Shown: one piece after another, positions 1 through 64,000 of the stretch
How the letters are laid out: each line of letters starts with the position of its first letter
Numbering within the stretch: position 1 is the stretch's first letter
NCBI RefSeq assembly: GCF_005771565.1
Contig: NZ_VAWA01000003.1
Location: 124,001-188,000, forward strand
Direction: 5' to 3'
DNA: 64,000 bases
Source of the DNA: Nesterenkonia sphaerica
Lineage (GTDB): Bacteria; Actinomycetota; Actinomycetes; Actinomycetales; Micrococcaceae
Position numbers and translations under genes: made by a program
Notes under the pieces: generated by a model
Told to the model about the DNA's origin: nothing
What the model saw: the letters and a program-made list of their open reading frames with translations, nothing else
Databases searched by the model: none

Positions 1-572
1 AAGGCAAGGACCACAGCGTCGGCGTCGTGGTGCTTCCCTGCGGCGCTGAGCAGGTACCGATCCTCCTGTGGGCTCAGCGCAGTGACTTCTGCCCTGATGT
101 GTTCCACAGCCACCCCCCTGCCGCGCAGGTGCGCCGAGACCTCTTTATTGAGCCAGGCCAGGTAGGTGCCGTACTGGCTGCGAGTGGGGTAGGAGTCGGC
201 GTCGTCGTCAAACCCACCGGGAGCGCAGAACTCCAGGAAGCTGATGGAGCATGACGACGCCGGTAGGCACAACCGGGTGCTCCCTGAGGGCGCCGCCGTC
301 GGGAAGGACGCGGGAGTGTTCATCAAGTAGAGCGGGGACTGTGCCGGGTCCCAGACGCGGCCCGGCCCGTGCGGCGCCGGATCGAAGACCTTCACCTTGA
401 GCCCGCGACGCTGGCCGGGGCTGCAGCGTTCGACGTGGGCCAAGAGTCGTTCAAGAAACGAGGTGCCCCGAGGGCCGGCCCCGACCACAGCGATCACATA
501 CTCGTGCTGATTGCTCACCAGCTCCACATTACCGCGTGCCGGGACAGCTGCTACTTTGCTCTGTGCGGCCAT
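1..572 (-). CDS. FAD/NAD(P)-binding protein, 3' part cut by the window edge
   Basis: Reading the minus strand from an ATG at 572 gives an open frame that runs off position 1 without a stop. Near the N-terminus it has the dinucleotide-binding motif VVGAGPRGTS, then FDPAPHGPGRVWDP and YLMNTPASFPT, and later YPTRSQYGTYLAWL. This order matches the FAD-NAD(P)-binding family of actinobacterial flavoproteins often labelled 'FAD/NAD(P)-binding protein'. About 190 residues are visible and the C-terminal part lies outside the window. An in-frame ATG at 599 exists, but the 572 ATG has AAGGG eight bases upstream, so I prefer it. I checked the middle stretch for a frameshift because it is poorly conserved; the other frames give nothing better. 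Substrate unknown. Confidence 0.7.
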   Translation of the reverse strand, partial: MAAQSKVAAVPARGNVELVSNQHEYVIAVVGAGPRGTSFLERLLAHVERCSPGQRRGLKVKVFDPAPHGPGRVWDPAQSPLYLMNTPASFPTAAPSGSTRLCLPASSCSISFLEFCAPGGFDDDADSYPTRSQYGTYLAWLNKEVSAHLRGRGVAVEHIRAEVTALSPQEDRYLLSAAGKHHDADAVVLA

Positions 573-625
573 GGCCGCTACCCTTGGTACTCGCGTCATG
601 AGCGAATTTCGCACCTGACGCGCCA

Positions 626-717
626 GGAGGCGTGCCGGAGCGGCCGAACGGACTTCACTGCTAATGAAGGATCCCCTTAACCGGGGATCGGGGGTTCAAA
701 TCCCCCCGCCTCCGCCA
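626..717 (+). tRNA. tRNA-Ser (anticodon GCU), CCA encoded
   Basis: A 92-base cloverleaf with a long variable arm typical of class II tRNAs. The acceptor stem pairs GGAGGCG (626-632) with CGCCTCC (707-713), followed by discriminator G and an encoded CCA (715-717). The T arm carries GGGGGTTCAAATCCCCC. The anticodon loop reads CTGCTAA with anticodon GCT, flanked by the ACTTCA/TGAAG stem, decoding AGC/AGU serine codons. A run of seven T (719-725) follows directly and could terminate the transcript. Confidence 0.93.
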
Positions 718-799
718 ATTTTTTTGCAAACGTGTGCTCGATCAGGAACCCAGAACTGCACCTCAGCCAGGGGCGTCGCGTCGCCTCTGAGGGAACCGG

Positions 800-812
800 T
801 AAGGTCTAGTCC
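800..812 (+). promoter_or_regulatory. -10 box for leaderless dnaX transcript
   Basis: TAAGGT at 800-805 is separated by seven bases from the GTG start of dnaX, and no ribosome binding site precedes that GTG. This is the layout of an actinobacterial leaderless gene. No good -35 is visible. Confidence 0.45.
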
Positions 813-3092
813 GTGAGCACTGCCCTGTATCGCCGCTACCGCCCCGACACCTTCACCGACGTCATTGGGCAGGAGCATGTGACCGCTCCGTTGGTCACCG
901 CACTGGGCAAAGATGCAGTCTCCCACGCTTACCTGTTCTCCGGTCCGCGCGGCTGCGGCAAAACCACCTCGGCACGCATTCTGGCCCGCTGCCTGAACTG
1001 CTCCGAGGGCCCGACCGGTCAGCCCTGCGGAAGCTGCGAATCCTGCCGGGACCTGGCCTCCGGCGGCCCGGGTTCCCTTGACGTCATTGAGATCGACGCT
1101 GCCTCGCACGGCGGAGTGGACGACGCCCGCGATCTGCGCGAACGAGCCACTTTCGCCCCGGTGCGCGACCGCTACAAGATCTTCATCATCGACGAAGCCC
1201 ATATGGTCACCGCCGCAGGGTTCAACGCTCTGCTGAAGATCGTCGAAGAGCCGCCGGAACACATCAAGTTCATCTTCGCCACCACGGAGCCGGACAAAGT
1301 CATTGGCACCATCCGTTCGCGCACCCACCACTATCCCTTCCGGCTCGTCCCCCCTGAACCGCTCTTGGAATACCTCGAGCGGCTCTGCACGGCGGAGGGC
1401 GTCGAGGTGGCACCCGGCGTGCTGCAGCTGGTGCTGCGTGCCGGCGGCGGCTCGGTGCGCGACACCCTCAGCGTGCTCGACCAGCTCATCGCCGGCGCCG
1501 AATCGCGCAGCCTGGACTACGACCGTGCGGTCGCGCTGCTGGGCTTCACCCACGCTGCGCTGCTGGACCAGGTGGTCGACGCCGTCTCCGCGCTGGACGG
1601 CTCCCAGGCCTTTCTCGTGGTGGATCAGGTGGTGCAGTCCGGACAGGACCCACGCCGCTTCGTGGAGGACCTGCTGGAGCGGCTGCGGGATCTGATCATC
1701 GTCAAGTCTGTACCGGATACCCCGCAGGCCATTCTGCGCGGCGTCCCCGAAGACCAGATCCGCATTATGCAGAACCAAGTCGGCAGCATCGGCGCCGCCG
1801 AGCTCACCCGCGCCGCCGACATCACTGCGAGTGCGCTCACCGAGATGGTGGGGGCGACGAGCCCCCGGCTCCACCTTGAACTGCTGATGGCACGCCTGCT
1901 GCTGCCGCACGCAGAGTCCGGACAGGCCAGCATCGCCGCGCGGTTGGAGCGTCTGGAACGCCGCATGGACTTCACGTCCGGCGCTGGCACCACACCGCCG
2001 GGGGAAGCACCGGCCAGCGGGCACCCCGCGGAGCACACGACGCCGCCGACTGCCCCCTCAACCCCGCAGCGTGAGGCCCCGCGCCCCCACGCCCCTGCCC
2101 AGGAATCACCGGTGTCACCTCAGCCGGGCCCACCGCAGCCTTCGGCTCCGCAGAGCTCCGCGCCGGCGGCAGCAGGTCAGACCAGCCGCATGCAGCAGGC
2201 CTGGCCGGACGTGGTGGAAGCGATGAAGTCCCGCTCCCGGGTGCTCTGGATGCTCGTTAAGGGAAACGTGCAGGTCAGCGGATTCGACGGTGAGAATCTG
2301 GCCCTGTCGTTCAGCAATGAGGGAGCGCGGAACACTTTCACCAACCGCGGCGGCGAACAAGCCCTTGCCGGTGCGATCGAGGAAGTCGTCGGCATCCAAG
2401 TGCGGTTCAGCCTCGGCGGACAGTCCGCACCGCCGCCGTCACAGTCGCAGCCGCCTGGCGGTGGGCCTGCCCCAAAAGCTGAAGGCCGGACTGCACAGGC
2501 AGCTCCGGCCCCGTCCTCCGCAGCACCTGCCGCAGACCGGACCCCGGCGCCCGCACCGGAGGCCGTCCCTGAGCCTCCCGACGACGGATGGGTCCCGCCC
2601 ACTGAAGAGCCGCCGGACCTCCCTCCACCCGAGTCGGGCTATGCCGCGCCCGCCCACCACGAACCGTCCACTGCAGGTGCGCGTAGTGACTCCCCGAGCC
2701 GCTCTGCCCGACGGGTCCCTGACAAACCCGTGGTGCCAGCCTTCGCCAGGAGATCCCCCGGTGGCCGTGCCCCCCGTCCCGAGACGCAGAACAACCCCGC
2801 GACCCCGCCTGGGGGACACAGTCTCGACGGGCCCGGCGCAGATATCCGGCATCGGCTCGCCTCACGGCAGCCCGCCCCCGGTGGGGCAGCGTCACACAAT
2901 GGTGCGGCCCTGGCCGACCACCCCACGGCACCCCCGGACTGGGCGGAGGCCCAGCCCCCCTCGGCGACTGCTGAAGATATTGCCAGCGATGACGATGCGG
3001 AACTGGAACACTCATCGGTCTTCGGCCGAAAAGCCATTGAGCGGATCCTTGACGGCGTGCTCATTGAGGAACGCCCTCTCAATGAGCCGTAG
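813..3092 (+). CDS. dnaX: DNA polymerase III subunits gamma and tau
   Basis: Clamp-loader ATPase of the replicative polymerase; it loads the DnaN sliding clamp and couples polymerases to the helicase. The N-terminus [20 protein letters not shown] is typical. The Walker A motif GPRGCGKT is at residues 44-51, the four zinc cysteines at 63, 72, 75 and 78, Walker B IIDEAH at about 125-130, and the sensor region [15 protein letters not shown] at about 158-171. Residues from about 395 are low-complexity Pro/Ala-rich, with a short folded block at about 465-540 that resembles a tau C-terminal region. Length 759 aa, at the long end for the family. No A-rich slippery heptamer was seen, so there is no sign of programmed gamma production by frameshifting. 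The GTG start appears leaderless. recR follows 11 bases downstream, the usual bacterial pairing. Confidence 0.96.
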
Positions 3093-3103
3093 ACTGGTCC
3101 ATT
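3090..3103 (+). promoter_or_regulatory. -10 box for leaderless recR, overlapping the dnaX stop
   Basis: TAGACT at 3090-3095 begins with the TAG stop codon of dnaX and lies eight bases before the GTG start of recR. This would let recR be transcribed separately from dnaX without a leader. Confidence 0.4.
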
Positions 3104-3700
3104 GTGTATGAAGGTGCCGTCCAAGACCTGATCGATGAGCTGGGTCGTCTTCCCGGCATCGGGCCCAAATCCGCCCAGCGAGTGGCTTTCCACATCCTTG
3201 AAGGCGACCCTGACGACATGCGTCGGCTCGCTGAGGCCATCCGGACTGTCAAAGACAAGGTCCAGTTCTGCGAAGTCTGCTTCAACGTCTCGGAGGACAC
3301 GCTCTGCCGAATCTGCCAAGACACTCGGCGTGACCCCTCTGCCTTGTGCGTAGTCGAGGAGTCCAAGGACGTGATGGCCATCGAACGCACCCGCAGCTTC
3401 CGGGGCAGGTACCACGTGCTGGGTGGGGCCATCAATCCGATCGCTGGTGTGGGTCCGGACCAGTTGCACATCAGACAGCTGCTGAACCGTCTCTCCGACG
3501 AGACCATCCAAGAAGTCATCATCGCCACCGACCCCAACTTGGAAGGCGAGGCGACCGCCACATACCTGGTGCGCATGCTGGGGTCGCTGGGCATCCGGAT
3601 CACCCGTCTGGCCTCCGGGCTGCCAGTGGGCGGAGATCTCGAATACGCCGATGACGTCACCCTCGGACGCGCTTTCGAGGGACGCACCGCCCTCGGCTGA
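3104..3700 (+). CDS. recR: Recombination mediator protein RecR
   Basis: Works with RecO/RecF to load RecA at gaps during recombinational repair. It is 198 aa, the standard length. It has the helix-hairpin-helix region [19 protein letters not shown] near residues 15-32, a four-cysteine zinc finger (C56, C59, C68, C71), then a Toprim domain starting at [14 protein letters not shown]. The start is GTG 11 bases after the dnaX stop, and the first residues [20 protein letters not shown] match the family closely, so no other start is needed. Confidence 0.96.
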
Positions 3701-4049
3701 GCCCACCACCCGACCAGGCGCGCGGCACGACAGAAAAATTTATCGACTTGTAATGTGCCGTGACGGCACGGGACATAGCTGCTCAGAATTTTAGGCAGTG
3801 CTGCCCAGAGATCACGCGGTTCGTGGGCCATGAGTCATCGCTGCATCCGCACATCGCCAAAACTCCTGACCCCCCGAAATGCGGATGGAATCCGACTCAA
3901 TCAGTTTGTAAAACCTTGGTAAATCCTTAGCGTAGGGGTAGATGTTCCCTGAACGCGGTCGTAGCATTGTCAACAACCGCAAGGTTGCACCGGCATGTTC
4001 ACGCTAATTCCAGACGACACCACTGATGAAGAAACTGAGGTACCAACTG
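3701..4049 (+). promoter_or_regulatory. Intergenic region with presumed promoter of the ehu operon
   Basis: About 350 bases without a gene. It is A/T-richer than its surroundings near 3731-3755 and 3895-3945. It holds an inverted repeat GTGCCGT-G-ACGGCAC at 3755-3769 and a smaller one GGCAG-TG-CTGCC at 3794-3805. Two overlapping promoter candidates lie near the downstream end: TTGTAA (3906-3911) with TAGCGT (3928-3933), or TTGGTA (3916-3921) with TAGATG (3939-3944). I cannot decide between them. The palindrome at 3755 could be an operator or the end of the recR transcript; no T-run follows it. Confidence 0.35.
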
Positions 4050-5024
4050 ATGAGCTTCACATCTTCCACACTGCGCGCCGGAGCCCTCTCCGCTGCTGCG
4101 CTGCTCGTTCTGACCGCCTGCGGTGACAACGGCGACGACGCCGCCGAAGACCCGGACGAGGCAGATGGCGCAACCGAAGAGAACGGCGACGCCGCGGACA
4201 CTGAAGACGGTGCCGAAGACGACGCCACCGATGCCGAGGACGACGCGGCTGATGCCAGCGGTGAGACGCTGACCATCTCACTGTTCGGGGAAGAGCCCTA
4301 CTCCTGGATTGACTCAGAGACCGGCGAACCCACCGGCGCGACGATCGCTGTGGCGGAGGAAATCTTCGTTGAGCGACTGGGATACGACGTCGAGTTCGAA
4401 GAAGAGCCCAACTGGGACAACCTGATCCCCGGATTGGGCGCGGGACACTGGGATGTGGTCTCTGCCGGGATGTCCATCAATTCTGACCGCTGCGCCGAGG
4501 CGGCCTTCGGTGAGCCGGAACTGGTGTACACCACAGCATTCCTCGTAGAGGAGGGCAACCCCGCAGGGGTACAGAATTTTGAGGATCTGGTGGATGCGGA
4601 CCTGGACGTCGTCGCGCTCAGCGGCGCCGTGGAATCCGGTTGGATGGATGAAGTCGGAGTGGACCATGACACGGTCGACAGTGCCGCTGACGGAATCGAT
4701 TTCGTCGACGGTGGCCGGGCCGATGTCTTCGCCCTGACCGCGATCTCGCTGGAGGCGATGGCCGGAGACGCTGACGGTCTCGAGGTCACCGACTCCTTCG
4801 CCCACGAACTCTCCGTCGGCGCCCACGCTTTCCGCCTGGACGATCAGGATCTGATCGACGAGTTCAACGAGCAGCTGGCTGAGCTGATGGACTCCGGAGA
4901 GTACCTCGAGCTGGTCAGCGAGTTCGGCTTCACGGAGGATGAGATGCCCCCGAGCGGTCTGACGGCACAGGAACTGTGCGAGGAGGATCCGCAGGAGCTC
5001 ACCGAGCAGTATCTCGACGACTGA
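4050..5024 (+). CDS. ehuB: Ectoine/hydroxyectoine-type substrate-binding lipoprotein (EhuB-like)
   Basis: Extracellular family-3 solute-binding protein for an amino-acid-type ABC importer. The start at 4050 is preceded by GAGG nine bases upstream and gives a normal lipoprotein signal peptide with lipobox LTAC (Cys24); an ATG at 4026 in the same frame has no ribosome binding site. Residues 25-72 form a linker in which about half the residues are Asp or Glu and none are Lys or Arg. The mature domain resembles EhuB: IPGLGAGHWDVVSAGMSI, then DRCAEAAFGEPELVYTTAFLV, and the C-terminal GFTEDEMPPSGLTAQELC. It heads an operon with two permeases and an ATPase in the order of known ehuBCDA operons. A polar amino acid as substrate cannot be excluded. 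Confidence 0.75.
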   Translation: MSFTSSTLRAGALSAAALLVLTACGDNGDDAAEDPDEADGATEENGDAADTEDGAEDDATDAEDDAADASGETLTISLFGEEPYSWIDSETGEPTGATIAVAEEIFVERLGYDVEFEEEPNWDNLIPGLGAGHWDVVSAGMSINSDRCAEAAFGEPELVYTTAFLVEEGNPAGVQNFEDLVDADLDVVALSGAVESGWMDEVGVDHDTVDSAADGIDFVDGGRADVFALTAISLEAMAGDADGLEVTDSFAHELSVGAHAFRLDDQDLIDEFNEQLAELMDSGEYLELVSEFGFTEDEMPPSGLTAQELCEEDPQELTEQYLDD

Positions 5025-5039
5025 ACCCTCAGCCGTCCT

Positions 5040-5079
5040 GAGGTTGCGGCCGGCGCCGGTGCGGCCCGGCCGCAACCTC
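5040..5079 (+). repeat. Strong stem-loop between ehuB and ehuC
   Basis: A perfect 13-bp inverted repeat, GAGGTTGCGGCCG (5040-5052) and CGGCCGCAACCTC (5067-5079), with a 14-base loop, begins 15 bases after the ehuB stop. No T-run follows, so it is more likely an mRNA-stabilising or partial-attenuation hairpin than a full terminator. That fits the usual excess of binding protein over membrane subunits. Confidence 0.7.
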
Positions 5080-5111
5080 TGTCACTCCACCGCTGACTGA
5101 GGGGACAACCT

Positions 5112-5963
5112 ATGGAATTCTTCGAAGACTGGCCGCAGTACTTCGAAGTGGTGATCAACTGGTCCGACCGACTGATGGCTGGACTGTGGACCACCATCCA
5201 GCTCACCCTGTTCGGCGGACTGCTGGCATTTGTGGTCGCTGTGACCCTGGGACTGCTCGCTGGCAGCCCGCACCGATGGATGCGCATACCGGCTCGCATC
5301 CTCATCGAGTTCTTCCGCGGCATCTCCCTGGTCGTGCTGCTGTTCTGGCTGATGTTCGTCCTGCCGCAGATCTGGATGCGAAACCCGGATCTGCCGTTCC
5401 GGGACCTGGTCTACAACACCTTCCTGCTGGGCGTAATTGCCTTGGGCGTCAACTACGGGGCATACGGCGCGGAGGCGGTGCGCGCCTCCTTGACCACTGT
5501 GCCTTCCGGGCAGTGGGAGGCGACCACCGCGCTGTCGATGTCCTGGCCCCATAAGATGCGCCGGATCATCTTCCCGCAGGCGTGGGCGCTGATGCTGCCG
5601 TCCTTGGCGAACCTGTGGGTGCACCTGCTCAAGGGCAGCGCCATCGCCTACATCATGCCTTTTGTCAGTGACTTCACTGCGGAGCTGAACCAGCTGCGCA
5701 GGCCCACCGACATCTGGTTCTCTCACGCCTTCATCGGCCTGATCGTCTACTTCCTCCTTGCACTGATCCTCACCATCTTCATGCAAGCTCTCGAGGCCCG
5801 AGCCAAGCACAAACTCGGACGCGGTCCGTCTCTGAAGGAGATCCTCTCCCCCGCACCGAAGGCCGTCGTCCCGGAAGGTTCGGGCGTGAAGATCGCTGAC
5901 TCCGAGCAAGAAGCTGCCGGTGCGGGTTCCGCTCCGGCGAAGCCGGAAGGGGGTGTGCGATGA
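5112..5963 (+). CDS. ehuC: ABC transporter permease (EhuC-like)
   Basis: Membrane subunit of the presumed ectoine importer, HisM/GlnP type. It has an early hydrophobic segment TTIQLTLFGGLLAFVVAVTL, further segments around VVLLFWLMFVLP and FLLGVIALGVNYGAYGAEAVR, and the EAA loop EATTALSMSWPHKMRRIIFPQA that contacts the ATPase. At 283 aa it is longer than many such permeases because of a soluble C-terminal tail of about 55 residues (KHKLGRGPSLKEI onward). The stop overlaps the next permease start by four bases, implying translational coupling. The ATG has GAGGGGAC just upstream. Confidence 0.8.
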   Translation: MEFFEDWPQYFEVVINWSDRLMAGLWTTIQLTLFGGLLAFVVAVTLGLLAGSPHRWMRIPARILIEFFRGISLVVLLFWLMFVLPQIWMRNPDLPFRDLVYNTFLLGVIALGVNYGAYGAEAVRASLTTVPSGQWEATTALSMSWPHKMRRIIFPQAWALMLPSLANLWVHLLKGSAIAYIMPFVSDFTAELNQLRRPTDIWFSHAFIGLIVYFLLALILTIFMQALEARAKHKLGRGPSLKEILSPAPKAVVPEGSGVKIADSEQEAAGAGSAPAKPEGGVR

Positions 5964-6682
5964 TCTTGAACCTCACTCAGGCTGCTGAGATTGACGATCC
6001 CTCGATGGTCGACGAGGAGGAGGTGCGCCGCAGCCCCTTCTGGGACTGGGACTTCGCCTTCGATGCCTTCCCGGACATCTTCATGGCCTTCTTGGAAGTC
6101 ACGCTCCTGGTCACCGTGATCGGCTCCCTGCTGGCAGCAGTGCTCGGGCTGGTCATCGCAATTCTCATTATGGTGCTGCCCAAACCTTTGGCGTGGCTGG
6201 TCCGCTGGGTGGCCAACTTCATTCGGATGACCCCCATCGTGGTGCAGCTGATCTTCGTCTTCTGGGCTTTCGTATGGATGGATGCACTGACTATCGGCAT
6301 CATTGTCTTCGGCGTCCACTATGCGACCTACATGTCGGAGGTCTACCGCGCTGGCATCGAGTCAGTTCCCCGGGGTCAGTGGGAGGCCACCACTGCGCTG
6401 TCGATGTCGGCGGGACGCACCTGGCGCAAAGTCGTCATCCCTCAGGCGCTGCGCTCCACCGTGCCCTCGCTGGGCAACTACGCCATTTCCATGTTCAAGG
6501 ACACACCATTTCTCCTGGTCATCGGCGTCGCAGAGATGGTCACTGTCGCCGGAGAGAGGGGTGCCCCGGTCTTCCGCACCACCGAGGTGTACACCATCGC
6601 CGGACTGCTCTTCCTCGCTGCCAGCTACCCCACCGCCGTTCTCATCAACCGATTGGAGAAGCGTCTTGCCTACGCCCACTGA
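5960..6682 (+). CDS. ehuD: ABC transporter permease (EhuD-like)
   Basis: Second membrane subunit of the importer, 240 aa. A short acidic N-terminus is followed by transmembrane segments, including LEVTLLVTVIGSLLAAVLGL and IVVQLIFVFWAFVW. The EAA loop reads EATTALSMSAGRTWRKVVIPQA, nearly parallel to that of the preceding permease, consistent with a heterodimer. It shares the family fold with EhuC but is clearly distinct in sequence. Its 3' end overlaps the ATPase gene if the TTG start of the latter is correct. Confidence 0.8.
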   Translation: MILNLTQAAEIDDPSMVDEEEVRRSPFWDWDFAFDAFPDIFMAFLEVTLLVTVIGSLLAAVLGLVIAILIMVLPKPLAWLVRWVANFIRMTPIVVQLIFVFWAFVWMDALTIGIIVFGVHYATYMSEVYRAGIESVPRGQWEATTALSMSAGRTWRKVVIPQALRSTVPSLGNYAISMFKDTPFLLVIGVAEMVTVAGERGAPVFRTTEVYTIAGLLFLAASYPTAVLINRLEKRLAYAH

Positions 6683-7493
6683 TGCTGCCGGCTCCGAGCC
6701 CGGAGCTGCGGCGTCGTCCGCACCCACTCCAGTGATCGAGTTTGTCGACGTCGAGAAGAGCTTTGGGAACAACGTGGTCCTGAAGGACCTGAACTTCCAG
6801 GTGGCCCGCGGTGAGCGGGTGACGCTGATCGGCCCCTCCGGCTCAGGCAAGACCACGATCCTTCGGCTGGTGATGACCCTGGAGGAGCTCACCGGCGGGT
6901 ACATCTACATCGACGGCCAACCGCTGACTCACCACAAGCGGGACGGCAAACGAGTGCCGGTGTCGAAGAAGGAACAGAAGCGACTGCGCACCCGGATCGG
7001 CATGGTTTTTCAGCAGTTCAACCTTTTTCCCAATATGACGGTACTGGAAAACATCATTGAGGCGCCGATTCATGTGCTGGGTCGGAGCAAGAAGGATGCG
7101 ATCGCCAAGGCGCATTCACTGCTGGAACAGGTGGGACTTCCGGAGAAGGCTGATTCCCACCCCAGCAGCCTTTCCGGAGGACAGCAGCAGCGCGTGGCGA
7201 TCGCCCGCGCCCTGGCCATGGACCCGGAGATCCTGCTGCTGGACGAGGTCACCTCCGCCCTCGATCCGGAGGTGGTCGACGATGTGCTCAACATCCTCCG
7301 TGAAGTGGCAGACACCACCAATGTGACCATGCTCATCGTCACCCATGAGATGGGCTTCGCCCGGGATGTCAGCCACAAAGTGATGATGTTCGACGGCGGC
7401 CACGTGGTGGAGGAGGGTCCCCCGGATAAGATCTTCACCAACCCTGAGCAGGAGCGGACCCGGAAGTTTCTCTCCGCGGTGCTCGGACACTGA
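6666..7493 (+). CDS. ehuA: ABC transporter ATP-binding protein (EhuA-like)
   Basis: Cytoplasmic ATPase that powers the importer. It contains Walker A GPSGSGKTT, Q-loop region MVFQQFNLFPNMTV, signature LSGGQQQRVAIARAL, Walker B ILLLDEVTSALDPE and the switch histidine in VTHEMGF, all typical of the GlnQ/HisP group. The frame is open far upstream, but the upstream part is antisense-like noise. A TTG at 6666 has GGAG seven bases before it and gives 275 aa; a GTG at 6732 is the alternative and would remove a 22-residue Ala-rich N-terminal extension. The TTG start overlaps ehuD by 17 bases. Confidence 0.85.
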   Translation: MPTPTDAAGSEPGAAASSAPTPVIEFVDVEKSFGNNVVLKDLNFQVARGERVTLIGPSGSGKTTILRLVMTLEELTGGYIYIDGQPLTHHKRDGKRVPVSKKEQKRLRTRIGMVFQQFNLFPNMTVLENIIEAPIHVLGRSKKDAIAKAHSLLEQVGLPEKADSHPSSLSGGQQQRVAIARALAMDPEILLLDEVTSALDPEVVDDVLNILREVADTTNVTMLIVTHEMGFARDVSHKVMMFDGGHVVEEGPPDKIFTNPEQERTRKFLSAVLGH

Positions 7494-7512
7494 GCACGTC
7501 ATCACCAACCAG

Positions 7513-7537
7513 TTGTCACCGCCTAGACTGGTGACAA
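7513..7537 (+). promoter_or_regulatory. Palindrome flanking the presumed -10 box of aspartokinase
   Basis: A perfect 8-bp inverted repeat, TTGTCACC (7513-7520) and GGTGACAA (7530-7537), surrounds TAGACT (7524-7529), a good -10 box for the gene starting at 7578. It may be an operator, or the terminator stem of the ehu operon without a T-run. Confidence 0.5.
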
Positions 7538-7577
7538 GCACACCAATCAACCTCACTGGGAGTGGGCAAGTACCTCT

Positions 7578-8861
7578 ATGAGTCTGATAGTTCAGAAATA
7601 CGGCGGATCCTCTGTGCAGGACGCCGAGTCCATCAAACGTGTCGCCCGGCGTATCGTGGAGACCAAGAACGCCGGGAACCAGGTGGTAGTGGTGGTCTCC
7701 GCGATGGGCGACACCACTGACGACCTGCTGGACCTGGCGGGAGCGATCTCTGCGAAACCGCCCCTGCGGGAGATGGACATCCTGCTCTCATCCGGAGAGC
7801 GCATGTCCATGGCGCTGCTGGCCATGGCGATTCACGAACTGGGTGAGACCGCGCAGTCCTTCACCGGCTCCCAGGCCGGTATGATCACCGACGCCATTCA
7901 CGGCAAGGCCCGGATCATCGAGGTCTCTCCGCTGCGTGTCCAAGAGGCCGTCGACACCGGCCACGTCGGTATCGTGGCCGGTTTCCAGGGGATGAGCAGG
8001 GAGTCCCGCGACATCACCACTATGGGCCGCGGAGGGTCCGACACCACTGCGGTGGCCCTGGCAGCTGCCCTGGGAGCCGACGTGTGTGAGATCTACACCG
8101 ACGTCGACGGTGTCTTCACCGCCGATCCTCGGGTAGTCCCCACCGCACGGAAGATCGACTCCATCTCCAGCGAAGACATGCTGGAGATGGCCGCAGCCGG
8201 CACCAAGGTGCTGCACCTGCGCAGTGTGGAGTACGCCAGGCGCTTCGGCGTGAAAATGCACGTGCGCTCCTCCTTCTCACAGAAGGAGGGCACTTGGGTC
8301 ATCCCCGACGAATCAGACAAAGTCAGCATTAAGGAAGGCGAACCCTTGGAACAGCCCATCATCTCCGGAGTCTCCCACGACGACACCGAAGGCAAGCTGA
8401 CCATCACTGGTGTCCCCGATGTGCCGGGCAAAGCTGCCGAGATCTTCAATCACATTGCTGAGGCTGGCATCAACATCGACATGATTGTCCAGGACGTCTC
8501 CATGGAGACACAGACCACGAACATCTCCTTCACCCTGCCCGGTGCTGATGGAGACAAAGCCCAGCGCATCCTGCTGGAGCACAAGGACGCCATCGGTTTC
8601 GAGAGCCTGGACTTCGTTCCCCAGGTCGGGAAGGTGTCACTGATCGGTGGGGGCATGCGCAATCACCCAGGCGTCTCGGCCCGGTTCTTCACCGCGCTGC
8701 GGGATGCCGGGATCAACATCGGGCTGATCTCCACCTCGGAGATCCGGGTCTCAGTCATCACCGATGTGGAGCTGCTGAAGCAGGCCGTGCAGGCGATCCA
8801 CACTGCGTTCGATCTGGACTCTGACGAAGAGGCGAAGGTTTACGCCGGCACCGGCCGCTGA
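7578..8861 (+). CDS. lysC: Aspartokinase (alpha subunit, with possible internal beta start)
   Basis: Phosphorylates aspartate, the first step to lysine, threonine and methionine and also to ectoine. 427 aa; the kinase domain starts with [14 protein letters not shown] and contains [29 protein letters not shown]. From about residue 265 there are two ACT domains ([20 protein letters not shown] and [20 protein letters not shown]) typical of feedback-inhibited actinobacterial enzymes. A TTG at 8346 (codon 257) is preceded by AAGGAAGG at seven bases and aligns with the beta-subunit start of related enzymes. asd, which usually follows in Actinobacteria, is not next to it here. Confidence 0.95.
8331..8348 (+). 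promoter_or_regulatory. Internal ribosome binding site and TTG start for aspartokinase beta
   Basis: AAGGAAGG (8331-8338) stands seven bases before an in-frame TTG (8346-8348). The resulting protein would begin [13 protein letters not shown], matching the position where corynebacterial and mycobacterial beta subunits start. Confidence 0.5.
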
Positions 8862-8911
8862 GTCTCTCCCGCTCCAGCGCTGTCCGGCAGCGCCGGTACC
8901 GTAGAGGGTCT

Positions 8912-9826
8912 ATGTCTGAGTCTTCTTCCCCTCCGCAGGTGCTCTCCCTTCAACAGCACCGTCTGCGAAGCGGGGAGCACCAGCGCGCCGTGCACCGGTA
9001 CACGCAAGGGTTCCTGGCCCGGCGCCCGGTCGGAAAGCAGCACCCGGTGGAGGACTTTCTGTTCACCTACTACTCCGTCAAACCCGGGCAGCTGGCGCGT
9101 TGGCATCCGGGGCTGGGGACCGTGCTGCAGGGGGCGGGAGATACCGAGTGCGCCGACTGGCGGTTCTACACCACCGTGGATGACGGCACCAGCGCCGGCG
9201 GTGTCACCGTTGATGCTGAGCGCTTCAGCACAGAACGTGCCTCCATCATCCGCTACGCCCGGAGCCTGCTGAGCGCCACCGCAGACCGCCCGGCGCAGCT
9301 GGGGTGCTTCGGCCTGCATGAGTGGGCGATGGTCTACCGTTCGGCTGACCACGGACAGCGCCACGGGCACGTCCCGCTGCGGCTCGGTGCCCAGGCAACC
9401 GATGAGGTGGTCGAGTCACTGAAGCTCGCCTGCACGCACTTTGACGCCTTCAGGTTCTACACTCCCTCCGCCCGGCCCCTGAACACCCTGCAACCGCGGC
9501 GGGAGACTCAGCTCCAGCTCGAGCAGCCTGGATGCCTGCATGCCAATATGGACCTCTACAAATGGGCCTATAAGCTCCTCCCGGCAGTCAGCAGCGGCCT
9601 TCTCCTGAAGTGCTTCGACTTAGCCTGGCGCATCCGCGAACTCGACATGCGCGCCTCGCCCTACGACCTCCGCGACTGGGGATACGAACCGGTGCGCATT
9701 GAAGAACCCTCCGGCCGCGCAGAATACGTCCGCGCCCAACAGGGGTTCTCTCAGGAGGCACAGCAGCTGCGCGCTGAGTTACTTCAGGTGCTGGATCAGC
9801 TGCCCGTGGGGGCGCCTGCGGCCTAG
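8912..9826 (+). CDS. Conserved actinobacterial protein, often labelled 3-methyladenine DNA glycosylase
   Basis: 304 aa, soluble, with the recognisable block KQHPVEDFLFTYYSVKPGQLARWHPG and later LGCFGLHEWAMVYR and ANMDLYKWAYKLLP. I recognise this as a family widespread in Micrococcales whose database name is '3-methyladenine DNA glycosylase'. I see none of the helix-hairpin-helix or AAG-fold motifs that would prove that activity, so the function should be treated as unknown. It ends in a CTAG shared with the stop codon of the convergent gene on the other strand. Confidence 0.65.
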   Translation: MSESSSPPQVLSLQQHRLRSGEHQRAVHRYTQGFLARRPVGKQHPVEDFLFTYYSVKPGQLARWHPGLGTVLQGAGDTECADWRFYTTVDDGTSAGGVTVDAERFSTERASIIRYARSLLSATADRPAQLGCFGLHEWAMVYRSADHGQRHGHVPLRLGAQATDEVVESLKLACTHFDAFRFYTPSARPLNTLQPRRETQLQLEQPGCLHANMDLYKWAYKLLPAVSSGLLLKCFDLAWRIRELDMRASPYDLRDWGYEPVRIEEPSGRAEYVRAQQGFSQEAQQLRAELLQVLDQLPVGAPAA

Positions 9827-10476
9827 ACGCTGACCGGAACACGCCCATACTCAGCCAGCAGCTGGCGCAACTGATCAGCGGTGTGCCGACCGGCGAAGAT
9901 CTCCGTGCCGTTCTCCAGCGCGTGGCCGGCGGCCAAGGGACCGGCATCGACGGCGTCGTAGCCGAGCGAGTCGATGAACGCGGCCACCAACTGTTTTGCC
10001 TCCTCGTCGTCTGCTGCCAGCGCCAGCGCGCGCCGGGTGGGCGTCCCGGCGGGAAGGGCATCCACCTCCAGGTCGTGATACCCGATGTGGTTGAGGGTCT
10101 TCACCAGCAGCACCTCCCCGAAGAAGTCGGCGACCACCTCCGAGGTTGAGGGGCCGGATTCGAACTCGTCGAGCACACCGTCCACCGGGGACCAGTAGTT
10201 CATCGTGTCGATGACCACATGCCCGGTGAGCACCGCCGTATCAATGCTGCGGTACTTGTGCAGCGGCACCGCGACAACAATAATGTCCGAACCGCGGAGG
10301 TCCGGGGCGTCCACCGCCTCAGCGCCGGGCACAATCACCTCGGTGAGCAGCTGAATCTGCCCGGCGGGTTTGCCCGTGGCGATGCGCACCTGATGTCCTG
10401 CGCGGACGGCCTGACGGCCGATCGCTGTGCCGACTCGGCCCGCTCCCAGAATCCCGATGCTCAGCTGCTGCGTCAC
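9823..10476 (-). CDS. NADP-binding reductase of the F420-dependent oxidoreductase family
   Basis: 217 aa from a GTG start at 10476 that has GGAGAGG seven bases upstream; the in-frame ATG at 10497 lacks one. The N-terminus SIGILGAGRVGTAIGRQAV is a Rossmann fold with GxGxxG. It continues with SDIIVVAVPLHKY, VVIDTMNYW and VKTLNHIGYHDLEVDALP, the layout of the F420/NADP oxidoreductase-like family (also called NADPH-dependent F420 reductase-like). The substrate is not evident. Its stop codon overlaps that of the preceding plus-strand gene. Confidence 0.75.
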   Translation of the reverse strand: MTQQLSIGILGAGRVGTAIGRQAVRAGHQVRIATGKPAGQIQLLTEVIVPGAEAVDAPDLRGSDIIVVAVPLHKYRSIDTAVLTGHVVIDTMNYWSPVDGVLDEFESGPSTSEVVADFFGEVLLVKTLNHIGYHDLEVDALPAGTPTRRALALAADDEEAKQLVAAFIDSLGYDAVDAGPLAAGHALENGTEIFAGRHTADQLRQLLAEYGRVPVSV

Positions 10477-10702
10477 GAAGCTACCTCTCCACTGCATGTT
10501 TCAAATTTGAAGAACCACTGTGTGCAACACGGAATCCGCCAGACCTCTTCCCGTGCCACCGCGATTGTGCCCACCGTCACGGACCTCTCGTCCGGTGATC
10601 TCATTCTTCAGTGTGATGTTGGCCGCACCCACCGCTGCAGCAGGCGGTACGTTCAGCAACGTGCTGATAAGCCGGTGGCGGCGCGGACCAGGTGCCGCCA
10701 GG

Positions 10703-10708
10703 TAGGAT
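10703..10708 (+). promoter_or_regulatory. Possible -10 box of the purSQL operon
   Basis: TAGGAT lies 42 bases before the purS start, leaving a short leader with a GGAG ribosome binding site at 10741-10744. No convincing -35 is visible. The rest of the 10477-10750 gap holds no gene that I can support. Confidence 0.35.
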
Positions 10709-10750
10709 GATGAGCCGGTCCACACTGAACTTCAGCCACAGGAGACACAC

Positions 10751-11005
10751 GTGCCTACGATCCTCGTCGAGGTCATGCCCAAGCCTGAGATCCTGGATCC
10801 GCAGGGCAAGGCCATCGCCAACGCCCTCCCCCACCGCGGATTCACCGGCTTCTCCGGGGTTCGCCAGGGCAAGCGGTTCGAGCTCAGCGTCGAGGGCGAG
10901 GTCACCGAGGAGCTCCTCGAGTCCGCTCGCGCAGCCGCAGCTGAGATGCTGTCCAATCCGGTGATTGAGGACGTCGTCTCCGTCACTGTTGCTGAGGATC
11001 AGTAG
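10751..11005 (+). CDS. purS: Phosphoribosylformylglycinamidine synthase, PurS subunit
   Basis: Small dimeric subunit that bridges PurQ and PurL in the fourth step of purine synthesis (FGAR to FGAM). 84 aa, the normal size, with VPTILVEVMPKPEILDPQGK at the start and GVRQGKRFELSVEG in the middle. GTG start with GGAG seven bases upstream. purQ begins six bases after its stop. Confidence 0.94.
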   Translation: MPTILVEVMPKPEILDPQGKAIANALPHRGFTGFSGVRQGKRFELSVEGEVTEELLESARAAAAEMLSNPVIEDVVSVTVAEDQ

Positions 11006-11011
11006 TCGCTG

Positions 11012-11788
11012 ATGAGCGCTGAAACTCCTCTCATCGCCGGTGACCCCACACCCCAGGCCGCCCCCCTGTCCGGTGCACGCATCGGCGTGGTCACCTTCCC
11101 GGGCACACTTGATGACCGTGACGCCGCTCGCGCCGTGCGGCTGGGCGGTGGTACTGCAGTGCCGCTGTGGCACGCTGATGAATCTCTGCACGGGGTCGAC
11201 GCCGTGGTCCTGCCCGGTGGCTTCAGCTACGGCGACTACCTGCGCGCCGGTGCCATTGCCCGGTTTGCCCCGGTGATGAGCACCATCATCACCGAAGCAG
11301 AGGCGCGCACCGCCTCCCCACTGCCGGTACTGGGCATCTGCAACGGGTTCCAGGTGCTCACAGAAGCACATCTGCTGCCGGGTTCAATGATCAAGAATGA
11401 CCATCTGAAGTTCATCTGCCGCGACCAGGTACTGCGCGTGGAGAACACCGGCACCGCGTGGACCTCGCAGTTCACTCAGGACGAGCTGATCACCGTGCCC
11501 ATGAAGAACCAGGACGGCCAGTACGTCGCAGACGACGCCACGCTGAAGAAGTTGGAGGACCAGGGCCGCGTGGTCTTCCGCTACGTGGGCGAATCTCCCA
11601 ACGGATCCCGGAACGATATTGCCGGTGTGACCAACGAGCGCGGGAATGTGGTGGGCCTGATGCCGCATCCAGAGCACGCCGTGGAGGCCGGATACGGGTC
11701 CGACGACGCTACCGGCCTCCGCGAAGGAACTGATGGACTGACGATCTTCACCTCCGTGGTCTCGTCACTGACAGGGGGAAATGCATGA
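11012..11788 (+). CDS. purQ: Phosphoribosylformylglycinamidine synthase, glutamine amidotransferase subunit
   Basis: Class I glutaminase that supplies ammonia to PurL. 258 aa, with the nucleophile motif [10 protein letters not shown] (Cys), the conserved [15 protein letters not shown] and the His-Glu pair in [10 protein letters not shown]. The first 22 residues or so ([22 protein letters not shown]) precede the usual start of the fold and may be an N-terminal extension. The stop overlaps the purL start in ATGA. Confidence 0.95.
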
Positions 11789-14112
11789 GCGAGTTCAACA
11801 TTGACACCGTGGAGAACGCCGGTGCCACTCCTGACACGGACCTGCCGTGGGCTGAGCTGGGCCTGAAGCAGGACGAGTACGCCCGCATCCTGGAAATCCT
11901 GGGCCGCCGCCCCACCGCCGCGGAGCTGGCCATGTATTCGGTGATGTGGTCCGAGCACTGCTCCTATAAGTCCTCCAAAGTGCACCTGCGCCAGTTTGGC
12001 GAGAAGGTGACCGAGGAGATGAAAAAAGACCTCATGGTGGGCATCGGGGAGAATGCCGGGGTCACCGACCTGGGCGACGGCTGGGCCGTCACGTTCAAGA
12101 TCGAGTCCCACAACCACCCGAGCTTTGTGGAGCCCTACCAGGGTGCGGCGACTGGGATCGGAGGCATCGTCCGCGACATCATCTCCATGGGAGCCCGGCC
12201 CGTCGCGGTGATGGATCCGCTGCGTTTCGGAGACATCGATCACCCCGACACTCAGCGTGTGCTGCCGGGGGTGGTGGCCGGCATCGGCGGCTACGGCAAC
12301 TCTCTGGGCCTGCCGAACGTGGGCGGGGAAGTGGTCTTCGACTCCGTTTACCAGCAGAATCCACTGGTCAATGCGCTGGCTGTCGGCGTGCTCAAACATG
12401 AGGACCTGCGTCTGGCCAACGCCTCGGGAGTGGGGAACAAAGTAGTCCTGTTCGGGGCCCGCACCGGCGGCGACGGCATCGGTGGCGCCTCAGTGCTGGC
12501 CTCAGAATCCTTCGACGATGCCAAGCCGTCGAAACGCCCCGCCGTGCAGGTCGGCGACCCGTTTGCGGAGAAGGTGCTCATTGAGTGCTGCCTGGAGCTT
12601 TTCCACCACAACCTGGTCGAAGGCATCCAAGACCTGGGTGCAGCAGGAATCAGCTGCGCTACCTCAGAGCTGGCCTCCAACGGCGACGGTGGCATGCATG
12701 TGGAACTGACCAATGTGCTGCTGCGCGACCCCTCCCTGACCCCCGGGGAGATCCTCATGTCAGAGTCTCAGGAGCGCATGATGGCGGTGGTCACCCCGGA
12801 CAACGCCGCAGCCTTCGAAACCGTGCTGAGCAAATGGGGCGTGGAATTCTCCTGGCTGGGTGAGGTGACTGACACCGGCCGGCTGATCATCGACTGGGAT
12901 GGCGAGACCATCGTCGACGTCGACCCCCGCACCGTGGCTCACGACGGCCCCGTCTATGAGCGGCCCTACCACCGCCCGGCATGGCAGGACCAGCTGCAGA
13001 GCGCGGCGTTCCGCACCTCCGCGGCGGCGAAGCATTTGCCCGCCACAGCGGAGGAGCTGGGCCAGGCGGTGGTGGAGCTGATGTCCAGCCCCAATATGGC
13101 GGACAAGTCCTGGGTCACCGACCAGTTCGACCGCTTCGTAGGCGGAAACACCGCGCTGTCGCAGCCCGATGATGCCGGGGTCATCCGCGTCGATGACACC
13201 ACCGGACTTGGTGTGGGTTTGGCAACTGACTGCAACGACCGCTACGCCTACCTCGACCCATACCGGGGTGCGCAGCTGGCGCTGGCGGAGGCGTACCGCA
13301 ACGTGGCCACGGCAGGGGCGGTGCCGTTGGCAGTCAGCGACTGCCTGAACTTCGGCTCCCCGGAGGATCCCGAGATCATGTGGCAATTCGCTGAAGCAGT
13401 GCGTGGCCTCTCCGATGCGTGCATGCAACTCGGCATTCCGGTCACAGGCGGCAATGTGAGCCTGTACAACCAGACTGCGGGCCGCGCGATCCACCCCACG
13501 CCCGTGGTGGGCGTGCTGGGCAAATTCGACGACGTTTCCCGGCGCACGCCCTCGGGATTCCAGCGATGGGCCGATGGCCAGGCCATCTACCTGCTGGGCA
13601 CCACTGCCGACGAGCTCGACGGCTCCGAGTTCGCCCGGCTGCGCGGGCATCTGGGCGGTCAGCCTCCGGCAGTGGACCTGGAGGCCGAGAAGACCCTGGG
13701 CGATATCCTGATCAACGCCTCGCGAGACGGCATGATCGACGCTGCCCACGACCTCTCCGAAGGAGGTCTGGCTGCCGCGCTGGCGGAGATGAGCCTGCGT
13801 TTCGGTGTGGGGTCCAGGACCTCTCTGCACGAGCTGTGCGAACGTGACGGGGTTGATCCGTTCACTGCCCTGTTCAGTGAGTCGCAGGCACGAGTGTTGG
13901 TGGCGCTGCCCCGTTCGGAGGAGCTGCGGTTTACCGACATGACCACTGCGCGTGGTTTCCCGGCCCTGCGGCTCGGCGTGGTGGATGCCGAATCCGGCGG
14001 CATTGAGGTCACTGGGGCATTTGCTGACGGCAGTTTCGGGATCAGCCTGGACGAGCTCAAGGCGGCGTGGAGCGCGGTTCTCCCGTCGAGATTCGGCGCT
14101 GTCGAGGGTTAG
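11785..14112 (+). CDS. purL: Phosphoribosylformylglycinamidine synthase, PurL subunit
   Basis: Synthetase subunit that uses ATP and ammonia to convert FGAR to FGAM. 775 aa, typical of the small-type actinobacterial PurL. Conserved blocks include [33 protein letters not shown] with VRDI, and [15 protein letters not shown]; the second half has [16 protein letters not shown] and [12 protein letters not shown]. Translationally coupled to purQ through a four-base overlap. The pair of tandem AIR-synthase-like halves is intact. Confidence 0.97.
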
Positions 14113-14142
14113 TCTGCGCCGCGGGGCGGCACGGTTGACGTC

Positions 14143-14994
14143 TCAGAACTCCTCGTAGACTGCGGGATCCTGATTCTTCAGCCGTCCGTCGGTGCGGCCG
14201 AGCGAGCAGATGCGCTCCACCTGGTCTGTCGAGAGCGCGAAGTCGAAGATGTCCAGATTCTCACGCTGACGCTGGGGATCGGCTGACTTCGGGATGGGGA
14301 TCGTGCCACGCTGCACGTGCCAGCGCAGCAGCGTCTGCGCCGGGCTCCGCCCCAGCTCGGCTGCGATCTGCGCAATGACGGGCTCATTCCTGATGTCTGA
14401 GTGGCGGCCCACTGGGCTCCAGGCCTGCACTGCGATGCCAAGCCGGTGATTTTCCTCGATCGCGTCCGTCTGCGGGAACCATGGGTGGATTTCCAGTTGG
14501 TTGACGCTGGGCAGCACACCTGTCTGCCGCTGCAGGGTCGCTATGTGCTCACCGAGGAAGTTGCTGACGCCGATGGAGCGCAGCAGGCCGCGTTCGCGCA
14601 GCTCGATCAGCGTCTCCCACGCCTCCACGTATTTTCCCTGCTTGGGGTTGGGCCAGTGAATCAGGCAGAGATCAAAGTACTCCAGCCCGGCCCGGAAGAG
14701 CGACTCTTCCACTGCGGCGATCGCCTGCGCCCGCTCGTGATATCTCCCGGGCAGTTTGGTGGTCACTCGCAGCTGAGCCCGCTCCACTGCCGAGGCTGCG
14801 ATGCCGGCCCCCACTGCGCCTTCGTTCTCATAGTTGTAGGCGGAGTCCAGGAGCCGGTACCCGGAGTTGATTCCGGCGGCAATAGCCTCAGCACCGGCCT
14901 GGCCGCGCAGCATGTAGGTGCCCAGGCCGATCATCGGCAGGGTGGTGCCGTCGTTGAGCGTCGTCATCTCAGCCATAGTGTGGTCAGTGCTCAT
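14143..14994 (-). CDS. Aldo/keto reductase
   Basis: NADPH-dependent carbonyl reductase of the classical AKR fold, 283 aa. Catalytic tetrad: Asp50 and Tyr55 (LLDSAYNY), Lys80 (TTKLPG) and His113 (LIHWPNP). The C-terminal cofactor region reads IPIPKSADPQRQRENLDIFDF. It resembles the 2,5-diketo-gluconate reductase group; the substrate cannot be read from sequence. The frame is open well upstream, but the ATG at 14994 has GAGGAGGG right before it and the family alignment starts here. It begins ten bases after the upstream cysteine-desulfurase-like gene stop, so the two are probably cotranscribed. Confidence 0.9.
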   Translation of the reverse strand: MSTDHTMAEMTTLNDGTTLPMIGLGTYMLRGQAGAEAIAAGINSGYRLLDSAYNYENEGAVGAGIAASAVERAQLRVTTKLPGRYHERAQAIAAVEESLFRAGLEYFDLCLIHWPNPKQGKYVEAWETLIELRERGLLRSIGVSNFLGEHIATLQRQTGVLPSVNQLEIHPWFPQTDAIEENHRLGIAVQAWSPVGRHSDIRNEPVIAQIAAELGRSPAQTLLRWHVQRGTIPIPKSADPQRQRENLDIFDFALSTDQVERICSLGRTDGRLKNQDPAVYEEF

Positions 14995-15004
14995 GCGTCC
15001 CTCC

Positions 15005-16225
15005 TCAAGGAATCGCGGCGGAGACTGCGGAGGTGAGGGTCTCCAGCAGTCGGTCGACGTCGTCGTCATTGGTGTAGGGCGCCATCCCGAGCCGGAGCCC
15101 GCCGGTGTCAGGCAGGGCGAGCTGACGGAAGGTCTCGTAGGCGTAGAACGACCCAGCTGGGGCCTGAATGTTCGCCCGGTGGAGGGCCGCAGAGACGTCC
15201 TGGGCGCGCTGAGCGGAAAAACTGAGAAACAGTGTGGGGGTGCGCCGCTGGGCTTTCGAGTGCACCTCCACGCGCCCATGCAATTCCTGCTGGACCGTCT
15301 GCAGAATCCGGGCAGCCAGGGCCTGCTCGTGGGCGTTGATGAGCTCGTGAGCGCGCTTCAGGCGATCCCTCCGCCGCCCAGCCTCACCAGCCAGAGCGGC
15401 GATGTAGTCCACCGCGGCGGTGGCTCCGGCCATCACCTCGTAGGGCAGGGTGCCGAATTCGAAACGCTCAGGCACCTGATTCGGAGAAGGCAGCAGCTTC
15501 TCCGGGGTGAGGGATTCCAGCACTTGAGGTGCAGCCGCCAGCAGGGCGCAGTGGGGGCCCAAGAACTTGTAGGGTGAGCAGACGAAGAAGTCGGCGCCCA
15601 GCGCTGAGATATCGACGTGATGATGGGCGGCATAGTGCACCCCGTCCACATACACCAGAGCGCCGACGCGGTGCGCAGCTTCCGCGATGGCGGCTACGTC
15701 GGGGATGGTCCCAATGAGGTTCGAGGCAGCGCTGACTGCGACGAGGCGGGTCGACTCACTCAGTACGGATCCCAGATCAGTGGTGGCCAGCTCGCCGGTG
15801 TCTGGGTTCACATCGATCCACCGCAGCCTCGCGCCGACGCGCTCGGCGGCCTGCACCCAGGGCCGCACATTGGAGTCGTGATCCAGTCGGGTGACGACGA
15901 CTTCATCCCCGGGGCCCCAATCCTGGGACAGATGCTTGGCGAAGTCATAGGTCAGCTGCGTGGCGCTGCGCCCGTAAACAATTCCCCTGGGGTCGGCACC
16001 CAACAGGTCTGCGAAGGCCTGTCGGAAGTCCTCGACTACCCGTTCGGCATTGCGCTCCGAGACCGATTGGACACCCCGGTTGGACAGCGGCGCGGTCAGG
16101 GTGGAAGCGATCGCCTCCCCGACCTGCCGGGGGGTTTGGGTTCCGCCAGGGGCGTCGAAGAACGCGATACCTGAGTCCAACGCAGGAAAGTCAGCGCGAA
16201 GCCGCTCTGTGTCGAGACCCGCCAT
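15005..16225 (-). CDS. Cysteine desulfurase-like protein (class V aminotransferase fold)
   Basis: 406 aa PLP enzyme. The internal aldimine lysine is Lys220 in VCSPYKFLGPH, preceded by the conserved LVYVDGVHYAAHHHVD. The N-terminus FPALDSGIAFFDAPGGTQTP fits the subgroup annotated 'cysteine desulfurase-like', which often lacks the mobile catalytic cysteine loop of true IscS/SufS; I see no clear C-containing loop at the expected place. There are no iron-sulfur assembly genes next to it, so a role in general sulfur supply is not supported. It is followed closely by the aldo/keto reductase and preceded by the flavodoxin gene. Confidence 0.82.
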   Translation of the reverse strand: MAGLDTERLRADFPALDSGIAFFDAPGGTQTPRQVGEAIASTLTAPLSNRGVQSVSERNAERVVEDFRQAFADLLGADPRGIVYGRSATQLTYDFAKHLSQDWGPGDEVVVTRLDHDSNVRPWVQAAERVGARLRWIDVNPDTGELATTDLGSVLSESTRLVAVSAASNLIGTIPDVAAIAEAAHRVGALVYVDGVHYAAHHHVDISALGADFFVCSPYKFLGPHCALLAAAPQVLESLTPEKLLPSPNQVPERFEFGTLPYEVMAGATAAVDYIAALAGEAGRRRDRLKRAHELINAHEQALAARILQTVQQELHGRVEVHSKAQRRTPTLFLSFSAQRAQDVSAALHRANIQAPAGSFYAYETFRQLALPDTGGLRLGMAPYTNDDDVDRLLETLTSAVSAAIP

Positions 16226-16236
16226 GATGTCCGGGC

Positions 16237-16713
16237 TCAGCTGACGCCGTAGGCCAGCAGACCCTCGGCCCAGTCTTCAATGGCCGGCCAATCCCGGAGG
16301 TCCGCATCCCTGGGAGCCTGGGCGACCCTGAGCTGGAGCTTTTCAAAGAAGCTGAGCTGGGACTCGTCCATCGCACCGCGGAAGTAAGTGATTTCGCGGT
16401 GCGGCAGCCGTTCCAGCTGCGCCACCAGCTTCGGGTCCAAGCTCGGCCCTCCCCCAACAGCAAACAGGAACAGCGGCTTACCCAGCAGCTCCGTACGGTT
16501 CGCTTCCAGGAAGAGGGTGCCCTCCTCCAGCAGCTTCTGCCGGTAGACCGGCATACCCACCACGACGTTGTCCGTCTCGTAGAGCCACTTGTCGGCCTCG
16601 CCGACGTCTTTGACGTGGGCCTTGACTCCTCGGGCGGCCAGGACTGAGGCGATTCGCTCGCCAATCTCAGCGGTGGAGCCGTGCTTGCTCGCAACGACGA
16701 CCATAGTGGTCAT
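16237..16713 (-). CDS. Flavodoxin-domain protein
   Basis: 158 aa. The N-terminal VVASKHGSTAEIGERIASVL is the FMN phosphate-binding loop of flavodoxins, followed by VVVGMPVYRQKLLEEG and the block LFLFAVGGGP. The size and spacing resemble the menaquinone-dependent protoporphyrinogen dehydrogenase (HemG-like) subgroup, but no heme genes are nearby, so only flavodoxin domain is claimed. It starts 11 bases upstream of the cysteine-desulfurase-like gene and probably leads a three-gene minus-strand unit. GAAAGG precedes the ATG. Confidence 0.82.
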   Translation of the reverse strand: MTTMVVVASKHGSTAEIGERIASVLAARGVKAHVKDVGEADKWLYETDNVVVGMPVYRQKLLEEGTLFLEANRTELLGKPLFLFAVGGGPSLDPKLVAQLERLPHREITYFRGAMDESQLSFFEKLQLRVAQAPRDADLRDWPAIEDWAEGLLAYGVS

Positions 16714-16865
16714 AGGTTCACGCGCCTTTCGCCGTTATGCCGTGGGTCTGGAAGGTATGTGACTGAGCCTATCCAATTCTGGCAGTTCGGGTGTAGCCCG
16801 GCGAGTTCTGCGGCTGGGTTGGCCGCTCCCGTGGCCACAGGGCCGGCTCCGGATTGCGCCGTGCG

Positions 16866-18812
16866 CTATTTCACGCCGCGCAGGTCCAGGGTGAGCTCGT
16901 GGTCACCAGTTTCCTCGAGGACCACTGGGATACCCCAGTCCTGCTGGTACAAGTGGCAGGCGGCGTGCATGGGGATCTCTCCACCGGGGTCACCGTCGCA
17001 GGCCGCTGCCCGCGCGGTGATGTGCAGGACTCCTTCGGCGATCTCCCCGTTGAGCTCCAGCGTGCGGTCCAAGCCTTCAGTGGTGCCGGCGCCGGAGAGC
17101 AGCAGCTCAGCGGGGGTGGCGGAGACCTGCAGCTGGGTGGGATCACCCCACCGGTGATCGAGCTTCTGCCCGGTAGGGGCTTGGAAACTCACGCTGAGCG
17201 CAAATGTTCCGGAGGCGACGGGGGTGCGGGGGCGCTGGGTCTGGGTGGCGCCTTCGTCCACGGTGAGGTATTCCTCCGGAACAGCTATCCGGACCAGCTG
17301 GTGAGCGTTGGTCTCCACCACCACCAGAGTGCTGCCGTCAGCGTCGAGCAGGACATCAGAGGGTTCCTTCAGCCCCCGTGCCACAGTGGAGACGGCAGCG
17401 GGGACCACCGTGCCGTCTCCGGCGGTGTGCTCAGCTTTGTACCGACGGATGGCCCCGTTGTAAGTGTCGGCGACAAGTACGGAACCGTCAGGCAGGGCGG
17501 CCACCCCCAGGGGATGCTGCATCCGTGCCTGGGCAGGCTCCCCATCACGGAAGCCGAAATCGTACAGCCCCTCCCCGATCACCGTTTCCACCGCAGGAGC
17601 CGCAATGTTCGCCGAGGTGCGCAGCACGCGGAGGGCGGAGGTCTCCGCGTCGGCGATCCAGAGATCCCCGCGGGCGTCAAGTGCCAGCCCGGAAGTCTGG
17701 GCGAACCAGGCCTCCTCCGGCGCCCCGTCAATGAGCCCTTCCAGCCCGGTGCCGGCGTAGACGCCGATGTCGCCACTTGTCGGGTCAAAGGTGAACAGCT
17801 GGTGAGTTCCGGCCATCGCCACCACTACCGCACCGAGTTCCTCCGACCACAGGACATCCCACGGGGAGGAGAGTGAGATGTCCTGCGCGGCCGTCCCCAG
17901 GGAGCCTATGACCTGGTCGGTGCGTGTACGTTCAGCGTCGAGAAGCCGCTGGACGCCATTGCCTGCCAAGGTGCGAACTTCCCCAGTAGTGGCGTTGATG
18001 CCGCGCAGCCGGTGGTTGACCGTATCCGCCACCACGACGTCGTAGCCGACCTGCTCAGCGATGCTCTCCGGCAGCAGGGCCAACCCTTGAGGTTCGTTGA
18101 ACTGGGCTGCGGCTGCCGCGCCGTCGGCATGACCTTTTTCACCCGAGCCCCAAGCATCGAGAACCGTCTCCAGGTCAGCGTCCAGCTGCACGATTCTGTG
18201 ATGCCCCGTATCGGCCACCAGAAAGCCTTCTGCCGAGCCGTTGAGCTCCCGGTGGAGCGGAACCGCTTTGCTGGGGAAGCGCAGCGTACGCGAGACCGGT
18301 TCCGGGGCCACGTAGGGACCGTCACCGCGGTGCAGTGTGCCCTTGGCCTCGTGCTCGGTGATGAGTTCATCAACTAGGGAGGACAGCCCCGCCACGTGTC
18401 CTTCGCCGGAGAGCGACGCCGCGATATACCCTTCCGGATCCACCACCACCAGAGTGGGCCACGCCCGCGCTGAGTACGCCTGCCAGGTGATCAGCTCCGG
18501 GTCATCGAGGACGGGGTGCTCAATCTCGTAGCGCTCCACTGCCGCAGCCAGAGCGTCCGGGTCAGCCTCGTGCTCAAATTTGGGCGAGTGGACACCGACG
18601 GTGACCAGCACGTCGGCGTACTTCGCTTCGAGGGGCCGCAGCTCATCGAGCACATGCAGACAGTTGATGCAGCAGAAGGTCCAGAAGTCGAGGATGATGA
18701 TCTTCCCGCGCAGCTGCTCCAGGCTCAGCTGCGTTCCACCGGTGTTGAGCCAGCTACGGCCAAGCAGCTCAGATGCGCGCACTCGGCTGGTGCGCCGGAT
18801 CGTCTCTGTCAT
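16866..18812 (-). CDS. Thioredoxin-like protein with NHL-repeat beta-propeller
   Basis: 648 aa, predicted soluble: I see no signal peptide. The thioredoxin-like domain spans roughly residues 14-160, with the active-site region ILDFWTFCCINCLHVLDEL (Cys47, Cys48, Cys51). Repeats with NHL character follow (GLALDARGDLWIADAETS, LPDGSVLVADTYNGAIRRY and others) to about 500, then a C-terminal beta-rich domain. This is the bacterial counterpart of NHLRC2. The biological role is not established. ATG start with AAGGA seven bases upstream. The next minus-strand gene upstream, beyond a gap of 88 bases, encodes the CopD-CtaG fusion. Confidence 0.85.
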   Translation of the reverse strand: MTETIRRTSRVRASELLGRSWLNTGGTQLSLEQLRGKIIILDFWTFCCINCLHVLDELRPLEAKYADVLVTVGVHSPKFEHEADPDALAAAVERYEIEHPVLDDPELITWQAYSARAWPTLVVVDPEGYIAASLSGEGHVAGLSSLVDELITEHEAKGTLHRGDGPYVAPEPVSRTLRFPSKAVPLHRELNGSAEGFLVADTGHHRIVQLDADLETVLDAWGSGEKGHADGAAAAAQFNEPQGLALLPESIAEQVGYDVVVADTVNHRLRGINATTGEVRTLAGNGVQRLLDAERTRTDQVIGSLGTAAQDISLSSPWDVLWSEELGAVVVAMAGTHQLFTFDPTSGDIGVYAGTGLEGLIDGAPEEAWFAQTSGLALDARGDLWIADAETSALRVLRTSANIAAPAVETVIGEGLYDFGFRDGEPAQARMQHPLGVAALPDGSVLVADTYNGAIRRYKAEHTAGDGTVVPAAVSTVARGLKEPSDVLLDADGSTLVVVETNAHQLVRIAVPEEYLTVDEGATQTQRPRTPVASGTFALSVSFQAPTGQKLDHRWGDPTQLQVSATPAELLLSGAGTTEGLDRTLELNGEIAEGVLHITARAAACDGDPGGEIPMHAACHLYQQDWGIPVVLEETGDHELTLDLRGVK

Positions 18813-18900
18813 GCGGAAATCCTTCGGACGAAGTCAGGAGCGTCTCTGTCAAGGGAGTCAACCAGCCCTGGAACGGTTCTGTTCCATCTGTGACGCCGTG

Positions 18901-20973
18901 TTACCTGCCAGCAGCAGGACGGCCCTGGGACATCTGTTCGAACATCTCGTTGTACGCCTCCAGTTCGGCGTCACCGGTGCGCTCGGCTTCCCGGTCGAGC
19001 CGCTTGGTCTCCCGGCGGTCGTCTCGCGCCCACTGAATGCAGACGATGACCCCCATCAGCACTGCCGGGACCTCCCCCAGACCCCACATCAGTTCGGCGC
19101 CGCGGTGCTGGTCCTCGATGGCGGGGAACCACCCATGCCCCATATTGCCGAACCAGTCTGGCTGCAGCAACTGTTCAGTGGACATCAGGGCGACCGCGAA
19201 GAACGCGTGGAAGACCATGGTCGCCAGCAGGATGATCACCCGGGCGAAGTGCGGGGGCCGTGACGGCAGCGGGTCCCTTCCGATGAGCACTAGCGCAAAG
19301 ATGTACCCAGTGAGGAGAAAGTGGACGGTCATCAGGATGTGGCCCAGGTGGTACTCCAGGGCCAGGCCGAAGACCGGGGTGTAGTAGAACAGCAGGATGG
19401 ACCCGGCAAAGTTCACTGCGGCGACGATAGGGTGTGTGACGATCTTCGACCACGTGGAATGGACAAGCCACAGGATCCATTCGCGTGCGCCTCGGGTGCC
19501 GTCACTGCGCACCGGCAGCGCCCGCATCGCCAGTGTCACCGGAGAGCCCATGACCAGGAATATGGGGGCGACCATGGTCAGGGTCATGTGCTGGATCATG
19601 TGCCCGGAGAAGGTCACCATTCCGTAGACGGCGGGGCCGCCGGAGGTGACCCATAACAGCACACTCAGGCCGAACAACCAGGAGACTGCGCGCGTCAGCG
19701 GCCAGCTGATTCCGCGGGCCCGGACCTGGACCACTGCGCGAACATACCAAATGGCAAGGAACATCACGACGGCGACCCACAGCCAGTCGGGGCGCCACAG
19801 CGTGAAGAAATTGCTCAGCTGCGGTTCGGGCGGCAGGTCGTAGCCGGTCAGGAGCCGGGCGGGGGTGGCATCTGGGGGGAGGCTCTCGGGGACCGGGGGT
19901 GGGGTGCGTCCCAGGATGGCGCTGACTCCGATTACGGCGGTCATCAGGGCGATCTCGACAATGATCAGCTGCCACAGCAACCGGGTGGAGGCCAATATCC
20001 GGGGAATGACCCATTGTCTGTGGGCGAAACCGATTCCGGCCAGGACCAGTGTGGCCGCCGTCTTGACCACGAGCATTCGGCCATAGTCAGTGCCGAGGAG
20101 TTCGCCGAAACTGGTGATGCGGAGTTCGGCATTGATGACACCGGAGGCGGCCACGGTGACCAACGCCAGGCCAGCCAGCACCGAATAGCGCCGCAGCACA
20201 GTGCCCAGGATCTCCGGACCGCCTTGGTCCCTCGCACTGAGGTGCCGCGCGGTATAGGCGATCTGCGGGGCCAGCAGTGCAAGGGCAATGAGTCCGCCTA
20301 CCCACACCACCACCCCCAGCAGGTGCAACCCCAAGGAGTTCACCGCCGCAGTGTGTCCGTCACCGGCGGCAGAGTGCCCCACCATGGCCATGGGCACAAT
20401 GGCGACCAGTCCCAGCACCGCCACACACCCCACTCCAGCAGGACGTCGCACTGCCGCGAAGAGGGTCGCACACGCCCCCGCGATCAGCACAATACTCAGC
20501 CAAGCCTGACCTGTGGCGATGTTGAGGGTGTAGTCGAAGAAACCCTCCGAGAAGCCTTGGTCCGCGGAGACCGGGAGCCCGGAGAGGGAGGAGAAGGTCA
20601 GCACCAGCACGGCCAGGGCCGCGATTGTCCATACCACCGAAGCTGCCATGGCGATGTGCATGGCGCGGGTATACATGGGGTGTTCCTGTCCGGCCTGCCG
20701 ATCCTGTCTGTTGCGCGGCCCTGTGCGGAACGGTATGGCGACCGCGGCCAGAATCGCGGCGCTGACGGCGGTGGCCATGGCGAGGTGATGCGCATAGCGC
20801 GCCACGGGAAGACCCCACCGAGTCAGCGGACCGGGATCTGAGATGGCCCCGCCCTGACCCACCCCGGTGGCGAGGCCTGCGACAATCAGGGCAATCAGAC
20901 CTGCGGAGACTGCTGCGACGGTGACCGGCAGGGGCGCGGCCCACAGGCGTCGCTCAGCGGCCGTCGTCGTCAT
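18901..20973 (-). CDS. ctaG: CopD / CtaG fusion: copper resistance and cytochrome oxidase assembly membrane protein
   Basis: 690 aa integral membrane protein with two parts. The N-terminal half (to about residue 330) carries CopD-like segments, e.g. LGLHLLGVVVWVGGLIALAL and the region VVKTAATLVLAGIGFAHR. The C-terminal half (from about 370) is CtaG-like, with FSGHMIQHMTLTMVAPIFLV, VNFAGSILLFYYTPVF and HLGHILMTVHFLLTGYIF, rich in His and Met that can bind copper. Such fusions are common in Actinobacteria and are linked to copper delivery to cytochrome c oxidase. A small membrane protein gene overlaps its start by 20 bases. Confidence 0.9.
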   Translation of the reverse strand: MTTTAAERRLWAAPLPVTVAAVSAGLIALIVAGLATGVGQGGAISDPGPLTRWGLPVARYAHHLAMATAVSAAILAAVAIPFRTGPRNRQDRQAGQEHPMYTRAMHIAMAASVVWTIAALAVLVLTFSSLSGLPVSADQGFSEGFFDYTLNIATGQAWLSIVLIAGACATLFAAVRRPAGVGCVAVLGLVAIVPMAMVGHSAAGDGHTAAVNSLGLHLLGVVVWVGGLIALALLAPQIAYTARHLSARDQGGPEILGTVLRRYSVLAGLALVTVAASGVINAELRITSFGELLGTDYGRMLVVKTAATLVLAGIGFAHRQWVIPRILASTRLLWQLIIVEIALMTAVIGVSAILGRTPPPVPESLPPDATPARLLTGYDLPPEPQLSNFFTLWRPDWLWVAVVMFLAIWYVRAVVQVRARGISWPLTRAVSWLFGLSVLLWVTSGGPAVYGMVTFSGHMIQHMTLTMVAPIFLVMGSPVTLAMRALPVRSDGTRGAREWILWLVHSTWSKIVTHPIVAAVNFAGSILLFYYTPVFGLALEYHLGHILMTVHFLLTGYIFALVLIGRDPLPSRPPHFARVIILLATMVFHAFFAVALMSTEQLLQPDWFGNMGHGWFPAIEDQHRGAELMWGLGEVPAVLMGVIVCIQWARDDRRETKRLDREAERTGDAELEAYNEMFEQMSQGRPAAGR

Positions 20974-21151
20974 CCGGTGTTTCCTGATCGTCGCGCCACT
21001 GCTCGGACTGTCGAAGTTTTCGCCACATCAGAATCAACACCAGGCACACCACAATGAACGCGCCACCTGCGAAGAGGATGGGTGCCCAGCCAGGAGCGTC
21101 AACGGCGACCTCGGGTTGGACCAACAAGTGCATGAGGTGGAACCACGGCAT
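20954..21151 (-). CDS. Small single-span membrane protein
   Basis: 65 aa, with one strong transmembrane segment (PILFAGGAFIVVCLVLILMW), a positively charged flank (RKLRQ) and an acidic tail ending DDDDGR. It overlaps the start of the CopD-CtaG gene by 20 bases in another frame, which suggests translational coupling and a role with that protein. I do not recognise the family. The ribosome binding site is weak, so there is a real chance that it is not a gene. Confidence 0.5.
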   Translation of the reverse strand: MPWFHLMHLLVQPEVAVDAPGWAPILFAGGAFIVVCLVLILMWRKLRQSEQWRDDQETPDDDDGR

Positions 21152-21182
21152 ATGAGGAATTCTACAAGTTGTCGAAAACGAC

Positions 21183-21219
21183 GGTGACCCCCGGTCTCTT
21201 GACGAGACAGGAGGTCACC
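21183..21219 (-). terminator. Stem-loop downstream of the HU gene
   Basis: GGTGACC (21183-21189) pairs with GGTCACC (21213-21219), and GTCTC (21194-21198) with GAGAC (21204-21208) around a five-base loop. It sits 45-80 bases beyond the HU stop and before the next minus-strand gene. No T-run follows, so termination is likely but not certain. Confidence 0.45.
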
Positions 21220-21263
21220 TGGTGGGCTGCCGCAAGTGGCTGCGCCACGACTAAGGCGTCAGC

Positions 21264-21548
21264 TCATTTGCCCGTGGCAGCAGCCTTCAGCTTGGAGCCG
21301 GCGGAGAGCTTCACCGAGTAACCGGCTGGGATCTCAATGCTCTCGCCGGTCTGCGGGTTGCGGCCGGTGCGTGCGGCGCGCTCGGTACGCTCCACAGAGA
21401 GCCACCCGGGGATGGAGACCTTCTCGCCCTTGGAGACCTGCTCAGTGAAGACCTCGAAGACGGAGTCCAGCACACCATTGACGGATGCCTGGGAATTACC
21501 GGACTTCTCTGCGACTGCTGCAACGAGCTCGCTACGGTTCAGTGCCAT
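21264..21548 (-). CDS. hup: HU-family nucleoid protein
   Basis: 94 aa histone-like DNA-binding protein, classical short type without the Lys/Ala-rich tail seen in mycobacteria. It has MALNRSELVAAVAEKSGN, the central VSIPGWLSVERTERAARTGRN DNA-binding arm and a C-terminal KLSAGSKLKAAATGK. AGGAGG stands eight bases before the ATG. It is followed by a stem-loop. Confidence 0.95.
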   Translation of the reverse strand: MALNRSELVAAVAEKSGNSQASVNGVLDSVFEVFTEQVSKGEKVSIPGWLSVERTERAARTGRNPQTGESIEIPAGYSVKLSAGSKLKAAATGK

Positions 21549-21726
21549 GTGTTTGTCCTCCTGGACTATTTTGTTCCCGTCCCGTGAGGCCGAACTTCCG
21601 CGTCATACCGCGGATCTGCGGCCGCAAATGGGCTTTCAGTCTGGCAACTTACCACGCCGGAGGCCCAACTGGGCACTCAACGGCGCTTTCACAGCATGTT
21701 TCCAGGAGTTTCGCCTGTCAGCGTAC

Positions 21727-21766
21727 GAAAGAGCGGGGCCTCCCGATTGGGAGACCCCGCTCTTTC
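21727..21766 (-). terminator. Terminator of the rpmB-rpmG-rpsN operon
   Basis: An 18-base arm GAAAGAGCGGGGCCTCCC (21727-21744) and its near-perfect complement (21749-21766) with a GATT loop and one mismatch. On the minus strand the stem ends CTCTTTC. It lies about 20 bases past the rpsN stop. The region 21549-21726 between this and HU holds no gene that I can see. Confidence 0.8.
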
Positions 21767-21787
21767 TGTCGTGCTGTATTGGGCCGA

Positions 21788-22093
21788 CTACCAGGAGCTC
21801 TTGGTGATCCCCGGCAGCTCGCCGCGGTGAGCCATATCGCGGAAGCGGATACGGGAGATTCCGAACTTCTGGAAGGTTCCGCGCGGACGGCCGTCGATGG
21901 CGTCGCGGTTGCGCACGCGGATCGGGGAGGCGTCACGGGGCAGCTTCTGCAGGCCCACGCGTGCGGCCTCGCGGTCCTCGTCGGAGGCCTTGGGGTCCAC
22001 GAGAGTCTTTTTCAGCTGAGCGCGCTTCTCAGCGTAGCGCTCGACGATGACCTTACGCTTTTCGTTCTTGACGATCTTGGAGGTCTTGGCCAT
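21788..22093 (-). CDS. rpsN: 30S ribosomal protein S14, zinc-independent type
   Basis: 101 aa, the long S14 form. It starts [25 protein letters not shown] and ends [17 protein letters not shown], with the conserved [27 protein letters not shown] core. There is no CxxC zinc motif. It is the last gene of rpmB-rpmG-rpsN, starting two bases after the rpmG stop, and a strong terminator follows. Confidence 0.96.
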
Positions 22094-22095
22094 GA

Positions 22096-22263
22096 TCAGC
22101 GCTCCTCTCGGAAGTCGACGTGCTTACGGACAACCGGATCGTATTTCTTCAGCACGATGCGGTCAGGGTTGTTGCGGCGGTTCTTGCGCGTCACGTAGGT
22201 GAAGCCAGTACCGGCAGTCGACTTGAGCTTGATGATGGGACGTACGTCCTTGTCTTTTGCCAT
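22096..22263 (-). CDS. rpmG: 50S ribosomal protein L33, zinc-independent type
   Basis: 55 aa: [20 protein letters not shown] at the start and [17 protein letters not shown] at the end, with the [13 protein letters not shown] core. It has no cysteines, so this is the zinc-free form. Its ATG overlaps the rpmB stop in TAATG, a tight translational coupling. Confidence 0.95.
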
Positions 22264-22499
22264 TAGAGCTTCTCACCTCGCTTCAACATATCGGCGACCA
22301 CCGCGTCGATGCCGCGCACGTCGATGGTCTTGATGCCCTTGACCGAGAGGTTCAGGGTCACTTTACGGCCCAGCGAAGGCACCCAATAGGTCTTCCGCTG
22401 GATGTTTGGGTCGAACCGGCGCTTGGTGCGGCGGTGCGAGTGCGAGATCTGGTTGCCGAACTGCGGCCCCACTCCCGTCACCTGGCAACGTGCTGCCAT
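22263..22499 (-). CDS. rpmB: 50S ribosomal protein L28, zinc-independent type
   Basis: 78 aa starting [20 protein letters not shown], with [20 protein letters not shown], the conserved core. It has a single cysteine rather than CxxC pairs, so it is of the zinc-free type. The open frame extends upstream to 22649, but the ATG at 22499 has AGAGGAG before it and matches the family start. It leads the three-gene ribosomal operon. Confidence 0.95.
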
Positions 22500-22622
22500 G
22501 ATCACTCCTCTTGAGTTGCTGTACGTAGATGCTGTTTGAAGGCCCACTGGCGCGGACCGTTTCACTGACACCGGTACGAGGACGACCAGGCTGGGTGAGA
22601 TCCAACCGAAGTTGCCTACGGA

Positions 22623-22655
22623 CACGCGGAGACCGCGTGGACGGTGCAAAGTTTA
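22623..22655 (-). promoter_or_regulatory. Possible promoter and leader hairpin of the rpmB operon
   Basis: On the minus strand TAAACT (plus-strand 22650-22655) could be a -10 box, giving a leader of about 140 bases. Just downstream a 7-bp hairpin, CACGCGG / CCGCGTG (22623-22639) with a three-base loop, would form in that leader. I see no Zur-type palindrome in 22500-22758, and no other gene there. Confidence 0.35.
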
Positions 22656-22758
22656 GGCGGCGCTTGGACTGTTTCCGGCGCTGCGCCCTGTGAAGAAGGC
22701 GCAACTCAGCCAAGCAGACGAAGAACCATGATACGCAGAACAGGGACAGGCCGCAATT

Positions 22759-23424
22759 TCACGTCTGGTCCTGCTGGGCGCTGCTGGCCGTCTCCTCAAC
22801 CCGCTCGACGAACCAGCTGGCCAGCGTAGCGGTCACGGTTCCCAGCAGCCCGAGCCCGCAGACCATCAGCACCACGGCGATACTGCGACCGAGCCCAGTG
22901 ATCGGATAGAAATCACCGTATCCCACGGTGGTGATGGTCCCCGTGGACCACCACAGCGCTTCGCTGAAGGTGGTGATATTGGCTCCCGGGGCGTTCTGCT
23001 CGGCGTCGAGCATCGCCAGGGATGCCATGACCACAAGGAGCATGGAGGTGAACGCCACGTAGAGGATGACCTTTCCCCGCAGCGCAGCGCCGGCCGAACG
23101 CTGCAGCACCGCCAGTGCCGTGGCGAGTCTCAGCAGCCGCAGCGGCCGCAGCGCCGGCAGCAGCACGATCGCCAGCTCATGCAGGTGAGTGAGGAACCAT
23201 CTGCGAGTGTGCGGGACCAGGATCAAGGAGACCACGTAGTCCACCGCGAACAGCACCCAAATCGCATTCATCACCCAGAAGGGCCAAGAGACCTGGGTTT
23301 CGCGCAGGTCCCCAATGACGACGTAAGCGTAGACCCCGAGGAACCCCAGAGCGACGAACACCATGGGCCACTCCGTGAGCTGGGTCCACCGCAGATAAGC
23401 GGAGCGGTTGTTCCATAGCCTCAT
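22759..23424 (-). CDS. Voltage-gated-type potassium channel protein
   Basis: 221 aa membrane protein with the selectivity filter TTVGYGD at residues 165-171. The preceding pore helix is EALWWSTGTI, and an S4-like arginine helix LRPLRLLRLATALAVL lies at about 92-107, so a partial voltage-sensor module is present. I chose the ATG at 23424 over a longer frame because a -10-like TACGGT (23431-23436) lies six bases upstream, consistent with a leaderless transcript, and because the upstream residues are not hydrophobic. No TrkA/RCK domain is fused at the C-terminus. Confidence 0.88.
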   Translation of the reverse strand: MRLWNNRSAYLRWTQLTEWPMVFVALGFLGVYAYVVIGDLRETQVSWPFWVMNAIWVLFAVDYVVSLILVPHTRRWFLTHLHELAIVLLPALRPLRLLRLATALAVLQRSAGAALRGKVILYVAFTSMLLVVMASLAMLDAEQNAPGANITTFSEALWWSTGTITTVGYGDFYPITGLGRSIAVVLMVCGLGLLGTVTATLASWFVERVEETASSAQQDQT

Positions 23425-23443
23425 GGACCCACCGTATCCGCCG

Positions 23444-24757
23444 CTATCGCAGCCGCACCGGCTCTTGGTCTTCTGCCTCGTAAGGGTCGAGTGCACTGCA
23501 CACTCCGGTCTCAGGCAGCGCCAATTCCAGCGGCGAGGCGTCCTCACCCGCCAGGTGGGCGGCGATAGAGCGGACTTGGCCGTAACCGGTGGCCAGCAGG
23601 AACGTCGGCGCTCGCCCGTAGGACTTCATCCCGGCAAGGAAGAAACCGTCTTCCGGGTGGGCGAGCACCTCCACCCCATGCGCCGGGACAGTTCCGCAGG
23701 TGTGGAACTCCGGGTCAATGAGCGGGGCCAGCCCGGAAGGCGCCTCCACCCCCGGATCCAGGTCGAGCCGGAGTTCTCGGAGCATGGCCAGGTCAGGGCG
23801 GAACCCCGTGGCAGCCGCTACAGCACTGACCCGAACTGAACGTCCATCTGTGAACTCAACGGTGACTCCTTCCGGCGGCGTAGCCTGCAGCCGTTGCACG
23901 GAGGCCGCTGTCATCACCCGAATGTGCCCGGCCGCGACCAGTCGGCGCAGCCGCTGCCCGAGCGCGCCACGGGCAGGCAGCTCATCGCGCTCACCGCCGC
24001 CGAAGCTGCGCTCCAGGTTCGTACCGCGCACTGCCCACAGGATCTCGGTGGCCGAATCGGTACGCTTCAGAGCCGCGAGGTTCAGCAGGGTGTTGGTGGC
24101 GCTGTGGCCGGCACCCACGACGAGTATGCGCCTGCCGGTGACCCGTGAACGGGCTGCGCCGAGCACATCCGGCAAGGGTCCGAGGAGGTGCCGCACCACC
24201 GAGGCATCCTGCTCACCAAGAGCGGGAAGACCCGCAGGGCCCATAGGGTTCGGCTGGGCCCAGGTCCCGGAAGCGTCTATCACCGCGCGGGCACGCAAGT
24301 CGGCGGTGGCGCCACCGGCCTCCACCCGGACGGTGTAGGGCGCACCCTGGCGGGCGGCGTGGTGGGTCTTGTCCCGGTCGCCGCGGCTGATCCCAGTGAC
24401 CCGCGTCCGATATCTGATCCGGTCCTTCAGCTGCGCAGTCTGAGCCAGGGGCCTCAGGTACTCCTCGACCAGCTCTGTCCCCGTGGGCAAGCCCGTGGGT
24501 CTCGGTGGGCTCCAACCCTCGGCGCTGAGCAGCCGAACGCAGGCGGCATCGAGGTTGAATCTCCACGGCGAAAACAGCTTGATGTGGCCCCACGAGGCGA
24601 TCGCGGCGCCGGCGTGGCCCCCAGCTTCCACCACTTGCGGCTCGAGACCCCGCTCCATCAAGTGGGCAGCCGCCGCCAGACCCACCGGCCCGGCCCCTAT
24701 GACGACGACGGGGGGCATCTGGGCAGCTTGCGCGCTGTACTTCACCACGGCATCCAT
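23444..24757 (-). CDS. Arsenic-associated flavoprotein monooxygenase-like (ArsO-type)
   Basis: 437 aa FAD/NAD(P)-dependent oxidoreductase. It has the FAD motif GAGPVGLAAAAHLMERGLEP near residue 21, the signature SWGHIKLFSPWRFNLD, a second dinucleotide motif ILVVGAGHSATNTLLNL, and a C-terminus EDGFFLAGMKSYGRAPTFLL. I recognise this subgroup from actinobacterial arsenic-resistance clusters next to arsR and acr3. Here no other ars gene is adjacent. The ATG at 24757 has no ribosome binding site and sits at the edge of an ArsR-like operator, so leaderless or short-leader initiation under arsenic-type repression is likely. The exact reaction is unproven. Confidence 0.8.
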   Translation of the reverse strand: MDAVVKYSAQAAQMPPVVVIGAGPVGLAAAAHLMERGLEPQVVEAGGHAGAAIASWGHIKLFSPWRFNLDAACVRLLSAEGWSPPRPTGLPTGTELVEEYLRPLAQTAQLKDRIRYRTRVTGISRGDRDKTHHAARQGAPYTVRVEAGGATADLRARAVIDASGTWAQPNPMGPAGLPALGEQDASVVRHLLGPLPDVLGAARSRVTGRRILVVGAGHSATNTLLNLAALKRTDSATEILWAVRGTNLERSFGGGERDELPARGALGQRLRRLVAAGHIRVMTAASVQRLQATPPEGVTVEFTDGRSVRVSAVAAATGFRPDLAMLRELRLDLDPGVEAPSGLAPLIDPEFHTCGTVPAHGVEVLAHPEDGFFLAGMKSYGRAPTFLLATGYGQVRSIAAHLAGEDASPLELALPETGVCSALDPYEAEDQEPVRLR

Positions 24758-24822
24758 TCATTGATATTGATCGATGAATCCGATAATGCCCCTTATATCG
24801 ATATGTGTCAATGAATCTGAGT
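24756..24822 (-). promoter_or_regulatory. Promoter with two ArsR/SmtB-like operator copies
   Basis: On the minus strand TTGACA (plus 24806-24811) and CATTAT (plus 24783-24788) with a 17-bp spacer form a promoter for the flavoprotein. ATTCATTGATATTGATCGATGAAT at 24756-24779 is an imperfect palindrome covering the region from transcript start to the start codon, and a second half-related copy of ATTCATTGA covers the -35. Direct ATTGAT/ATCGAT repeats are typical ArsR-family sites. Confidence 0.6.
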
Positions 24823-24859
24823 CACAGATCGCGCTCCTCGGTCAGCACCGGGCCCCTGT

Positions 24860-25381
24860 TCAACGGAGCTCGGCGCGGGAGAAGGTCAAGGTCTCCCCCC
24901 GTGCACCGTCCATCCAGATTGAGTGACACGCCTGGGCGAACTCCTCCAGGCCTTGGACGACCGTGCCGAAGACATTGCCAGGGACCCAGCCTTGATCGCC
25001 GTTGATCAGCAGGTTGTTCCGGCCATAGAAGACTGCGAGGTCCGTAATGCGCTTGGCGACGACGGGCTGCTCCGCGCGTACTGGAACATCTGCGCTGTAC
25101 CCATAGGCCGGGTTGCCCAGGTCATCAGAGTCAAAAGCGAAGTAGCAGAGGTCACCCGGAATCGGAGTGACCGTGGTGTTCTCCTTGCCCGGCTCCTGGG
25201 CGGCAAAGGCGTCCACCAGGTGGTAGACCTCATTGCGGGCGTATTTGCCGTGGTACACCTGTCCCGACTGTGGCAGCGCGTCCCACACCGCCGCGCAGGT
25301 CCGAGGCGCTTCGTCGTCCAGCAGCTTGGCCAGACAGCTCACCCCCCGTTGATCCAGCGTGACGGTGATGTACCGGGCCAC
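24860..25381 (-). CDS. DUF3830 family protein
   Basis: 173 aa, small soluble protein. The opening ARYITVTLDQRGVSCLAKLLDD followed by EAPRTCAAVWDALPQ matches DUF3830, a cyclophilin-like barrel family with no established activity. Other features are YHGKYARNEVYHLVDAF and a central GDLCYFAFDSDD. GTG start two bases after the amidase stop, so it is the third gene of a dehydrogenase-amidase-DUF3830 operon. Members of this family often sit near amidase and racemase-family genes, as here, which suggests a role in the same catabolic route, perhaps in substrate binding or hydrolysis. Confidence 0.82.
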   Translation of the reverse strand: MARYITVTLDQRGVSCLAKLLDDEAPRTCAAVWDALPQSGQVYHGKYARNEVYHLVDAFAAQEPGKENTTVTPIPGDLCYFAFDSDDLGNPAYGYSADVPVRAEQPVVAKRITDLAVFYGRNNLLINGDQGWVPGNVFGTVVQGLEEFAQACHSIWMDGARGETLTFSRAELR

Positions 25382-25383
25382 GT

Positions 25384-26805
25384 TCAGCCCGCCCCCTGCG
25401 CCGCTGGGACCGTGACGGGGCGGACAAACTGTTCCCCTGCGGCCTGTTCATAGGCGCGGGAGGCACGCAGTACCAACCTGTCCTGGGTCCGGGCAGCCAC
25501 GAACTGCAGCCCCACGGGCAGACCATCAGAAGCCACTCCGCACGGGACCGACGCCGCCGGCTGCTGGGTCATATTGAACGGGTAGGTGTAGGGGGTCCAG
25601 GAGGTCCACAGATCTGACTTCCAGCCTTCCGGAGCCTGGCGGTTCCGGTCGAAGGCGGTGATCGGCATGGTGGGAGTGACCAGCAGGTCGTACTTCTGGT
25701 GAAATGCTCCCATGAGCACACCCAACTCCATGCGCACCGCGGTGGCGTCGAGGTAGTCCTGGGCCGAGGCGTCGGCGTAGCGCTCAATCCCCGCCCGCAA
25801 GCCCGGGTCAACTTTGGCCAGCGCTTGCGGCCCATAGGCAGCGACCACCTTCGCAGCTCCGGTGAACCACAGCACGTGGAACGGCTCGACCGGATCAGCG
25901 AACCCGGGGTCGACCTCCTCGACAATGGCGCCCTGGTCAGCGAGTACGTCCACGGCTTCGCGGACCAGCCGCTCCACCTCAGGATCGTTCTCACCGAATC
26001 CCAGGGTCGGCGAGAACGCAATGCGCAGGCCCTCCACTCCCTGGTCGAGACCGTCGGTGAACGAGGTGGTGGGTGTAGGCAGGGCGGCCCAGTCGCGTGA
26101 GTCGAACCCTGTGATGATGTCCATCAGCATCGCCGCGTCTGTCACGGTGCGGGTCATCGGGCCAGCATGAGCCAGCGTGCCGAAAGGCGAAGCGGGGAAC
26201 ATCGGCACCAATCCGAACGTCGGCTTCAGTGCCACCGTGCCGGTGAAGGCGGCGGGAATACGAACCGAGCCACCAGCGTCGGTCCCCACCGACCACGGTC
26301 CCATTCCGGCGCCTACAGCCGCCGAGGAGCCTCCCGAGGATCCGCCCGCGGTCATGGCGGGGTCCCAGGGGTTGCCGGTGGCTCCGAAACGCTCGCTGTC
26401 AGTGGTGCCTTTCCAGGCGAATTCCGGAGTGGAGACTTTGCCCAGCAGCACCGCCCCGGTATCTCGGAGGCGTGCCACGCAGGGAGCGTCGGCGTCCCAC
26501 GGGCCGGCGTCGTCGATCAGGGTTGAGCCGCGCAGGGTGGGCCACCCGGACGTGATGAACATGTCTTTGATGGAGGTCGGCACACCGTCCCCGGGGCCCA
26601 GAGTCTGACCTGACTTCCACCGTGCTGCAGAGGCTTCCGCGGAATCGAGCGCGGACTCGCGGTCCACCAGCACAAATGCGTTGAGCTCGGCGTTCTGAGC
26701 CTCGATCCTGCTCAGTGCCGCCTCCGTGGCGTCCACCGGAGTGAAGCTGCCTGCGGCGTATCCCTCCAGCAGCTCAGCTGCGCTGAATTCAGCCAGGTCG
26801 GTCAT
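25384..26805 (-). CDS. Amidase (amidase-signature family)
   Basis: 473 aa hydrolase with the complete Ser-cisSer-Lys triad: Lys80 in GVPTSIKDMF, cis-Ser156 in TAGGSSGGSSAAVGAG and nucleophile Ser180 in GTDAGGSVRIPAAFTG. It cleaves an amide to acid and ammonia; the substrate cannot be read from the sequence. This is not a GatA, since gatB/gatC are absent and the C-terminal part differs. Its ATG overlaps the stop of the upstream dehydrogenase gene by four bases, and DUF3830 follows directly. Expression is presumably set by the shared divergent operator near 27.83 kb. Confidence 0.92.
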   Translation of the reverse strand: MTDLAEFSAAELLEGYAAGSFTPVDATEAALSRIEAQNAELNAFVLVDRESALDSAEASAARWKSGQTLGPGDGVPTSIKDMFITSGWPTLRGSTLIDDAGPWDADAPCVARLRDTGAVLLGKVSTPEFAWKGTTDSERFGATGNPWDPAMTAGGSSGGSSAAVGAGMGPWSVGTDAGGSVRIPAAFTGTVALKPTFGLVPMFPASPFGTLAHAGPMTRTVTDAAMLMDIITGFDSRDWAALPTPTTSFTDGLDQGVEGLRIAFSPTLGFGENDPEVERLVREAVDVLADQGAIVEEVDPGFADPVEPFHVLWFTGAAKVVAAYGPQALAKVDPGLRAGIERYADASAQDYLDATAVRMELGVLMGAFHQKYDLLVTPTMPITAFDRNRQAPEGWKSDLWTSWTPYTYPFNMTQQPAASVPCGVASDGLPVGLQFVAARTQDRLVLRASRAYEQAAGEQFVRPVTVPAAQGAG

Positions 26806-27797
26806 GATGCGCTCCTCTTTCCTGGGACGTAGCCCTTGTCTTTGTCCACCACGTTCAACAAGTCTTTTCCATCCAGCCAGCGCTGGGCATTCTCGATGAA
26901 CAGCTCAGCCAAGGAGTCCCGCCAGCCGTGGACATCACCTGACATATGGGGCGCGATCATCACGTTCTCCAGTTCCCACAGCTCGGAATCCGCAGGCAGC
27001 GGTTCCTCCTCAAACACGTCAAGCGAGGCGAACCCCAACGGCCCGTGGCGCAGAGCACTGACCAGTGCTTGCTGATCCACCGAGGCGCCACGTCCGATAT
27101 TGACCAGGTGTGCGCCGGGCTTCACTGCAGCCAGCGTCTCGGCGCCGATCAGCCCGGCGGTCGCTGGGGTCAGCGGCGCGGCGTTGACAATAATGTCGTA
27201 GTCGGCGACGTGCTGGGCCATGGATTCCGAGGCGATCACGGTGCCAAAATCCGAGTCAGCATCCCGCGCTGTGCGCCCGGCTCCGGTGACCTTGACACCC
27301 ACGGCGGTGAGCAGCCTGGCAATCTCGCGCCCGATCGCACCGGTGCCGATCACCAACGCGGCAGACCCTTGGACCCGTGCGGTCTCCCGGTGGGCCCAGG
27401 TCTTGGTGGTCTTGAGCTGGAAGTTCCCGTGGAAATCCTTGGCGTGCGCCAGCACGGCACCGAGGACCCATTCTGCGATGGGCCGATCGAAAACGCCCTG
27501 AGAGTTGGTGACTGTCACCTCGGAGTCGCGCAGCTGGTCAAAGAGCAGAGTGTCGACCCCGGCCGCAGCGACGTGAATCCACTTCAGCCGATCTGCTTGC
27601 GGCCACGCCTGTTCCAGCGCTCCGGAGAAGAAGTCCCAGAGAAAGAGCGCATCGGCACCGGCTATGTCTTCAGGCAAATTCTCCGCATCGGTCAGCCGGA
27701 TCTCTGCCCGGCCGGAGAGCTGCTCAAGTCCAGGGGGCACGGCGTACGGAGCCTCCGGATCTGAGGGGCGCAGTATTGTGATGCGGGACTCTGACAT
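26802..27797 (-). CDS. D-isomer-specific 2-hydroxyacid dehydrogenase
   Basis: 331 aa NAD(P)-dependent oxidoreductase. The cofactor motif is GTGAIG at 151-156; catalytic residues Arg236 (NIGRGASVD), Glu265 (DVFEEEPLP) and His284 (APHMSGDVHGW) are all in place. It interconverts a 2-oxoacid and a D-2-hydroxyacid. There is no ACT or regulatory domain, so it is not serine-pathway SerA. It is the first gene of the minus-strand half of the divergent cluster, with its promoter inside the shared operator region. Confidence 0.9.
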   Translation of the reverse strand: MSESRITILRPSDPEAPYAVPPGLEQLSGRAEIRLTDAENLPEDIAGADALFLWDFFSGALEQAWPQADRLKWIHVAAAGVDTLLFDQLRDSEVTVTNSQGVFDRPIAEWVLGAVLAHAKDFHGNFQLKTTKTWAHRETARVQGSAALVIGTGAIGREIARLLTAVGVKVTGAGRTARDADSDFGTVIASESMAQHVADYDIIVNAAPLTPATAGLIGAETLAAVKPGAHLVNIGRGASVDQQALVSALRHGPLGFASLDVFEEEPLPADSELWELENVMIAPHMSGDVHGWRDSLAELFIENAQRWLDGKDLLNVVDKDKGYVPGKRSAS

Positions 27798-27804
27798 GGG
27801 TGCT

Positions 27805-27839
27805 ACATTAGAAACCTCATCTGCAGATTGTCAACAATC
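27805..27839. promoter_or_regulatory. Divergent promoter with GntR-type operator
   Basis: GATTGT-CA-ACAATC at 27826-27839 is an inverted repeat of 6-bp arms. It contains the minus-strand -35 TTGACA (plus 27829-27834), which pairs with -10 TAATGT (plus 27805-27810) across 18 bp for the dehydrogenase operon. The same core recurs before the GntR gene at 29534. TTGTNNNACAA-like sites are typical of FadR-subfamily regulators. Confidence 0.7.
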
Positions 27840-27877
27840 CTGCAGTGCCTGCTGTCGCCGTCGCGCAAGGGGCTCCT

Positions 27878-28768
27878 ATGACACCGGCACACCCTCCAGA
27901 CCCGCCCCCACTCGCTACTCCCATTGGTGCGGTGGTCCCCTATGACATGGCTCTGGATCGAGAGCTGCGGCAGTTCTCCCGGGACAGATTCGGTTTCGAA
28001 CAACTCGACCTGCTCTTCGCCCGCACCCCGTTTCAACCACTGACCGTCACCGTCGAACAGGCCCGAGCCATCTCCCGTCCCGAGGTGATCCGCGCTGCGG
28101 TGCGCTCAGTCTCCGCCACGGGCCCTGCTGGGTACATCTACGCCTGCACCTCAGGCAGCTTCGTCCGGGGTGTGGTGGGCGAACGGCGCCTCACTCACCT
28201 GATCTCCGAAACCGGACGCAAGGCCTCAGCGAAAGCGATGCGCACCCTGGAGGCTGCCCTCGCCTATCCCGAGCAGTGGCCTGATCCCGCACCGGAGGTG
28301 TCCCCCACGGCGGTGACCACCGCGGGCTCCCTGCTTGAAGCTCTTCATGCACTGGGGGTCACCTCGGTTGCCGCCGCCACCCCCTATGACCCCTCGATTG
28401 CCGCGCTGTTCCAGCAGTTCTTCGCCGAGGCGGGGATCGACCTGGTGCACACCGCACACCTGGGACTGGCCGGACGCATCTGGACGGTGCCCTGGGATAC
28501 CACTCGTGACCTGGTCCGGAATGCAGATGCGCCCGATGCTGAGGCCGTGCTGATCTCCTGCACCAATCTGCCGACCTACGAGGTGCTCGATCAGCTCGAA
28601 CAGGACCTCGGAAAACCGGTTCTCTCAGCGAACCAGACCACCATCTGGGCTGCTTTGCGCCGAGCGGAGCGGGAGTATCTGGGCCCCGGCGCGGCACTGC
28701 GCGACTGCTTCACCCCCGCTCCGACGGCCTCGCCGGAGCATACCCGGGAAGGAGCAGCGCCAGCATGA
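27878..28768 (+). CDS. Asp/Glu racemase-superfamily protein, maleate isomerase-like (two catalytic Cys)
   Basis: 296 aa cytosolic enzyme of the Asp/Glu racemase, hydantoin racemase and maleate cis-trans isomerase superfamily. Both catalytic-type cysteines are present: Cys90 in YACTSGSF and Cys228 in LISCTNLPTYEVLDQL, followed by LGKPVLSANQTTIWA, which is very maleate-isomerase-like. It may isomerise, racemise or decarboxylate a small dicarboxylate. The ATG at 27878 has AAGGGG five bases upstream; a GTG at 27845 lies closer to the operator and is less likely. The stop overlaps the next gene by four bases. Confidence 0.82.
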   Translation: MTPAHPPDPPPLATPIGAVVPYDMALDRELRQFSRDRFGFEQLDLLFARTPFQPLTVTVEQARAISRPEVIRAAVRSVSATGPAGYIYACTSGSFVRGVVGERRLTHLISETGRKASAKAMRTLEAALAYPEQWPDPAPEVSPTAVTTAGSLLEALHALGVTSVAAATPYDPSIAALFQQFFAEAGIDLVHTAHLGLAGRIWTVPWDTTRDLVRNADAPDAEAVLISCTNLPTYEVLDQLEQDLGKPVLSANQTTIWAALRRAEREYLGPGAALRDCFTPAPTASPEHTREGAAPA

Positions 28769-29532
28769 ACGCTCGTGTCACCGTCGGCATTCTCTACCCC
28801 GGCCATGCGGCCGAGGATGACTTCTCCACGTTGGATTCCACCTTTCAGGACGCTGAGGCCCCGCCGGTGAGGCTGCCGGTGGCCATCACCACCATCGGAG
28901 TGGATGAACACACACCACAGGCGCTGCGGGAAACGGGCTCCCACCCGCGCCTGCTGGCCGGAGCCCAACGTCTGCTGACACAGCAGCGTGTGGATTCCCT
29001 CATGTGGGCCTGCACCTCCGGAAGCTTCGTCTTCGGATGGCAAGGAGCCCATTCCCAAGTGCGGCGACTGACTGAGGCCACCGGCGTGCCCGTCTCCTCG
29101 ACCTCCCTCGGCTTTGTCCGCGCCCTCACCAGGCTGGGGTTGCGCCGGGTGGCGGTGGCGGCGTCATACCCGGCAGAACTTGCTGAGCACTTCGTGGGAT
29201 TCCTGCGTGCCGGCGGCGTCGAACCGGTTGCTTTTGAAGCACAGGGCGTCTTCACCGCCCAGGCGGTGAGTCAGCTGCCGCGTGCGGAGCTGTTCGCAAT
29301 GATTCGCCACGTTGACGTCCCGGCGGCCCAGGCGGTGGTGGTCCCGGATACGGCCATGCACTCGCTGACCTGGGTCGAGGAGATGGAGCAGGCACTGGGC
29401 AAACCGGTGCTGACGGCAAACCAAGTCACCATTTGGGAGGGGATGCGCATCGCAGGAGTCGCCCAGCCCCAGCTGCCAGCACTGGGCTCACTGCTGAACC
29501 CGGAGCGCCTGATCTCTTCCTCGCCTGACTAG
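28765..29532 (+). CDS. Asp/Glu racemase-superfamily protein lacking the second catalytic Cys
   Basis: 255 aa paralogue of the preceding gene. The first Cys is kept (Cys83 in WACTSGSF) and the C-terminal block LGKPVLTANQVTIWEGMR is conserved, but the segment equivalent to SCTNLPT reads PDTAMHS, so the second cysteine is replaced by Asp195. A one-cysteine member resembles arylmalonate decarboxylase-type chemistry in principle, although that enzyme keeps the other cysteine. Overlaps the upstream gene at ATGA and lies 35 bases before the GntR gene. Substrate unknown; possibly a heteromeric partner of the two-cysteine protein. Confidence 0.8.
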   Translation: MNARVTVGILYPGHAAEDDFSTLDSTFQDAEAPPVRLPVAITTIGVDEHTPQALRETGSHPRLLAGAQRLLTQQRVDSLMWACTSGSFVFGWQGAHSQVRRLTEATGVPVSSTSLGFVRALTRLGLRRVAVAASYPAELAEHFVGFLRAGGVEPVAFEAQGVFTAQAVSQLPRAELFAMIRHVDVPAAQAVVVPDTAMHSLTWVEEMEQALGKPVLTANQVTIWEGMRIAGVAQPQLPALGSLLNPERLISSSPD

Positions 29533-29553
29533 AATGGATTGTCAACAATCCAT
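29530..29553 (+). promoter_or_regulatory. Second copy of the GntR-type operator, before the regulator gene
   Basis: ATGGATTGT-CA-ACAATCCAT (29534-29553) has perfect 9-bp arms and the same core as the divergent operator. A -10-like TAGAAT (29530-29535) touches its left arm, so binding would block initiation. This suggests that the GntR protein controls itself as well as both catabolic arms. Confidence 0.7.
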
Positions 29554-29567
29554 GGATCGGAGCATCA

Positions 29568-30257
29568 ATGTCCAGCCCCCAGTCGTTCAAGCGGGTTAAC
29601 CGCGAGTCCACCGCCGGGCTCATCACCCGTCAGCTGCGTGAGGCGATTATGTACGGCCGGCTCAGCCCAGGAGCCCAGCTCTCGGAGGCGAACCTAGCTG
29701 CGGAGTTCGGGGTCAGTCGCGGCCCCCTGCGTGAAGCCACACAGCGCTTGGTCCAAGAGGGCCTGGTCCGCGCAGAGCCCAACCGCGGTTTGTTCGTCAA
29801 GGAACTCGATGAGCACGAGATCCGTGACCTCTACGCCGCCCGCATTGCGATCGAGACAGCCGCCGGACGCACGATCATCCGGCAGCACCGGCAGACGGCC
29901 ATTGCACAACTGCGGGACGCCTATCAGACGATGCAGCAGGCCGCCGAAGACGGCACATTGGACCGACTCTCTGACGCTGATCTGCACTTTCATGAGGTCC
30001 TGGTCGACAGCGCTGGTAGTGCGCGGCTGCAACGGATGCACCAGACACTGATGGTGGAGACGCGGATGTGCCTGACTGCGCTTCAGGGCACGTATCGGGA
30101 CCCGGAGGACCAGGTGGCAGAACACCGCAGGATTGCCGAGGCGATCGCCGCAGGCGATTCGGCCGGACTGGTTGACGCGATCGAAGAGCACATGCAGGAG
30201 GCATTGGACCGGCTGGTGCCGGGCACCCGAAGCGCCGGCGCCTCGGCGCAAGTGTGA
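29568..30257 (+). CDS. GntR-family regulator, FadR subfamily
   Basis: 229 aa. The N-terminal winged helix (about residues 10-75) includes AGLITRQLREAIMYGRLSPG and EFGVSRGPLREATQRLVQEGLV. The C-terminal all-helical FCD domain (about 85-215) senses a small carboxylate in relatives. ATG start with GGAG five bases upstream. Two identical operator cores, one in the divergent promoter and one 15 bases before this gene, make it the likely local regulator. The ligand is unknown, probably a pathway intermediate. Confidence 0.9.
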   Translation: MSSPQSFKRVNRESTAGLITRQLREAIMYGRLSPGAQLSEANLAAEFGVSRGPLREATQRLVQEGLVRAEPNRGLFVKELDEHEIRDLYAARIAIETAAGRTIIRQHRQTAIAQLRDAYQTMQQAAEDGTLDRLSDADLHFHEVLVDSAGSARLQRMHQTLMVETRMCLTALQGTYRDPEDQVAEHRRIAEAIAAGDSAGLVDAIEEHMQEALDRLVPGTRSAGASAQV

Positions 30258-30318
30258 CCGCAGTCAGCCGGCGCAGCAGGCACGAAGATCCTTCGTTTTC
30301 GAGAAAAGGGGACGACCA

Positions 30319-31257
30319 ATGAGCCAACGCAATGCTGTCATCGAGGCACATGAAGTCCACAAAAGCTTCGGTCCGGTCCGCGCGCTCGACGACCTCACCC
30401 TGGAGATTCTGCCCGGTGAGGTCCACGGCTTCCTCGGGCCCAACGGGTCCGGCAAGTCCACGGCGATGCGGGTGCTGCTCGGGGTGCTGCGCCCGGATTC
30501 CGGGACAGTCAAGGTCTTCGGGCTGGACCCCTGGCGCGACGCAGTCGCGCTGCACCAGCGCTTGGCCTATGTGCCGGGGGATGTGGAGCTCTGGCCGAAC
30601 CTCACCGGCGGTGAGGTGATCGATATGTTCCTGCGCCTGCGCGGGAAGTACGACCGCGCGCGGCGCGATGAGCTGATTGAAAGATTCGACCTCGACCCGC
30701 GGAAGAAGACCCGCACCTATTCCAAGGGCAACCGGCAAAAGGTGGCACTGATCTCCGCGCTGGCTGCACATACAGACCTGCTGCTGCTGGACGAGCCCAC
30801 CGCCGGACTTGACCCCCTGATGGAGGCCGTATTCCAAGACGTCATTCACCAGGCGAAAAGTGAGGGTCGCACCGTGCTGCTCTCCAGCCACATACTGGCC
30901 CAGGTCGAAGCGCTCTCGGACAGGATCTCCATTATCCGCGCCGGGCACATCGTTGAGTCCGGCTCGCTGTCCGACCTGCGGCACATGACTCGCACCACGT
31001 TCGAGATCGAATCGGGTCGCCCCGCCGGACATTTGGCCAGCCTCAGGTTCGTCCATGATTACCGGACCGTTGGAGGTCGGTCGGTCTTCGAAGTCGACGG
31101 AGAGCATATCCACGATGTGATGGCAGAGATCGTCAAACTCGGTGTCCACGGGATGGTGGCCCACCCCCCGACCTTGGAGCAGCTGCTGATGCGACACTAC
31201 GGTCAACAGCCGTCACGTGAAGTCGCTCAGGACACCCCCGAGCAGGCAGCACCATGA
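30319..31257 (+). CDS. ABC exporter ATP-binding protein
   Basis: 312 aa with Walker A GPNGSGKST, signature-region YSKGNRQKVALISALA, Walker B LLLLDEPTAGLDP and the switch SSHILAQVEALSDR. It is of the drug/polyketide exporter ATPase type that pairs with a large ABC-2 permease. The frame is open further upstream into the GntR gene, but the ATG at 30319 matches the family start (MSQRNAVIEAHEVHKSFGPV) and follows a purine-rich GAAAAGGGG. The permease start overlaps the stop in ATGA. Substrate unknown. Confidence 0.9.
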   Translation: MSQRNAVIEAHEVHKSFGPVRALDDLTLEILPGEVHGFLGPNGSGKSTAMRVLLGVLRPDSGTVKVFGLDPWRDAVALHQRLAYVPGDVELWPNLTGGEVIDMFLRLRGKYDRARRDELIERFDLDPRKKTRTYSKGNRQKVALISALAAHTDLLLLDEPTAGLDPLMEAVFQDVIHQAKSEGRTVLLSSHILAQVEALSDRISIIRAGHIVESGSLSDLRHMTRTTFEIESGRPAGHLASLRFVHDYRTVGGRSVFEVDGEHIHDVMAEIVKLGVHGMVAHPPTLEQLLMRHYGQQPSREVAQDTPEQAAP

Positions 31258-32909
31258 GTGCCCTCGCAGCACAGTCGGGCCCAGCACCGGCTAGGGCCAG
31301 CGGTCCCGCAACGTTCACCGGCACACTGGGTCTGCTGCGGTTCATGCTGCGCCGGGACCGTTTCCGCTCCACGGTGTGGGTCGCAGGAATAGGACTGCTG
31401 GGCTTCTACTTCGCCCACGCCATACAGGTCATCGCTGAGGACGAGGCCGAGCTAGCCCAATTGGCCACCCTGTTTACCGATCCGGTGGGGCGCCTGATGA
31501 CCGGCCCCGCCTTCGGAATGGAGGCACCAACCTTCGAACGGTTCTTCTCCGCCGGCTACGTCCTTTTCATCTACCTCCTCATCGCACTGATGAGCATGTT
31601 CACCGTGGTCCGCCACACTCGCGCAGAAGAACAGTCGGGGCGTGCGGAGCTTCTGAGATCCAATGTTGTGGGACGCCACGCCACACTGTCGGCGACTCTC
31701 AGCCTGGTGGTCCTGCTCAATCTCGCCGCGGGGCTCCTGGTCTTCGGCGGAGCCCTGACGGCCGGATACGCGGCCGAGGGTTCCGCACTGGTGGCCGCAG
31801 CCGGGGCCGGCAGCGGACTGTTCTTTGCAGGAACCGCTGCAATCAGCGCCCAGCTGAGCGCCTCTGCCCGCGCCTGCAGCGCAATGGCCGGCGCCGCATT
31901 GGCGGCGGCCTACGTCATTCGAATGGGCGGAGACATGGCTGCCCAGGGCGGCAGCGTGTTGTCTTGGTTCTCTCCCCTGGGCTGGGCGCAGCAGACGGCG
32001 CCCTACGTGGAGGACCGCTGGTGGATCCTGGCGCTGTTGTTCGGCACCGCTGCCGTACAGCTATGGATCGGCTACTGGCTGAGCACCCGGCGAGACCTGG
32101 AGGCCAGTCTTGTGCCAACCCGGTTGGGCCGTCAGTACGCGCGGCCGGCGCTGGGGTCTCCGCTGGGCCTGGCCGTCAGAACCCTCAAGGGCGGGTTGCG
32201 GGGGTGGGGCATTGGCTTGGTGCTGGCCGGTCTTGTCTTCGGGGCGTACGCTCAAACACTGCTGGATGCCGGTGAGAACCTTCCCGAAGAAATTCGCCAG
32301 ATCTTCACCGGGGAATCGATGGTGCTCGGATATCTGGCCCATCGGGGTGTCTTCCTGGCAATCTTTGTCGCCGCGGCCGGAGTCGGTGGCCTCACCCAGC
32401 TCAGGGGCGAGGAACGCCGGGGCCGCGCGGAGCTGCTTCTCTCCGCGCCGGTGAGCCGCACCAAGTGGCTGGGTACCCATCTCGTGGTGATCCTGGGCGG
32501 TGCGGCACTGTTGCTCCTGCTGGTGGGCCTCGGCATGGGCCTGGGCGCAGCTGCGGTCCTGGAGGCGGATGCAGGCCGCTACTTTGTCTACTGCGTCGCC
32601 GCCAGTGTTCTCCAGCTGCCAGCGGTGCTGGCGGTACTGGGCATTGTTACCGCCCTGTTCGGCTGGTGGCCGCGCGCTGCAGGCCCGGTGGGGTGGACGC
32701 TGATCGGATACTGCGCCTTCATGATCACATTCGGCCAGTTGTTGGACCTGCCTGAGGTGTTCCACCAGGTCAACATCTTCGGCCATTTGGCACAGTACCC
32801 GGTGGAAGACGTCACCTGGGCACCCATTCTGGCACTGAGCGCATTAGGTCTCATAGGCCTGCTGAGCGGAATCTGGGGCTGGAATCGGCGCGAGATCAAC
32901 CGCGTCTGA
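31254..32909 (+). CDS. ABC-2 type exporter permease
   Basis: 551 aa membrane protein with about 12 predicted transmembrane segments in two similar halves (for example FYFAHAIQVIAEDEAELAQL and later VFLAIFVAAAGVGGLTQLRG). The family is annotated 'exporter of polyketide antibiotics' but members export varied compounds. Translationally coupled to the ATPase. These pairs often sit by a TetR-type regulator; here the neighbour is the GntR gene 61 bases upstream of the ATPase, so shared control is possible. Confidence 0.85.
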   Translation: MSALAAQSGPAPARASGPATFTGTLGLLRFMLRRDRFRSTVWVAGIGLLGFYFAHAIQVIAEDEAELAQLATLFTDPVGRLMTGPAFGMEAPTFERFFSAGYVLFIYLLIALMSMFTVVRHTRAEEQSGRAELLRSNVVGRHATLSATLSLVVLLNLAAGLLVFGGALTAGYAAEGSALVAAAGAGSGLFFAGTAAISAQLSASARACSAMAGAALAAAYVIRMGGDMAAQGGSVLSWFSPLGWAQQTAPYVEDRWWILALLFGTAAVQLWIGYWLSTRRDLEASLVPTRLGRQYARPALGSPLGLAVRTLKGGLRGWGIGLVLAGLVFGAYAQTLLDAGENLPEEIRQIFTGESMVLGYLAHRGVFLAIFVAAAGVGGLTQLRGEERRGRAELLLSAPVSRTKWLGTHLVVILGGAALLLLLVGLGMGLGAAAVLEADAGRYFVYCVAASVLQLPAVLAVLGIVTALFGWWPRAAGPVGWTLIGYCAFMITFGQLLDLPEVFHQVNIFGHLAQYPVEDVTWAPILALSALGLIGLLSGIWGWNRREINRV

Positions 32910-32985
32910 GGTCGCTGGCCGACCCGCGCAGAGCGCCCACCCGGCCTCGAACGAATCTCGGCTCGTGGGCCGCAGAACGCGCGAG

Positions 32986-32991
32986 TACACT
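32986..32991 (+). promoter_or_regulatory. -10 box for a leaderless TM2 protein gene
   Basis: TACACT six bases before the ATG at 32998, with no ribosome binding site. Confidence 0.4.
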
Positions 32992-32997
32992 GGGCCC

Positions 32998-33234
32998 ATG
33001 GTTTCCCGCGCATACGACGGTCCCCAGAAAGATCCGGGGCTGGCCCTGGTCCTGACCATAGTGGGGTTCTTCTTCGTAGCGGGTCTGCAGTACTTTTACC
33101 TCGGCAAGTACATCAAAGGCATACTTTTTCTGGTCACGGTGGGATTCTTCGCCATCGGCACCATCATCTCGCTGTTCACCATCCGCCGGGCCACGCTGCA
33201 GGTGAACCGTCAGCGCGCCCTCGGATGGCGGTAG
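32998..33234 (+). CDS. TM2-domain membrane protein
   Basis: 78 aa. Two membrane helices, LVLTIVGFFFVAGLQYFYLG and GILFLVTVGFFAIGTIISLF, are separated by GKYIKG, the TM2 pattern. The start at 32998 follows a TACACT box. TM2 proteins are common in Actinobacteria but their function is not known. Confidence 0.75.
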   Translation: MVSRAYDGPQKDPGLALVLTIVGFFFVAGLQYFYLGKYIKGILFLVTVGFFAIGTIISLFTIRRATLQVNRQRALGWR

Positions 33235-33277
33235 CCAGCGGCGAGCTCCGCGGCCCCCAGCTTCGGTGAACTAATAC

Positions 33278-33961
33278 ATGGCACGGTCAAGCAGCGAACC
33301 GGAGTTCCCCGCAGAAGAGCGGTGGCTCACGATCGTGCGGAACATGGCCCTGGCGCTGGTGCTGCTCGGGCTCCTCTGGGTGGTGTTCAATGTCGAACTC
33401 CCCCCGGTGCACCAGCTTCAGCAGAACATCGAAGCAGTGGGGTGGGCCGGGTGGATCACTTTCGTGGGGCTCTATGCTTTGGTGGCCGCCACGCCGATCC
33501 CGGTGACCCTGATGGCGGTGGCCGGCGGGCTGCTCTTTGATGTGATCACCGGGACCATCTTGTCCGTTGTCGGTGTGATGCTCGGCTGCTGGGCCGCCTA
33601 CTGGGTAGCCCGCGGTCTGGGCAAGCGGACGATGAGCAAACTGCTGGGCCGGCACCGCGACCCCCTCGAGCAGCATCTGCGCAGCTCCGGCTTCTACGCG
33701 GTCGCTACGCTGCGGCTGATGCCCGGATTCCCATACTGGCCGGTCAACTACGGCAGCGGAGCTTTCGGGGTCAGACACACCCCCTATGTGTTGGCCAGCC
33801 TGGTCTCCTGCATCCCGGGTCAGTTCTCCCTGGTAGCCGTGGGCGCATTCATTGCAGACCCCTCCGTCTTCACTGGCGCGACGGTCGCGGCGGGGTGGGC
33901 AGCCGTGGCCCTCCTGACCATCTCGGCGTATCGAAACTGGAGACACCCGAACGGAGCGTGA
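33278..33961 (+). CDS. TVP38/TMEM64 (VTT/DedA-like) membrane protein
   Basis: 227 aa with about five transmembrane segments, including WITFVGLYALVAATPIPVTL and VITGTILSVVGVMLGCWAAY, then RLMPGFPYWPVNYGSG and SLVSCIPGQFSLVAVGAF. The FPYWPVNYGSG block is the core signature of the SNARE-associated/VTT family, proposed to scramble or flip lipids. Ends two bases before the convergent MOSC gene. Confidence 0.85.
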   Translation: MARSSSEPEFPAEERWLTIVRNMALALVLLGLLWVVFNVELPPVHQLQQNIEAVGWAGWITFVGLYALVAATPIPVTLMAVAGGLLFDVITGTILSVVGVMLGCWAAYWVARGLGKRTMSKLLGRHRDPLEQHLRSSGFYAVATLRLMPGFPYWPVNYGSGAFGVRHTPYVLASLVSCIPGQFSLVAVGAFIADPSVFTGATVAAGWAAVALLTISAYRNWRHPNGA

Positions 33962-33962
33962 T

Positions 33963-34682
33963 TCAGGCAACCTCCGAGGGCTCCCCGAGCCATACCCGAT
34001 CTCCCTGGGCGATCCTGCCGGGGACCGAGACACGGGCGTAGACAGCCACGCACAGTTCACGGTACCGCCCCAGGAGCGGCAGCATGCGCCCGGCTGCTCG
34101 AGTGCCGTCCTGATCCACGTCCACTGTGCGGCAGCGTGGAATCTTCTCCTCCATCACCACCTCGGCTGCACCCTCGCGGGTGGCCCCGATGGCCAATGAG
34201 TGACCTATCCAGGTCTCCTCAATGAAGGGCTCCTCGGTCTGCAACAGCAGGTTCACCCGCAGGCGCCGGGGATCGGCGTGGATGCCCCACTGCTGAGCCA
34301 TCCACTGCAGCGTGGCGGTGCCGATGACCGAGACCGCACCCCCGTCAAAGTGAGGTGCGTCGGACTCAGCCGTGACCTCAACTGGCGCCCCGAAAGCCCG
34401 GGAGAGCTCACGGTTCAGGTCAGGATCGCCCACCACCCACGTGCCGGTTCCCCCCGCGACCCACACAGTCCCCTCCCGCGTGCGGGCAGTGTAGTCAAAG
34501 ACGGCGTCGTAGCGCCGGAAACGGCTGCCATTCTTGCCGGAGGCGAGTTTGCCCTCCTGGTTCCGCACCGCGTACTCACGGTCCCCCGCCAACCCACGGG
34601 AATCCAACTCGACAGCCACCAAGGACTCCCCACCCATAGACTTCACAGGGTACCGGCGGATGCTGACCACGGTGTGTTCCAT
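33963..34682 (-). CDS. MOSC-domain protein
   Basis: 239 aa. It begins VVSIRRYPVKSMGGESLVAV and continues GLAGDREYAVRN, the N-terminal MOSC beta-barrel domain. The C-terminal MOSC domain carries the conserved cysteine in KIPRCRTVDVDQDG. MOSC proteins bind pyridoxal-dependent or molybdenum-cofactor sulfur; the reaction here is unknown. The ATG at 34682 is preceded six bases upstream by a TAGTCT -10 box (plus 34689-34694), so it is likely leaderless. Confidence 0.88.
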   Translation of the reverse strand: MEHTVVSIRRYPVKSMGGESLVAVELDSRGLAGDREYAVRNQEGKLASGKNGSRFRRYDAVFDYTARTREGTVWVAGGTGTWVVGDPDLNRELSRAFGAPVEVTAESDAPHFDGGAVSVIGTATLQWMAQQWGIHADPRRLRVNLLLQTEEPFIEETWIGHSLAIGATREGAAEVVMEEKIPRCRTVDVDQDGTRAAGRMLPLLGRYRELCVAVYARVSVPGRIAQGDRVWLGEPSEVA

Positions 34683-34748
34683 GAGCCAAGACTAACCACC
34701 CCAGGGAGGCACCACCGGGGCGTTCCGCACGTGGCAGGCCAGAGGCCT

Positions 34749-35306
34749 TCAGAATCCGGTATGCGGTGCCGGTTTGCGAGACGCTGGCAGGGCGAAGGTC
34801 CGCCTCCAGGTACGTAGGTCCTCGCCGACCTCGAAGTTTTCCGGCACAGGATGACCCGCCGCACCGGCCATCTGGAGAATCTCAGCGACGGGCACCGGCC
34901 CGTCCTTGCCGATCAACCGTCCTGCGATGTGGGCGCGGACGTAGACTTCCCCGTCCACCACCACTCGATGTTCGATGTAGAAGCAACGATCATCGACTCC
35001 GATGAATTTGGTGTGGATCTGAAACTTGGTCCAGACATTGACCGACTTGCGGAAGGTGATCTGCTCGGCCTGCACCACCGGGTGCCAGCCGCGCTTCTTG
35101 GCCCCTGCCCACAGGCCCGAACGGACCATCATGTCGTAACGGCCCAGATCAAAGAGACTGAAGTATTGACCGTTGTTGATGTGCATCAGGATGTCGACAT
35201 CGGTGGGCATCGCACGCAGGGTGATCTGCGAGGACTCCCACGGCGTGAGGCGGGAGCGACGGCGTGCCTTGAGCAGGATGAGCAGAGTCCGGAAAATCAC
35301 ATGCAT
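34749..35306 (-). CDS. Acyl-CoA thioesterase-like (hotdog fold, THEM6-type)
   Basis: 185 aa. The block MPTDVDILMHINNGQYFSLF contains the hotdog-family active-site region with Asp and Asn, and RAHIAGRLIGKDG lies later. It resembles 4HBT_2/THEM6-like thioesterases. The N-terminus has a short hydrophobic stretch (VIFRTLLILLKARRR) that may anchor it weakly to the membrane. Acyl substrate unknown. Confidence 0.8.
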   Translation of the reverse strand: MHVIFRTLLILLKARRRSRLTPWESSQITLRAMPTDVDILMHINNGQYFSLFDLGRYDMMVRSGLWAGAKKRGWHPVVQAEQITFRKSVNVWTKFQIHTKFIGVDDRCFYIEHRVVVDGEVYVRAHIAGRLIGKDGPVPVAEILQMAGAAGHPVPENFEVGEDLRTWRRTFALPASRKPAPHTGF

Positions 35307-35367
35307 TCAGCTAGGTTACTATGCAGTAGCCCACTTGGGGGTGCGGCACGGCGCATCTGTTCGGTGT

Positions 35368-36297
35368 CTAGTGCCGGCCTCGCACCTCGAGGTCCTTCAA
35401 CTCAGCCGAGATGTTTTTCCGCGCCGCGGCGTCCCACTGCAGTTCTCCGGTATGGGTGTGGAACAGGCGCGGGGCCGCCATCAGCGTGCGCAGCACCGCC
35501 GCCCGCCCCCGGATGAAGTCCTGCTCACCCACGTGGGCGTAGTCAGCGCGCACCTGTGCGGCATAGCGGAGGTACTCATGGGCCGGGCGAGCCAGAACTT
35601 CGAGATCAGCATCGGTCAGCACTGCTCCGGCAGCGTCGCCCTCCCAGGGTGAATGGGTGGCCGTGCCGCGGACCAGCCTGGCCACCTCTTCGACCTCGTC
35701 GTCAGGAAGCAGACCATCGAGCTGCTGCTGGGCCAGGTGAGCTGACTGCTGCTCATCCTGGCCGGCGTTGCCTGCATACACTGCGTCATGAAACCAGGCG
35801 GCCAGGGCGACTGGCCGGTACGGGGCACCGCGCAGCTCCCCGGCCTGGGCCAGCGCATGCGAGACGCGGAGCACGGAGAGCAGGTGAGGCAGCGCGTGAT
35901 AGTGCCGGTGCGGCTCACTCCAGCGTTGTACCAAGTCCTGGCCCACAGCCTCCCACGCGTCACCGGCGGCGTCGTTCCTTCCAGGACCTGCCATGGCCCG
36001 CCACCGGCGCAGCAGACTGCCGCGCAGCTTCTCCGGACGGTCCCGCGCCTTCACCCGCAGTCCGGAAGCCGCAAGGATGCGTGCCACATCATGGCCGCTG
36101 ACCGGCACTGCCCCCTGCCGCACGAGGTCCTGGACCCGTTGGGCAGGCACGTCATAGTGATCGCGGTCGAAGGCCCGCGCCCTGATGCCGGCGCCGCGAG
36201 CGAAGGCGTGCAGCTCCTCCAAGGACTCGTCAGAGATCACGTGGGAAAAAACTGTCCCATGCGCCGGCCAGACCGGAGGGTCGATGTAGATGGTCAT
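35368..36297 (-). CDS. DUF4031 - HD-domain fusion protein
   Basis: 309 aa. The first 80 residues or so (MTIYIDPPVWPAHGTVFSHV, then IRARAFDRDHYDVP) are a DUF4031 domain. From about 120 comes a predicted metal-dependent HD-type phosphohydrolase-like domain, with HRHYHALPHLLSVL, then AAWFHDAVY (His170-Asp171) and a C-terminal QDFIRGRAAVL helix. Both parts are known separately in Actinobacteria; I do not know a function for the fusion. Its start overlaps the small phosphotransferase-remnant frame by four bases. Confidence 0.75.
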   Translation of the reverse strand: MTIYIDPPVWPAHGTVFSHVISDESLEELHAFARGAGIRARAFDRDHYDVPAQRVQDLVRQGAVPVSGHDVARILAASGLRVKARDRPEKLRGSLLRRWRAMAGPGRNDAAGDAWEAVGQDLVQRWSEPHRHYHALPHLLSVLRVSHALAQAGELRGAPYRPVALAAWFHDAVYAGNAGQDEQQSAHLAQQQLDGLLPDDEVEEVARLVRGTATHSPWEGDAAGAVLTDADLEVLARPAHEYLRYAAQVRADYAHVGEQDFIRGRAAVLRTLMAAPRLFHTHTGELQWDAAARKNISAELKDLEVRGRH

Positions 36298-36479
36298 GGA
36301 TCCCGACTATAGGCGGCGGAAGCGTCCCAGAGCTGGCGGTAGGCAAGAATGCGCTCCACGTCAGGCGCGGTCCCGCAGGTGTCGAAACACAACTCATCGT
36401 CACTGCGCCCGAAGTTCATGTCACCGTGGCAGACCACGAGCTGATCGGACTCGAGCAGGGCCGTAGCCGCAGCGCCCAT
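36294..36479 (-). pseudogene. Remnant of an aminoglycoside-phosphotransferase-like gene
   Basis: 61 codons. LVVCHGDMNFG resembles the HGD catalytic motif, and PDVERILAYRQLWDASAAY resembles the C-terminal end of APH-type kinases, which often read DPERIAYYRLLWD. The stretch between these motifs that should hold the DxG magnesium site and domain core is missing, and there is no upstream N-terminal lobe. I read it as a shrunken remnant that retains only two islands. It could also be a short, coupled gene of unrelated origin. Confidence 0.4.
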
Positions 36480-36514
36480 TCCTGAAGTCTATGGCTCAGA
36501 GCTGGCCGCACCGA

Positions 36515-36520
36515 TAGGGT
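36515..36520 (+). promoter_or_regulatory. -10 box for the leaderless aldo/keto reductase gene
   Basis: TAGGGT six bases before the ATG at 36527, with no ribosome binding site. Confidence 0.4.
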
Positions 36521-36526
36521 GAAATC

Positions 36527-37531
36527 ATGGAATTTCGATACTTGGGCCACAGCGGACTGAAGATTTCTGAGATCACCTACGGCAACTGGCTGACCCACGG
36601 GTCCCAGATTGAGAATGACGTGGCCACCGAGTGTGTGCACGCTGCTCTGGATGTGGGTGTGACGACTTTCGACACCGCAGATGTGTACGCGAACACCGTG
36701 GCCGAGCAGGTCCTCGGTGACGCGCTGCGCGGGCAGCGGCGCGAATCCCTGGAAATCTTCACCAAGGTCTACTTCCCCACCGGCCCCAAAGGCCCCAACG
36801 ACACCGGCCTGTCCCGCAAACACATCATGGAGTCCATCAACGGCTCCCTGGAGCGGTTGGGGACTGACTATGTGGATCTCTACCAGGCGCACCGCTTTGA
36901 CTACGAGACGCCGCTGGAAGAGACGATGCAGGCTTTTGCCGATGTGGTGCGGTCCGGGAAGGCGCTCTACATCGGGGTCTCTGAATGGACCGCCGAACAG
37001 TTGCGCGCCGGGCATGCACTGGCCAAGGAGCTGGGATTCCAACTGATTTCCAACCAGCCCCAGTACAACATGCTGTGGCGGGTCATCGAGTCCGAGGTTG
37101 TTCCAGCCTCTGAGGAGCTGGGCATCAGTCAGATCGTCTGGTCGCCCATCGCCCAAGGAGTCCTGACCGGCAAGTATGTGCCCGGTCAGCCGTTCCCCGA
37201 GGGCTCCCGAGCCTCCGACGCCGACGGGGGCGCGAAGTTCATTGAACGGTACCTGAATGAGGACATCCTCGAGGCGGTGCAGAAGCTGCAGCCTATCGCC
37301 CAAGACCACGGGCTGACTCTCGCCCAGTTGGCCATTGCCTGGGTCCTGCAGAACCCGAATGTGGCCTCAGCCTTGGTCGGCGCCTCGCGGCCTGACCAAA
37401 TCGCCTCCAATGTGGCCGCAGCAGGGGTGCAGCTCGAATCAGCCGCTATGGAGTCCATCGACGCCGTCATTGGGCACTTGGCACAGGATGACCCAGCTCT
37501 GACCACCTCGCCTGAGCGCCGCCTGACCTAG
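36527..37531 (+). CDS. Aldo/keto reductase (Kv-beta/YajO-like branch)
   Basis: 334 aa NADPH reductase. Tetrad: Asp49 and Tyr54 (FDTADVY), Lys80 (FTKVYF) and His122 (YQAHRF). The opening MEFRYLGHSGLKISEITYGN and long loops (TGPKGPNDTGLSRKHIMESI) are of the large-AKR type. A role in carbonyl or methylglyoxal detoxification is plausible but not shown. It likely starts without a leader. Confidence 0.92.
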   Translation: MEFRYLGHSGLKISEITYGNWLTHGSQIENDVATECVHAALDVGVTTFDTADVYANTVAEQVLGDALRGQRRESLEIFTKVYFPTGPKGPNDTGLSRKHIMESINGSLERLGTDYVDLYQAHRFDYETPLEETMQAFADVVRSGKALYIGVSEWTAEQLRAGHALAKELGFQLISNQPQYNMLWRVIESEVVPASEELGISQIVWSPIAQGVLTGKYVPGQPFPEGSRASDADGGAKFIERYLNEDILEAVQKLQPIAQDHGLTLAQLAIAWVLQNPNVASALVGASRPDQIASNVAAAGVQLESAAMESIDAVIGHLAQDDPALTTSPERRLT

Positions 37532-37574
37532 CCAGCCGGAGAGCCCGCTGACCTGGGCGCAAGGGCACATGCCC

Positions 37575-37580
37575 TACACT
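37575..37580 (+). promoter_or_regulatory. -10 box for the LAXTG protein gene
   Basis: TACACT seven bases before the GTG at 37588, consistent with a leaderless start. Confidence 0.4.
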
Positions 37581-37587
37581 TGGCTCT

Positions 37588-38613
37588 GTGCTTTCCGGAT
37601 CGGCAGGGGGACTCCCCAGGTTTCCTATGCGCATTATTGCCGCCCTCGCTCTGGCTTCTGGGCTGATGCTCAGCTCGGTCGGCGTCGCCCCCGCCACAGC
37701 GGAGCCTGAGGAAACGCAGAGCCCGGCCGACGAGACCGACACTCCGAGCCCCAGACCCAGCCCCAGCCCCACCGAGACCGAGACTGACGCCGATCCCACT
37801 TCAGAACCCACAGAGGGAACAGAGGACGACGACGTCGAGGACGAGGAGACCGACCAGCAGGACGTCCGGCAGCAGGAGACCGACGAGGAGGAGGACCGGG
37901 AAGGCGAGGAGGACGCCACGGCACCTTCCCCTGAACACGTCCGCGTGGAGTGCACCAACGTCACCATTGAGGCCGGCCAAGAGGTGAGCATCAACTGCCA
38001 CACCACCCCCGCCGGTGCCACGCTCTCGGTCGGCGCGCCCTCTCAGCTTGGCGGGTCAATCACGGTGGAGGGCAGCCAACTGCTCTACAGGGCCCCTATT
38101 GACAGGAACGGCACCGACACGCTCACCGTGGTCGCCAGTGCCCTGGACTATGAAGACGGCACGACGCGGCTCACTGTTAATGTCGAAGTGCCTCAGGAGG
38201 TCACGGAGTCAGCAACACCGGAAGACCCAGACCCACCCGCTGCCCCCGCAACGACTCCTCCCCCGGAAGGAGCGGAGGATAACACCGGAGCTCAGACTCC
38301 CGACACTCTTCCCTCGGACCCCAGCGTCCCAGTCTCGTCGCCGCCGCCGAGCCATACTCGGCAGACGCAGGAGCCGGCAGACCTCCTGCTGCTGCCGGTG
38401 CCCGGGATGCCCCGTGAGCCGGAAATGACGATGCCCGGCACCAGTCATCACACTGGCAACCAAACCTCACATGAAGATGCTGGTGAAAACCGATATGACT
38501 CCTTGGCCATGACGGGGGCCGGTGCCACCTTCGGCGCAGCAGGTCTGGCGGCGCTGAGCCTCGCCCTGGGCACCGGTATGTTGGTCACCTCTCGCCGGAT
38601 GCGCCAGCGCTGA
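37588..38613 (+). CDS. LAXTG-anchored secreted protein with acidic, Pro/Ser/Thr-rich stalk
   Basis: 341 aa. An N-terminal signal peptide (MRIIAALALASGLMLSSVGV then ATA cleavage region) is followed by a Glu/Asp-rich segment to about residue 110, and a small beta-sandwich-like region with two cysteines (VECTNVTIEAG to NCHTT) at about 113-200. After a Pro-rich stalk comes the sorting signal LAMTG at 306-310, then a hydrophobic helix and RRMRQR, 31 residues from the end. LAXTG is the signal used by class E sortases of high-GC Gram-positives. GTG at 37588 seems leaderless; ATG at 37627 is the alternative. No sortase gene is nearby. Confidence 0.7.
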   Translation: MLSGSAGGLPRFPMRIIAALALASGLMLSSVGVAPATAEPEETQSPADETDTPSPRPSPSPTETETDADPTSEPTEGTEDDDVEDEETDQQDVRQQETDEEEDREGEEDATAPSPEHVRVECTNVTIEAGQEVSINCHTTPAGATLSVGAPSQLGGSITVEGSQLLYRAPIDRNGTDTLTVVASALDYEDGTTRLTVNVEVPQEVTESATPEDPDPPAAPATTPPPEGAEDNTGAQTPDTLPSDPSVPVSSPPPSHTRQTQEPADLLLLPVPGMPREPEMTMPGTSHHTGNQTSHEDAGENRYDSLAMTGAGATFGAAGLAALSLALGTGMLVTSRRMRQR

Positions 38614-38635
38614 GCTCTCCGCTGCCGCGGCGTGT

Positions 38636-39403
38636 TCAGTCTCCAGGCTGGTGCTGGTCCTCCTCCACCCGTGCGGGACGCAGCACATATCCGGCACCGC
38701 GGACTGTGTGAATCATGCGCGGCATGCCTGCTTCGATCTTCTTACGCACGTAGCTCACATAGAGCTCGACGATATTGGCCTGGCCGGCAAATTCGTATTC
38801 CCACACCTCTTGCAGAATCTGTGATTTCGGCAGGACGGTGCGTGCGTGGCGCATCAGCAGCCGCAGCAGCCGGAATTCGGTGTCGGACAGGTCAATGTCG
38901 CGCCCGGCCCGGGTAACGGTGCGGACTGCGGTGTTCAGCTCCAAGTCGCCAACGATGAGCCGCTCACCGTCCCGTTGGGCTGGCAGGCGCCCAGTGAGGA
39001 AGTGCAGGCGCCGCAGAGACTCCTCCACGGCGATCGAACCCACCATGTGGTCATCCACCGGTTGGCACAGGCCCAGGATGTCCTCTTGCGGCGCGTCGGC
39101 GTCGAACCACGCCAACACCGCGGTCTCCTTACTGCCGGACCGAAGATCATCCACGGCGTCTTCCAATGCCGGTGCTCGCCGCGCGAGCCGAGCGTCGACC
39201 ACCAGCAGTCTGGGTGCCTCTTCCTGCTGAAGCTGCCGTGCCTCAGCAGCGCTCGCCGACTGCAGCACTTTCACGTCCAGGCTGCGCAACCGTTGGGTCA
39301 GCTCATTCCGTGCCGGGGAGGGCCCGCCGAGGATCAGGACTGGGGAACTGATGCGCAGCGGCTGGGCAGAATGAGGCGGAGCGTGCTCGTCCCGGCCTTC
39401 CAT
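38636..39403 (-). CDS. Response regulator with degenerate receiver (OmpR/PhoB type)
   Basis: 255 aa from the ATG at 39403, which has GGAGG six bases upstream. Residues 20-140 form a receiver-like domain that keeps the phosphoacceptor position (Asp70 in LLVVDARL) but lacks the acidic pair (Gly26-Gly27 in ILGGPSP) and the active-site lysine (Gly122 in DDHMVGSI). From about 145 the winged-helix effector domain is normal (DTEFRLLRLLMRHARTVLPK, then VELYVSYVRKKIE and MIHTVRGAGYVLR). No histidine kinase gene is adjacent. Confidence 0.82.
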   Translation of the reverse strand: MEGRDEHAPPHSAQPLRISSPVLILGGPSPARNELTQRLRSLDVKVLQSASAAEARQLQQEEAPRLLVVDARLARRAPALEDAVDDLRSGSKETAVLAWFDADAPQEDILGLCQPVDDHMVGSIAVEESLRRLHFLTGRLPAQRDGERLIVGDLELNTAVRTVTRAGRDIDLSDTEFRLLRLLMRHARTVLPKSQILQEVWEYEFAGQANIVELYVSYVRKKIEAGMPRMIHTVRGAGYVLRPARVEEDQHQPGD

Positions 39404-39527
39404 GCGAGTCCTCCCAGATGCTGGCAGCGTGTGCGCTGCGTGTCGCGAACTGCGGCACGGTCGCTGCACAGATCATATCCAGCTTCTGGTCTGTGCGTCG
39501 CCTACTGCTCACCAGACACGCTCCAGG

Positions 39528-40637
39528 TCACGCTCGGGAGAAGGACAGTTCCCTGGACTCCACCGGAGAGAAATAGCGGTCCACCAACTCCGCACTGACC
39601 CCTTCGAGGGTGTCGGGCTGCCAGCTGGGCGAACGGTCCTTGTCGATGAGTTGCGCACGGATTCCTTCACGAAAGTCGTGGGATCGCAGCGCGTGCACCG
39701 CAATGGTGTACTCCTGGCTCAGCGCCTCCTCCAACGGCATCTCCCGCGCGGCCCGTATGGCCCGGAAGGCGACGTGGACCATGGTGGGCGACTTGGTCCG
39801 CAGTGTGCGCGCGGCCTCGGCGGCTTCGGGCACCCGCTGGCCGATCTCCTCCAATGCGTGCACCACTGCCACGGGGTTGTCCTGTGAATATGCTTGATTC
39901 ACCCAGTCCGCGTCCTGCAGCCCGGAGCGTTCGGGCTCGCGGACTAACGCCGGCAGGACCTTGTCGACGTGTTCGCCGGTGAGTGCCTGAATCAGATCAT
40001 CGATGGATTCTGAGCCTATGAAGACGTCGGCCAGCCCCAAATGTATGGCATCAGCGCCGGAGAGGTGGACGCCGGTCACGCCGGCGTGGACGCCCAGCTC
40101 ACCCGGGGCCCTGCCCAGCAGGTATGTCCCGCCCACGTCGGGGCAGAAACCGATGGTCGTCTCCGGCATGCCGATGCGACTGCGTTCGGTGACGATCCGG
40201 TGCGACCCGTGGGCGGAGACGCCCACGCCTCCGCCGAGAACCACACCGTCCATCAGTGCGATGAACGGCTTGGCGTAGGTCGCGATGTAGTGGTTCATGG
40301 CGTACTCGGAGGCGAAGAATGCCTCAGCGCGGAAATCTGCCTGATACCCGGGAACGCCCCCGGGCAGCGGCATGCCCCCGTCCTGGGGCTGTTTCTCCAC
40401 CATTTCCCAGTAGACGCTGGCCACATCCCCACCGGCGCACAGGCCCCGGTCTCCAGCACCGCGGATTACCACCTGGGCGACCGCGTCATCGTCAGCCCAG
40501 TCTGCCAACTGCACCCGAATCGACTCACACATCAGGCCCGTGAGAGAGTTCAGGGCTTTGGGCCGGTTCAGCGTGATGATGCCCAAGTGGCCGCGCACCT
40601 CGAACGCGACGTCACCGGTAAACGTCTCTTTGCCCAT
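39528..40637 (-). CDS. 3-hydroxyisobutyryl-CoA hydrolase-like (enoyl-CoA hydratase fold)
   Basis: 369 aa crotonase-superfamily enzyme. It has VRGHLGIITLNRPKALNSLT, the oxyanion-hole region RGLCAGGDVASVYWEM, and SRIGMPETTIGFCPDVGGTY, whose Glu and Asp match 3-hydroxyisobutyryl-CoA hydrolases of valine breakdown rather than simple hydratases. The length also fits that group. The ATG at 40637 has AAGGAGG five bases upstream; a longer frame exists but lacks this. A branched-chain 2-oxoacid dehydrogenase operon lies about 2 kb further on. Confidence 0.85.
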   Translation of the reverse strand: MGKETFTGDVAFEVRGHLGIITLNRPKALNSLTGLMCESIRVQLADWADDDAVAQVVIRGAGDRGLCAGGDVASVYWEMVEKQPQDGGMPLPGGVPGYQADFRAEAFFASEYAMNHYIATYAKPFIALMDGVVLGGGVGVSAHGSHRIVTERSRIGMPETTIGFCPDVGGTYLLGRAPGELGVHAGVTGVHLSGADAIHLGLADVFIGSESIDDLIQALTGEHVDKVLPALVREPERSGLQDADWVNQAYSQDNPVAVVHALEEIGQRVPEAAEAARTLRTKSPTMVHVAFRAIRAAREMPLEEALSQEYTIAVHALRSHDFREGIRAQLIDKDRSPSWQPDTLEGVSAELVDRYFSPVESRELSFSRA

Positions 40638-40687
40638 CAGAACCTCCTTGTTCATTGGTCGGACCGCATCCGGGTGATGGATCCGGC

Positions 40688-41533
40688 TTAGGCGTTCCAC
40701 AACCCATAGGAATCGGCAAGGGAAGCAATCTTCTGCGCCCGGGCCAGCCGCGGAAGATAGGAGCCGTCCCCGATGGCAGCTCCGCTCTCATGTGCGGCAA
40801 TGAGTTCCAGTGCCCAGGCGACCTCATCTTCGGAAGGACTCAGCCCCCGGTTGACCAGCTCCACCTGTGCGCGGTTGAGCGAAAGTTTGCCGGTCATGCC
40901 CATATCGGCAGTCACTTGGCAGGCCTTTGCAATCGTGGACTCGTCAGCGTTGACCTCGGTGGGCCCGTCTATGGCCCCTGGGAGGCCTCCCACACGTGAG
41001 GCGACCACGAGCCGGGATCGCGCGTACGCAAGCGCCATCGGGTCCGCGGAGACCCCCACGTCCTTCCGGAAATCGTTGGTGCCGAACGCCAGCCGGAATG
41101 TGCCAGGTGCCGAGGCGATCTGTGCGGCGTTCTCCACCCCCAAAGCTGATTCCACCAGCGCAATGACGGGCGTACCAGCCCGGAGGCGCATGGCGGTGTA
41201 GGTGACCTGATCGGGGCGCTCGGTCTCTGCCAGCATCACTCCGCGCAGTCCGTCCGCTTGGGACAAGGCGGCGACGTCGTCCTCCCAGTGCTCGCTGCTG
41301 GTAGGGCTGATCCGCACCCAGGCGGTCATCCCACCATTGAGCGCATTCATCACCGACTCGCGCGCAGAAACCTTCAGGTCGTCCGGCACCGACGCTTCGA
41401 GGTCAAAGATGACGGAGTCAGCTTCACTGGCCAGTCCGGGGGCGAAGTCCTCCTCCTTGGCAGCGTTGATGAGCAGCCAGGAGCGGGACAGCTTGGCAGG
41501 CAGCGCAGCGGCTCGACGGTTCCTGATAGGCAT
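40688..41533 (-). CDS. CitE-like lyase (HpcH/HpaI aldolase family)
   Basis: 281 aa TIM-barrel C-C lyase. The N-terminal SRSWLLINAAKEEDFAPGL is followed by SEADSVIFDLEASVPDDLK, which holds the metal-binding acidic pair, and then VMLAETERPDQVTYTAMRL with the VIALVES block. It resembles CitE-like or malyl/citramalyl-CoA lyases of carbon assimilation. A stand-alone gene here, without citrate lyase partners, suggests a citramalyl- or malyl-CoA type role. It lies just upstream of the hydrolase gene on the same strand. Confidence 0.82.
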   Translation of the reverse strand: MPIRNRRAAALPAKLSRSWLLINAAKEEDFAPGLASEADSVIFDLEASVPDDLKVSARESVMNALNGGMTAWVRISPTSSEHWEDDVAALSQADGLRGVMLAETERPDQVTYTAMRLRAGTPVIALVESALGVENAAQIASAPGTFRLAFGTNDFRKDVGVSADPMALAYARSRLVVASRVGGLPGAIDGPTEVNADESTIAKACQVTADMGMTGKLSLNRAQVELVNRGLSPSEDEVAWALELIAAHESGAAIGDGSYLPRLARAQKIASLADSYGLWNA

Positions 41534-41677
41534 GGTCTCACCCTACCCGAGACGCTTCTGAGAGGGCGGTCTTCGCCGACTCGGCATCACCGCAGATCAG
41601 CCCCCTGTGACCCCGCTCCAGGGGGCCCGAACTGGGCCGCGGCCGGGCAAGATTCGGTCCACGGCGGTCCCGAAACG

Positions 41678-41683
41678 TATCCT
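41678..41683 (+). promoter_or_regulatory. -10 box for a leaderless lipoprotein gene
   Basis: TATCCT six bases before the ATG at 41690, with no ribosome binding site. Confidence 0.45.
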
Positions 41684-41689
41684 AGAGCA

Positions 41690-42370
41690 ATGATTTCTGG
41701 GCCTTCCCTGCGCGCGAGAGTCTCCGCGTTCGCTGTTCTGGCGCTCTTCGGCGTTGCCGGATGTGGTGGAGATTCTGACGATGGCGATCCTGAGACCGAG
41801 GATGGGCAAGAGGCGGCAGAGGACGATTTCGGGGACGATCCGCTCCCCGAGCCTGAATTCGACGACGATGAGACCGTCGCACTTCCGATCGGGTTGGTCA
41901 GCCCCGCTGGGTATGACTGGGAGATCTATGATGCTGACGATCCGGCTCGGCCTGACCAGCCCCATAATCACCAAATCGCCCGCACGGAGATGTTCGGCTG
42001 TGAGAATTACATCTCGGTGATGCGCACGGTGCCCATGGTCACCGACGATCCCACCACCTCAGCGTTGGAGTACCTGTCATCCATGGACACCTCGCAGCAC
42101 GGCGACCCGGCATTTCTGAACCCATTGGCCTCCTCCGGGTTGGACGTCGCCGGTGCCGAGTACGACGGCGAGAGGGTCACGGTGCATATGACCGGCACAC
42201 CGGGAAGCACTGACGTATGCCAGTCCTGGCAGCTGCTGCGGCAGATTGAGACCACCGCCCGCGCGGCTACCGGCGCCCGCGAAGCTGAGGTCCTCGTGGA
42301 CGAGGTGCCGCTTTCCGCACAGCTGGGCTTAGAGGACCGGGGTCCGGTGACCATTCACACTTTGGATTAG
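41690..42370 (+). CDS. Secreted lipoprotein, unknown function
   Basis: 226 aa. Signal peptide RARVSAFAVLALFGVAGC with the lipobox Cys at residue 25. An acidic linker follows (DSDDGDPETEDGQEAAEDDF), then a small domain (PIGLVSPAGYDWEIYDADDP and later SVMRTVPMVTDDPTTSALEY) that I do not recognise. The frame is open far upstream, but the signal peptide and the -10 box six bases before fix the start at 41690. Confidence 0.65.
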   Translation: MISGPSLRARVSAFAVLALFGVAGCGGDSDDGDPETEDGQEAAEDDFGDDPLPEPEFDDDETVALPIGLVSPAGYDWEIYDADDPARPDQPHNHQIARTEMFGCENYISVMRTVPMVTDDPTTSALEYLSSMDTSQHGDPAFLNPLASSGLDVAGAEYDGERVTVHMTGTPGSTDVCQSWQLLRQIETTARAATGAREAEVLVDEVPLSAQLGLEDRGPVTIHTLD

Positions 42371-42398
42371 GTCCCCGGGTTCCGCTGGAGCACCAGCC

Positions 42399-43820
42399 TC
42401 AGCTGATCAGCAGGCCCGGCTGCTCCATAATGGTGGCTACGTCTGAGATGAAGGCGCCGGCCAGGTCGCCGTCAATGAGCCGATGATCGAAGGACCCGCC
42501 GATGGTCATCACCTGCCGGGGGACAATGTTCCCGTCCACTATCCACGGTTTCGTGCGTACTGCCCCGAGCACCACTATGGTGGCCTGCCCCGGTGGGAGT
42601 ATCGGGGTGCCGAAGTCCAGCCCGAGGGAGCCGATATTGGTGATGGAGATGGTCCCGCCCTGCATCTGCGCAGGTGTCGTCTTGCCCTCCCGGGCGTCGG
42701 CGGTCAGCGCCGTGATCGCCGCAGCGAGCCCCTGCAGAGTGTAGGCATGGGCGTCATGGATGACCGGTACCACCAGACCCCGGGGCGTCGCCGCGGCGAT
42801 GCCGAGGTTGACATAGTTGCACAGCGTGTAGTGAGAACCGTGCCACGTCGCATTGACCTGCCGGTTCCGTTTGGCGGCCCAGATAATGGCTTGGGCGGCA
42901 AACAGCATCGGCGACACGTTCAGCTGCTGATACGAGGCATCGCTGCGCAGCGCTGAGCGCAACTCCATGGTGCGGGTGACGTCGACTTCTTTGAATACCG
43001 AGACGTGCGGGACCTCTGAGGCTGAGGCCGAGACGTTTAGCGCCGTGGCTTTCCGCACGCCACGGACCCGGACCTGCTCTTCGCGCGGGCCCGCGGAGAG
43101 CGTGGTGTCCACGGTCTCGGACCCGGCAGCCGCGCCCTGCTGAGCCTGAGCTTCGACGTCCTGGCGGGTGACCCGCCCGGCTGGCCCGGTTCCAACCAGT
43201 TCCGCGACGTCGAGGCCGAACCGTTTGGCCAGGGCCCGCACTGGCGGCGTAGCGGAACGCACCACATCTGCCGCAGCGCCCCCGGCGGGGCCCGAAGGTG
43301 TCCGCCCCGGGACCGGAGAACGCTGGCTGCCGGCGGGAACGTCAAGATCAGAGATATCGACAAGGTCCAGCTCGGCTGGACGGGTCCGCGGCCGTGCCTT
43401 GGGGGCATCTGCCTTCGGTCCGGACCCGACCAAGGCTTGATTCTGCTCCTCACTGACATCGTCTGTGGTCTTCTGCTCCGCCTCGGACGCACCCGTACTG
43501 GGTGCCTCGGCACCCGCGGCGCCGTTGTCAGGCGCCTGTGCCTGTGGTTCGGTGGGACGCTGCGGCTCATCTGCTGCGGCACCCTCGGCGCTGATACGGA
43601 TCAGCGGCTGGCCAACTTCGATGGTTTCGCCCTCACCGGCCACGAGCTCCTCGACGGTGCCGGCGAAGGGCACAGGCAGCTCCACCAATGACTTGGCGGT
43701 CTCGATCTCACAGATCACGTCATTGACCTCGACGGAGTCACCCTTGGCCACATGCCACGAGACAATTTCGGCTTCGGTGAGGCCCTCTCCCACATCCGGG
43801 AGGTTGAAGGTTTGGCTCAT
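42399..43820 (-). CDS. bkdC: Branched-chain 2-oxoacid dehydrogenase E2 (dihydrolipoyl acyltransferase)
   Basis: 473 aa. One lipoyl domain at the N-terminus (lipoyl Lys43 in EIETAKSLVELP), a long Ala/Pro/Glu linker, the E1/E3-binding domain VRALAKRFGLDVAELVGTGPAGRVTRQDV at about 190-220, and the catalytic domain whose FDHRLIDGDLAGAF holds the His-Asp acyltransferase pair. Last gene of an E1 alpha, E1 beta, E2 operon; its ATG overlaps the E1 beta stop by one base. Lipoyl, linker and catalytic parts all look intact. E3 (lpd) is not in the window. Confidence 0.9.
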   Translation of the reverse strand: MSQTFNLPDVGEGLTEAEIVSWHVAKGDSVEVNDVICEIETAKSLVELPVPFAGTVEELVAGEGETIEVGQPLIRISAEGAAADEPQRPTEPQAQAPDNGAAGAEAPSTGASEAEQKTTDDVSEEQNQALVGSGPKADAPKARPRTRPAELDLVDISDLDVPAGSQRSPVPGRTPSGPAGGAAADVVRSATPPVRALAKRFGLDVAELVGTGPAGRVTRQDVEAQAQQGAAAGSETVDTTLSAGPREEQVRVRGVRKATALNVSASASEVPHVSVFKEVDVTRTMELRSALRSDASYQQLNVSPMLFAAQAIIWAAKRNRQVNATWHGSHYTLCNYVNLGIAAATPRGLVVPVIHDAHAYTLQGLAAAITALTADAREGKTTPAQMQGGTISITNIGSLGLDFGTPILPPGQATIVVLGAVRTKPWIVDGNIVPRQVMTIGGSFDHRLIDGDLAGAFISDVATIMEQPGLLIS

Positions 43821-44863
43821 CAGTGACCCCCTTCGCGTGCGTAGACGAAACTGCGCTCCACCGCTTCGAGCATTCGATCGATGTCAGGCAGATACCGTTG
43901 CTCCTGTCCGGAGGGCGGGTACGGCATGTGGAAACCGCCGACCCGAAGGACTGGGGCGGCGAGCCGGTGATAAGCGCGTTCCGAGACACGGGCTGCGATC
44001 TCAGCGCCGAAGCCACCGAACGTGGGCGCTTCGTGAGCGACGACGAGCCGCTGCGTCTTCGCAGCCGAACGTGCGATGGTCTCGTCGTCAAGGGGACTGA
44101 TCGAGCGAACGTCGATCACTTCCACACTGCGGCCCTGCCCTGCGGCCACCTCAGCAGCTGCTAAGGCAACCGGCACCAGAGGCCCATAGGTGGCGAGTGT
44201 GACATCGGTGCCCTTGCGCAGCACTTGGGCGGTGAAAGCGTCGGGAGCTGGGGTGTCGAGGTCCACTGCACCCTTGAGCCAGTACCGGCGTTTGGGCTCC
44301 AACACGATCACCGGATCAGTACTCTTGATCGCCTGGCGGGTCATCCAGTACGCGTCGTGGGGGTTCGACGGCGCGATGATACGCAGCCCGGCGGTGTGGG
44401 CGAATAAGGCTTCCGGGGACTCGGAATGGTGTTCGATCGACCCAATATGCCCGCCATAGGGCATACGGATAGTCACTGGCACGGTCACCGCACCGTTGGT
44501 GCGGTTATGCACTTTCGCCAGCTGGGTGGTGATCTGGTTGAACGCTGGGAACACGAAACCGTCGAACTGGATTTCGGCGACAGGGCGGTACCCGCGCATG
44601 GCCAGACCGATGCAGGATCCGATGATTCCCGACTCTGCCAAGGGGGAGTCGATGACGCGATCTGTGCCGAACTGGGACTGCAGCTTGTCGGTGACTCGGA
44701 AGACCCCTCCCAGGGCGCCGATGTCCTCTCCGATGAGCACCGTCTTGGGGTCGGCGGCGAGCTCGTCGGCCAATGCGCGGTTGATCGCTTTGGCCAGCGG
44801 CATAGTAGTGGGTGTCGACACAGCTTCCTTCTCTTGGGCGTCGACAGCTGCTTCGGCGCTCAC
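43820..44863 (-). CDS. bkdB: Branched-chain 2-oxoacid dehydrogenase E1 component, beta subunit
   Basis: 347 aa. PADKTVLIGEDIGALGGVFRVT and SPLAESGIIGSCIGLAMRGY are the E1 beta core, with VPVTIRMPYGGHIGSIEHHSESPEAL and the C-terminal swivel domain (SVEVIDVRSISPLDDETIA). Start is a GTG that overlaps the stop of E1 alpha in GTGA. It acts with E1 alpha in decarboxylation of the branched-chain oxoacid. Confidence 0.9.
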   Translation of the reverse strand: MSAEAAVDAQEKEAVSTPTTMPLAKAINRALADELAADPKTVLIGEDIGALGGVFRVTDKLQSQFGTDRVIDSPLAESGIIGSCIGLAMRGYRPVAEIQFDGFVFPAFNQITTQLAKVHNRTNGAVTVPVTIRMPYGGHIGSIEHHSESPEALFAHTAGLRIIAPSNPHDAYWMTRQAIKSTDPVIVLEPKRRYWLKGAVDLDTPAPDAFTAQVLRKGTDVTLATYGPLVPVALAAAEVAAGQGRSVEVIDVRSISPLDDETIARSAAKTQRLVVAHEAPTFGGFGAEIAARVSERAYHRLAAPVLRVGGFHMPYPPSGQEQRYLPDIDRMLEAVERSFVYAREGGH

Positions 44864-45999
44864 TTATCGCTCACCTGTCCCTCCTCGGCGAACCCGGCTT
44901 CATAGTCCTTCAGCCACGCTTTCTCCACCTCGACTTGCCGGTGCGGTTCGGCGTAGACGGTGTCGAAGATTCGCTCAAGAGGAATCGGCTCCAGGGAGTG
45001 CACCGCTGCGCGCAGGTCTTTGGCGAGCGCGGCGGCCTCCTGATCCACCTGCTCGGTGGCCTCGGCTGTCAGAATCGACTGGGCCTCCAGCCAGGTGCGG
45101 TAACGCAGAATGGGGTCGCGCCGCTTCCACGCCTCCAGCTCCTCCTGAGTGCGGTACTTTGTGGGGTCGTCAGCGGTGGTGTGCGCACCTATCCGGTAGG
45201 TGACGGCCTCCACGAGCTTCGGGCCGGCCCCTGCCCGGATCTGCTCTGCCATGTACTGCGTGACCGCGTATGTGGCCAGTACGTCATTGCCGTCCACCCG
45301 CAGACCTTCAAATCCGTACCCAGCGGCTCGGTGCGCCAGTGGCACTCGGGACTGAGTGTGCTGCGGCACCGAGATCGCCCACTGGTTGTTCTGGATGAAG
45401 TACAGCACCGGCAGCTCATAGGAGCTGGCGAAGACCATGGATTCGTGCGCATCACCTTGGCTGGTGGCACCATCGCCCAGGCACGCCACAACCAGCTCAT
45501 CCTCGGCACGCCCTTCATCCAGTGCTCCGGTCGCCAGATCCTGCTTGATGCCCATCGCCCAGCCCACGGCGTGCATCACCTGCGAGGCCAGCACTACCGA
45601 ATAGCCGTTGAAGTTGTATTTGTGCGGGTCCCAGCCGGTGTGCGTGGCCGCACGGAACATGCCCATCAGCTCTTCGGGCTTGACACCCCGGTACAGCGCC
45701 ATGGCGTGTTCACGGTACGTCGGGAAGACCCGGTCGGTGGGCTGCAGAGCAGCGATCACCCCTGTCTGCGCCGCTTCCTGCCCCAACGCCGGCACCCACA
45801 GCGCCAGCATTCCCTGTCGCTGAAGTGACGTTGCCTCGGTGTCGAACCGGCGCTCCAGCACCATGTGCCGGTACAGCTCACGCAGGGTCTCATCGTCGAG
45901 TCCCTCGATGTATCGGCTGAAGGTCGGGTGCTCGGTGAACGTCCCGTCCTCAGCAAGCAGCTGCACCGGGACAGGATCTGCCAAGTCAGCGCCCCTCAT
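44860..45999 (-). CDS. bkdA: Branched-chain 2-oxoacid dehydrogenase E1 component, alpha subunit
   Basis: 379 aa. Thiamine-diphosphate motif GDGATSQGDAHESMVFASSY and the subunit core FIQNNQWAISVPQHTQS, then VTYRIGAHTTADDPTKYRTQEE. I start at the ATG at 45999, which has GGGAG about ten bases upstream; an ATG at 46017 and GTG at 46023 are possible too. It follows the aminotransferase gene closely on the same strand. It decarboxylates branched-chain 2-oxoacids and passes acyl groups to E2. Confidence 0.9.
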   Translation of the reverse strand: MRGADLADPVPVQLLAEDGTFTEHPTFSRYIEGLDDETLRELYRHMVLERRFDTEATSLQRQGMLALWVPALGQEAAQTGVIAALQPTDRVFPTYREHAMALYRGVKPEELMGMFRAATHTGWDPHKYNFNGYSVVLASQVMHAVGWAMGIKQDLATGALDEGRAEDELVVACLGDGATSQGDAHESMVFASSYELPVLYFIQNNQWAISVPQHTQSRVPLAHRAAGYGFEGLRVDGNDVLATYAVTQYMAEQIRAGAGPKLVEAVTYRIGAHTTADDPTKYRTQEELEAWKRRDPILRYRTWLEAQSILTAEATEQVDQEAAALAKDLRAAVHSLEPIPLERIFDTVYAEPHRQVEVEKAWLKDYEAGFAEEGQVSDK

Positions 46000-46029
46000 G
46001 TGATCCACGTCTCCCATGGGCACATTGTT

Positions 46030-47136
46030 TCAGGAGACCCCTGGCCCGCCGCTGTAGGTTCTGCACAACTCGATGAAACGGTCATTGGCCTCCGGCTCTC
46101 CGATCGTGACACGGACTCCTTCACCGTCGAAGGGACGGACCGCAAGGGCTTGCGCGCCGGCTGCCTGGGCGAAGTCAACAGCCCCGGCGCCCAGCGGCAG
46201 CCAGACAAAATTGGCCTGAGTCTCAGGGATGGCCCACCCTGCTTGGCTCAGAGCGGCAACGACCCGCTCCCGCTCCTGGACAATGCTCTCCACCCGTTGG
46301 TTGACCTCGTCGAGATGCTCCAAGGAAGCGATGGCCGCGGCTTCAGCGACAGCGCTGACGGCAAAGGGCACTGCCACCTTACGCAGGTGCTCGGTGACGG
46401 CCGGCTGACCGATGGCATACCCCACTCGGAGTCCGGCCAGCCCGTGAGCTTTGGAGAAAGTGCGCAGGACCACCACATTGGGATGTTCGCGGTAGAGGGC
46501 GAGCGCGTCCACCGGGTCGTCGGACCGGACGAATTCGAGGTACGCCTCGTCGATGACCACCACCACGTGGGATGGGACGGTGGCGAGGAAGTCAGTGACT
46601 TCCTGGTGGCTCAGTGCCGGCCCGGTGGGGTTATTGGGAGTACAAAGAAGGATGACGCGGGTCCGGTCGGATATCGCCGCTGTCATGGCCTCCAGATTGT
46701 GGCGACCATCGTCCATCACCGGGACGGGGACGTCTTGGGCCCCAGCTGTGCGCACCACTATCGGGTAGGCCTCGAAGGAGCGCCATGCGTAGATGACCTC
46801 ATCCTGCTGGCCGTCGCTGCCGGTACCGGCGAAGGCGCTGATGAGCTGGGTCAGCGCGCCCAGGCTTCCGGCCCCGGTGACGATGTCCTCGAAGGGTACC
46901 GCCAGATGCTCCGCCAGGGCTGCACGCAGCTGCTCCGCTCCCGGGTTGGGGTAGCGGTGCAGGGTGGTGACATCACGAACAGCCTGAGCTGCGGCCGGGG
47001 CGGGACCCCAGGGATTCTCGTTCGACGAGAGCTTGTAGGGAGTGTAGCCCTCCGCTGCTTTGGGCGGTTTTCCTGCGCTGTAAGCGGGAAGTGCGGCGAC
47101 CGCCTCGCGCGGCGATACGGGGGATGTGGTGTGCAC
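46030..47136 (-). CDS. HisC-type aminotransferase (histidinol-phosphate or aromatic aminotransferase)
   Basis: 368 aa PLP enzyme, fold type I. TPYKLSSNENPWGP is the N-terminal signature, VILLCTPNNPTGP and VVIDEAYLEFV follow, and Lys229 in LRTFSKAHGLAGLRVGYAIG carries the cofactor. It lies upstream of the branched-chain dehydrogenase operon and not in a his operon. The related family members include aromatic-amino-acid aminotransferases (Pat) of Corynebacterium. AAGGA eight bases before the GTG start. Confidence 0.85.
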   Translation of the reverse strand: MHTTSPVSPREAVAALPAYSAGKPPKAAEGYTPYKLSSNENPWGPAPAAAQAVRDVTTLHRYPNPGAEQLRAALAEHLAVPFEDIVTGAGSLGALTQLISAFAGTGSDGQQDEVIYAWRSFEAYPIVVRTAGAQDVPVPVMDDGRHNLEAMTAAISDRTRVILLCTPNNPTGPALSHQEVTDFLATVPSHVVVVIDEAYLEFVRSDDPVDALALYREHPNVVVLRTFSKAHGLAGLRVGYAIGQPAVTEHLRKVAVPFAVSAVAEAAAIASLEHLDEVNQRVESIVQERERVVAALSQAGWAIPETQANFVWLPLGAGAVDFAQAAGAQALAVRPFDGEGVRVTIGEPEANDRFIELCRTYSGGPGVS

Positions 47137-47171
47137 GGGGAAATTCCTTGCTGTCCTGTGGCCATGAGAAG

Positions 47172-47570
47172 ATGCGTTCTGTGAGAATCCTACTGGCGAT
47201 TTTGCTCAATGCGCTGGCACTGGCCGCTGCCGCTGTGCTCGTTCCCGGGATCCGACTCGAGGGGTGGGGCCCGGGGCTGATCGACACCGTGCTGGCCTAC
47301 GGCATTGTGGGGGCGGTCTTCGGCGTGGTGAATGTGGTCATCAAGCCGATCGTCACCACTCTGTCGCTGCCCATTACGTGTCTGACCCTGGGCTTGTTCG
47401 CCATTGTGATCAATGGGCTGATGCTGATGCTCACCGCGTGGCTGACCACCTTCACTCCCGTGGCGTTCGTGGTGGAGAGCTTCTTCTGGGACGCGGTGTT
47501 GGGTGCGATTGTGGTGGCGGTGGTCTCGGCGCTGCTGAACCAGTTCGTGGTTTCGCCCCAGCGGGCCTAG
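47172..47570 (+). CDS. Phage-holin-4-2-like small membrane protein
   Basis: 132 aa with four transmembrane segments (ILLAILLNALALAAAAVLVP, LAYGIVGAVFGVVNVVIKPI, LTLGLFAIVINGLMLMLTAW and a last one AVLGAIVVAVVSALLNQFVV). The name is from a protein family found in many bacterial genomes; nothing else here is phage-like. The frame opens further upstream (47091), but that part runs into the divergent aminotransferase gene. The start could also be GTG at 47181. Confidence 0.72.
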   Translation: MRSVRILLAILLNALALAAAAVLVPGIRLEGWGPGLIDTVLAYGIVGAVFGVVNVVIKPIVTTLSLPITCLTLGLFAIVINGLMLMLTAWLTTFTPVAFVVESFFWDAVLGAIVVAVVSALLNQFVVSPQRA

Positions 47571-49082
47571 TCATTCCTGGGGCAGCCGACGCAGCTGGTC
47601 CGCGCCCTCCCGCAGGGCTTCGTTGAGATAGTCGAGGTCGTCGAGACCCTCCGCCTCCCACGGCAACAGGTGCTCCGGGGTGTCCATAGCCTGCCAGTGT
47701 GAGTCGAAGACGTGGGTCTCGATCTCTGCGTCAAACATCAGTTGGGCTCGAAATTCGTCCATGTGCTGCTGCTGCGCGGGCTCCAGCCATGCGGAGTTTT
47801 GGTGCTCCATCAGCTTGATGGCCTCTAGATTGTGCTCCCAGGTGTGCGCGGATCCGGCGATCGACTCCACAGTGCTGTCCGGGTTCTGGTGACTGTATTC
47901 GATCACCATCCGCTCTGCGGAGAGTTCATGCCGGTCACCGGTGATGTGCGGGACCGGGTCGCGGGCGTCCTCCAAGTGGGTGACCTTGACGCCCGTCCGG
48001 GTAGGCCCGCTGGTGGCTGGGCTGCCGACCGTGGTCACCGCACGCAGCGCATACTGCTGGTGGAACTCTTTGCTCTTCGCCATATTGGTCGCATGCAGAC
48101 CGCCGAGGCTGAAGCCTGTCATGAAGACCTCCGCACCCTCAGGTGCCCCGACTTCAGTGAGGGCGTCAGTCACCGCGCTGGTCATATGCACGGAGTCATT
48201 GGTCAGGCCATCAATGAGGCTCAAGGGGCTGCGCCCGTGACCGGTGGCGAGGCCGTCGACCTTCAGTCCCGGAAGGTGGACAGCGTAGGCGGGCTCCATG
48301 TTCGGCCGCGGAATGACGGAGACGGCAATATCTCCATGCTCACTCGAGCCGCCGACCGACTCCAGGTAACCCGCCAGCGTGCCGTCGGGCTGGTGGCGGA
48401 ACGTATGGGTGGCATCAGCGGTGAGTACGTGTTCATTGCGCCCCATCAGTGCAGGCATCAGCCCGGCGTGGTTTTCCACCGCGATGACCGTGCTCAGCAG
48501 CACCTCCAGTGTGGGGTACTTTCGCAGCAGCAGATCAGCACCCCGGCCTCCTCCGGAGACCAGCGCGGTGGCGAACCAGTCATAGGTGAAGCTCCGGTCA
48601 CCCTCTGGATGCGCCAGGTGCTCTAACGCGATACTTCCTTCGATCCCCCGAACCCCCAGGTGGAACCATTGGTGGACGCTGACCTCCGCCTCCCGGTAGG
48701 ACTGGTGGGCGTGTTCGATCCCGTCGACTCCCTCCCGGAGAAGCAGCTCGGTGGCCGCAGTGGAAAACACCAGCCTGCCCAGGCGTGCGTGCCACCCGGG
48801 GACCTTCCAGTGCAGGTGGGCGAACCCGCTGCCGGAAAAGTCCTCATAGACACCGATGGTCTTCCGGCGCAGCTCGGTGAAGGACTGTCCGGCCTGCTGA
48901 ATGTGAGCCGAGGAAGCCCGCAGGGATTCCCATTCAAGGTTGATCCGTGTGGGACCTCCGGAGGTATGGACGCGGAAGGGCGGTGTGCGCGGCCCGTGTT
49001 CGGCGGAGTGCTGCAGCACGGAGGCGTTATTGCCGTGGACCCCACCCACCACGGGGAGGTCACCTATCGTGTTCAGTGGCAT
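47571..49082 (-). CDS. Alpha/beta-hydrolase-like protein paired with a WXG100-like partner
   Basis: 503 aa, no clear signal peptide. Residues 1-110 are helical with no recognised family. The nucleophile elbow EVFMTGFSLGGLHATNM (GxSxG) is at about 320; ALRAVTTVGSPATSG and a GDRHELSAE region follow. It is about 35 bases downstream of the short WXG-like gene. The pair resembles an exported lipase/esterase with its helical N-terminal targeting partner; the substrate is unknown. Confidence 0.55.
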   Translation of the reverse strand: MPLNTIGDLPVVGGVHGNNASVLQHSAEHGPRTPPFRVHTSGGPTRINLEWESLRASSAHIQQAGQSFTELRRKTIGVYEDFSGSGFAHLHWKVPGWHARLGRLVFSTAATELLLREGVDGIEHAHQSYREAEVSVHQWFHLGVRGIEGSIALEHLAHPEGDRSFTYDWFATALVSGGGRGADLLLRKYPTLEVLLSTVIAVENHAGLMPALMGRNEHVLTADATHTFRHQPDGTLAGYLESVGGSSEHGDIAVSVIPRPNMEPAYAVHLPGLKVDGLATGHGRSPLSLIDGLTNDSVHMTSAVTDALTEVGAPEGAEVFMTGFSLGGLHATNMAKSKEFHQQYALRAVTTVGSPATSGPTRTGVKVTHLEDARDPVPHITGDRHELSAERMVIEYSHQNPDSTVESIAGSAHTWEHNLEAIKLMEHQNSAWLEPAQQQHMDEFRAQLMFDAEIETHVFDSHWQAMDTPEHLLPWEAEGLDDLDYLNEALREGADQLRRLPQE

Positions 49083-49117
49083 GAGCGGCCACCCGGGCTC
49101 GTCGACGGTCTCACGGC

Positions 49118-49579
49118 TCAGCGCAGCATCTGCTCCAGCACAGTGGGGATCCCGCCGTGCCGATCAATGAATTCCGTGAATCGCGCAGCACTGCTGCTCA
49201 GGGCCTCCGTTGAATCCCGCCAAAGCCCCTCGACCCAATCGCCAGCAGCCTCCAGTCCGGCAGGGACGCCGTTGGTCAGACTGAGCAGTGATCCCAAATA
49301 GCGAGCTTGCTGGGCGTAGGAGCGAAGGTCAGCGGCGATGCCATCGGCCTCCGCGGCCAGAGCAGCCACTTCAGTCATCATCAGTTCTGCCGGGGCCCGC
49401 AGCAGGGCGAGCACTGAACGGTAGGCGTCGCTGGTCATGGAGTCCCAATTGACCTCTTTCGCCGCGTCGAGCTCGGCCAAGTAGTCGGGAAGCCGAGCAA
49501 GCACGGCGCGAAGCTGCCCTGCCGCAGCCTCGTAGCCCTCTGCCGCCCGGTCCAGCTCTGCCGGGACACTTGTGATCAT
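49118..49579 (-). CDS. WXG100-like helical protein
   Basis: 153 aa, almost wholly helical. VNWDSMTSDAYRSVL holds a W-x-x-M/x turn between two helices, in the position where ESAT-6 family members have WxG (here WDS), followed by ALAAEADGIAADLRSYAQQA. GGGAGG stands five bases before the ATG. It is the upstream partner of the 503-residue hydrolase-like protein. It is not a close ESAT-6 homologue, and no type VII secretion gene is in the window. Confidence 0.55.
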   Translation of the reverse strand: MITSVPAELDRAAEGYEAAAGQLRAVLARLPDYLAELDAAKEVNWDSMTSDAYRSVLALLRAPAELMMTEVAALAAEADGIAADLRSYAQQARYLGSLLSLTNGVPAGLEAAGDWVEGLWRDSTEALSSSAARFTEFIDRHGGIPTVLEQMLR

Positions 49580-49750
49580 CGGTGCCTCCCTCGGTGCTGA
49601 TCTGGGGCCTGCTGGCCCAATGAGTGCTCAAGGTGAGCCTAGGAAGGGCCGCGGCGCCTCGCGGCGTCGTCAACGCATCTGAGAGTCGCACGGCGCGCCG
49701 AGCCTGCGCTTGGGACCCTGGGGATAACGCCGGACTTCAGCCGTGGAAGA

Positions 49751-51166
49751 ATGACGCCTATGACCCGTGTTTCTCTTGCTGCTGCTGAACCTGTCATCGC
49801 CCTCGGCCCCTTGGACGGGCGCTACCGGCCAGCCACCTCCGGACTCGTGGACCACCTCTCCGAGGCGGCACTGAACCGAAACCGGATTCACGTAGAGGTG
49901 GAGTGGTTCATTCACCTGTGTCAGCAGCAGGTCCTGCCAGGTCTGCCCGCGCTGACCGCTGAGCAGCTCACCCAGCTGCGCCAGATGGTCGAGACCTTCG
50001 GCCCGGAGGAAGTCGCGGAACTGGCCAGCATTGAGGCCCAGACGGTCCACGATGTCAAGGCAGTCGAGTACTTCATCGTGCGCCGTCTGGACAGCTTGGG
50101 GCTGGGCAATCTGGCGCCTGTGGTGCACTTCGCATGCACCTCGGAGGACATCAACAACCTGGCCTACGCGGTGGGCATCCGCGACGCCGTCACCACTGTG
50201 TGGCTTCCTGCAGCCCGGGGGACACTGCGGAAGCTGGAGAGTCTGGTCGACGACGCCGCCACCACCGCGATGCTCTCACGCACACACGGCCAGCCTGCCA
50301 CCCCCACCACACTGGGCAAGGAGATCGCCGTCTTTGTGCACCGGCTGAAGCGGCAGCTGGATCGAATTGAGCGGCAGGAGTACCTGGGGAAGATCAATGG
50401 AGCCACCGGGACCTATGCTGCTCATCTCACGGCCGCCCCGGAGGTCGACTGGCCCCAGGTGGCGAAATCGTTTGTGGAGCACCTTGGGCTGACGTTCAAT
50501 CCGCTGACCACCCAGATCGAGTCTCACGATTATCAGGCTGAGCTCTATGCGGATGTGGCGCGCTTCAACCGCATCCTGCACGGACTGTGTGTGGATGTCT
50601 GGAGCTACATCAGCATCGGATTCTTCCGGCAGATCCCGGTGGCCGGGGCCACCGGCTCCTCCACGATGCCGCATAAGGTGAACCCGATCCGATTCGAAAA
50701 TGCCGAGGCCAACCTGGAGATCTCCAATGCACTGCTGGATTCGCTTGGAGCCACGCTGGTGGAATCCCGCTGGCAGCGGGATCTGACGGACTCCTCTGGC
50801 CAGCGGAACATCGGCACTGCCCTGGGGCACTCGGTGCTTGCGCTGAGCAATGTCTCTAAAGGCCTGGGCCAGCTCGACGTCGCCGAAGACGTCATTGCCG
50901 CTGACCTGGACGCGAACTGGGAGGTCCTCGGCGAAGCGATCCAAACGGTGATGCGCGCTGAGGCTGTCGCGGGGGTGCCCGGAATGGACAATCCATATGA
51001 GCGGCTGAAGGAGCTGACCCGCGGCCGCCGGGTGGATGCACAGAAGCTCAAAGAGTTCGTCTCCGGGCTGGGCCTGTCGGCCCAGGCTGAGCAGCGGCTG
51101 AAGAACCTCACCCCCGCGGACTACACCGGCCTCGCGGCTGATCTGGCGCAGCAGCACCGGGGATGA
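49751..51166 (+). CDS. purB: Adenylosuccinate lyase
   Basis: 471 aa from 49751; the ATG at 49760 is as likely. It cleaves SAICAR and adenylosuccinate in purine synthesis. The N-terminal region ALGPLDGRYRPATSGLVDHL, the block VKAVEYFIVRR, the TSEDINN motif and the signature SSTMPHKVNPIRFENAEANL are all clear, as is the SRTHGQPATP region. The length fits the long PurB form. It lies far from purSQL and is probably expressed on its own. Confidence 0.95.
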   Translation: MTPMTRVSLAAAEPVIALGPLDGRYRPATSGLVDHLSEAALNRNRIHVEVEWFIHLCQQQVLPGLPALTAEQLTQLRQMVETFGPEEVAELASIEAQTVHDVKAVEYFIVRRLDSLGLGNLAPVVHFACTSEDINNLAYAVGIRDAVTTVWLPAARGTLRKLESLVDDAATTAMLSRTHGQPATPTTLGKEIAVFVHRLKRQLDRIERQEYLGKINGATGTYAAHLTAAPEVDWPQVAKSFVEHLGLTFNPLTTQIESHDYQAELYADVARFNRILHGLCVDVWSYISIGFFRQIPVAGATGSSTMPHKVNPIRFENAEANLEISNALLDSLGATLVESRWQRDLTDSSGQRNIGTALGHSVLALSNVSKGLGQLDVAEDVIAADLDANWEVLGEAIQTVMRAEAVAGVPGMDNPYERLKELTRGRRVDAQKLKEFVSGLGLSAQAEQRLKNLTPADYTGLAADLAQQHRG

Positions 51167-51192
51167 GCCAGAGCCTCGCGCTCAATATCACG

Positions 51193-51897
51193 TCAGTGGC
51201 TGCGGCGACTCCCCCAGCGGAGGCGGTCAATGAGCCACATACCAGACGCGAGTGCTAAGAAGCCTATGAGTATCGCGCCCACATAGGGCGCCACGGCGCC
51301 CAGCCCCATCCCTGGAACATCCAAGATGGTGTAGGGATACCAGTCCAACACCGGACCGCGCAGCAGCGTCACCGCCAGCCAGAGCAGCGGCAGGACCGTG
51401 GACCCAGCCACCACCCGCCCCGTCAGATGACCGTGGGGCCCCAGCACCAGCCACACCAGCGGTGCCAGGATGGGCACGGCCACGTGCAGCACCTGGTCGT
51501 GGAACAGCCAGATTCCGGCGAGTTCCCCCTCAGTGCGCAGCAGGAGGTTGAACACCACCCCAGTGATAACCACCTGGACTGTGCCCGCCAGGCGCACGCT
51601 GTGAAACACCGCTGAGGTGCGATGCGGCCGAAGGCTCAACTGCACGGACGTGACACAAACCAGAAGTGCTGAGAGGAATGTGAAGTACGCCGGCTGGTTC
51701 AGCAGATGCGGCCAGCCAGCTGCGAAACCGCCGGAGTAGCCTACGCCCGGGGGCAGCTGGCTGGCCGTGGTCCATCCCAGATACAGCGAACTGAGCAGCC
51801 CGGCAGCACACAGCGCCGCGACCGCTGCGTGAACGCACCGGGCAGCGGCAGAATACTGCCAGCTGAGGGCATCAGATGTGGACTTCGATGTCGGCAT
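51193..51897 (-). CDS. Pr6Pr-family membrane protein
   Basis: 234 aa from ATG at 51897; six membrane segments. The pattern is that of the Pr6Pr (FAR-17a/AIG1-like) family: HLLNQPAYFTFLSALLVCVT, then HDQVLHVAVPILAPLVWLVL and LDWYPYTILDVPGMGLGAVA. The gene start overlaps the end of the SurA-like lipoprotein gene by 26 bases on the same strand. A longer open frame goes into that gene but is not coding there. Function unknown. Confidence 0.72.
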   Translation of the reverse strand: MPTSKSTSDALSWQYSAAARCVHAAVAALCAAGLLSSLYLGWTTASQLPPGVGYSGGFAAGWPHLLNQPAYFTFLSALLVCVTSVQLSLRPHRTSAVFHSVRLAGTVQVVITGVVFNLLLRTEGELAGIWLFHDQVLHVAVPILAPLVWLVLGPHGHLTGRVVAGSTVLPLLWLAVTLLRGPVLDWYPYTILDVPGMGLGAVAPYVGAILIGFLALASGMWLIDRLRWGSRRSH

Positions 51898-52684
51898 CCT
51901 CACGGAGGTCGTCGATGTGGGCCAGGATGGCTTCGTTTTCCTTCTGGGCCTCAAGCTGCTCCTCGATCTGCGGGCGCAGCTCCTCCAGGGATGGGACGTC
52001 CGAGTCCTGGCCTTCCTCGCCTTCCATCTCCTGCATGGCTTCCTGCTGGGCGACCTGCTCCTCGTAGGCGTCTTCGATCTCTTCCTCGGAGGGTTCCTCA
52101 ACGTCCTGAGTCTCCAGCAGCTGGCTGATCATCACCTCCTGGGCGACCTCTTCGCGCAGCTCCTCCTCGCTGATACCCTGCTCTTCGGCAAGGTCAATCA
52201 CTTCCTCGACAGTGTCCAGGTCATTGCGCTCCGCGAGGGATTCAAGCTCCTGCTCGACCTCCTCCTCGCTTGCTTCGTGCCCGGACTCTTCGGCCTCCTG
52301 GGTCAGCAGCTCAACTCCGATGAGGCTTTCGAGGATCTGATCTTCGAGTGCGTCCTCATCGACAGGCTCACCAGACATCTGGGCCTGCATTGCCATCTGC
52401 TGGTACTGCTGCTCATAGGCGGTGCTGTACTGCTCACCGCTGATCTCTTCGCCGTTGACTTCTGCCACGACGTCGGGCACGTCCTCCAGCTCAGGCTCGG
52501 GCATCTCCTGATGGGGATCCTCCCCCGCTTCTGCGCCCTCATCGGGTGCGCCCCCGGTGTCAGTCTGCTCAACCGCCTCTCCCTCGTCCTGGGCGGCGTC
52601 GTCGTTTTCACAGGCGGCCAGTCCGAAAAGCAGAGCTGCCGCGGCCACCGACGTGACCAGCTTCTTACCGTGCACAATGTCCAT
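51872..52684 (-). CDS. SurA N-terminal-domain lipoprotein, very acidic
   Basis: 270 aa. Signal peptide KKLVTSVAAAALLFGLAAC with lipobox Cys25. A short acidic linker precedes a helical region matching SurA N-terminal chaperone domains (VAEVNGEEISGEQYSTAYEQ, then LEDQILESLIGVELLTQEAE). Long runs of Glu/Asp occur (EEEVEQELESLAERNDL). The parvulin PPIase domain of full SurA/PrsA is missing. AAGGAGG stands nine bases upstream of the ATG. An extracytoplasmic folding chaperone is the likely role. Confidence 0.78.
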   Translation of the reverse strand: MDIVHGKKLVTSVAAAALLFGLAACENDDAAQDEGEAVEQTDTGGAPDEGAEAGEDPHQEMPEPELEDVPDVVAEVNGEEISGEQYSTAYEQQYQQMAMQAQMSGEPVDEDALEDQILESLIGVELLTQEAEESGHEASEEEVEQELESLAERNDLDTVEEVIDLAEEQGISEEELREEVAQEVMISQLLETQDVEEPSEEEIEDAYEEQVAQQEAMQEMEGEEGQDSDVPSLEELRPQIEEQLEAQKENEAILAHIDDLREDADIEVHI

Positions 52685-52815
52685 TGCCCAGTACCTCCTT
52701 ATTGCGGGCGAACACGCAGGGTAGCAGTTCTGGCGCAACAGGGCATTCAGGGAGAAATCAGGCACCGGATGGACCCTGGAAACATCACAGTGATGCAACC
52801 CGAGAGGCCTTCGGA

Positions 52816-53742
52816 ATGCACAGCGGACAAAGAGTCACCTTTCCGGCCATCGGCACAATGGTGCTGCTCATGCTCAGTGCCTGTGGTCAGGACGACGAGG
52901 CAGAACCATCATCGGAACCGCAGGAGATGACACAGACAGAGACGGTGACGGCGGAGCCAGAGTCGCCCGTCGATGAGACTGCCAGCCCGGAGGGCGATGA
53001 TGAGGAACTCCCGGAGGATCCGGACGACGAACCGGGTGCGGAGGGCGAAGAGCCGCCGGAGGATGGGGACGTCCCGCCGGGCGGCGCGGAGCGAATACCG
53101 GAGGGTGAATTCAACGACTCAGTGCACGGCGAAGAAACCGAAACTTTCTATTCTGAAGAAGGGTCCGAAGTAGGTGCCGCTGGTTTTGCACAGGATGAGG
53201 GCCCCTTGGTGGTTCCCGCCGAGCCGACAGCGGACGCCGAGACGGTCGGTGAGCTTGGTCCCCTCGATGCCGTCGAACTCGGTGGCAGGGAGCGCCAGGA
53301 TGACACCAGCAGCAGCTGGATAGAGGTGGTACTGGCTGAGGGCTATGGATGGGTGGAGTCCGGACAGATTGACCGTGGCGCCGGGTTGTTTTTCTTCGGC
53401 GAGACCCAGGACATCACCGACGAGTACCTCCATGAGGTTCCCCCCACCGAGAGCAGCGAAGCGCTCGTGGAATCACTGGCTGAACAAGTGACGGGCCCAG
53501 AGGAGGAGATGCTCGACGCCGAGGGTGACCCGGCGGGGCCACGCTGGACGCTGGTCAGCTCCCCGGCCGACTACGACGAGGAGTTCTACCGCGTCGATGT
53601 CACCGGCTATCTGGACGACTCGTTAGCCGGTGAGCGACTTTTCATCACACTTGAGGAATCGGGTGCTGGGTACGAACTCGGGCAGCTGGAGCGCACGTTG
53701 ATCTGCCGGCGCGGTGTCGCCGATGAGGGCCTCTGCCTCTAG
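52816..53742 (+). CDS. Acidic lipoprotein with SH3-like domain
   Basis: 308 aa. Signal peptide ending LMLSAC (Cys23). A linker of about 90 residues is rich in Glu, Asp and Pro (PEDPDDEPGAEGEEPPEDGD). The segment PLVVPAEPTADAETVGELGP to GYGWVESGQID matches a bacterial SH3-like fold. Its C-terminal half is not recognised. GAGAGG stands eight bases before the ATG. Its stop codon overlaps that of modB in the shared CTAG at 53739-53742. Confidence 0.62.
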   Translation: MHSGQRVTFPAIGTMVLLMLSACGQDDEAEPSSEPQEMTQTETVTAEPESPVDETASPEGDDEELPEDPDDEPGAEGEEPPEDGDVPPGGAERIPEGEFNDSVHGEETETFYSEEGSEVGAAGFAQDEGPLVVPAEPTADAETVGELGPLDAVELGGRERQDDTSSSWIEVVLAEGYGWVESGQIDRGAGLFFFGETQDITDEYLHEVPPTESSEALVESLAEQVTGPEEEMLDAEGDPAGPRWTLVSSPADYDEEFYRVDVTGYLDDSLAGERLFITLEESGAGYELGQLERTLICRRGVADEGLCL

Positions 53743-54536
53743 CGTTCAGCCGGACGGATGTGACGGCCATAAGCCAGCGAGATCACAACGACGGCAACCC
53801 CGATCAGAAGGATGGACAGCGCGATCGCGGCATCCGGGTCCGTCTCCCGCTGCAGGTAGATCTCCAGTGGCACTGTCCGGGTGACCCCTTGGACGCTCCC
53901 CGCGAAGGCCAGCGTCGCGCCGAATTCGCCCAGGCTCCGAGCAAAGGCTAGGACTGCCCCGGCGACCAGCCCGGGAAGGATCAGCGGGACCGTGATGTGG
54001 CGCAGGACCCCTGTGCGCCCGGCGCCGTCCACCGCAGCCGCGTCGAGCACCTCGCGGTCCAGTCCACGCACGGCAGTCTCCACACTGATCACCAGAAACG
54101 GCATGGCGACGAATGTCTGTGCCAGGACCACCGCCAAGCTTGTGTAAGCCACCTGCACTCCCAGCAGATCGAAAGCGCCGCCGAGCAGCCCTTGCCGGCC
54201 GAAGGTGTACAGCAGCGCAAGGCCTCCGACGACCGGCGGCAGCACCAGCGGCAACAGGATGACGGAGCGGATCGCTCCGACGCCCCGGAAGCGCGCGTGC
54301 GCCAGCCACAGAGCCAGTGGAACCCCCAGCAGCACGCAGGTGAGAGTGGCGGCCAGCGCCGTCCAGACACTGAGTGTGAGTGCTTCCACCGCAGCCTGCG
54401 AGGTGAGCAGGTGGGGCAGCCGGGACCACTGCAGCTGCAGCAGCAGTGCGGCAACGGGAAGCAGCACCAACAAGGTGCCCAGCAGCGCAGGAAGCACCGC
54501 CCAACGTGGAGGTGCACCGGCTGGGAGGGCGCTCAC
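53739..54536 (-). CDS. modB: Molybdate ABC transporter permease
   Basis: 265 aa. LPALLGTLLVLLPVAALLLQ and VEALTLSVWTALAATLTCVL are the first membrane segments, followed by SVILLPLVLPPVVGGLALLY, a typical ModB block, and the EAA-like AAAVDGAGRTGVLRHITVPL, then LARSLGEFGATLAFAGS-type helix. GTG start overlapping the modA stop in GTGA. No modC ATPase follows. Confidence 0.88.
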   Translation of the reverse strand: MSALPAGAPPRWAVLPALLGTLLVLLPVAALLLQLQWSRLPHLLTSQAAVEALTLSVWTALAATLTCVLLGVPLALWLAHARFRGVGAIRSVILLPLVLPPVVGGLALLYTFGRQGLLGGAFDLLGVQVAYTSLAVVLAQTFVAMPFLVISVETAVRGLDREVLDAAAVDGAGRTGVLRHITVPLILPGLVAGAVLAFARSLGEFGATLAFAGSVQGVTRTVPLEIYLQRETDPDAAIALSILLIGVAVVVISLAYGRHIRPAER

Positions 54537-55285
54537 TGGTTCTCCGCCCGGCTGAACCCCGCCTCGGCGAGCAGCTGCTGGGCCTCGGCTGAGAACAGGT
54601 AATCCACGAACGCCTGTGCCTCGTCCGGGAGCTGGGCCGCATCGAGCACCGCGGCAGGATAGTGGTTGGGGTCGGCGTCCGCGCCCTCGAGCGGGATGAC
54701 GTGGACGGCCTCACCGGCCTGCCGAGCAGTGCTGGTGTAGACCAGCCCCGCATCGGCCTCACCCGCGCGCACCCGGCCCAGCACGTCGGTCACGGAGAGT
54801 TCCTCAGAGAGCGGGCTGAGTGTGATTCCGGCCGATTCCAGGACTCTGGCAGCAGCGGCGCCGCAGGGGACCTGGAGAGCGCACACCGAGACGGTGGCGC
54901 CCGCCCGCAGGTCAGCCAGCCCCTGGATGTGGGCCGGGTTCTCCGCAGGAGTGACGATCACCATATGGTTGTGAGCGAAGACCTGCGGTTGCTCTGCCAG
55001 GAGCCCAGCCTTCTCCGCGCGGTCCATGGATGCCTGGTCCGCCGTGGCGAGCACATCACCGGCAGCGCCGTGCTCCAGCTGGTCGACCAGACTCGGGGAG
55101 CCAGCCGAGCGCAGCTCCACCGCCACCCCAGTCTCCGCGGTATAGCGCGCACTGAGCTCGTCAAAGGGCTCATGCAATGAGGCGGCCGCCAGCACGGTCA
55201 GGGCCGGCTCCTCTTGCGCGCAGCCGCCGGTCAGGGCCGCGGCTGCCACCATGGCGCCGATCAGGAGCCTCCGGCAGCCGGTCAC
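54533..55285 (-). CDS. modA: Molybdate-binding lipoprotein
   Basis: 250 aa extracellular binding protein. Signal peptide LLIGAMVAAAALTGGC with the lipobox Cys at 22. LTVLAAASLHEPFDELSARY and the RSAGSPSLVDQLEHGAAGDV block match ModA, as does the C-terminal YFSAEAQQLL-like end (DYLFSAEAQQLLAEAGF). GTG start nine bases after the aminotransferase stop. Anion specificity of molybdate versus tungstate is not readable. Confidence 0.88.
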   Translation of the reverse strand: MTGCRRLLIGAMVAAAALTGGCAQEEPALTVLAAASLHEPFDELSARYTAETGVAVELRSAGSPSLVDQLEHGAAGDVLATADQASMDRAEKAGLLAEQPQVFAHNHMVIVTPAENPAHIQGLADLRAGATVSVCALQVPCGAAAARVLESAGITLSPLSEELSVTDVLGRVRAGEADAGLVYTSTARQAGEAVHVIPLEGADADPNHYPAAVLDAAQLPDEAQAFVDYLFSAEAQQLLAEAGFSRAENQ

Positions 55286-55294
55286 AGCCTGCGC

Positions 55295-56464
55295 TCAGGC
55301 ACGCAGACGCCCAATGCGCTCTAGCCCTTCGGCGACCGCGGCGGAGCCCGGCGCCAGGCTCAGCCGCACCCATTCGCCCCCGTTGACCGGATCGAAGTCG
55401 GTGCCGGGCACCACTGCCACACCTGCCTGGTGCAGCAGCGCCTGCGCATATGCGGTGGAGTCGGCGAAGCGCCCCAGGTGCTCCCCGATGTGGGCATAGA
55501 CGTAGAACGCTCCGTCAGCCGGGGCCGCGTTTACCCACCCCAGCTGGGGCAGCGCCTCCAGCACCATGGCGCGGGCCGCGGCATAATCGGCCAGCTGCGC
55601 GTCGGCAAAAGCGAGTGATTCCACCGAGAATGCCTCCACCGCAGCCAGCTGCGACCCGTGGGGCGGGCAGAGCGCGACGTTGCCGGCCAACCGGGACACT
55701 GCGTCGGTCAGGTGCTCCGGCAGCACCATCCAACCCAATCGCCAGCCGGGCATCCCCCAATACTTGGAGAAGGATGAGATGACCACGGCGTCGTGCTCCA
55801 CCTCCACGGCGCTGAGGCCTGGGTGGGCGTAGGTGATCCCGTGATAGATCTCATCGGAGATCAGTTGGACCTCGTTCGCGCGGCACCACTGCGCCAAGGC
55901 CGTGAGCTGGTCCCGGTTGACCATGGTGCCGGTGGGGTTCGCCGGCGAGGCGACCATCAGCCCCTGCAGCGGACCATTGGCGGCCACTTCAGCCTCGAGC
56001 TGCTCCGGTGTCGGCTGGAATCTCACCTCCGGCCCGCAGTCCAGGTCCACGACCTCTACCCCGAGACTGGAGAGGATGTTCCGATAGGCGGGGTAGCCGG
56101 GGCGTGCCAGGGCCACACGGTCCCCGGGGTCGAACGCGGCGAGAAAGCCCAGGACGAAGGCGCCGGAGGATCCTGTGGTGACAGCGATCCGCTCCACCGG
56201 GACCTCGACGCTGTACCAGCGGCGGTAGTGCTCGGCCAGCGCTTCGCGCAGCGGGGCGATCCCGAATGCGGGCGAATAGTTCAATACGGTGTTGGCAGCG
56301 TGGACCTTTGCCGCTGCGGCATTGACGGCCGGCGGTGCGCCAGAGCCTGGCTCCCCGGCAGTCAGGGAAACGATGTCTCGCCCTGCCGAGCGGAGCCGTT
56401 CGATCTCGGCCAGGATGCTCATCACCTCGAAGCCGGGGACGTCTGATCGCCGTGAAGGGTGCAT
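55295..56464 (-). CDS. Pyridoxal-phosphate-dependent aminotransferase (class I/II)
   Basis: 389 aa fold type I enzyme. IVSLTAGEPGSGAPPAVNAA and AVTTGSSGAFVLGFLAAFDP are in the N-terminal half; LMVASPANPTGTMVNRDQL and ISDEIYHGITYAHPG lead to the PLP lysine in VVISSFSKYWGMPGWRLGWM. Resembles aspartate or alanine-type aminotransferases; the substrate is not known. It follows rlmN by 30 bases and precedes modA by nine, so these genes form one transcript. Confidence 0.88.
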   Translation of the reverse strand: MHPSRRSDVPGFEVMSILAEIERLRSAGRDIVSLTAGEPGSGAPPAVNAAAAKVHAANTVLNYSPAFGIAPLREALAEHYRRWYSVEVPVERIAVTTGSSGAFVLGFLAAFDPGDRVALARPGYPAYRNILSSLGVEVVDLDCGPEVRFQPTPEQLEAEVAANGPLQGLMVASPANPTGTMVNRDQLTALAQWCRANEVQLISDEIYHGITYAHPGLSAVEVEHDAVVISSFSKYWGMPGWRLGWMVLPEHLTDAVSRLAGNVALCPPHGSQLAAVEAFSVESLAFADAQLADYAAARAMVLEALPQLGWVNAAPADGAFYVYAHIGEHLGRFADSTAYAQALLHQAGVAVVPGTDFDPVNGGEWVRLSLAPGSAAVAEGLERIGRLRA

Positions 56465-56494
56465 CTGTCCAGCTTACGTCTGCCGGGGTGTTTG

Positions 56495-57832
56495 TCAGCT
56501 GTTCTCGTCGGCTGCCGCGAGCTGGCCGCAGGCGCCGTCGATCTCTTTGCCGCGGGTGTCCCGCAGCGTGGTGGGAACCCCAGCGGCGTTGAGCCGGTCG
56601 ATGAACTCCTGCATGGCCGCAGGTTCGGAGGAGGTCCACACGGAGTTGGGGGTCGGGTTCAGCGGGATCGGGTTCACATGGACCCACCCGCGGCCTCGGG
56701 CGTTGAGCTTCTTGGCCAGCAGCTCTGCCCGCCACGGGTGGTCGTTCATGTTCTTGATCAGCGCGTACTCGATCGAGACTCGCCGTCCGGTGGTCTCGTA
56801 GTAGTCGCGGGCGGCGTCGATGGCCTCGTCAGCCTTCCACCGGGAGTTGACCGGGATCAGCTCGTCGCGGAGTTCATCATCTGGGGCGTGCAGGCTCAGC
56901 GCGAAGGTGACCGGCAGGTTCTCATCAGCGAGCTTCCGGATCGCTGGCACCAGCCCGACTGTGGAGATGGTGATGCCCCGGGCGCTCATGCCCAGGCCTT
57001 CGGGGGCGGGGTCGATCATCCGGCGCACCGCGTTCATCACCCGGCGGTAGTTGGCCAGCGGCTCCCCCATTCCCATGAAGACAATGTTGGAGACCCGCTG
57101 CGGACCGGCCGTGCTCTGCGCAGAATCAGGCTGTGTTTGTCCCGCCGTGGCGCTGGAGGCGTCGGCGAAGTCAGTCTCCTCGCCCAGACCGGCGTGGTCC
57201 GATTCTGCGGCGACTTCCTGCGCAGTCGGGGGGTCCAGCTCTCCTGCGGCAATCACCCGGTTGGCCTGCACTATTTGGTCGACGATCTCTGCGGTGGACA
57301 TGTTCCGGGTCAGGCCGTTCTGACCCGTGGCGCAGAACGGGCAGTTCATGCCGCAGCCGCACTGGCTGGAGATGCACAGGGTGATCCGGGATTTGTACCG
57401 CATCAGCACAGACTCCACCAGGGCGCCGTCGAACAACCGCCACAGGAATTTGATGGTGGCGCCGTCGTCGGTGGTCAGGCGCCGGACTTCGGTGAGCAGC
57501 GGCGGCAGGAGCTCAGCGACCAGCTGCTCCCGGCCCTGCGCCGGAAGATCCGTCATCAGCGCCGGATCCGAGGTGTAGTGCTGGAAATAATGCACACTGA
57601 GCTGTTTGGCCCGGAATCCGGGCAGGCCGCGCTCCTTGACCCACTCCTGCCGTTCCTGCAGGGTCAAGTCCGCCAGGTGCTTGGGAGGCTGTTTGATCCG
57701 CTTGGACTGGGCGAACTGCAGCTTAGGGCGCCCCTCAGCATCCAGCGCCTGGGTCCATCCCTCAGCCTGCGGACGCACCTGGGGGCGGGAGGCAGCGGAC
57801 GACGGCGCGGCAGCGGCTTTTTTCTCAGACAT
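56495..57832 (-). CDS. rlmN: 23S rRNA (adenine2503-C2)-methyltransferase
   Basis: 445 aa radical-SAM enzyme that methylates A2503 of 23S rRNA and A37 of some tRNAs. The iron-sulfur cysteines are 160, 164 and 167 in [13 protein letters not shown]. It has [20 protein letters not shown] and a C-terminal [11 protein letters not shown] block. The start at 57832 ([19 protein letters not shown]) follows GGGAGA and removes an unsupported extension. Residues about 199-246 ([20 protein letters not shown] and on) are an insertion not present in the usual family layout. Confidence 0.93.
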
Positions 57833-57994
57833 CCCGCTTATTCTCCCACGGGGGACATTCGATGGGACACCGCCCAGCATTTGCCGCGATATCCCCTCGA
57901 TTGTGCCATTCACCCGACGCCTGAGCCGTGTTCTGCGACATTCAGGGGGACAGCTGTCCAGCTGCCGGCCCGTGTCCCTTCGAATGTCGCAGAA

Positions 57995-58990
57995 TCACGC
58001 GCCAGGGCGGCCCAGTTTCCAGTACCCCATGAAGGAGACCTGCTTGCGGCTGAGTCCGAGTTCTTGGACCAGGTGGCGACGCAGCCCAGTGATGGCCCCC
58101 GCCTCGCCGGCCAGCCAGGCGTACTCCTGGAAGCCTTCTGGCGCTGAGGTCTCCCACAGGACGGCCTCCTCACCGACCTCGGGCAGCTCCTGAGGGGCGC
58201 CGGGGGGCGCAGTCTCAGGGGAGGCGCCAGGAGCCGAGGCCGCCGCTCGAGCGGCCAGGAGTGACTTACGGCGCTCTCCCCACGCTTGGACAGCTGAATT
58301 CAGCAACGCCCCCACTGGGGCACCCTCCCGCGGCAGCCAGTGAATGCGAACCCCGGATCGCGTCGTGAGGGGGAGGATGTCCGCGTGGCTGGGCACCTCC
58401 AAGAAGGCCTCACCGTGAAACTCTTCGGGGAGAGTTTCAAGAATGGAGCAGATGGCCGGAACTGCCGTTTCGTCCCCGGCCAGCAACAAGTCGCGGGCGG
58501 TTCCCGGGGTGAAGTCGATTCCCCCATCGACGTGTTGAGCACGCCGGTCGGGCCCAATGATCACCAGCTCATCATCGGGCTGAGCATTTAGTGCCCAGGT
58601 AGCTGCTGGTCCGGAGGCACCGGTCTTGTCGGCATGGATGACGAAGTCAACGTCCAGCTCCTGCGCGGAGGTTCGGATCTGGCGTGCTGTATAGGTGCGG
58701 ATGGGGTTGCGGAGGTTACCGTCAAGCTGCCGCCATGCGTTGTACCACTGCGTCACTGGCACCGGAGGGTCATCGAACAACCCGATATCCGGAACGCCGC
58801 CGTCTGCCCGTGGCAGGAACAACTTGATGCGCTGGTCCCATGCAGGGGGTGATTCAGGGGCACCAGCTGGACCGAAGTTCCTCAGGTCCGGCGCGGCAAA
58901 AGTGACTCGCAGATAGTGCGGGGACAGCTTGGTGACTCGTGACACCGTGGCCAGGAAGGCGCGAGTGGGAGGGAGCGCTGCGGAGTGCAT
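57995..58990 (-). CDS. Siderophore-interacting FAD protein
   Basis: 331 aa. FLATVSRVTKLSPHYLRVTF starts the FAD-binding barrel, then NPIRTYTARQIRTSAQELDV (FAD-binding R-x-Y-T) and a C-terminal SIP domain with LAGDETAVPAICSILETLP and AWLAGEAGAITGLRRHLVQE. It reduces ferric siderophores in the cytoplasm. I start at 58990 by family alignment; the frame runs up to an ATG at 59032 inside a palindrome. An insert rich in Ala/Pro is present at about 235-285. Confidence 0.85.
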   Translation of the reverse strand: MHSAALPPTRAFLATVSRVTKLSPHYLRVTFAAPDLRNFGPAGAPESPPAWDQRIKLFLPRADGGVPDIGLFDDPPVPVTQWYNAWRQLDGNLRNPIRTYTARQIRTSAQELDVDFVIHADKTGASGPAATWALNAQPDDELVIIGPDRRAQHVDGGIDFTPGTARDLLLAGDETAVPAICSILETLPEEFHGEAFLEVPSHADILPLTTRSGVRIHWLPREGAPVGALLNSAVQAWGERRKSLLAARAAASAPGASPETAPPGAPQELPEVGEEAVLWETSAPEGFQEYAWLAGEAGAITGLRRHLVQELGLSRKQVSFMGYWKLGRPGA

Positions 58991-59021
58991 CAGTGGCGTG
59001 TCACCTCTCCCACAATTAGAC

Positions 59022-59043
59022 AACATTCGCATGACCGAATGTT
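59022..59043. promoter_or_regulatory. Inverted repeat upstream of the siderophore-interacting protein gene
   Basis: AACATTCG (59022-59029) and CGAATGTT (59036-59043) form a perfect 8-bp inverted repeat around six bases, 32 bases upstream of the preferred start. TTAGGTACGCC-like sequence (minus strand) just beyond it recalls half of an iron-dependent DtxR/IdeR box. The site is a candidate operator, not a proven one. Confidence 0.5.
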
Positions 59044-59101
59044 ATTGGCGTACCTAAGCTATTGCCGCAGCCGGATCGGCGCAACCCGGAGTGCGGGTGC
59101 C

Positions 59102-60571
59102 TTACAGCGCGTAGTGGGTGAAGACTCCGGCGAGCATGGTCGCGGAGACCTGCATATCTCGGAGCAGGGCCGGGTCACAGGTCAACGGGTCGTCCTCGAC
59201 CAGGATCAGGTCCGCGACGTCGCCCGGCTCTACCGCCAGCCGACCACCAGTCGTAGCCTCCAGCGCGGTGCGCACACTGATGGTCTGCTCAGGGTGCCAG
59301 GGCGCGCGTCCCGCTCGGCTTCGGGTCACGGCAGCCGAAATCTGAATCCAGGGGTTCAGCGGAGACACTGGGGCATCAGAGCCCAGCCGCAGGGGCGCCC
59401 CGGCCTGATGCAGCGAGCGCAGGGCGAAGGCCCGGTCGGTCCTGCCCTCCCAATACACATCGGCGACGTCGCGGTCATCCATGGCATGCTCGGGCTGCAC
59501 GCTTGCGGTCAGGCCGAGCTCGGCGAATCGGGGAATGTCATGGTGGCGCAGCAGCTGTGCGTGCTCCACCGTGCCGCTCATGCCCAGCCGTTCGAACGTG
59601 TTGAGCACTTCAGTATTGGCCCGGTCGCCGATGGCGTGGATGGCCGCGGCGATCCCAGCGCCCTTCGCACTCGTCATCAATTCGGCCAATGCTTCGATGG
59701 GCACCGCTTCGACGCCGCAGCGATGGGGGTGGGCGGCCGGGACTCCTGGGTAGGGGTCCCAGCACCACGCGGTGCGCGTGTTCAGGGAGCCATCGACAAT
59801 CACTTTCAGCGGCCCCATGCGCACCAGCCCGCGCCGATCCAGCAGGTCACCGGTCTTCACTCCCCGGTCGATGACTCCGGCGAGCTTGTCCGGCCATGCG
59901 GAGATCTCCACGCGCAGGGAGTCCACCCCGGCGTCCACCCGCTGGGGCCAGAGCGCCACATTGTCGTCATTCTCGAAGTCCACTACTCCGACGACCCCGA
60001 GGGCTGAAGCGGCGGCGGCAGTCTGCTGGTAGTCCGCAGTGGTCAGGTCTGCCGCGGAGTCCAGCTTCTCCAGCACTGCGAAGGCCTCGGTCTCTCTGAG
60101 GATGCCCGAGCCGTCGGTACGCACCCCCAGTTCCTGCTGAGCTGCACTGTTGAGCCAGAGGGAGTGCAGATCGGCGCTGATCAGCACCGCGGTCACCGGT
60201 CCGGTCGCATCATCAAGGGCGTTCAGGCTGGGAGGCTCGTCCCACAAGCCGTCGCGGAACCCGAACCCCACCACTCTTCTACCAGCACTGGCACGGGCAC
60301 CTTCGGAAACCAGCGCCAACACCTGCTGAGCTGATTCGGTGCCTGTCAGGTCCAGCCGCTGCCGCTGGATGGTCCACTGCGTGAAGTGCACATGATGGTC
60401 CCATAGACCAGGCAACAGGGTCCGGCCGGCGGCGTCGTGGCGCTCGACGCGGCGCGCAGACTTCAGCTCGCCTGCCGGTGTGACTGCCGAAACGACGCCA
60501 TTGTGAATCAGCACATCCAGCGGCCGCCCCTCACCGGCGGCGTGCACATCAGTCAGCAGTACATCCGTCAC
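59102..60571 (-). CDS. Amidohydrolase-family protein (YtcJ-like)
   Basis: 489 aa metal-dependent hydrolase. The N-terminus TDVLLTDVHAAGEGRPLDVL and the metal-ligand block LLPGLWDHHVHFTQWTI (HxH) are followed by AIHAIGDRANTEVLNTFERL, EHAQLLRHHDIPRFAELGL and RLGSDAPVSPLNPW. Substrate unknown; related enzymes act on amides or ureido compounds. GTG start with no good ribosome binding site. The region 60572-60758 to the putA stop holds no gene. Confidence 0.85.
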   Translation of the reverse strand: MTDVLLTDVHAAGEGRPLDVLIHNGVVSAVTPAGELKSARRVERHDAAGRTLLPGLWDHHVHFTQWTIQRQRLDLTGTESAQQVLALVSEGARASAGRRVVGFGFRDGLWDEPPSLNALDDATGPVTAVLISADLHSLWLNSAAQQELGVRTDGSGILRETEAFAVLEKLDSAADLTTADYQQTAAAASALGVVGVVDFENDDNVALWPQRVDAGVDSLRVEISAWPDKLAGVIDRGVKTGDLLDRRGLVRMGPLKVIVDGSLNTRTAWCWDPYPGVPAAHPHRCGVEAVPIEALAELMTSAKGAGIAAAIHAIGDRANTEVLNTFERLGMSGTVEHAQLLRHHDIPRFAELGLTASVQPEHAMDDRDVADVYWEGRTDRAFALRSLHQAGAPLRLGSDAPVSPLNPWIQISAAVTRSRAGRAPWHPEQTISVRTALEATTGGRLAVEPGDVADLILVEDDPLTCDPALLRDMQVSATMLAGVFTHYAL

Positions 60572-60758
60572 CAGGCGGCCCCGTGTGTGACGTTGCAGCA
60601 GCGCACCGGTGTGGACTTATCTTGTCTTCTCACGACTTGTCTGCCCTCACTGGTCTCGTCCTCACGTCCAGACATCACGGCCCCAGAAATCCTACTGCTT
60701 GTCCACGCCGGGGTGAGCCTACACCGCGCTGGGAAGGGGCCTGGCCCTGCAGGTGATC

Positions 60759-63700
60759 TCAGCGCTTCAGCTGTTCAGCCAGTTCGCCGAATGCCTTCGA
60801 GGGATTGCCGAACCGATGAAGGGTCATGGAGATCGACTGCTCCTTCACCCAGTAGCGCAACTCCACACGACCGGACGCGGTGACCGGGTCATCAAGCAGC
60901 GCCACCTCTGGACGGTGTGCCACGGCTTCGCGGACAGCGGAGGCGAGGCTGCCGATGACCCGCACTCTGATCCCACCGTCGGCGTCATGCTTTCCCCGAG
61001 CGAGCTTGGTCGCGAATGCGGCGTCGTCGTCCTTGGTGATGCTGACCCGGTGATCACTGAGCTGGCTCACCGCTTTCTTGGTGGCCTTGGTGAGCTTGGG
61101 CGCGACCGAGAGATGGAGTGTTGACCCGGCGGTCAGCGCGGCCGCGGCGGTCCGCAGCACCAGATGAGGCTCAGCATCCTGGCTGACCCGCAGCAGGACC
61201 TGCTCCGGCAGGTAACGGAAAATATTGGCCTCGGCGTGCAGTCCGGTGGGGTCCTTCGCGGCTCCGAACTCCTGCTCCCACCACACCGCATCGTCCGCGA
61301 CCGCACGTTTCAGCCACTGCAGGTCCGTCTCGGAGAGCAGGTCGTGGTGCTCTGCAGCATCGACGAGCTCGGCCACTGCGGAGTTGGCGGGCTCAGACAG
61401 GATGGTGGGTGCCTTCTCGGCCGCATCACGCCAGGTGCCGAAAAGCATCACGTAATTGGGACCGCCCGCTTTGGACCCCAGCCCCACCGACGAGGCCTTC
61501 CACCCGCCGAAGGGCTGCCGCTGCACGATCGCCCCGGTGATCCCACGGTTGACGTAGGCGTTACCCACCTGGACCTCGTCCAGCCACTGCGCGACCTCTT
61601 GAGTCTCCAGTGAGTGGATTCCCCCGGTGAGTCCAAAATCTACTTGGTTCTGCAGCGCGATCGCTTCGTCGAGGTCCTTGGCCTCCATCAGCCCCAAGAC
61701 GGGCCCGAAGACCTCGGTCAGATGGAAAAAGCTGCCCGGCTTGACTCCAGTCTTGATGCCGGGGCTCCAGAGTTTGCCGGTCTCATCAAGCTGCTTGGGC
61801 TGCAGCAGCCACGACTCCCCGGGCTCCAGCGTGGTCAGCGCACGGTCGAGCTTGTCACTGGGGAGCTCGGTGAGCGGACCCACCGTGGCGGCGAGGTTCT
61901 GCGGCCAGTCCACGATCAGCGACTGAGCGGCATCGATCAGCTGGCGTCGGAACCGCTCCGAACTGTAGACGCTGCCGACCAGGATGCCTAAGGACGCTGC
62001 CGAACATTTCTGGCCGGCGTGACCGAAGGCCGAGTTGACCAAATCGGCCACCGCCAGGTCCCGGTCCGCTGCGGGAGTGATGATCATGGCATCCTTGCCG
62101 GAGGTTTCGGCATTGATATTCAGCTCCGGCTTCCAGGAGCGGAACATCGCGGCGGTCTCCGAGGCTCCGGTGAGGATGATGCGGTCCACCCCCTGATGAG
62201 AAATGAGCTTCCGGCCCGTCTCTCGCTCATCCGGATAGATGCCGTGGAGCACCTCGCGAGGCACCCCAGCCTCCCATAGGCACTCCAGAATCGCCATGGA
62301 ACACTGCGGTGTGGGGTTGGAGGGCTTATGGATGACCGCCGCACCGGCAGCAAGCGCAGCGACAGTTCCGCCGGTGGGGATCGCCAGCGGAAAGTTCCAC
62401 GGTGGGGTGATCATCACCAGCCGGTCCGGAGTGAACTCCGCATGCTTGACCGTTTCCAGAGCTAGCGCCGAATGGGCGTAGTAGCGCATGAAGTCGATGG
62501 CTTCCGAGATTTCCGGGTCGGATTGGGCCACCGCCTTGCCGACCTCAGCGGCAGCCACCGAGGCTAGGTGCCCGCGGCGTGCGGACATGATATCGGCCGC
62601 TCGGTAGAGCACCGCGGCCCGCTCTGCGGCGGGCCGTCCCGCCCACTGCTCGGCAGCTGAGCGCATCCGGGCCACCAGCGGGTCGACGTCCTCGGCACTG
62701 AGCTGCTGGGGCTTGGACTGTTCCGTCAGCCACGAGGCCGTGGCGCGGTGAACCACCTGTTCGGCCCAGCGCTGGTTCGCCTCCAGCGCGGGGTTGGTGT
62801 CGGGTTCGTTGACGAAGGCGGGGATTCCGTCGCTGTAGTCACCGGGAGCTTGGTCCGCTTCGGTCAGCCGGTCCTGGGTATGGGCTGGGCCGGGGGCGGC
62901 GTCGTCGCTGTCAAGAATCTCAGCCAGTGTCTGTACGGAGGCGCGGAAGCGCGCCTCCTCGCGCTGGAAGACCTCTGATCCGGGAGAGAACTCAAAGATG
63001 CCTGACATGAAGTTCTCGCTCGCGGCGTTCTCCTCCAAACGGCGGACCAGGTAGGAGATCGCGACGTCGAATTCCGCTGGCCGCACGGCCGGAACGTACA
63101 GCAGAAGTTGGCCGACGTCTTCGCTGATCGGACCCTGCTGCTCGGCGGCCATGCCCTGCAGCATCTCGAACTCCAGGCGCTGGGAGACTCCGCGCTGGAC
63201 ACCGAGCAGGTGGGCGAAGGCGATGTCAAAGAGATTGTGCCCGGCCACTCCCAGACGCACCCCGCGCATCCGATCGGCGGTGAGCAGCCAGTGCAGCACC
63301 CGCTTGTAGTTGGCGTCGGTGGCCTCTTTGGATTCACACGTGGCCACCGGCCAGTCGTGGATATCCGCATGGACGCGCTCCATGGCCAGATTCGCGCCTT
63401 TGACCAACCGGATCTTGATGCCCGCCCCTTGGGCATCGGCGCGTGCGTTCGCGAACTCCGTCAGCTCCTGCACCGCCGCCAGCGCGTCGGGCAAATAGGC
63501 CTGAATGACAATGCCGGCTTCGTAGGACTTCATCTCCGGTTGTGAGAGCAGCCGCTTGAACACGGCAATGGTCAGCCGCAGGTCCCGGTACTCCTCCATA
63601 TCGAGGTTGATGAACTTGGAGCCTGCGGGGGCTTCAGCGGCTTCTTTGTACAGCGGGATGAGGCGTTCGACCACATAGTTCACGGTGTCCTCGAACCCCC

Positions 63701-64000
63701 ACATGGAGATCTGCGAGGCGATGGAGGAGACCTTGATGGACACGTAGTCCACATCGTCGCGGCGCAGCATCCGGTAGGTGTCGTCGAGGTGCTTGGCCGC
63801 TTCGTCCTCACCGAGAACCGCTTCCCCGAGTAGGTTGATGTTGAGCCGGTTGCCTTGTTTCTTGATCTGTTTCACCGCCTGCCCGAACTGCTTGTCACGG
63901 GCGTCGACCACCATATGCCCCACCATGGAACGCATCCGCTTCCGCGCGGCGGGGACCACCGCATGGGGAAGCAGCTGACCCAGCGTGGACCCGGCGTGGA
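60759..64000 (-). CDS. putA: Bifunctional proline dehydrogenase / pyrroline-5-carboxylate dehydrogenase, 5' end missing
   Basis: At least 1079 residues, extending past the right edge. It oxidises proline to glutamate in two steps. From the edge come SMVGHMVVDARDKQFGQAVK and the proline dehydrogenase barrel (VDYVSIKVSSIAS, LVKGANLAMERVHADI, VGVAGHNLF-type GVRLGVAGHNLFD). The ALDH part has PWNFPLAIPTGGTVAALAAG, NAETSGKDAMIITPAADRDL and the catalytic Cys in HAGQKCSAASLGILVG. After about residue 830 of the visible part comes a C-terminal degenerate ALDH-superfamily-like region. No DNA-binding ribbon-helix-helix domain is visible, but the N-terminus is missing. Confidence 0.92.
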   Translation of the reverse strand, partial: HAGSTLGQLLPHAVVPAARKRMRSMVGHMVVDARDKQFGQAVKQIKKQGNRLNINLLGEAVLGEDEAAKHLDDTYRMLRRDDVDYVSIKVSSIASQISMWGFEDTVNYVVERLIPLYKEAAEAPAGSKFINLDMEEYRDLRLTIAVFKRLLSQPEMKSYEAGIVIQAYLPDALAAVQELTEFANARADAQGAGIKIRLVKGANLAMERVHADIHDWPVATCESKEATDANYKRVLHWLLTADRMRGVRLGVAGHNLFDIAFAHLLGVQRGVSQRLEFEMLQGMAAEQQGPISEDVGQLLLYVPAVRPAEFDVAISYLVRRLEENAASENFMSGIFEFSPGSEVFQREEARFRASVQTLAEILDSDDAAPGPAHTQDRLTEADQAPGDYSDGIPAFVNEPDTNPALEANQRWAEQVVHRATASWLTEQSKPQQLSAEDVDPLVARMRSAAEQWAGRPAAERAAVLYRAADIMSARRGHLASVAAAEVGKAVAQSDPEISEAIDFMRYYAHSALALETVKHAEFTPDRLVMITPPWNFPLAIPTGGTVAALAAGAAVIHKPSNPTPQCSMAILECLWEAGVPREVLHGIYPDERETGRKLISHQGVDRIILTGASETAAMFRSWKPELNINAETSGKDAMIITPAADRDLAVADLVNSAFGHAGQKCSAASLGILVGSVYSSERFRRQLIDAAQSLIVDWPQNLAATVGPLTELPSDKLDRALTTLEPGESWLLQPKQLDETGKLWSPGIKTGVKPGSFFHLTEVFGPVLGLMEAKDLDEAIALQNQVDFGLTGGIHSLETQEVAQWLDEVQVGNAYVNRGITGAIVQRQPFGGWKASSVGLGSKAGGPNYVMLFGTWRDAAEKAPTILSEPANSAVAELVDAAEHHDLLSETDLQWLKRAVADDAVWWEQEFGAAKDPTGLHAEANIFRYLPEQVLLRVSQDAEPHLVLRTAAAALTAGSTLHLSVAPKLTKATKKAVSQLSDHRVSITKDDDAAFATKLARGKHDADGGIRVRVIGSLASAVREAVAHRPEVALLDDPVTASGRVELRYWVKEQSISMTLHRFGNPSKAFGELAEQLKR

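Follow-up and report, generated by a model that had tools for sequence, protein, structure and literature searches.

A conserved DUF3830 gene cluster in Nesterenkonia sphaerica as the probable centre of a dispersed GntR/FCD regulon for ectoine use

Introduction

Ectoines are stress solutes that protect many bacteria against salt stress, and they are also used industrially. The closest described systems for their breakdown are the proteobacterial enuR-ueh/ehu-eutABCDE-asnC-ssd-atf and doeABXCD clusters, as set out in the portions of PMC5924519 available to us. According to the available portions of PMC13188858 (2026), ectoine breakdown has been validated experimentally in only a few Proteobacteria, and the putative EutD/EutB-based clusters of Gram-positive bacteria are provisional, with Actinomycetota likewise proposed to be ectoine consumers. 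The carriers of these clusters vary between MFS (written 'MSF'), BCCT, UehPQM and Ehu types and the clusters include a putative amidohydrolase, abgB; the terms DUF, amidase, GntR and hydroxyacid each had zero matches in the main text as available. According to the portion of PMC8739950 at hand, it is not known precisely which reactions EutABC carry out on hydroxyectoine, and the accessible part of a cold-stress paper on Mycobacterium smegmatis deals with ectoine synthesis and transport only.

Here we describe a locus of Nesterenkonia sphaerica within a window of 64,000 nucleotides (NZ_VAWA01000003.1, positions 124,001 to 188,000). In common with the proteobacterial systems (PMC5924519, in part) the proposed gene set around it has an Ehu-type importer, EutA-like enzymes, a class-III aminotransferase, an SSADH-like aldehyde dehydrogenase and a regulator of the GntR superfamily. 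Several features set it apart from them: searches of the window genome give no match to EutD or EutE and, at the 1e-40 limit, no EutC-like protein; the regulator is of the FCD rather than the MocR class; the genes are dispersed instead of forming one operon; and besides a DUF3830 protein and an amidase there are two D-2-hydroxyacid dehydrogenases and one more EutA-like protein. Since the clusters of PMC13188858 were, in the part of that paper available, found by an EutD/EutB search, the window genome, which lacks an EutD match, would have been missed by it. The two EutA-like proteins share the family and cysteine motifs of the arylmalonate decarboxylase/maleate isomerase/EutA superfamily, but form a fixed pair of dissimilar paralogs, rac1 with two cysteines and rac2 with the first only. 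We propose that the six genes of the locus are probably the centre of a scattered set through which salt-tolerant Nesterenkonia take up and consume ectoine and hydroxyectoine, bypassing the usual enzymes for ring opening and deacetylation.

Results

Table 1. Genes and operator-like sites in the window
Feature	Position	Strand	Details
DUF3830 protein (PF12903)	24860..25381	-	173 aa, GTG start; Pfam 3.1e-65
Amidase-signature amidase, PRK06169/NF004815 equivalog	25384..26805	-	Pfam amidase 8e-95; 709 bits, cut-off 506
DH, NAD-binding D-2-hydroxyacid dehydrogenase family	26802..27797	-	Pfam 2-Hacid_dh_C 3.6e-47
rac1, EutA/arylmalonate decarboxylase superfamily	27845 (or ATG 27878)..28768	+	Amdase 7e-18
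rac2, second EutA-like protein	28765..29532	+	Amdase 1e-21
gntR, GntR-family regulator with FCD domain	29568..30257	+	Pfam FCD 1.8e-25, GntR 2.1e-19
Operator 1, GATTGTCAACAATC	27826..27839	.	divergent promoter region
Operator 2, GATTGTCAACAATC	29537..29550	.	between rac2 and gntR, directly before gntR
Variant operator, CATTGTCAACAACC	3965..3978	.	before Ehu-like operon
EhuB-like substrate-binding protein	4026..5024	+	TIGR02995 143.2 bits, best model; below cut-off 190.9
EhuC-like permease	5112..5963	+	TIGR03004 142.2 bits, best model; below cut-off 196.95
EhuD-like permease	5960..6682	+	TIGR03003 203.4 bits, best model; below cut-off 205.2
EhuA-like ATPase	6666..7493	+	59% identity to EhuA of L104 (tblastn); TTG start candidate 6666, stop 7493

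The six genes form two tight arms, with gaps of 2 and 35 bases and two overlaps of 4 bases, as a first-pass annotation of the sequence had described, and the family assignments of all six products are far above chance (Pfam). DUF3830 scores 218.9 bits against a family cut-off of 26, and many of its residues, including many charged ones, are shared by at least 97% of 81 sequences. The amidase keeps K80, S156 and S180 (at least 97% of 75 sequences), and its relatives in the PDB include aryl acylamidase, biuret hydrolase and 6-aminohexanoate-cyclic-dimer hydrolase. For both rac1 and rac2 the best NCBIfam model is EutA (TIGR02990), yet their scores of 83.7 and 107.8 bits are under the curated cut-off of 318; with the arylmalonate decarboxylase model (NF052327) they reach 58.6 and 78.1 bits, both under the cut-off of 225. 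Arylmalonate decarboxylase itself has a single C-terminal cysteine. Rac1 keeps both active-site cysteines (C90 and C228, numbered from the ATG at 27878; at least 97% of 76 sequences), and rac2 has the first only (C83), with D195-T196 at the second site (at least 97% of 55 sequences). The regulator is a 229-residue protein of the FCD class and lacks the EnuR-type C-terminal aminotransferase-like domain of MocR/GabR proteins.

The neighbourhood recurs widely, contrary to the possibility, raised at first pass, that it is not conserved elsewhere: in 71 of 80 named loci DUF3830 directly follows the amidase on the same strand, and in 64 of the 80 the order DH, amidase, DUF3830 is unbroken. Together with the operator counts given below, this argues strongly that a conserved catabolic cluster is governed by a single GntR operator, with DUF3830 as an integral part.

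The perfect 14-mer GATTGTCAACAATC is present in only three copies in the 2.79 Mb genome. The earlier reading of one shared promoter with a matching operator holds for the operator in the divergent gap, which in our reading overlaps a TTGACA-type -35 element of the left arm, but not for a single promoter and operator, as the cluster contains two perfect copies. Given that the other copy lies between rac2 and gntR, the regulator gene probably has its own autoregulated promoter. A sigma-70 promoter scan of the divergent promoter region found 0. Among the 80 named loci, ATTGTnnACAAT occurs in all 66 scorable divergent rac1/DH gaps, and its 158 sites compare with 0.2 expected when the bases of all 80 loci are shuffled. 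We infer that the GntR protein binds the operator-like sites and represses.

The third perfect copy is 53 kb from the cluster, between the divergent genes of an aldehyde dehydrogenase (ALDH) and a class-III aminotransferase (AT); with this operator and further near-sites lying at other genes, the cluster is not self-contained, contrary to the first-pass description. Across the genus, counted in related genomes that are not independent samples, 27 of 30 genomes have perfect sites, and all 61 of these sites are at the regulon gene set (27 at AT and/or ALDH, 15 at DH/gntR, 12 at DH/rac1, 6 at gntR alone and 1 at an alanine-type AT). As a control, the reversed pattern, with up to 1 mismatch, matches once in the 30 genomes. 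Near-perfect sites in the window genome precede the Ehu-like operon, an FAD/Fe-S D-2-hydroxyacid dehydrogenase and an alanine-type aminotransferase; one further site with one mismatch (C12) looked intragenic. The 19 one-mismatch genus sites examined (sites within an analysed locus were assigned as part of it) comprise 6 before the FAD dehydrogenase, 10 before the alanine-type AT, 2 upstream of ectC (G014 and G029) and 1 unassigned (L338). There is no regulon gene at the one-mismatch site L172, and no operator site in the ectB-ectC gap of the window genome.

The first-pass annotation saw no dedicated importer for the cluster. The same window holds an Ehu-like, ectoine-type ABC operon in the order EhuB-C-D-A (4026-7493), preceded by the variant site. 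TTGTnnACAA sites also precede ehuB in L212-L217. Two observations count against an ectoine regulon: the EhuB, EhuC and EhuD proteins of the window genome are under their curated cut-offs, and Ehu genes with the motif are found in only 7 of the 15 genus genomes examined. Relatives provide clearer matches, with EhuB (L102) and EhuC and EhuA (L104) adjoining DUF3830 above the curated cut-offs. EhuB of G038 also exceeds its cut-off and has the motif upstream and rac1/rac2 nearby. Ehu-type genes adjoin DUF3830 in the Streptomyces-like loci L102, L104, L107 and L108; the absence of gntR and the motif from the 18 kb read of these loci counts against the ectoine-regulon reading.

Every one of the 26 genus genomes that are at least 90% complete encodes ectoine synthase. 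Among named DUF3830 loci of at least 18 kb, an EutD/DoeA-like ectoine hydrolase gene occurs in 30 of 62 and ProP-like carriers in 23 of 62; the tested EutD-like genes score 416 (L042) and 415 (L309), under the cut-off of 613, which none of 98 relatives passes. In the window genome EutD/DoeA (TIGR02993) has no match at E<=1e-3, and EutC (TIGR02992) has none at the 1e-40 limit nor any over its cut-off in the 98 relatives. None of the 30 genus genomes has a match to the deacetylase EutE/DoeB (TIGR02994) at E<=1e-3. The AT and ALDH under the same operator are of the enzyme classes of DABA aminotransferase and semialdehyde dehydrogenase, their assignment to these substrates being putative. Four of seven EutD-type relatives without DUF3830 (L308, L309, L312 and L313) have much of the common set and the same motif, DH being found in the first three, and lack amidase, rac1 and rac2 in the stretches read; in the other three (L314, L315 and L316) the motif is missing and little of the common set is seen, a point against our main reading.

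The distributions of DUF3830 and rac2 coincide across the genus: of the 30 genomes, 23 have both and 7 have neither. Among relatives outside the genus, all 5 that have DUF3830 and 1 of the 63 that lack it encode an ortholog of the amidase (E up to 1e-140). Five genus genomes without DUF3830/rac (G001, G002, G004, G013 and G019) keep GntR, DH, amidase, AT and ALDH, with the operator, and also lack EutD; our main reading does not account for ring opening in these genomes, which speaks against it. The DUF3830 protein of Arthrobacter sp. FB24 (3KOP) matches that of the window at E 1.2e-77 with 66-68% identity and the same fold. To the predicted fold of the window protein 3KOP is nearest, followed by the Pictet-Spenglerases KslB and McbB. 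The chemistry of KslB and McbB goes via C=N bonds in rings. Released in 2009 with no assigned function, 3KOP was deposited as an uncharacterized protein, its fold being cyclophilin-like; the one paper found to use it, a packing study (PMC3123238), takes it as a fold example, with no function given, in the part available. A full-text search for the term DUF3830 in the literature collection used returned no paper, and tblastn of the protein against plasmids no match.

Discussion

Taken together, these observations make it probable that the GntR/FCD protein controls a dispersed regulon for the uptake and breakdown of (hydroxy)ectoine that includes a DUF3830/rac module. That the substrate is of the ectoine type, ectoine and/or 5-hydroxyectoine, we consider very likely. 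In the scheme we propose, the repressor would act at the operator GATTGTnnACAATC, and imported ectoine would lift repression via a catabolic intermediate. Ring opening and acetyl removal would proceed without EutD or EutE, with the amidase as the likeliest deacylase, probably a deacetylase. The class-III aminotransferase (counterpart of DoeD/Atf) and the aldehyde dehydrogenase (counterpart of DoeC/Ssd) would then yield aspartate or hydroxyaspartate, while the other aminotransferase and both D-2-hydroxyacid dehydrogenases would pass 2-oxo and 2-hydroxy acids onward. DUF3830 and rac1/rac2, as a separable, co-inherited module, would stand in for EutABC by handling the hydroxylated ring or the acyclic product formed from it; we give this role slightly less than an even chance. 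The further suggestion that DUF3830 represents a new enzyme class, a cyclophilin-fold catalyst that opens or dehydroxylates 5-hydroxyectoine with a non-identical pair of EutA-like partners (one two-cysteine, one single-cysteine), is tentative and on balance doubtful.

Within the same regulon, DUF3830 could instead be the ring-opening hydrolase for both ectoine and hydroxyectoine, replacing EutD, with rac1 and rac2 only adjusting stereochemistry. The missing EutD and EutE matches in the window genome, the kinship of the predicted fold to 3KOP and the Pictet-Spenglerases, and the many conserved charged residues are consistent with this. We nevertheless consider it unlikely, because five genus genomes keep the core with neither DUF3830 nor EutD, and EutD-like genes and DUF3830 occur together in 30 of 62 loci and so are not simple alternatives; on both counts we did not retain DUF3830 as a simple EutD replacement. 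The amidase as a simple substitute for an M20 deacylase was also set aside, since most of the DUF3830-type loci in which M20 occurs carry the amidase as well.

A different substrate, such as another small cyclic or acylated amino acid moved by the Ehu-like, ProP-like and BCCT carriers, would make ectoine merely a chemical neighbour. The sub-threshold scores of the window's Ehu subunits and of the EutD-like genes tested in relatives could be read in this way, as could the lack of an EutC-type enzyme (in the window genome at 1e-40, in 98 relatives at the cut-off). The pairing of D-2-hydroxyacid dehydrogenase and amidase would suggest a 2-hydroxy-amide intermediate, and a 2-hydroxy substrate is not an obvious ectoine intermediate, which tells against ectoine. 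This alternative is difficult to reconcile with the curated EhuA/B/C matches adjoining DUF3830, the EutD-like gene in 30 of 62 loci, the operator before ectC in two species and the fact that rac1 and rac2 each score best with the EutA model, and we regard it as quite improbable. Least credible is the first-pass view of a generic amide or dicarboxylate cluster with maleate-isomerase-like steps. Superfamily membership of rac1/rac2 and the amidase agrees with it, but rac1/rac2 are related more closely to arylmalonate decarboxylase and EutA than to maleate isomerases, for which reason maleate- or nicotinate-type breakdown was rejected, and the transporters, aminotransferase and aldehyde dehydrogenase linked to the cluster agree with the pathway for ectoine given in the review PMC5924519, as far as available. 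The added evidence points to ectoine or 5-hydroxyectoine.

If an ectoine regulon is indeed present, it provides a gene list, a regulator with a predicted operator and a natural contrast of 23 versus 7 Nesterenkonia genomes, and gives DUF3830, a family of unknown function, its first testable role. Should DUF3830 prove to be a cyclophilin-fold catalyst of the kind suggested, it would mark a hydroxyectoine route that is widespread in actinobacteria and does not depend on EutABCDE, and extend catalysis in its fold to cyclic amidines. Purely as speculation, a D-malate route through alpha-transamination, the D-2-hydroxyacid dehydrogenase, amidase, aminotransferase, aldehyde dehydrogenase and FAD D-2-hydroxyacid dehydrogenase would employ all the enzymes.

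The EutD-type loci of relatives also include members of the M20 and MocR-like class-I aminotransferase families.

The cluster within a probable dispersed regulon

The system around DUF3830 is real, conserved and more extensive than first described. Re-reading of the gene coordinates confirmed the six genes, with DUF3830, the amidase and the D-2-hydroxyacid dehydrogenase on the minus strand and rac1, rac2 (two EutA/arylmalonate-decarboxylase-like proteins) and gntR (a GntR-family regulator with an FCD domain) on the plus strand, together with their tight spacing, and the family assignments are borne out by Pfam and NCBIfam. The putative operator is a 14-mer, GATTGTCAACAATC, which is present twice within the cluster and has three perfect copies in the whole 2.79 Mb genome. 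The first-pass annotation had taken the cluster to be self-contained, but further operator copies are found at other genes, and the cluster belongs to a larger, probable regulon. It had also seen no dedicated importer, yet the window contains, ~17 kb past the left end of the cluster, an operon of three genes that match EhuB, EhuC and EhuD models best and, after them, an EhuA-like ATPase gene. We term this operon Ehu-like because the scanned subunits score under the curated cut-offs (143.2 of 190.9, 142.2 of 196.95 and 203.4 of 205.2 for EhuB, EhuC and EhuD).

Operator copies in the N. sphaerica genome (bare coordinates are window positions; L-numbers are fetched stretches of DNA around matches)
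Site	Position	Context	Sequence
Operator copy 1	27826-27839	Divergent gap	GATTGTCAACAATC
Operator copy 2	29537-29550	Before gntR, separate from the divergent gap	GATTGTCAACAATC
Third perfect copy	L067:6747, same contig, 53 kb away	Between divergent SSADH-like aldehyde dehydrogenase and class-III aminotransferase genes	
One-mismatch copy	L069	Immediately upstream of alanine-type aminotransferase	
Two-mismatch copy	L071:9163	Immediately upstream of FAD/Fe-S D-2-hydroxyacid dehydrogenase	
Two-mismatch copy	3965-3978	47 bases upstream of the Ehu-like operon in the window	

Conservation in relatives

The first-pass annotation had proposed looking for the same neighbourhood across Actinobacteria, and it is indeed conserved: in 71 of 80 named loci the amidase gene is the same-strand neighbour of DUF3830, and dehydrogenase, amidase and DUF3830 are consecutive in 64. 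Every scorable divergent gap between rac1 and the dehydrogenase in these loci contains ATTGTnnACAAT (66/66), and the 80 loci hold 158 sites in total, compared with 0.2 in shuffled loci. Across the phylum, PF12903 (DUF3830) occurs in 43 of 396 genomes and comes in two forms, one long and window-like, the other shorter and weaker-scoring. The 17 long-form loci that we fetched include rac1, rac2 and the amidase in 16 cases, the dehydrogenase in 15 and a gntR homologue in 12; the single locus in which these first three genes are missing is a contig of 5 kb.

Operator sites were searched, allowing at most one mismatch, in a genus set of 30 genomes, the named relatives among which are Nesterenkonia. 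Perfect sites number 61, in 27 of the 30 genomes, and a scripted recount places all 61 at the regulon gene set: 27 at an aldehyde dehydrogenase and/or class-III aminotransferase, 15 between the dehydrogenase and gntR, 12 between the dehydrogenase and rac1, 6 upstream of gntR alone and 1 upstream of an alanine-type aminotransferase. As a control, the reversed pattern, searched with the same tolerance, matches once in the 30 genomes. We fetched 19 of the one-mismatch sites outside the loci already read, finding 10 upstream of an alanine-type aminotransferase, 6 upstream of an FAD dehydrogenase, 2 (genomes G014 and G029) in the ectB-ectC gap directly 5' of ectoine synthase, and 1 unassigned. A TTGTnnACAA site lies upstream of ehuB in 7 of 15 genus genomes examined (the window genome and L212-L217) and is absent there from the other 8 (L218, L219, L221-L224, L226 and L227).

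Modular composition

DUF3830 and rac2 are both present in the same 23 of the 30 genus genomes and both missing from the same 7. Genomes of one genus are non-independent samples, and Fisher values computed for the gene associations therefore overstate the evidence. In 9 of the 23 (L043-L050 and L052) DUF3830, rac1 and rac2 are set apart from the remaining genes, and 8 of these loci have TTGTnnACAA between DUF3830 and rac2, 7 of the 8 sites being GATTGTnnACAATC or one base different. Five of the 7 genomes without DUF3830 (G001, G002, G004, G013 and G019) retain the operator together with gntR, the D-2-hydroxyacid and aldehyde dehydrogenases, the amidase and the aminotransferase. Outside the genus, all 5 DUF3830-positive relatives have an ortholog of the amidase (E up to 1e-140), as against 1 of 63 DUF3830-negative ones. 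We also examined seven relatives that are EutD-positive and lack DUF3830 (L308, L309 and L312-L316). The stretches read in L308, L309, L312 and L313 share the motif and have gntR plus an aldehyde and an FAD dehydrogenase; three also have the D-2-hydroxyacid dehydrogenase and two a class-III aminotransferase, but none has an amidase, rac1, rac2 or DUF3830; L314-L316 have no motif and little of the gene set. These patterns of presence and absence imply a common part that is joined to a EutD/M20 part, a DUF3830/rac/amidase part, or both.

A probable ectoine-type substrate

The system is most likely a GntR/FCD regulon for ectoine-type solutes that operates without EutD and EutE. Family-model searches of the window genome gave no match to either protein, and no EutC-like protein was found there at a limit of 1e-40. 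In the known ectoine route (PMC5924519), the Atf/DoeD and Ssd/DoeC steps have counterparts in the class-III aminotransferase and the SSADH-like dehydrogenase. Neighbours of DUF3830 exceed curated cut-offs for EhuB in L102 and for EhuC and EhuA in L104, and genome G038 has an EhuB above cut-off (267.5 bits) with the motif upstream and rac1/rac2 close by. Among the 62 named loci that are 18 kb or longer, 30 contain a EutD/DoeA-like gene, which in 24 comes with both an M20 deacylase gene and one for a MocR-like class-I aminotransferase, and 23 contain a ProP-like carrier; L111 and L112 have a BCCT carrier with the motif at the gene start (the carrier being confirmed by model in L111 only). The best NCBIfam model of both rac1 and rac2 is EutA (ectoine utilization), with both under the cut-off. 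Ectoine synthase is present in every one of the 26 genus genomes that are at least 90% complete, that of the window included.

Several observations sit less easily with an ectoine-type substrate. EutD-like genes pass the family cut-off in none of 98 relatives, and in five genus genomes the common part and the amidase occur without any known ring-opening enzyme. The amidase may itself be a ring opener, since 6-aminohexanoate-cyclic-dimer hydrolase, which acts on a cyclic amide, is among its relatives of solved structure. A D-2-hydroxyacid dehydrogenase has no obvious place in ectoine breakdown. The operator in the ectB-ectC gap suggests cross-talk of ectoine synthesis with breakdown. A repressor site upstream of ectC would be an odd coupling of the two; in the window genome this gap has no operator site. 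Finally, the stretches read in the Streptomyces-like loci with Ehu-type genes beside DUF3830 (L102, L104, L107 and L108) have no motif and no gntR.

The proteobacterial EutABC genes are linked to 5-hydroxyectoine (PMC8739950). Because of this link, and because rac1 and rac2 are EutA-like, we infer that DUF3830-rac1-rac2 may be a module for the hydroxylated compound.

A 2026 paper proposes EutD/EutB-based clusters for Actinomycetota and terms them provisional (PMC13188858). The terms DUF, amidase, GntR and hydroxyacid are all absent from its main text, although a putative amidohydrolase (abgB) is named for Gram-positive clusters. In the literature searched, which takes in few subscription papers, none of the 8 papers listed out of 10 matches for ectoine with GntR, FCD and amidase is by title about such a regulon, and no full text contains the word DUF3830; an earlier mention elsewhere is possible.

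Protein features

The regulon gives DUF3830 a defined partner set. The protein is strongly conserved, with many invariant charged residues, and its predicted structure (mean pLDDT 80.6, poor at residues 90-109) matches the solved DUF3830 structure 3KOP first, with the Pictet-Spenglerases KslB and McbB next (E 3e-6 to 5e-4, TM normalised to query length 0.50-0.63, rmsd about 4-6), ordinary cyclophilins giving weaker E-values. If the KslB/McbB match is real, the predicted fold can be catalytic. In rac1 both active-site cysteines are conserved; in rac2 only the first is, the second position being Asp-Thr. Each pattern holds in at least 97% of the sequences compared (76 for rac1, 55 for rac2). The amidase conserves K80, S156 and S180, which we take to be the Lys-Ser-Ser triad.

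Further observations

Adjoining DUF3830, at 22759-24757, are a potassium-channel-like gene and a flavoprotein monooxygenase-like gene, with no TTGTnnACAA near them in the window; L031 and L032 also have both of them close to the cluster, and L034, L036 and L037 have one of the two. The ectB-ectC operator sites are at L319:3490 and L320:3198, in two Nesterenkonia genomes. A one-mismatch operator-like site at L172:1503 (G012:C1:716245), in a genome without DUF3830, has as its neighbours two polysaccharide-deacetylase-like genes and one isochorismatase-like gene, named by reading the sequences.

Short divergent DUF3830 genes at L118:8933-9343, L119:8765 and L120:8582 have no rac or amidase partners in the stretches read. 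Short-form neighbours, again named by reading, are allantoate-amidohydrolase-like M20 proteins, a PuuD-like membrane protein and nucleoside-type ABC transporter genes, and their nature suggests a purine/ureide role for this subfamily. The G008 amidase (L040:9230-10634) is split over two frames and the G049 DUF3830 (L028) has one in-frame stop, reflecting either assembly errors or decay. Kribbella loci (L258, L262, L263, L278, L281, L283, L288 and L291) carry five to eleven TTGTnnACAA sites per 20 kb, several within the coding sequences of EutD, dehydrogenase and amidase, and of DUF3830 in L258, L278 and L288, whereas in most other loci the sites lie outside genes.
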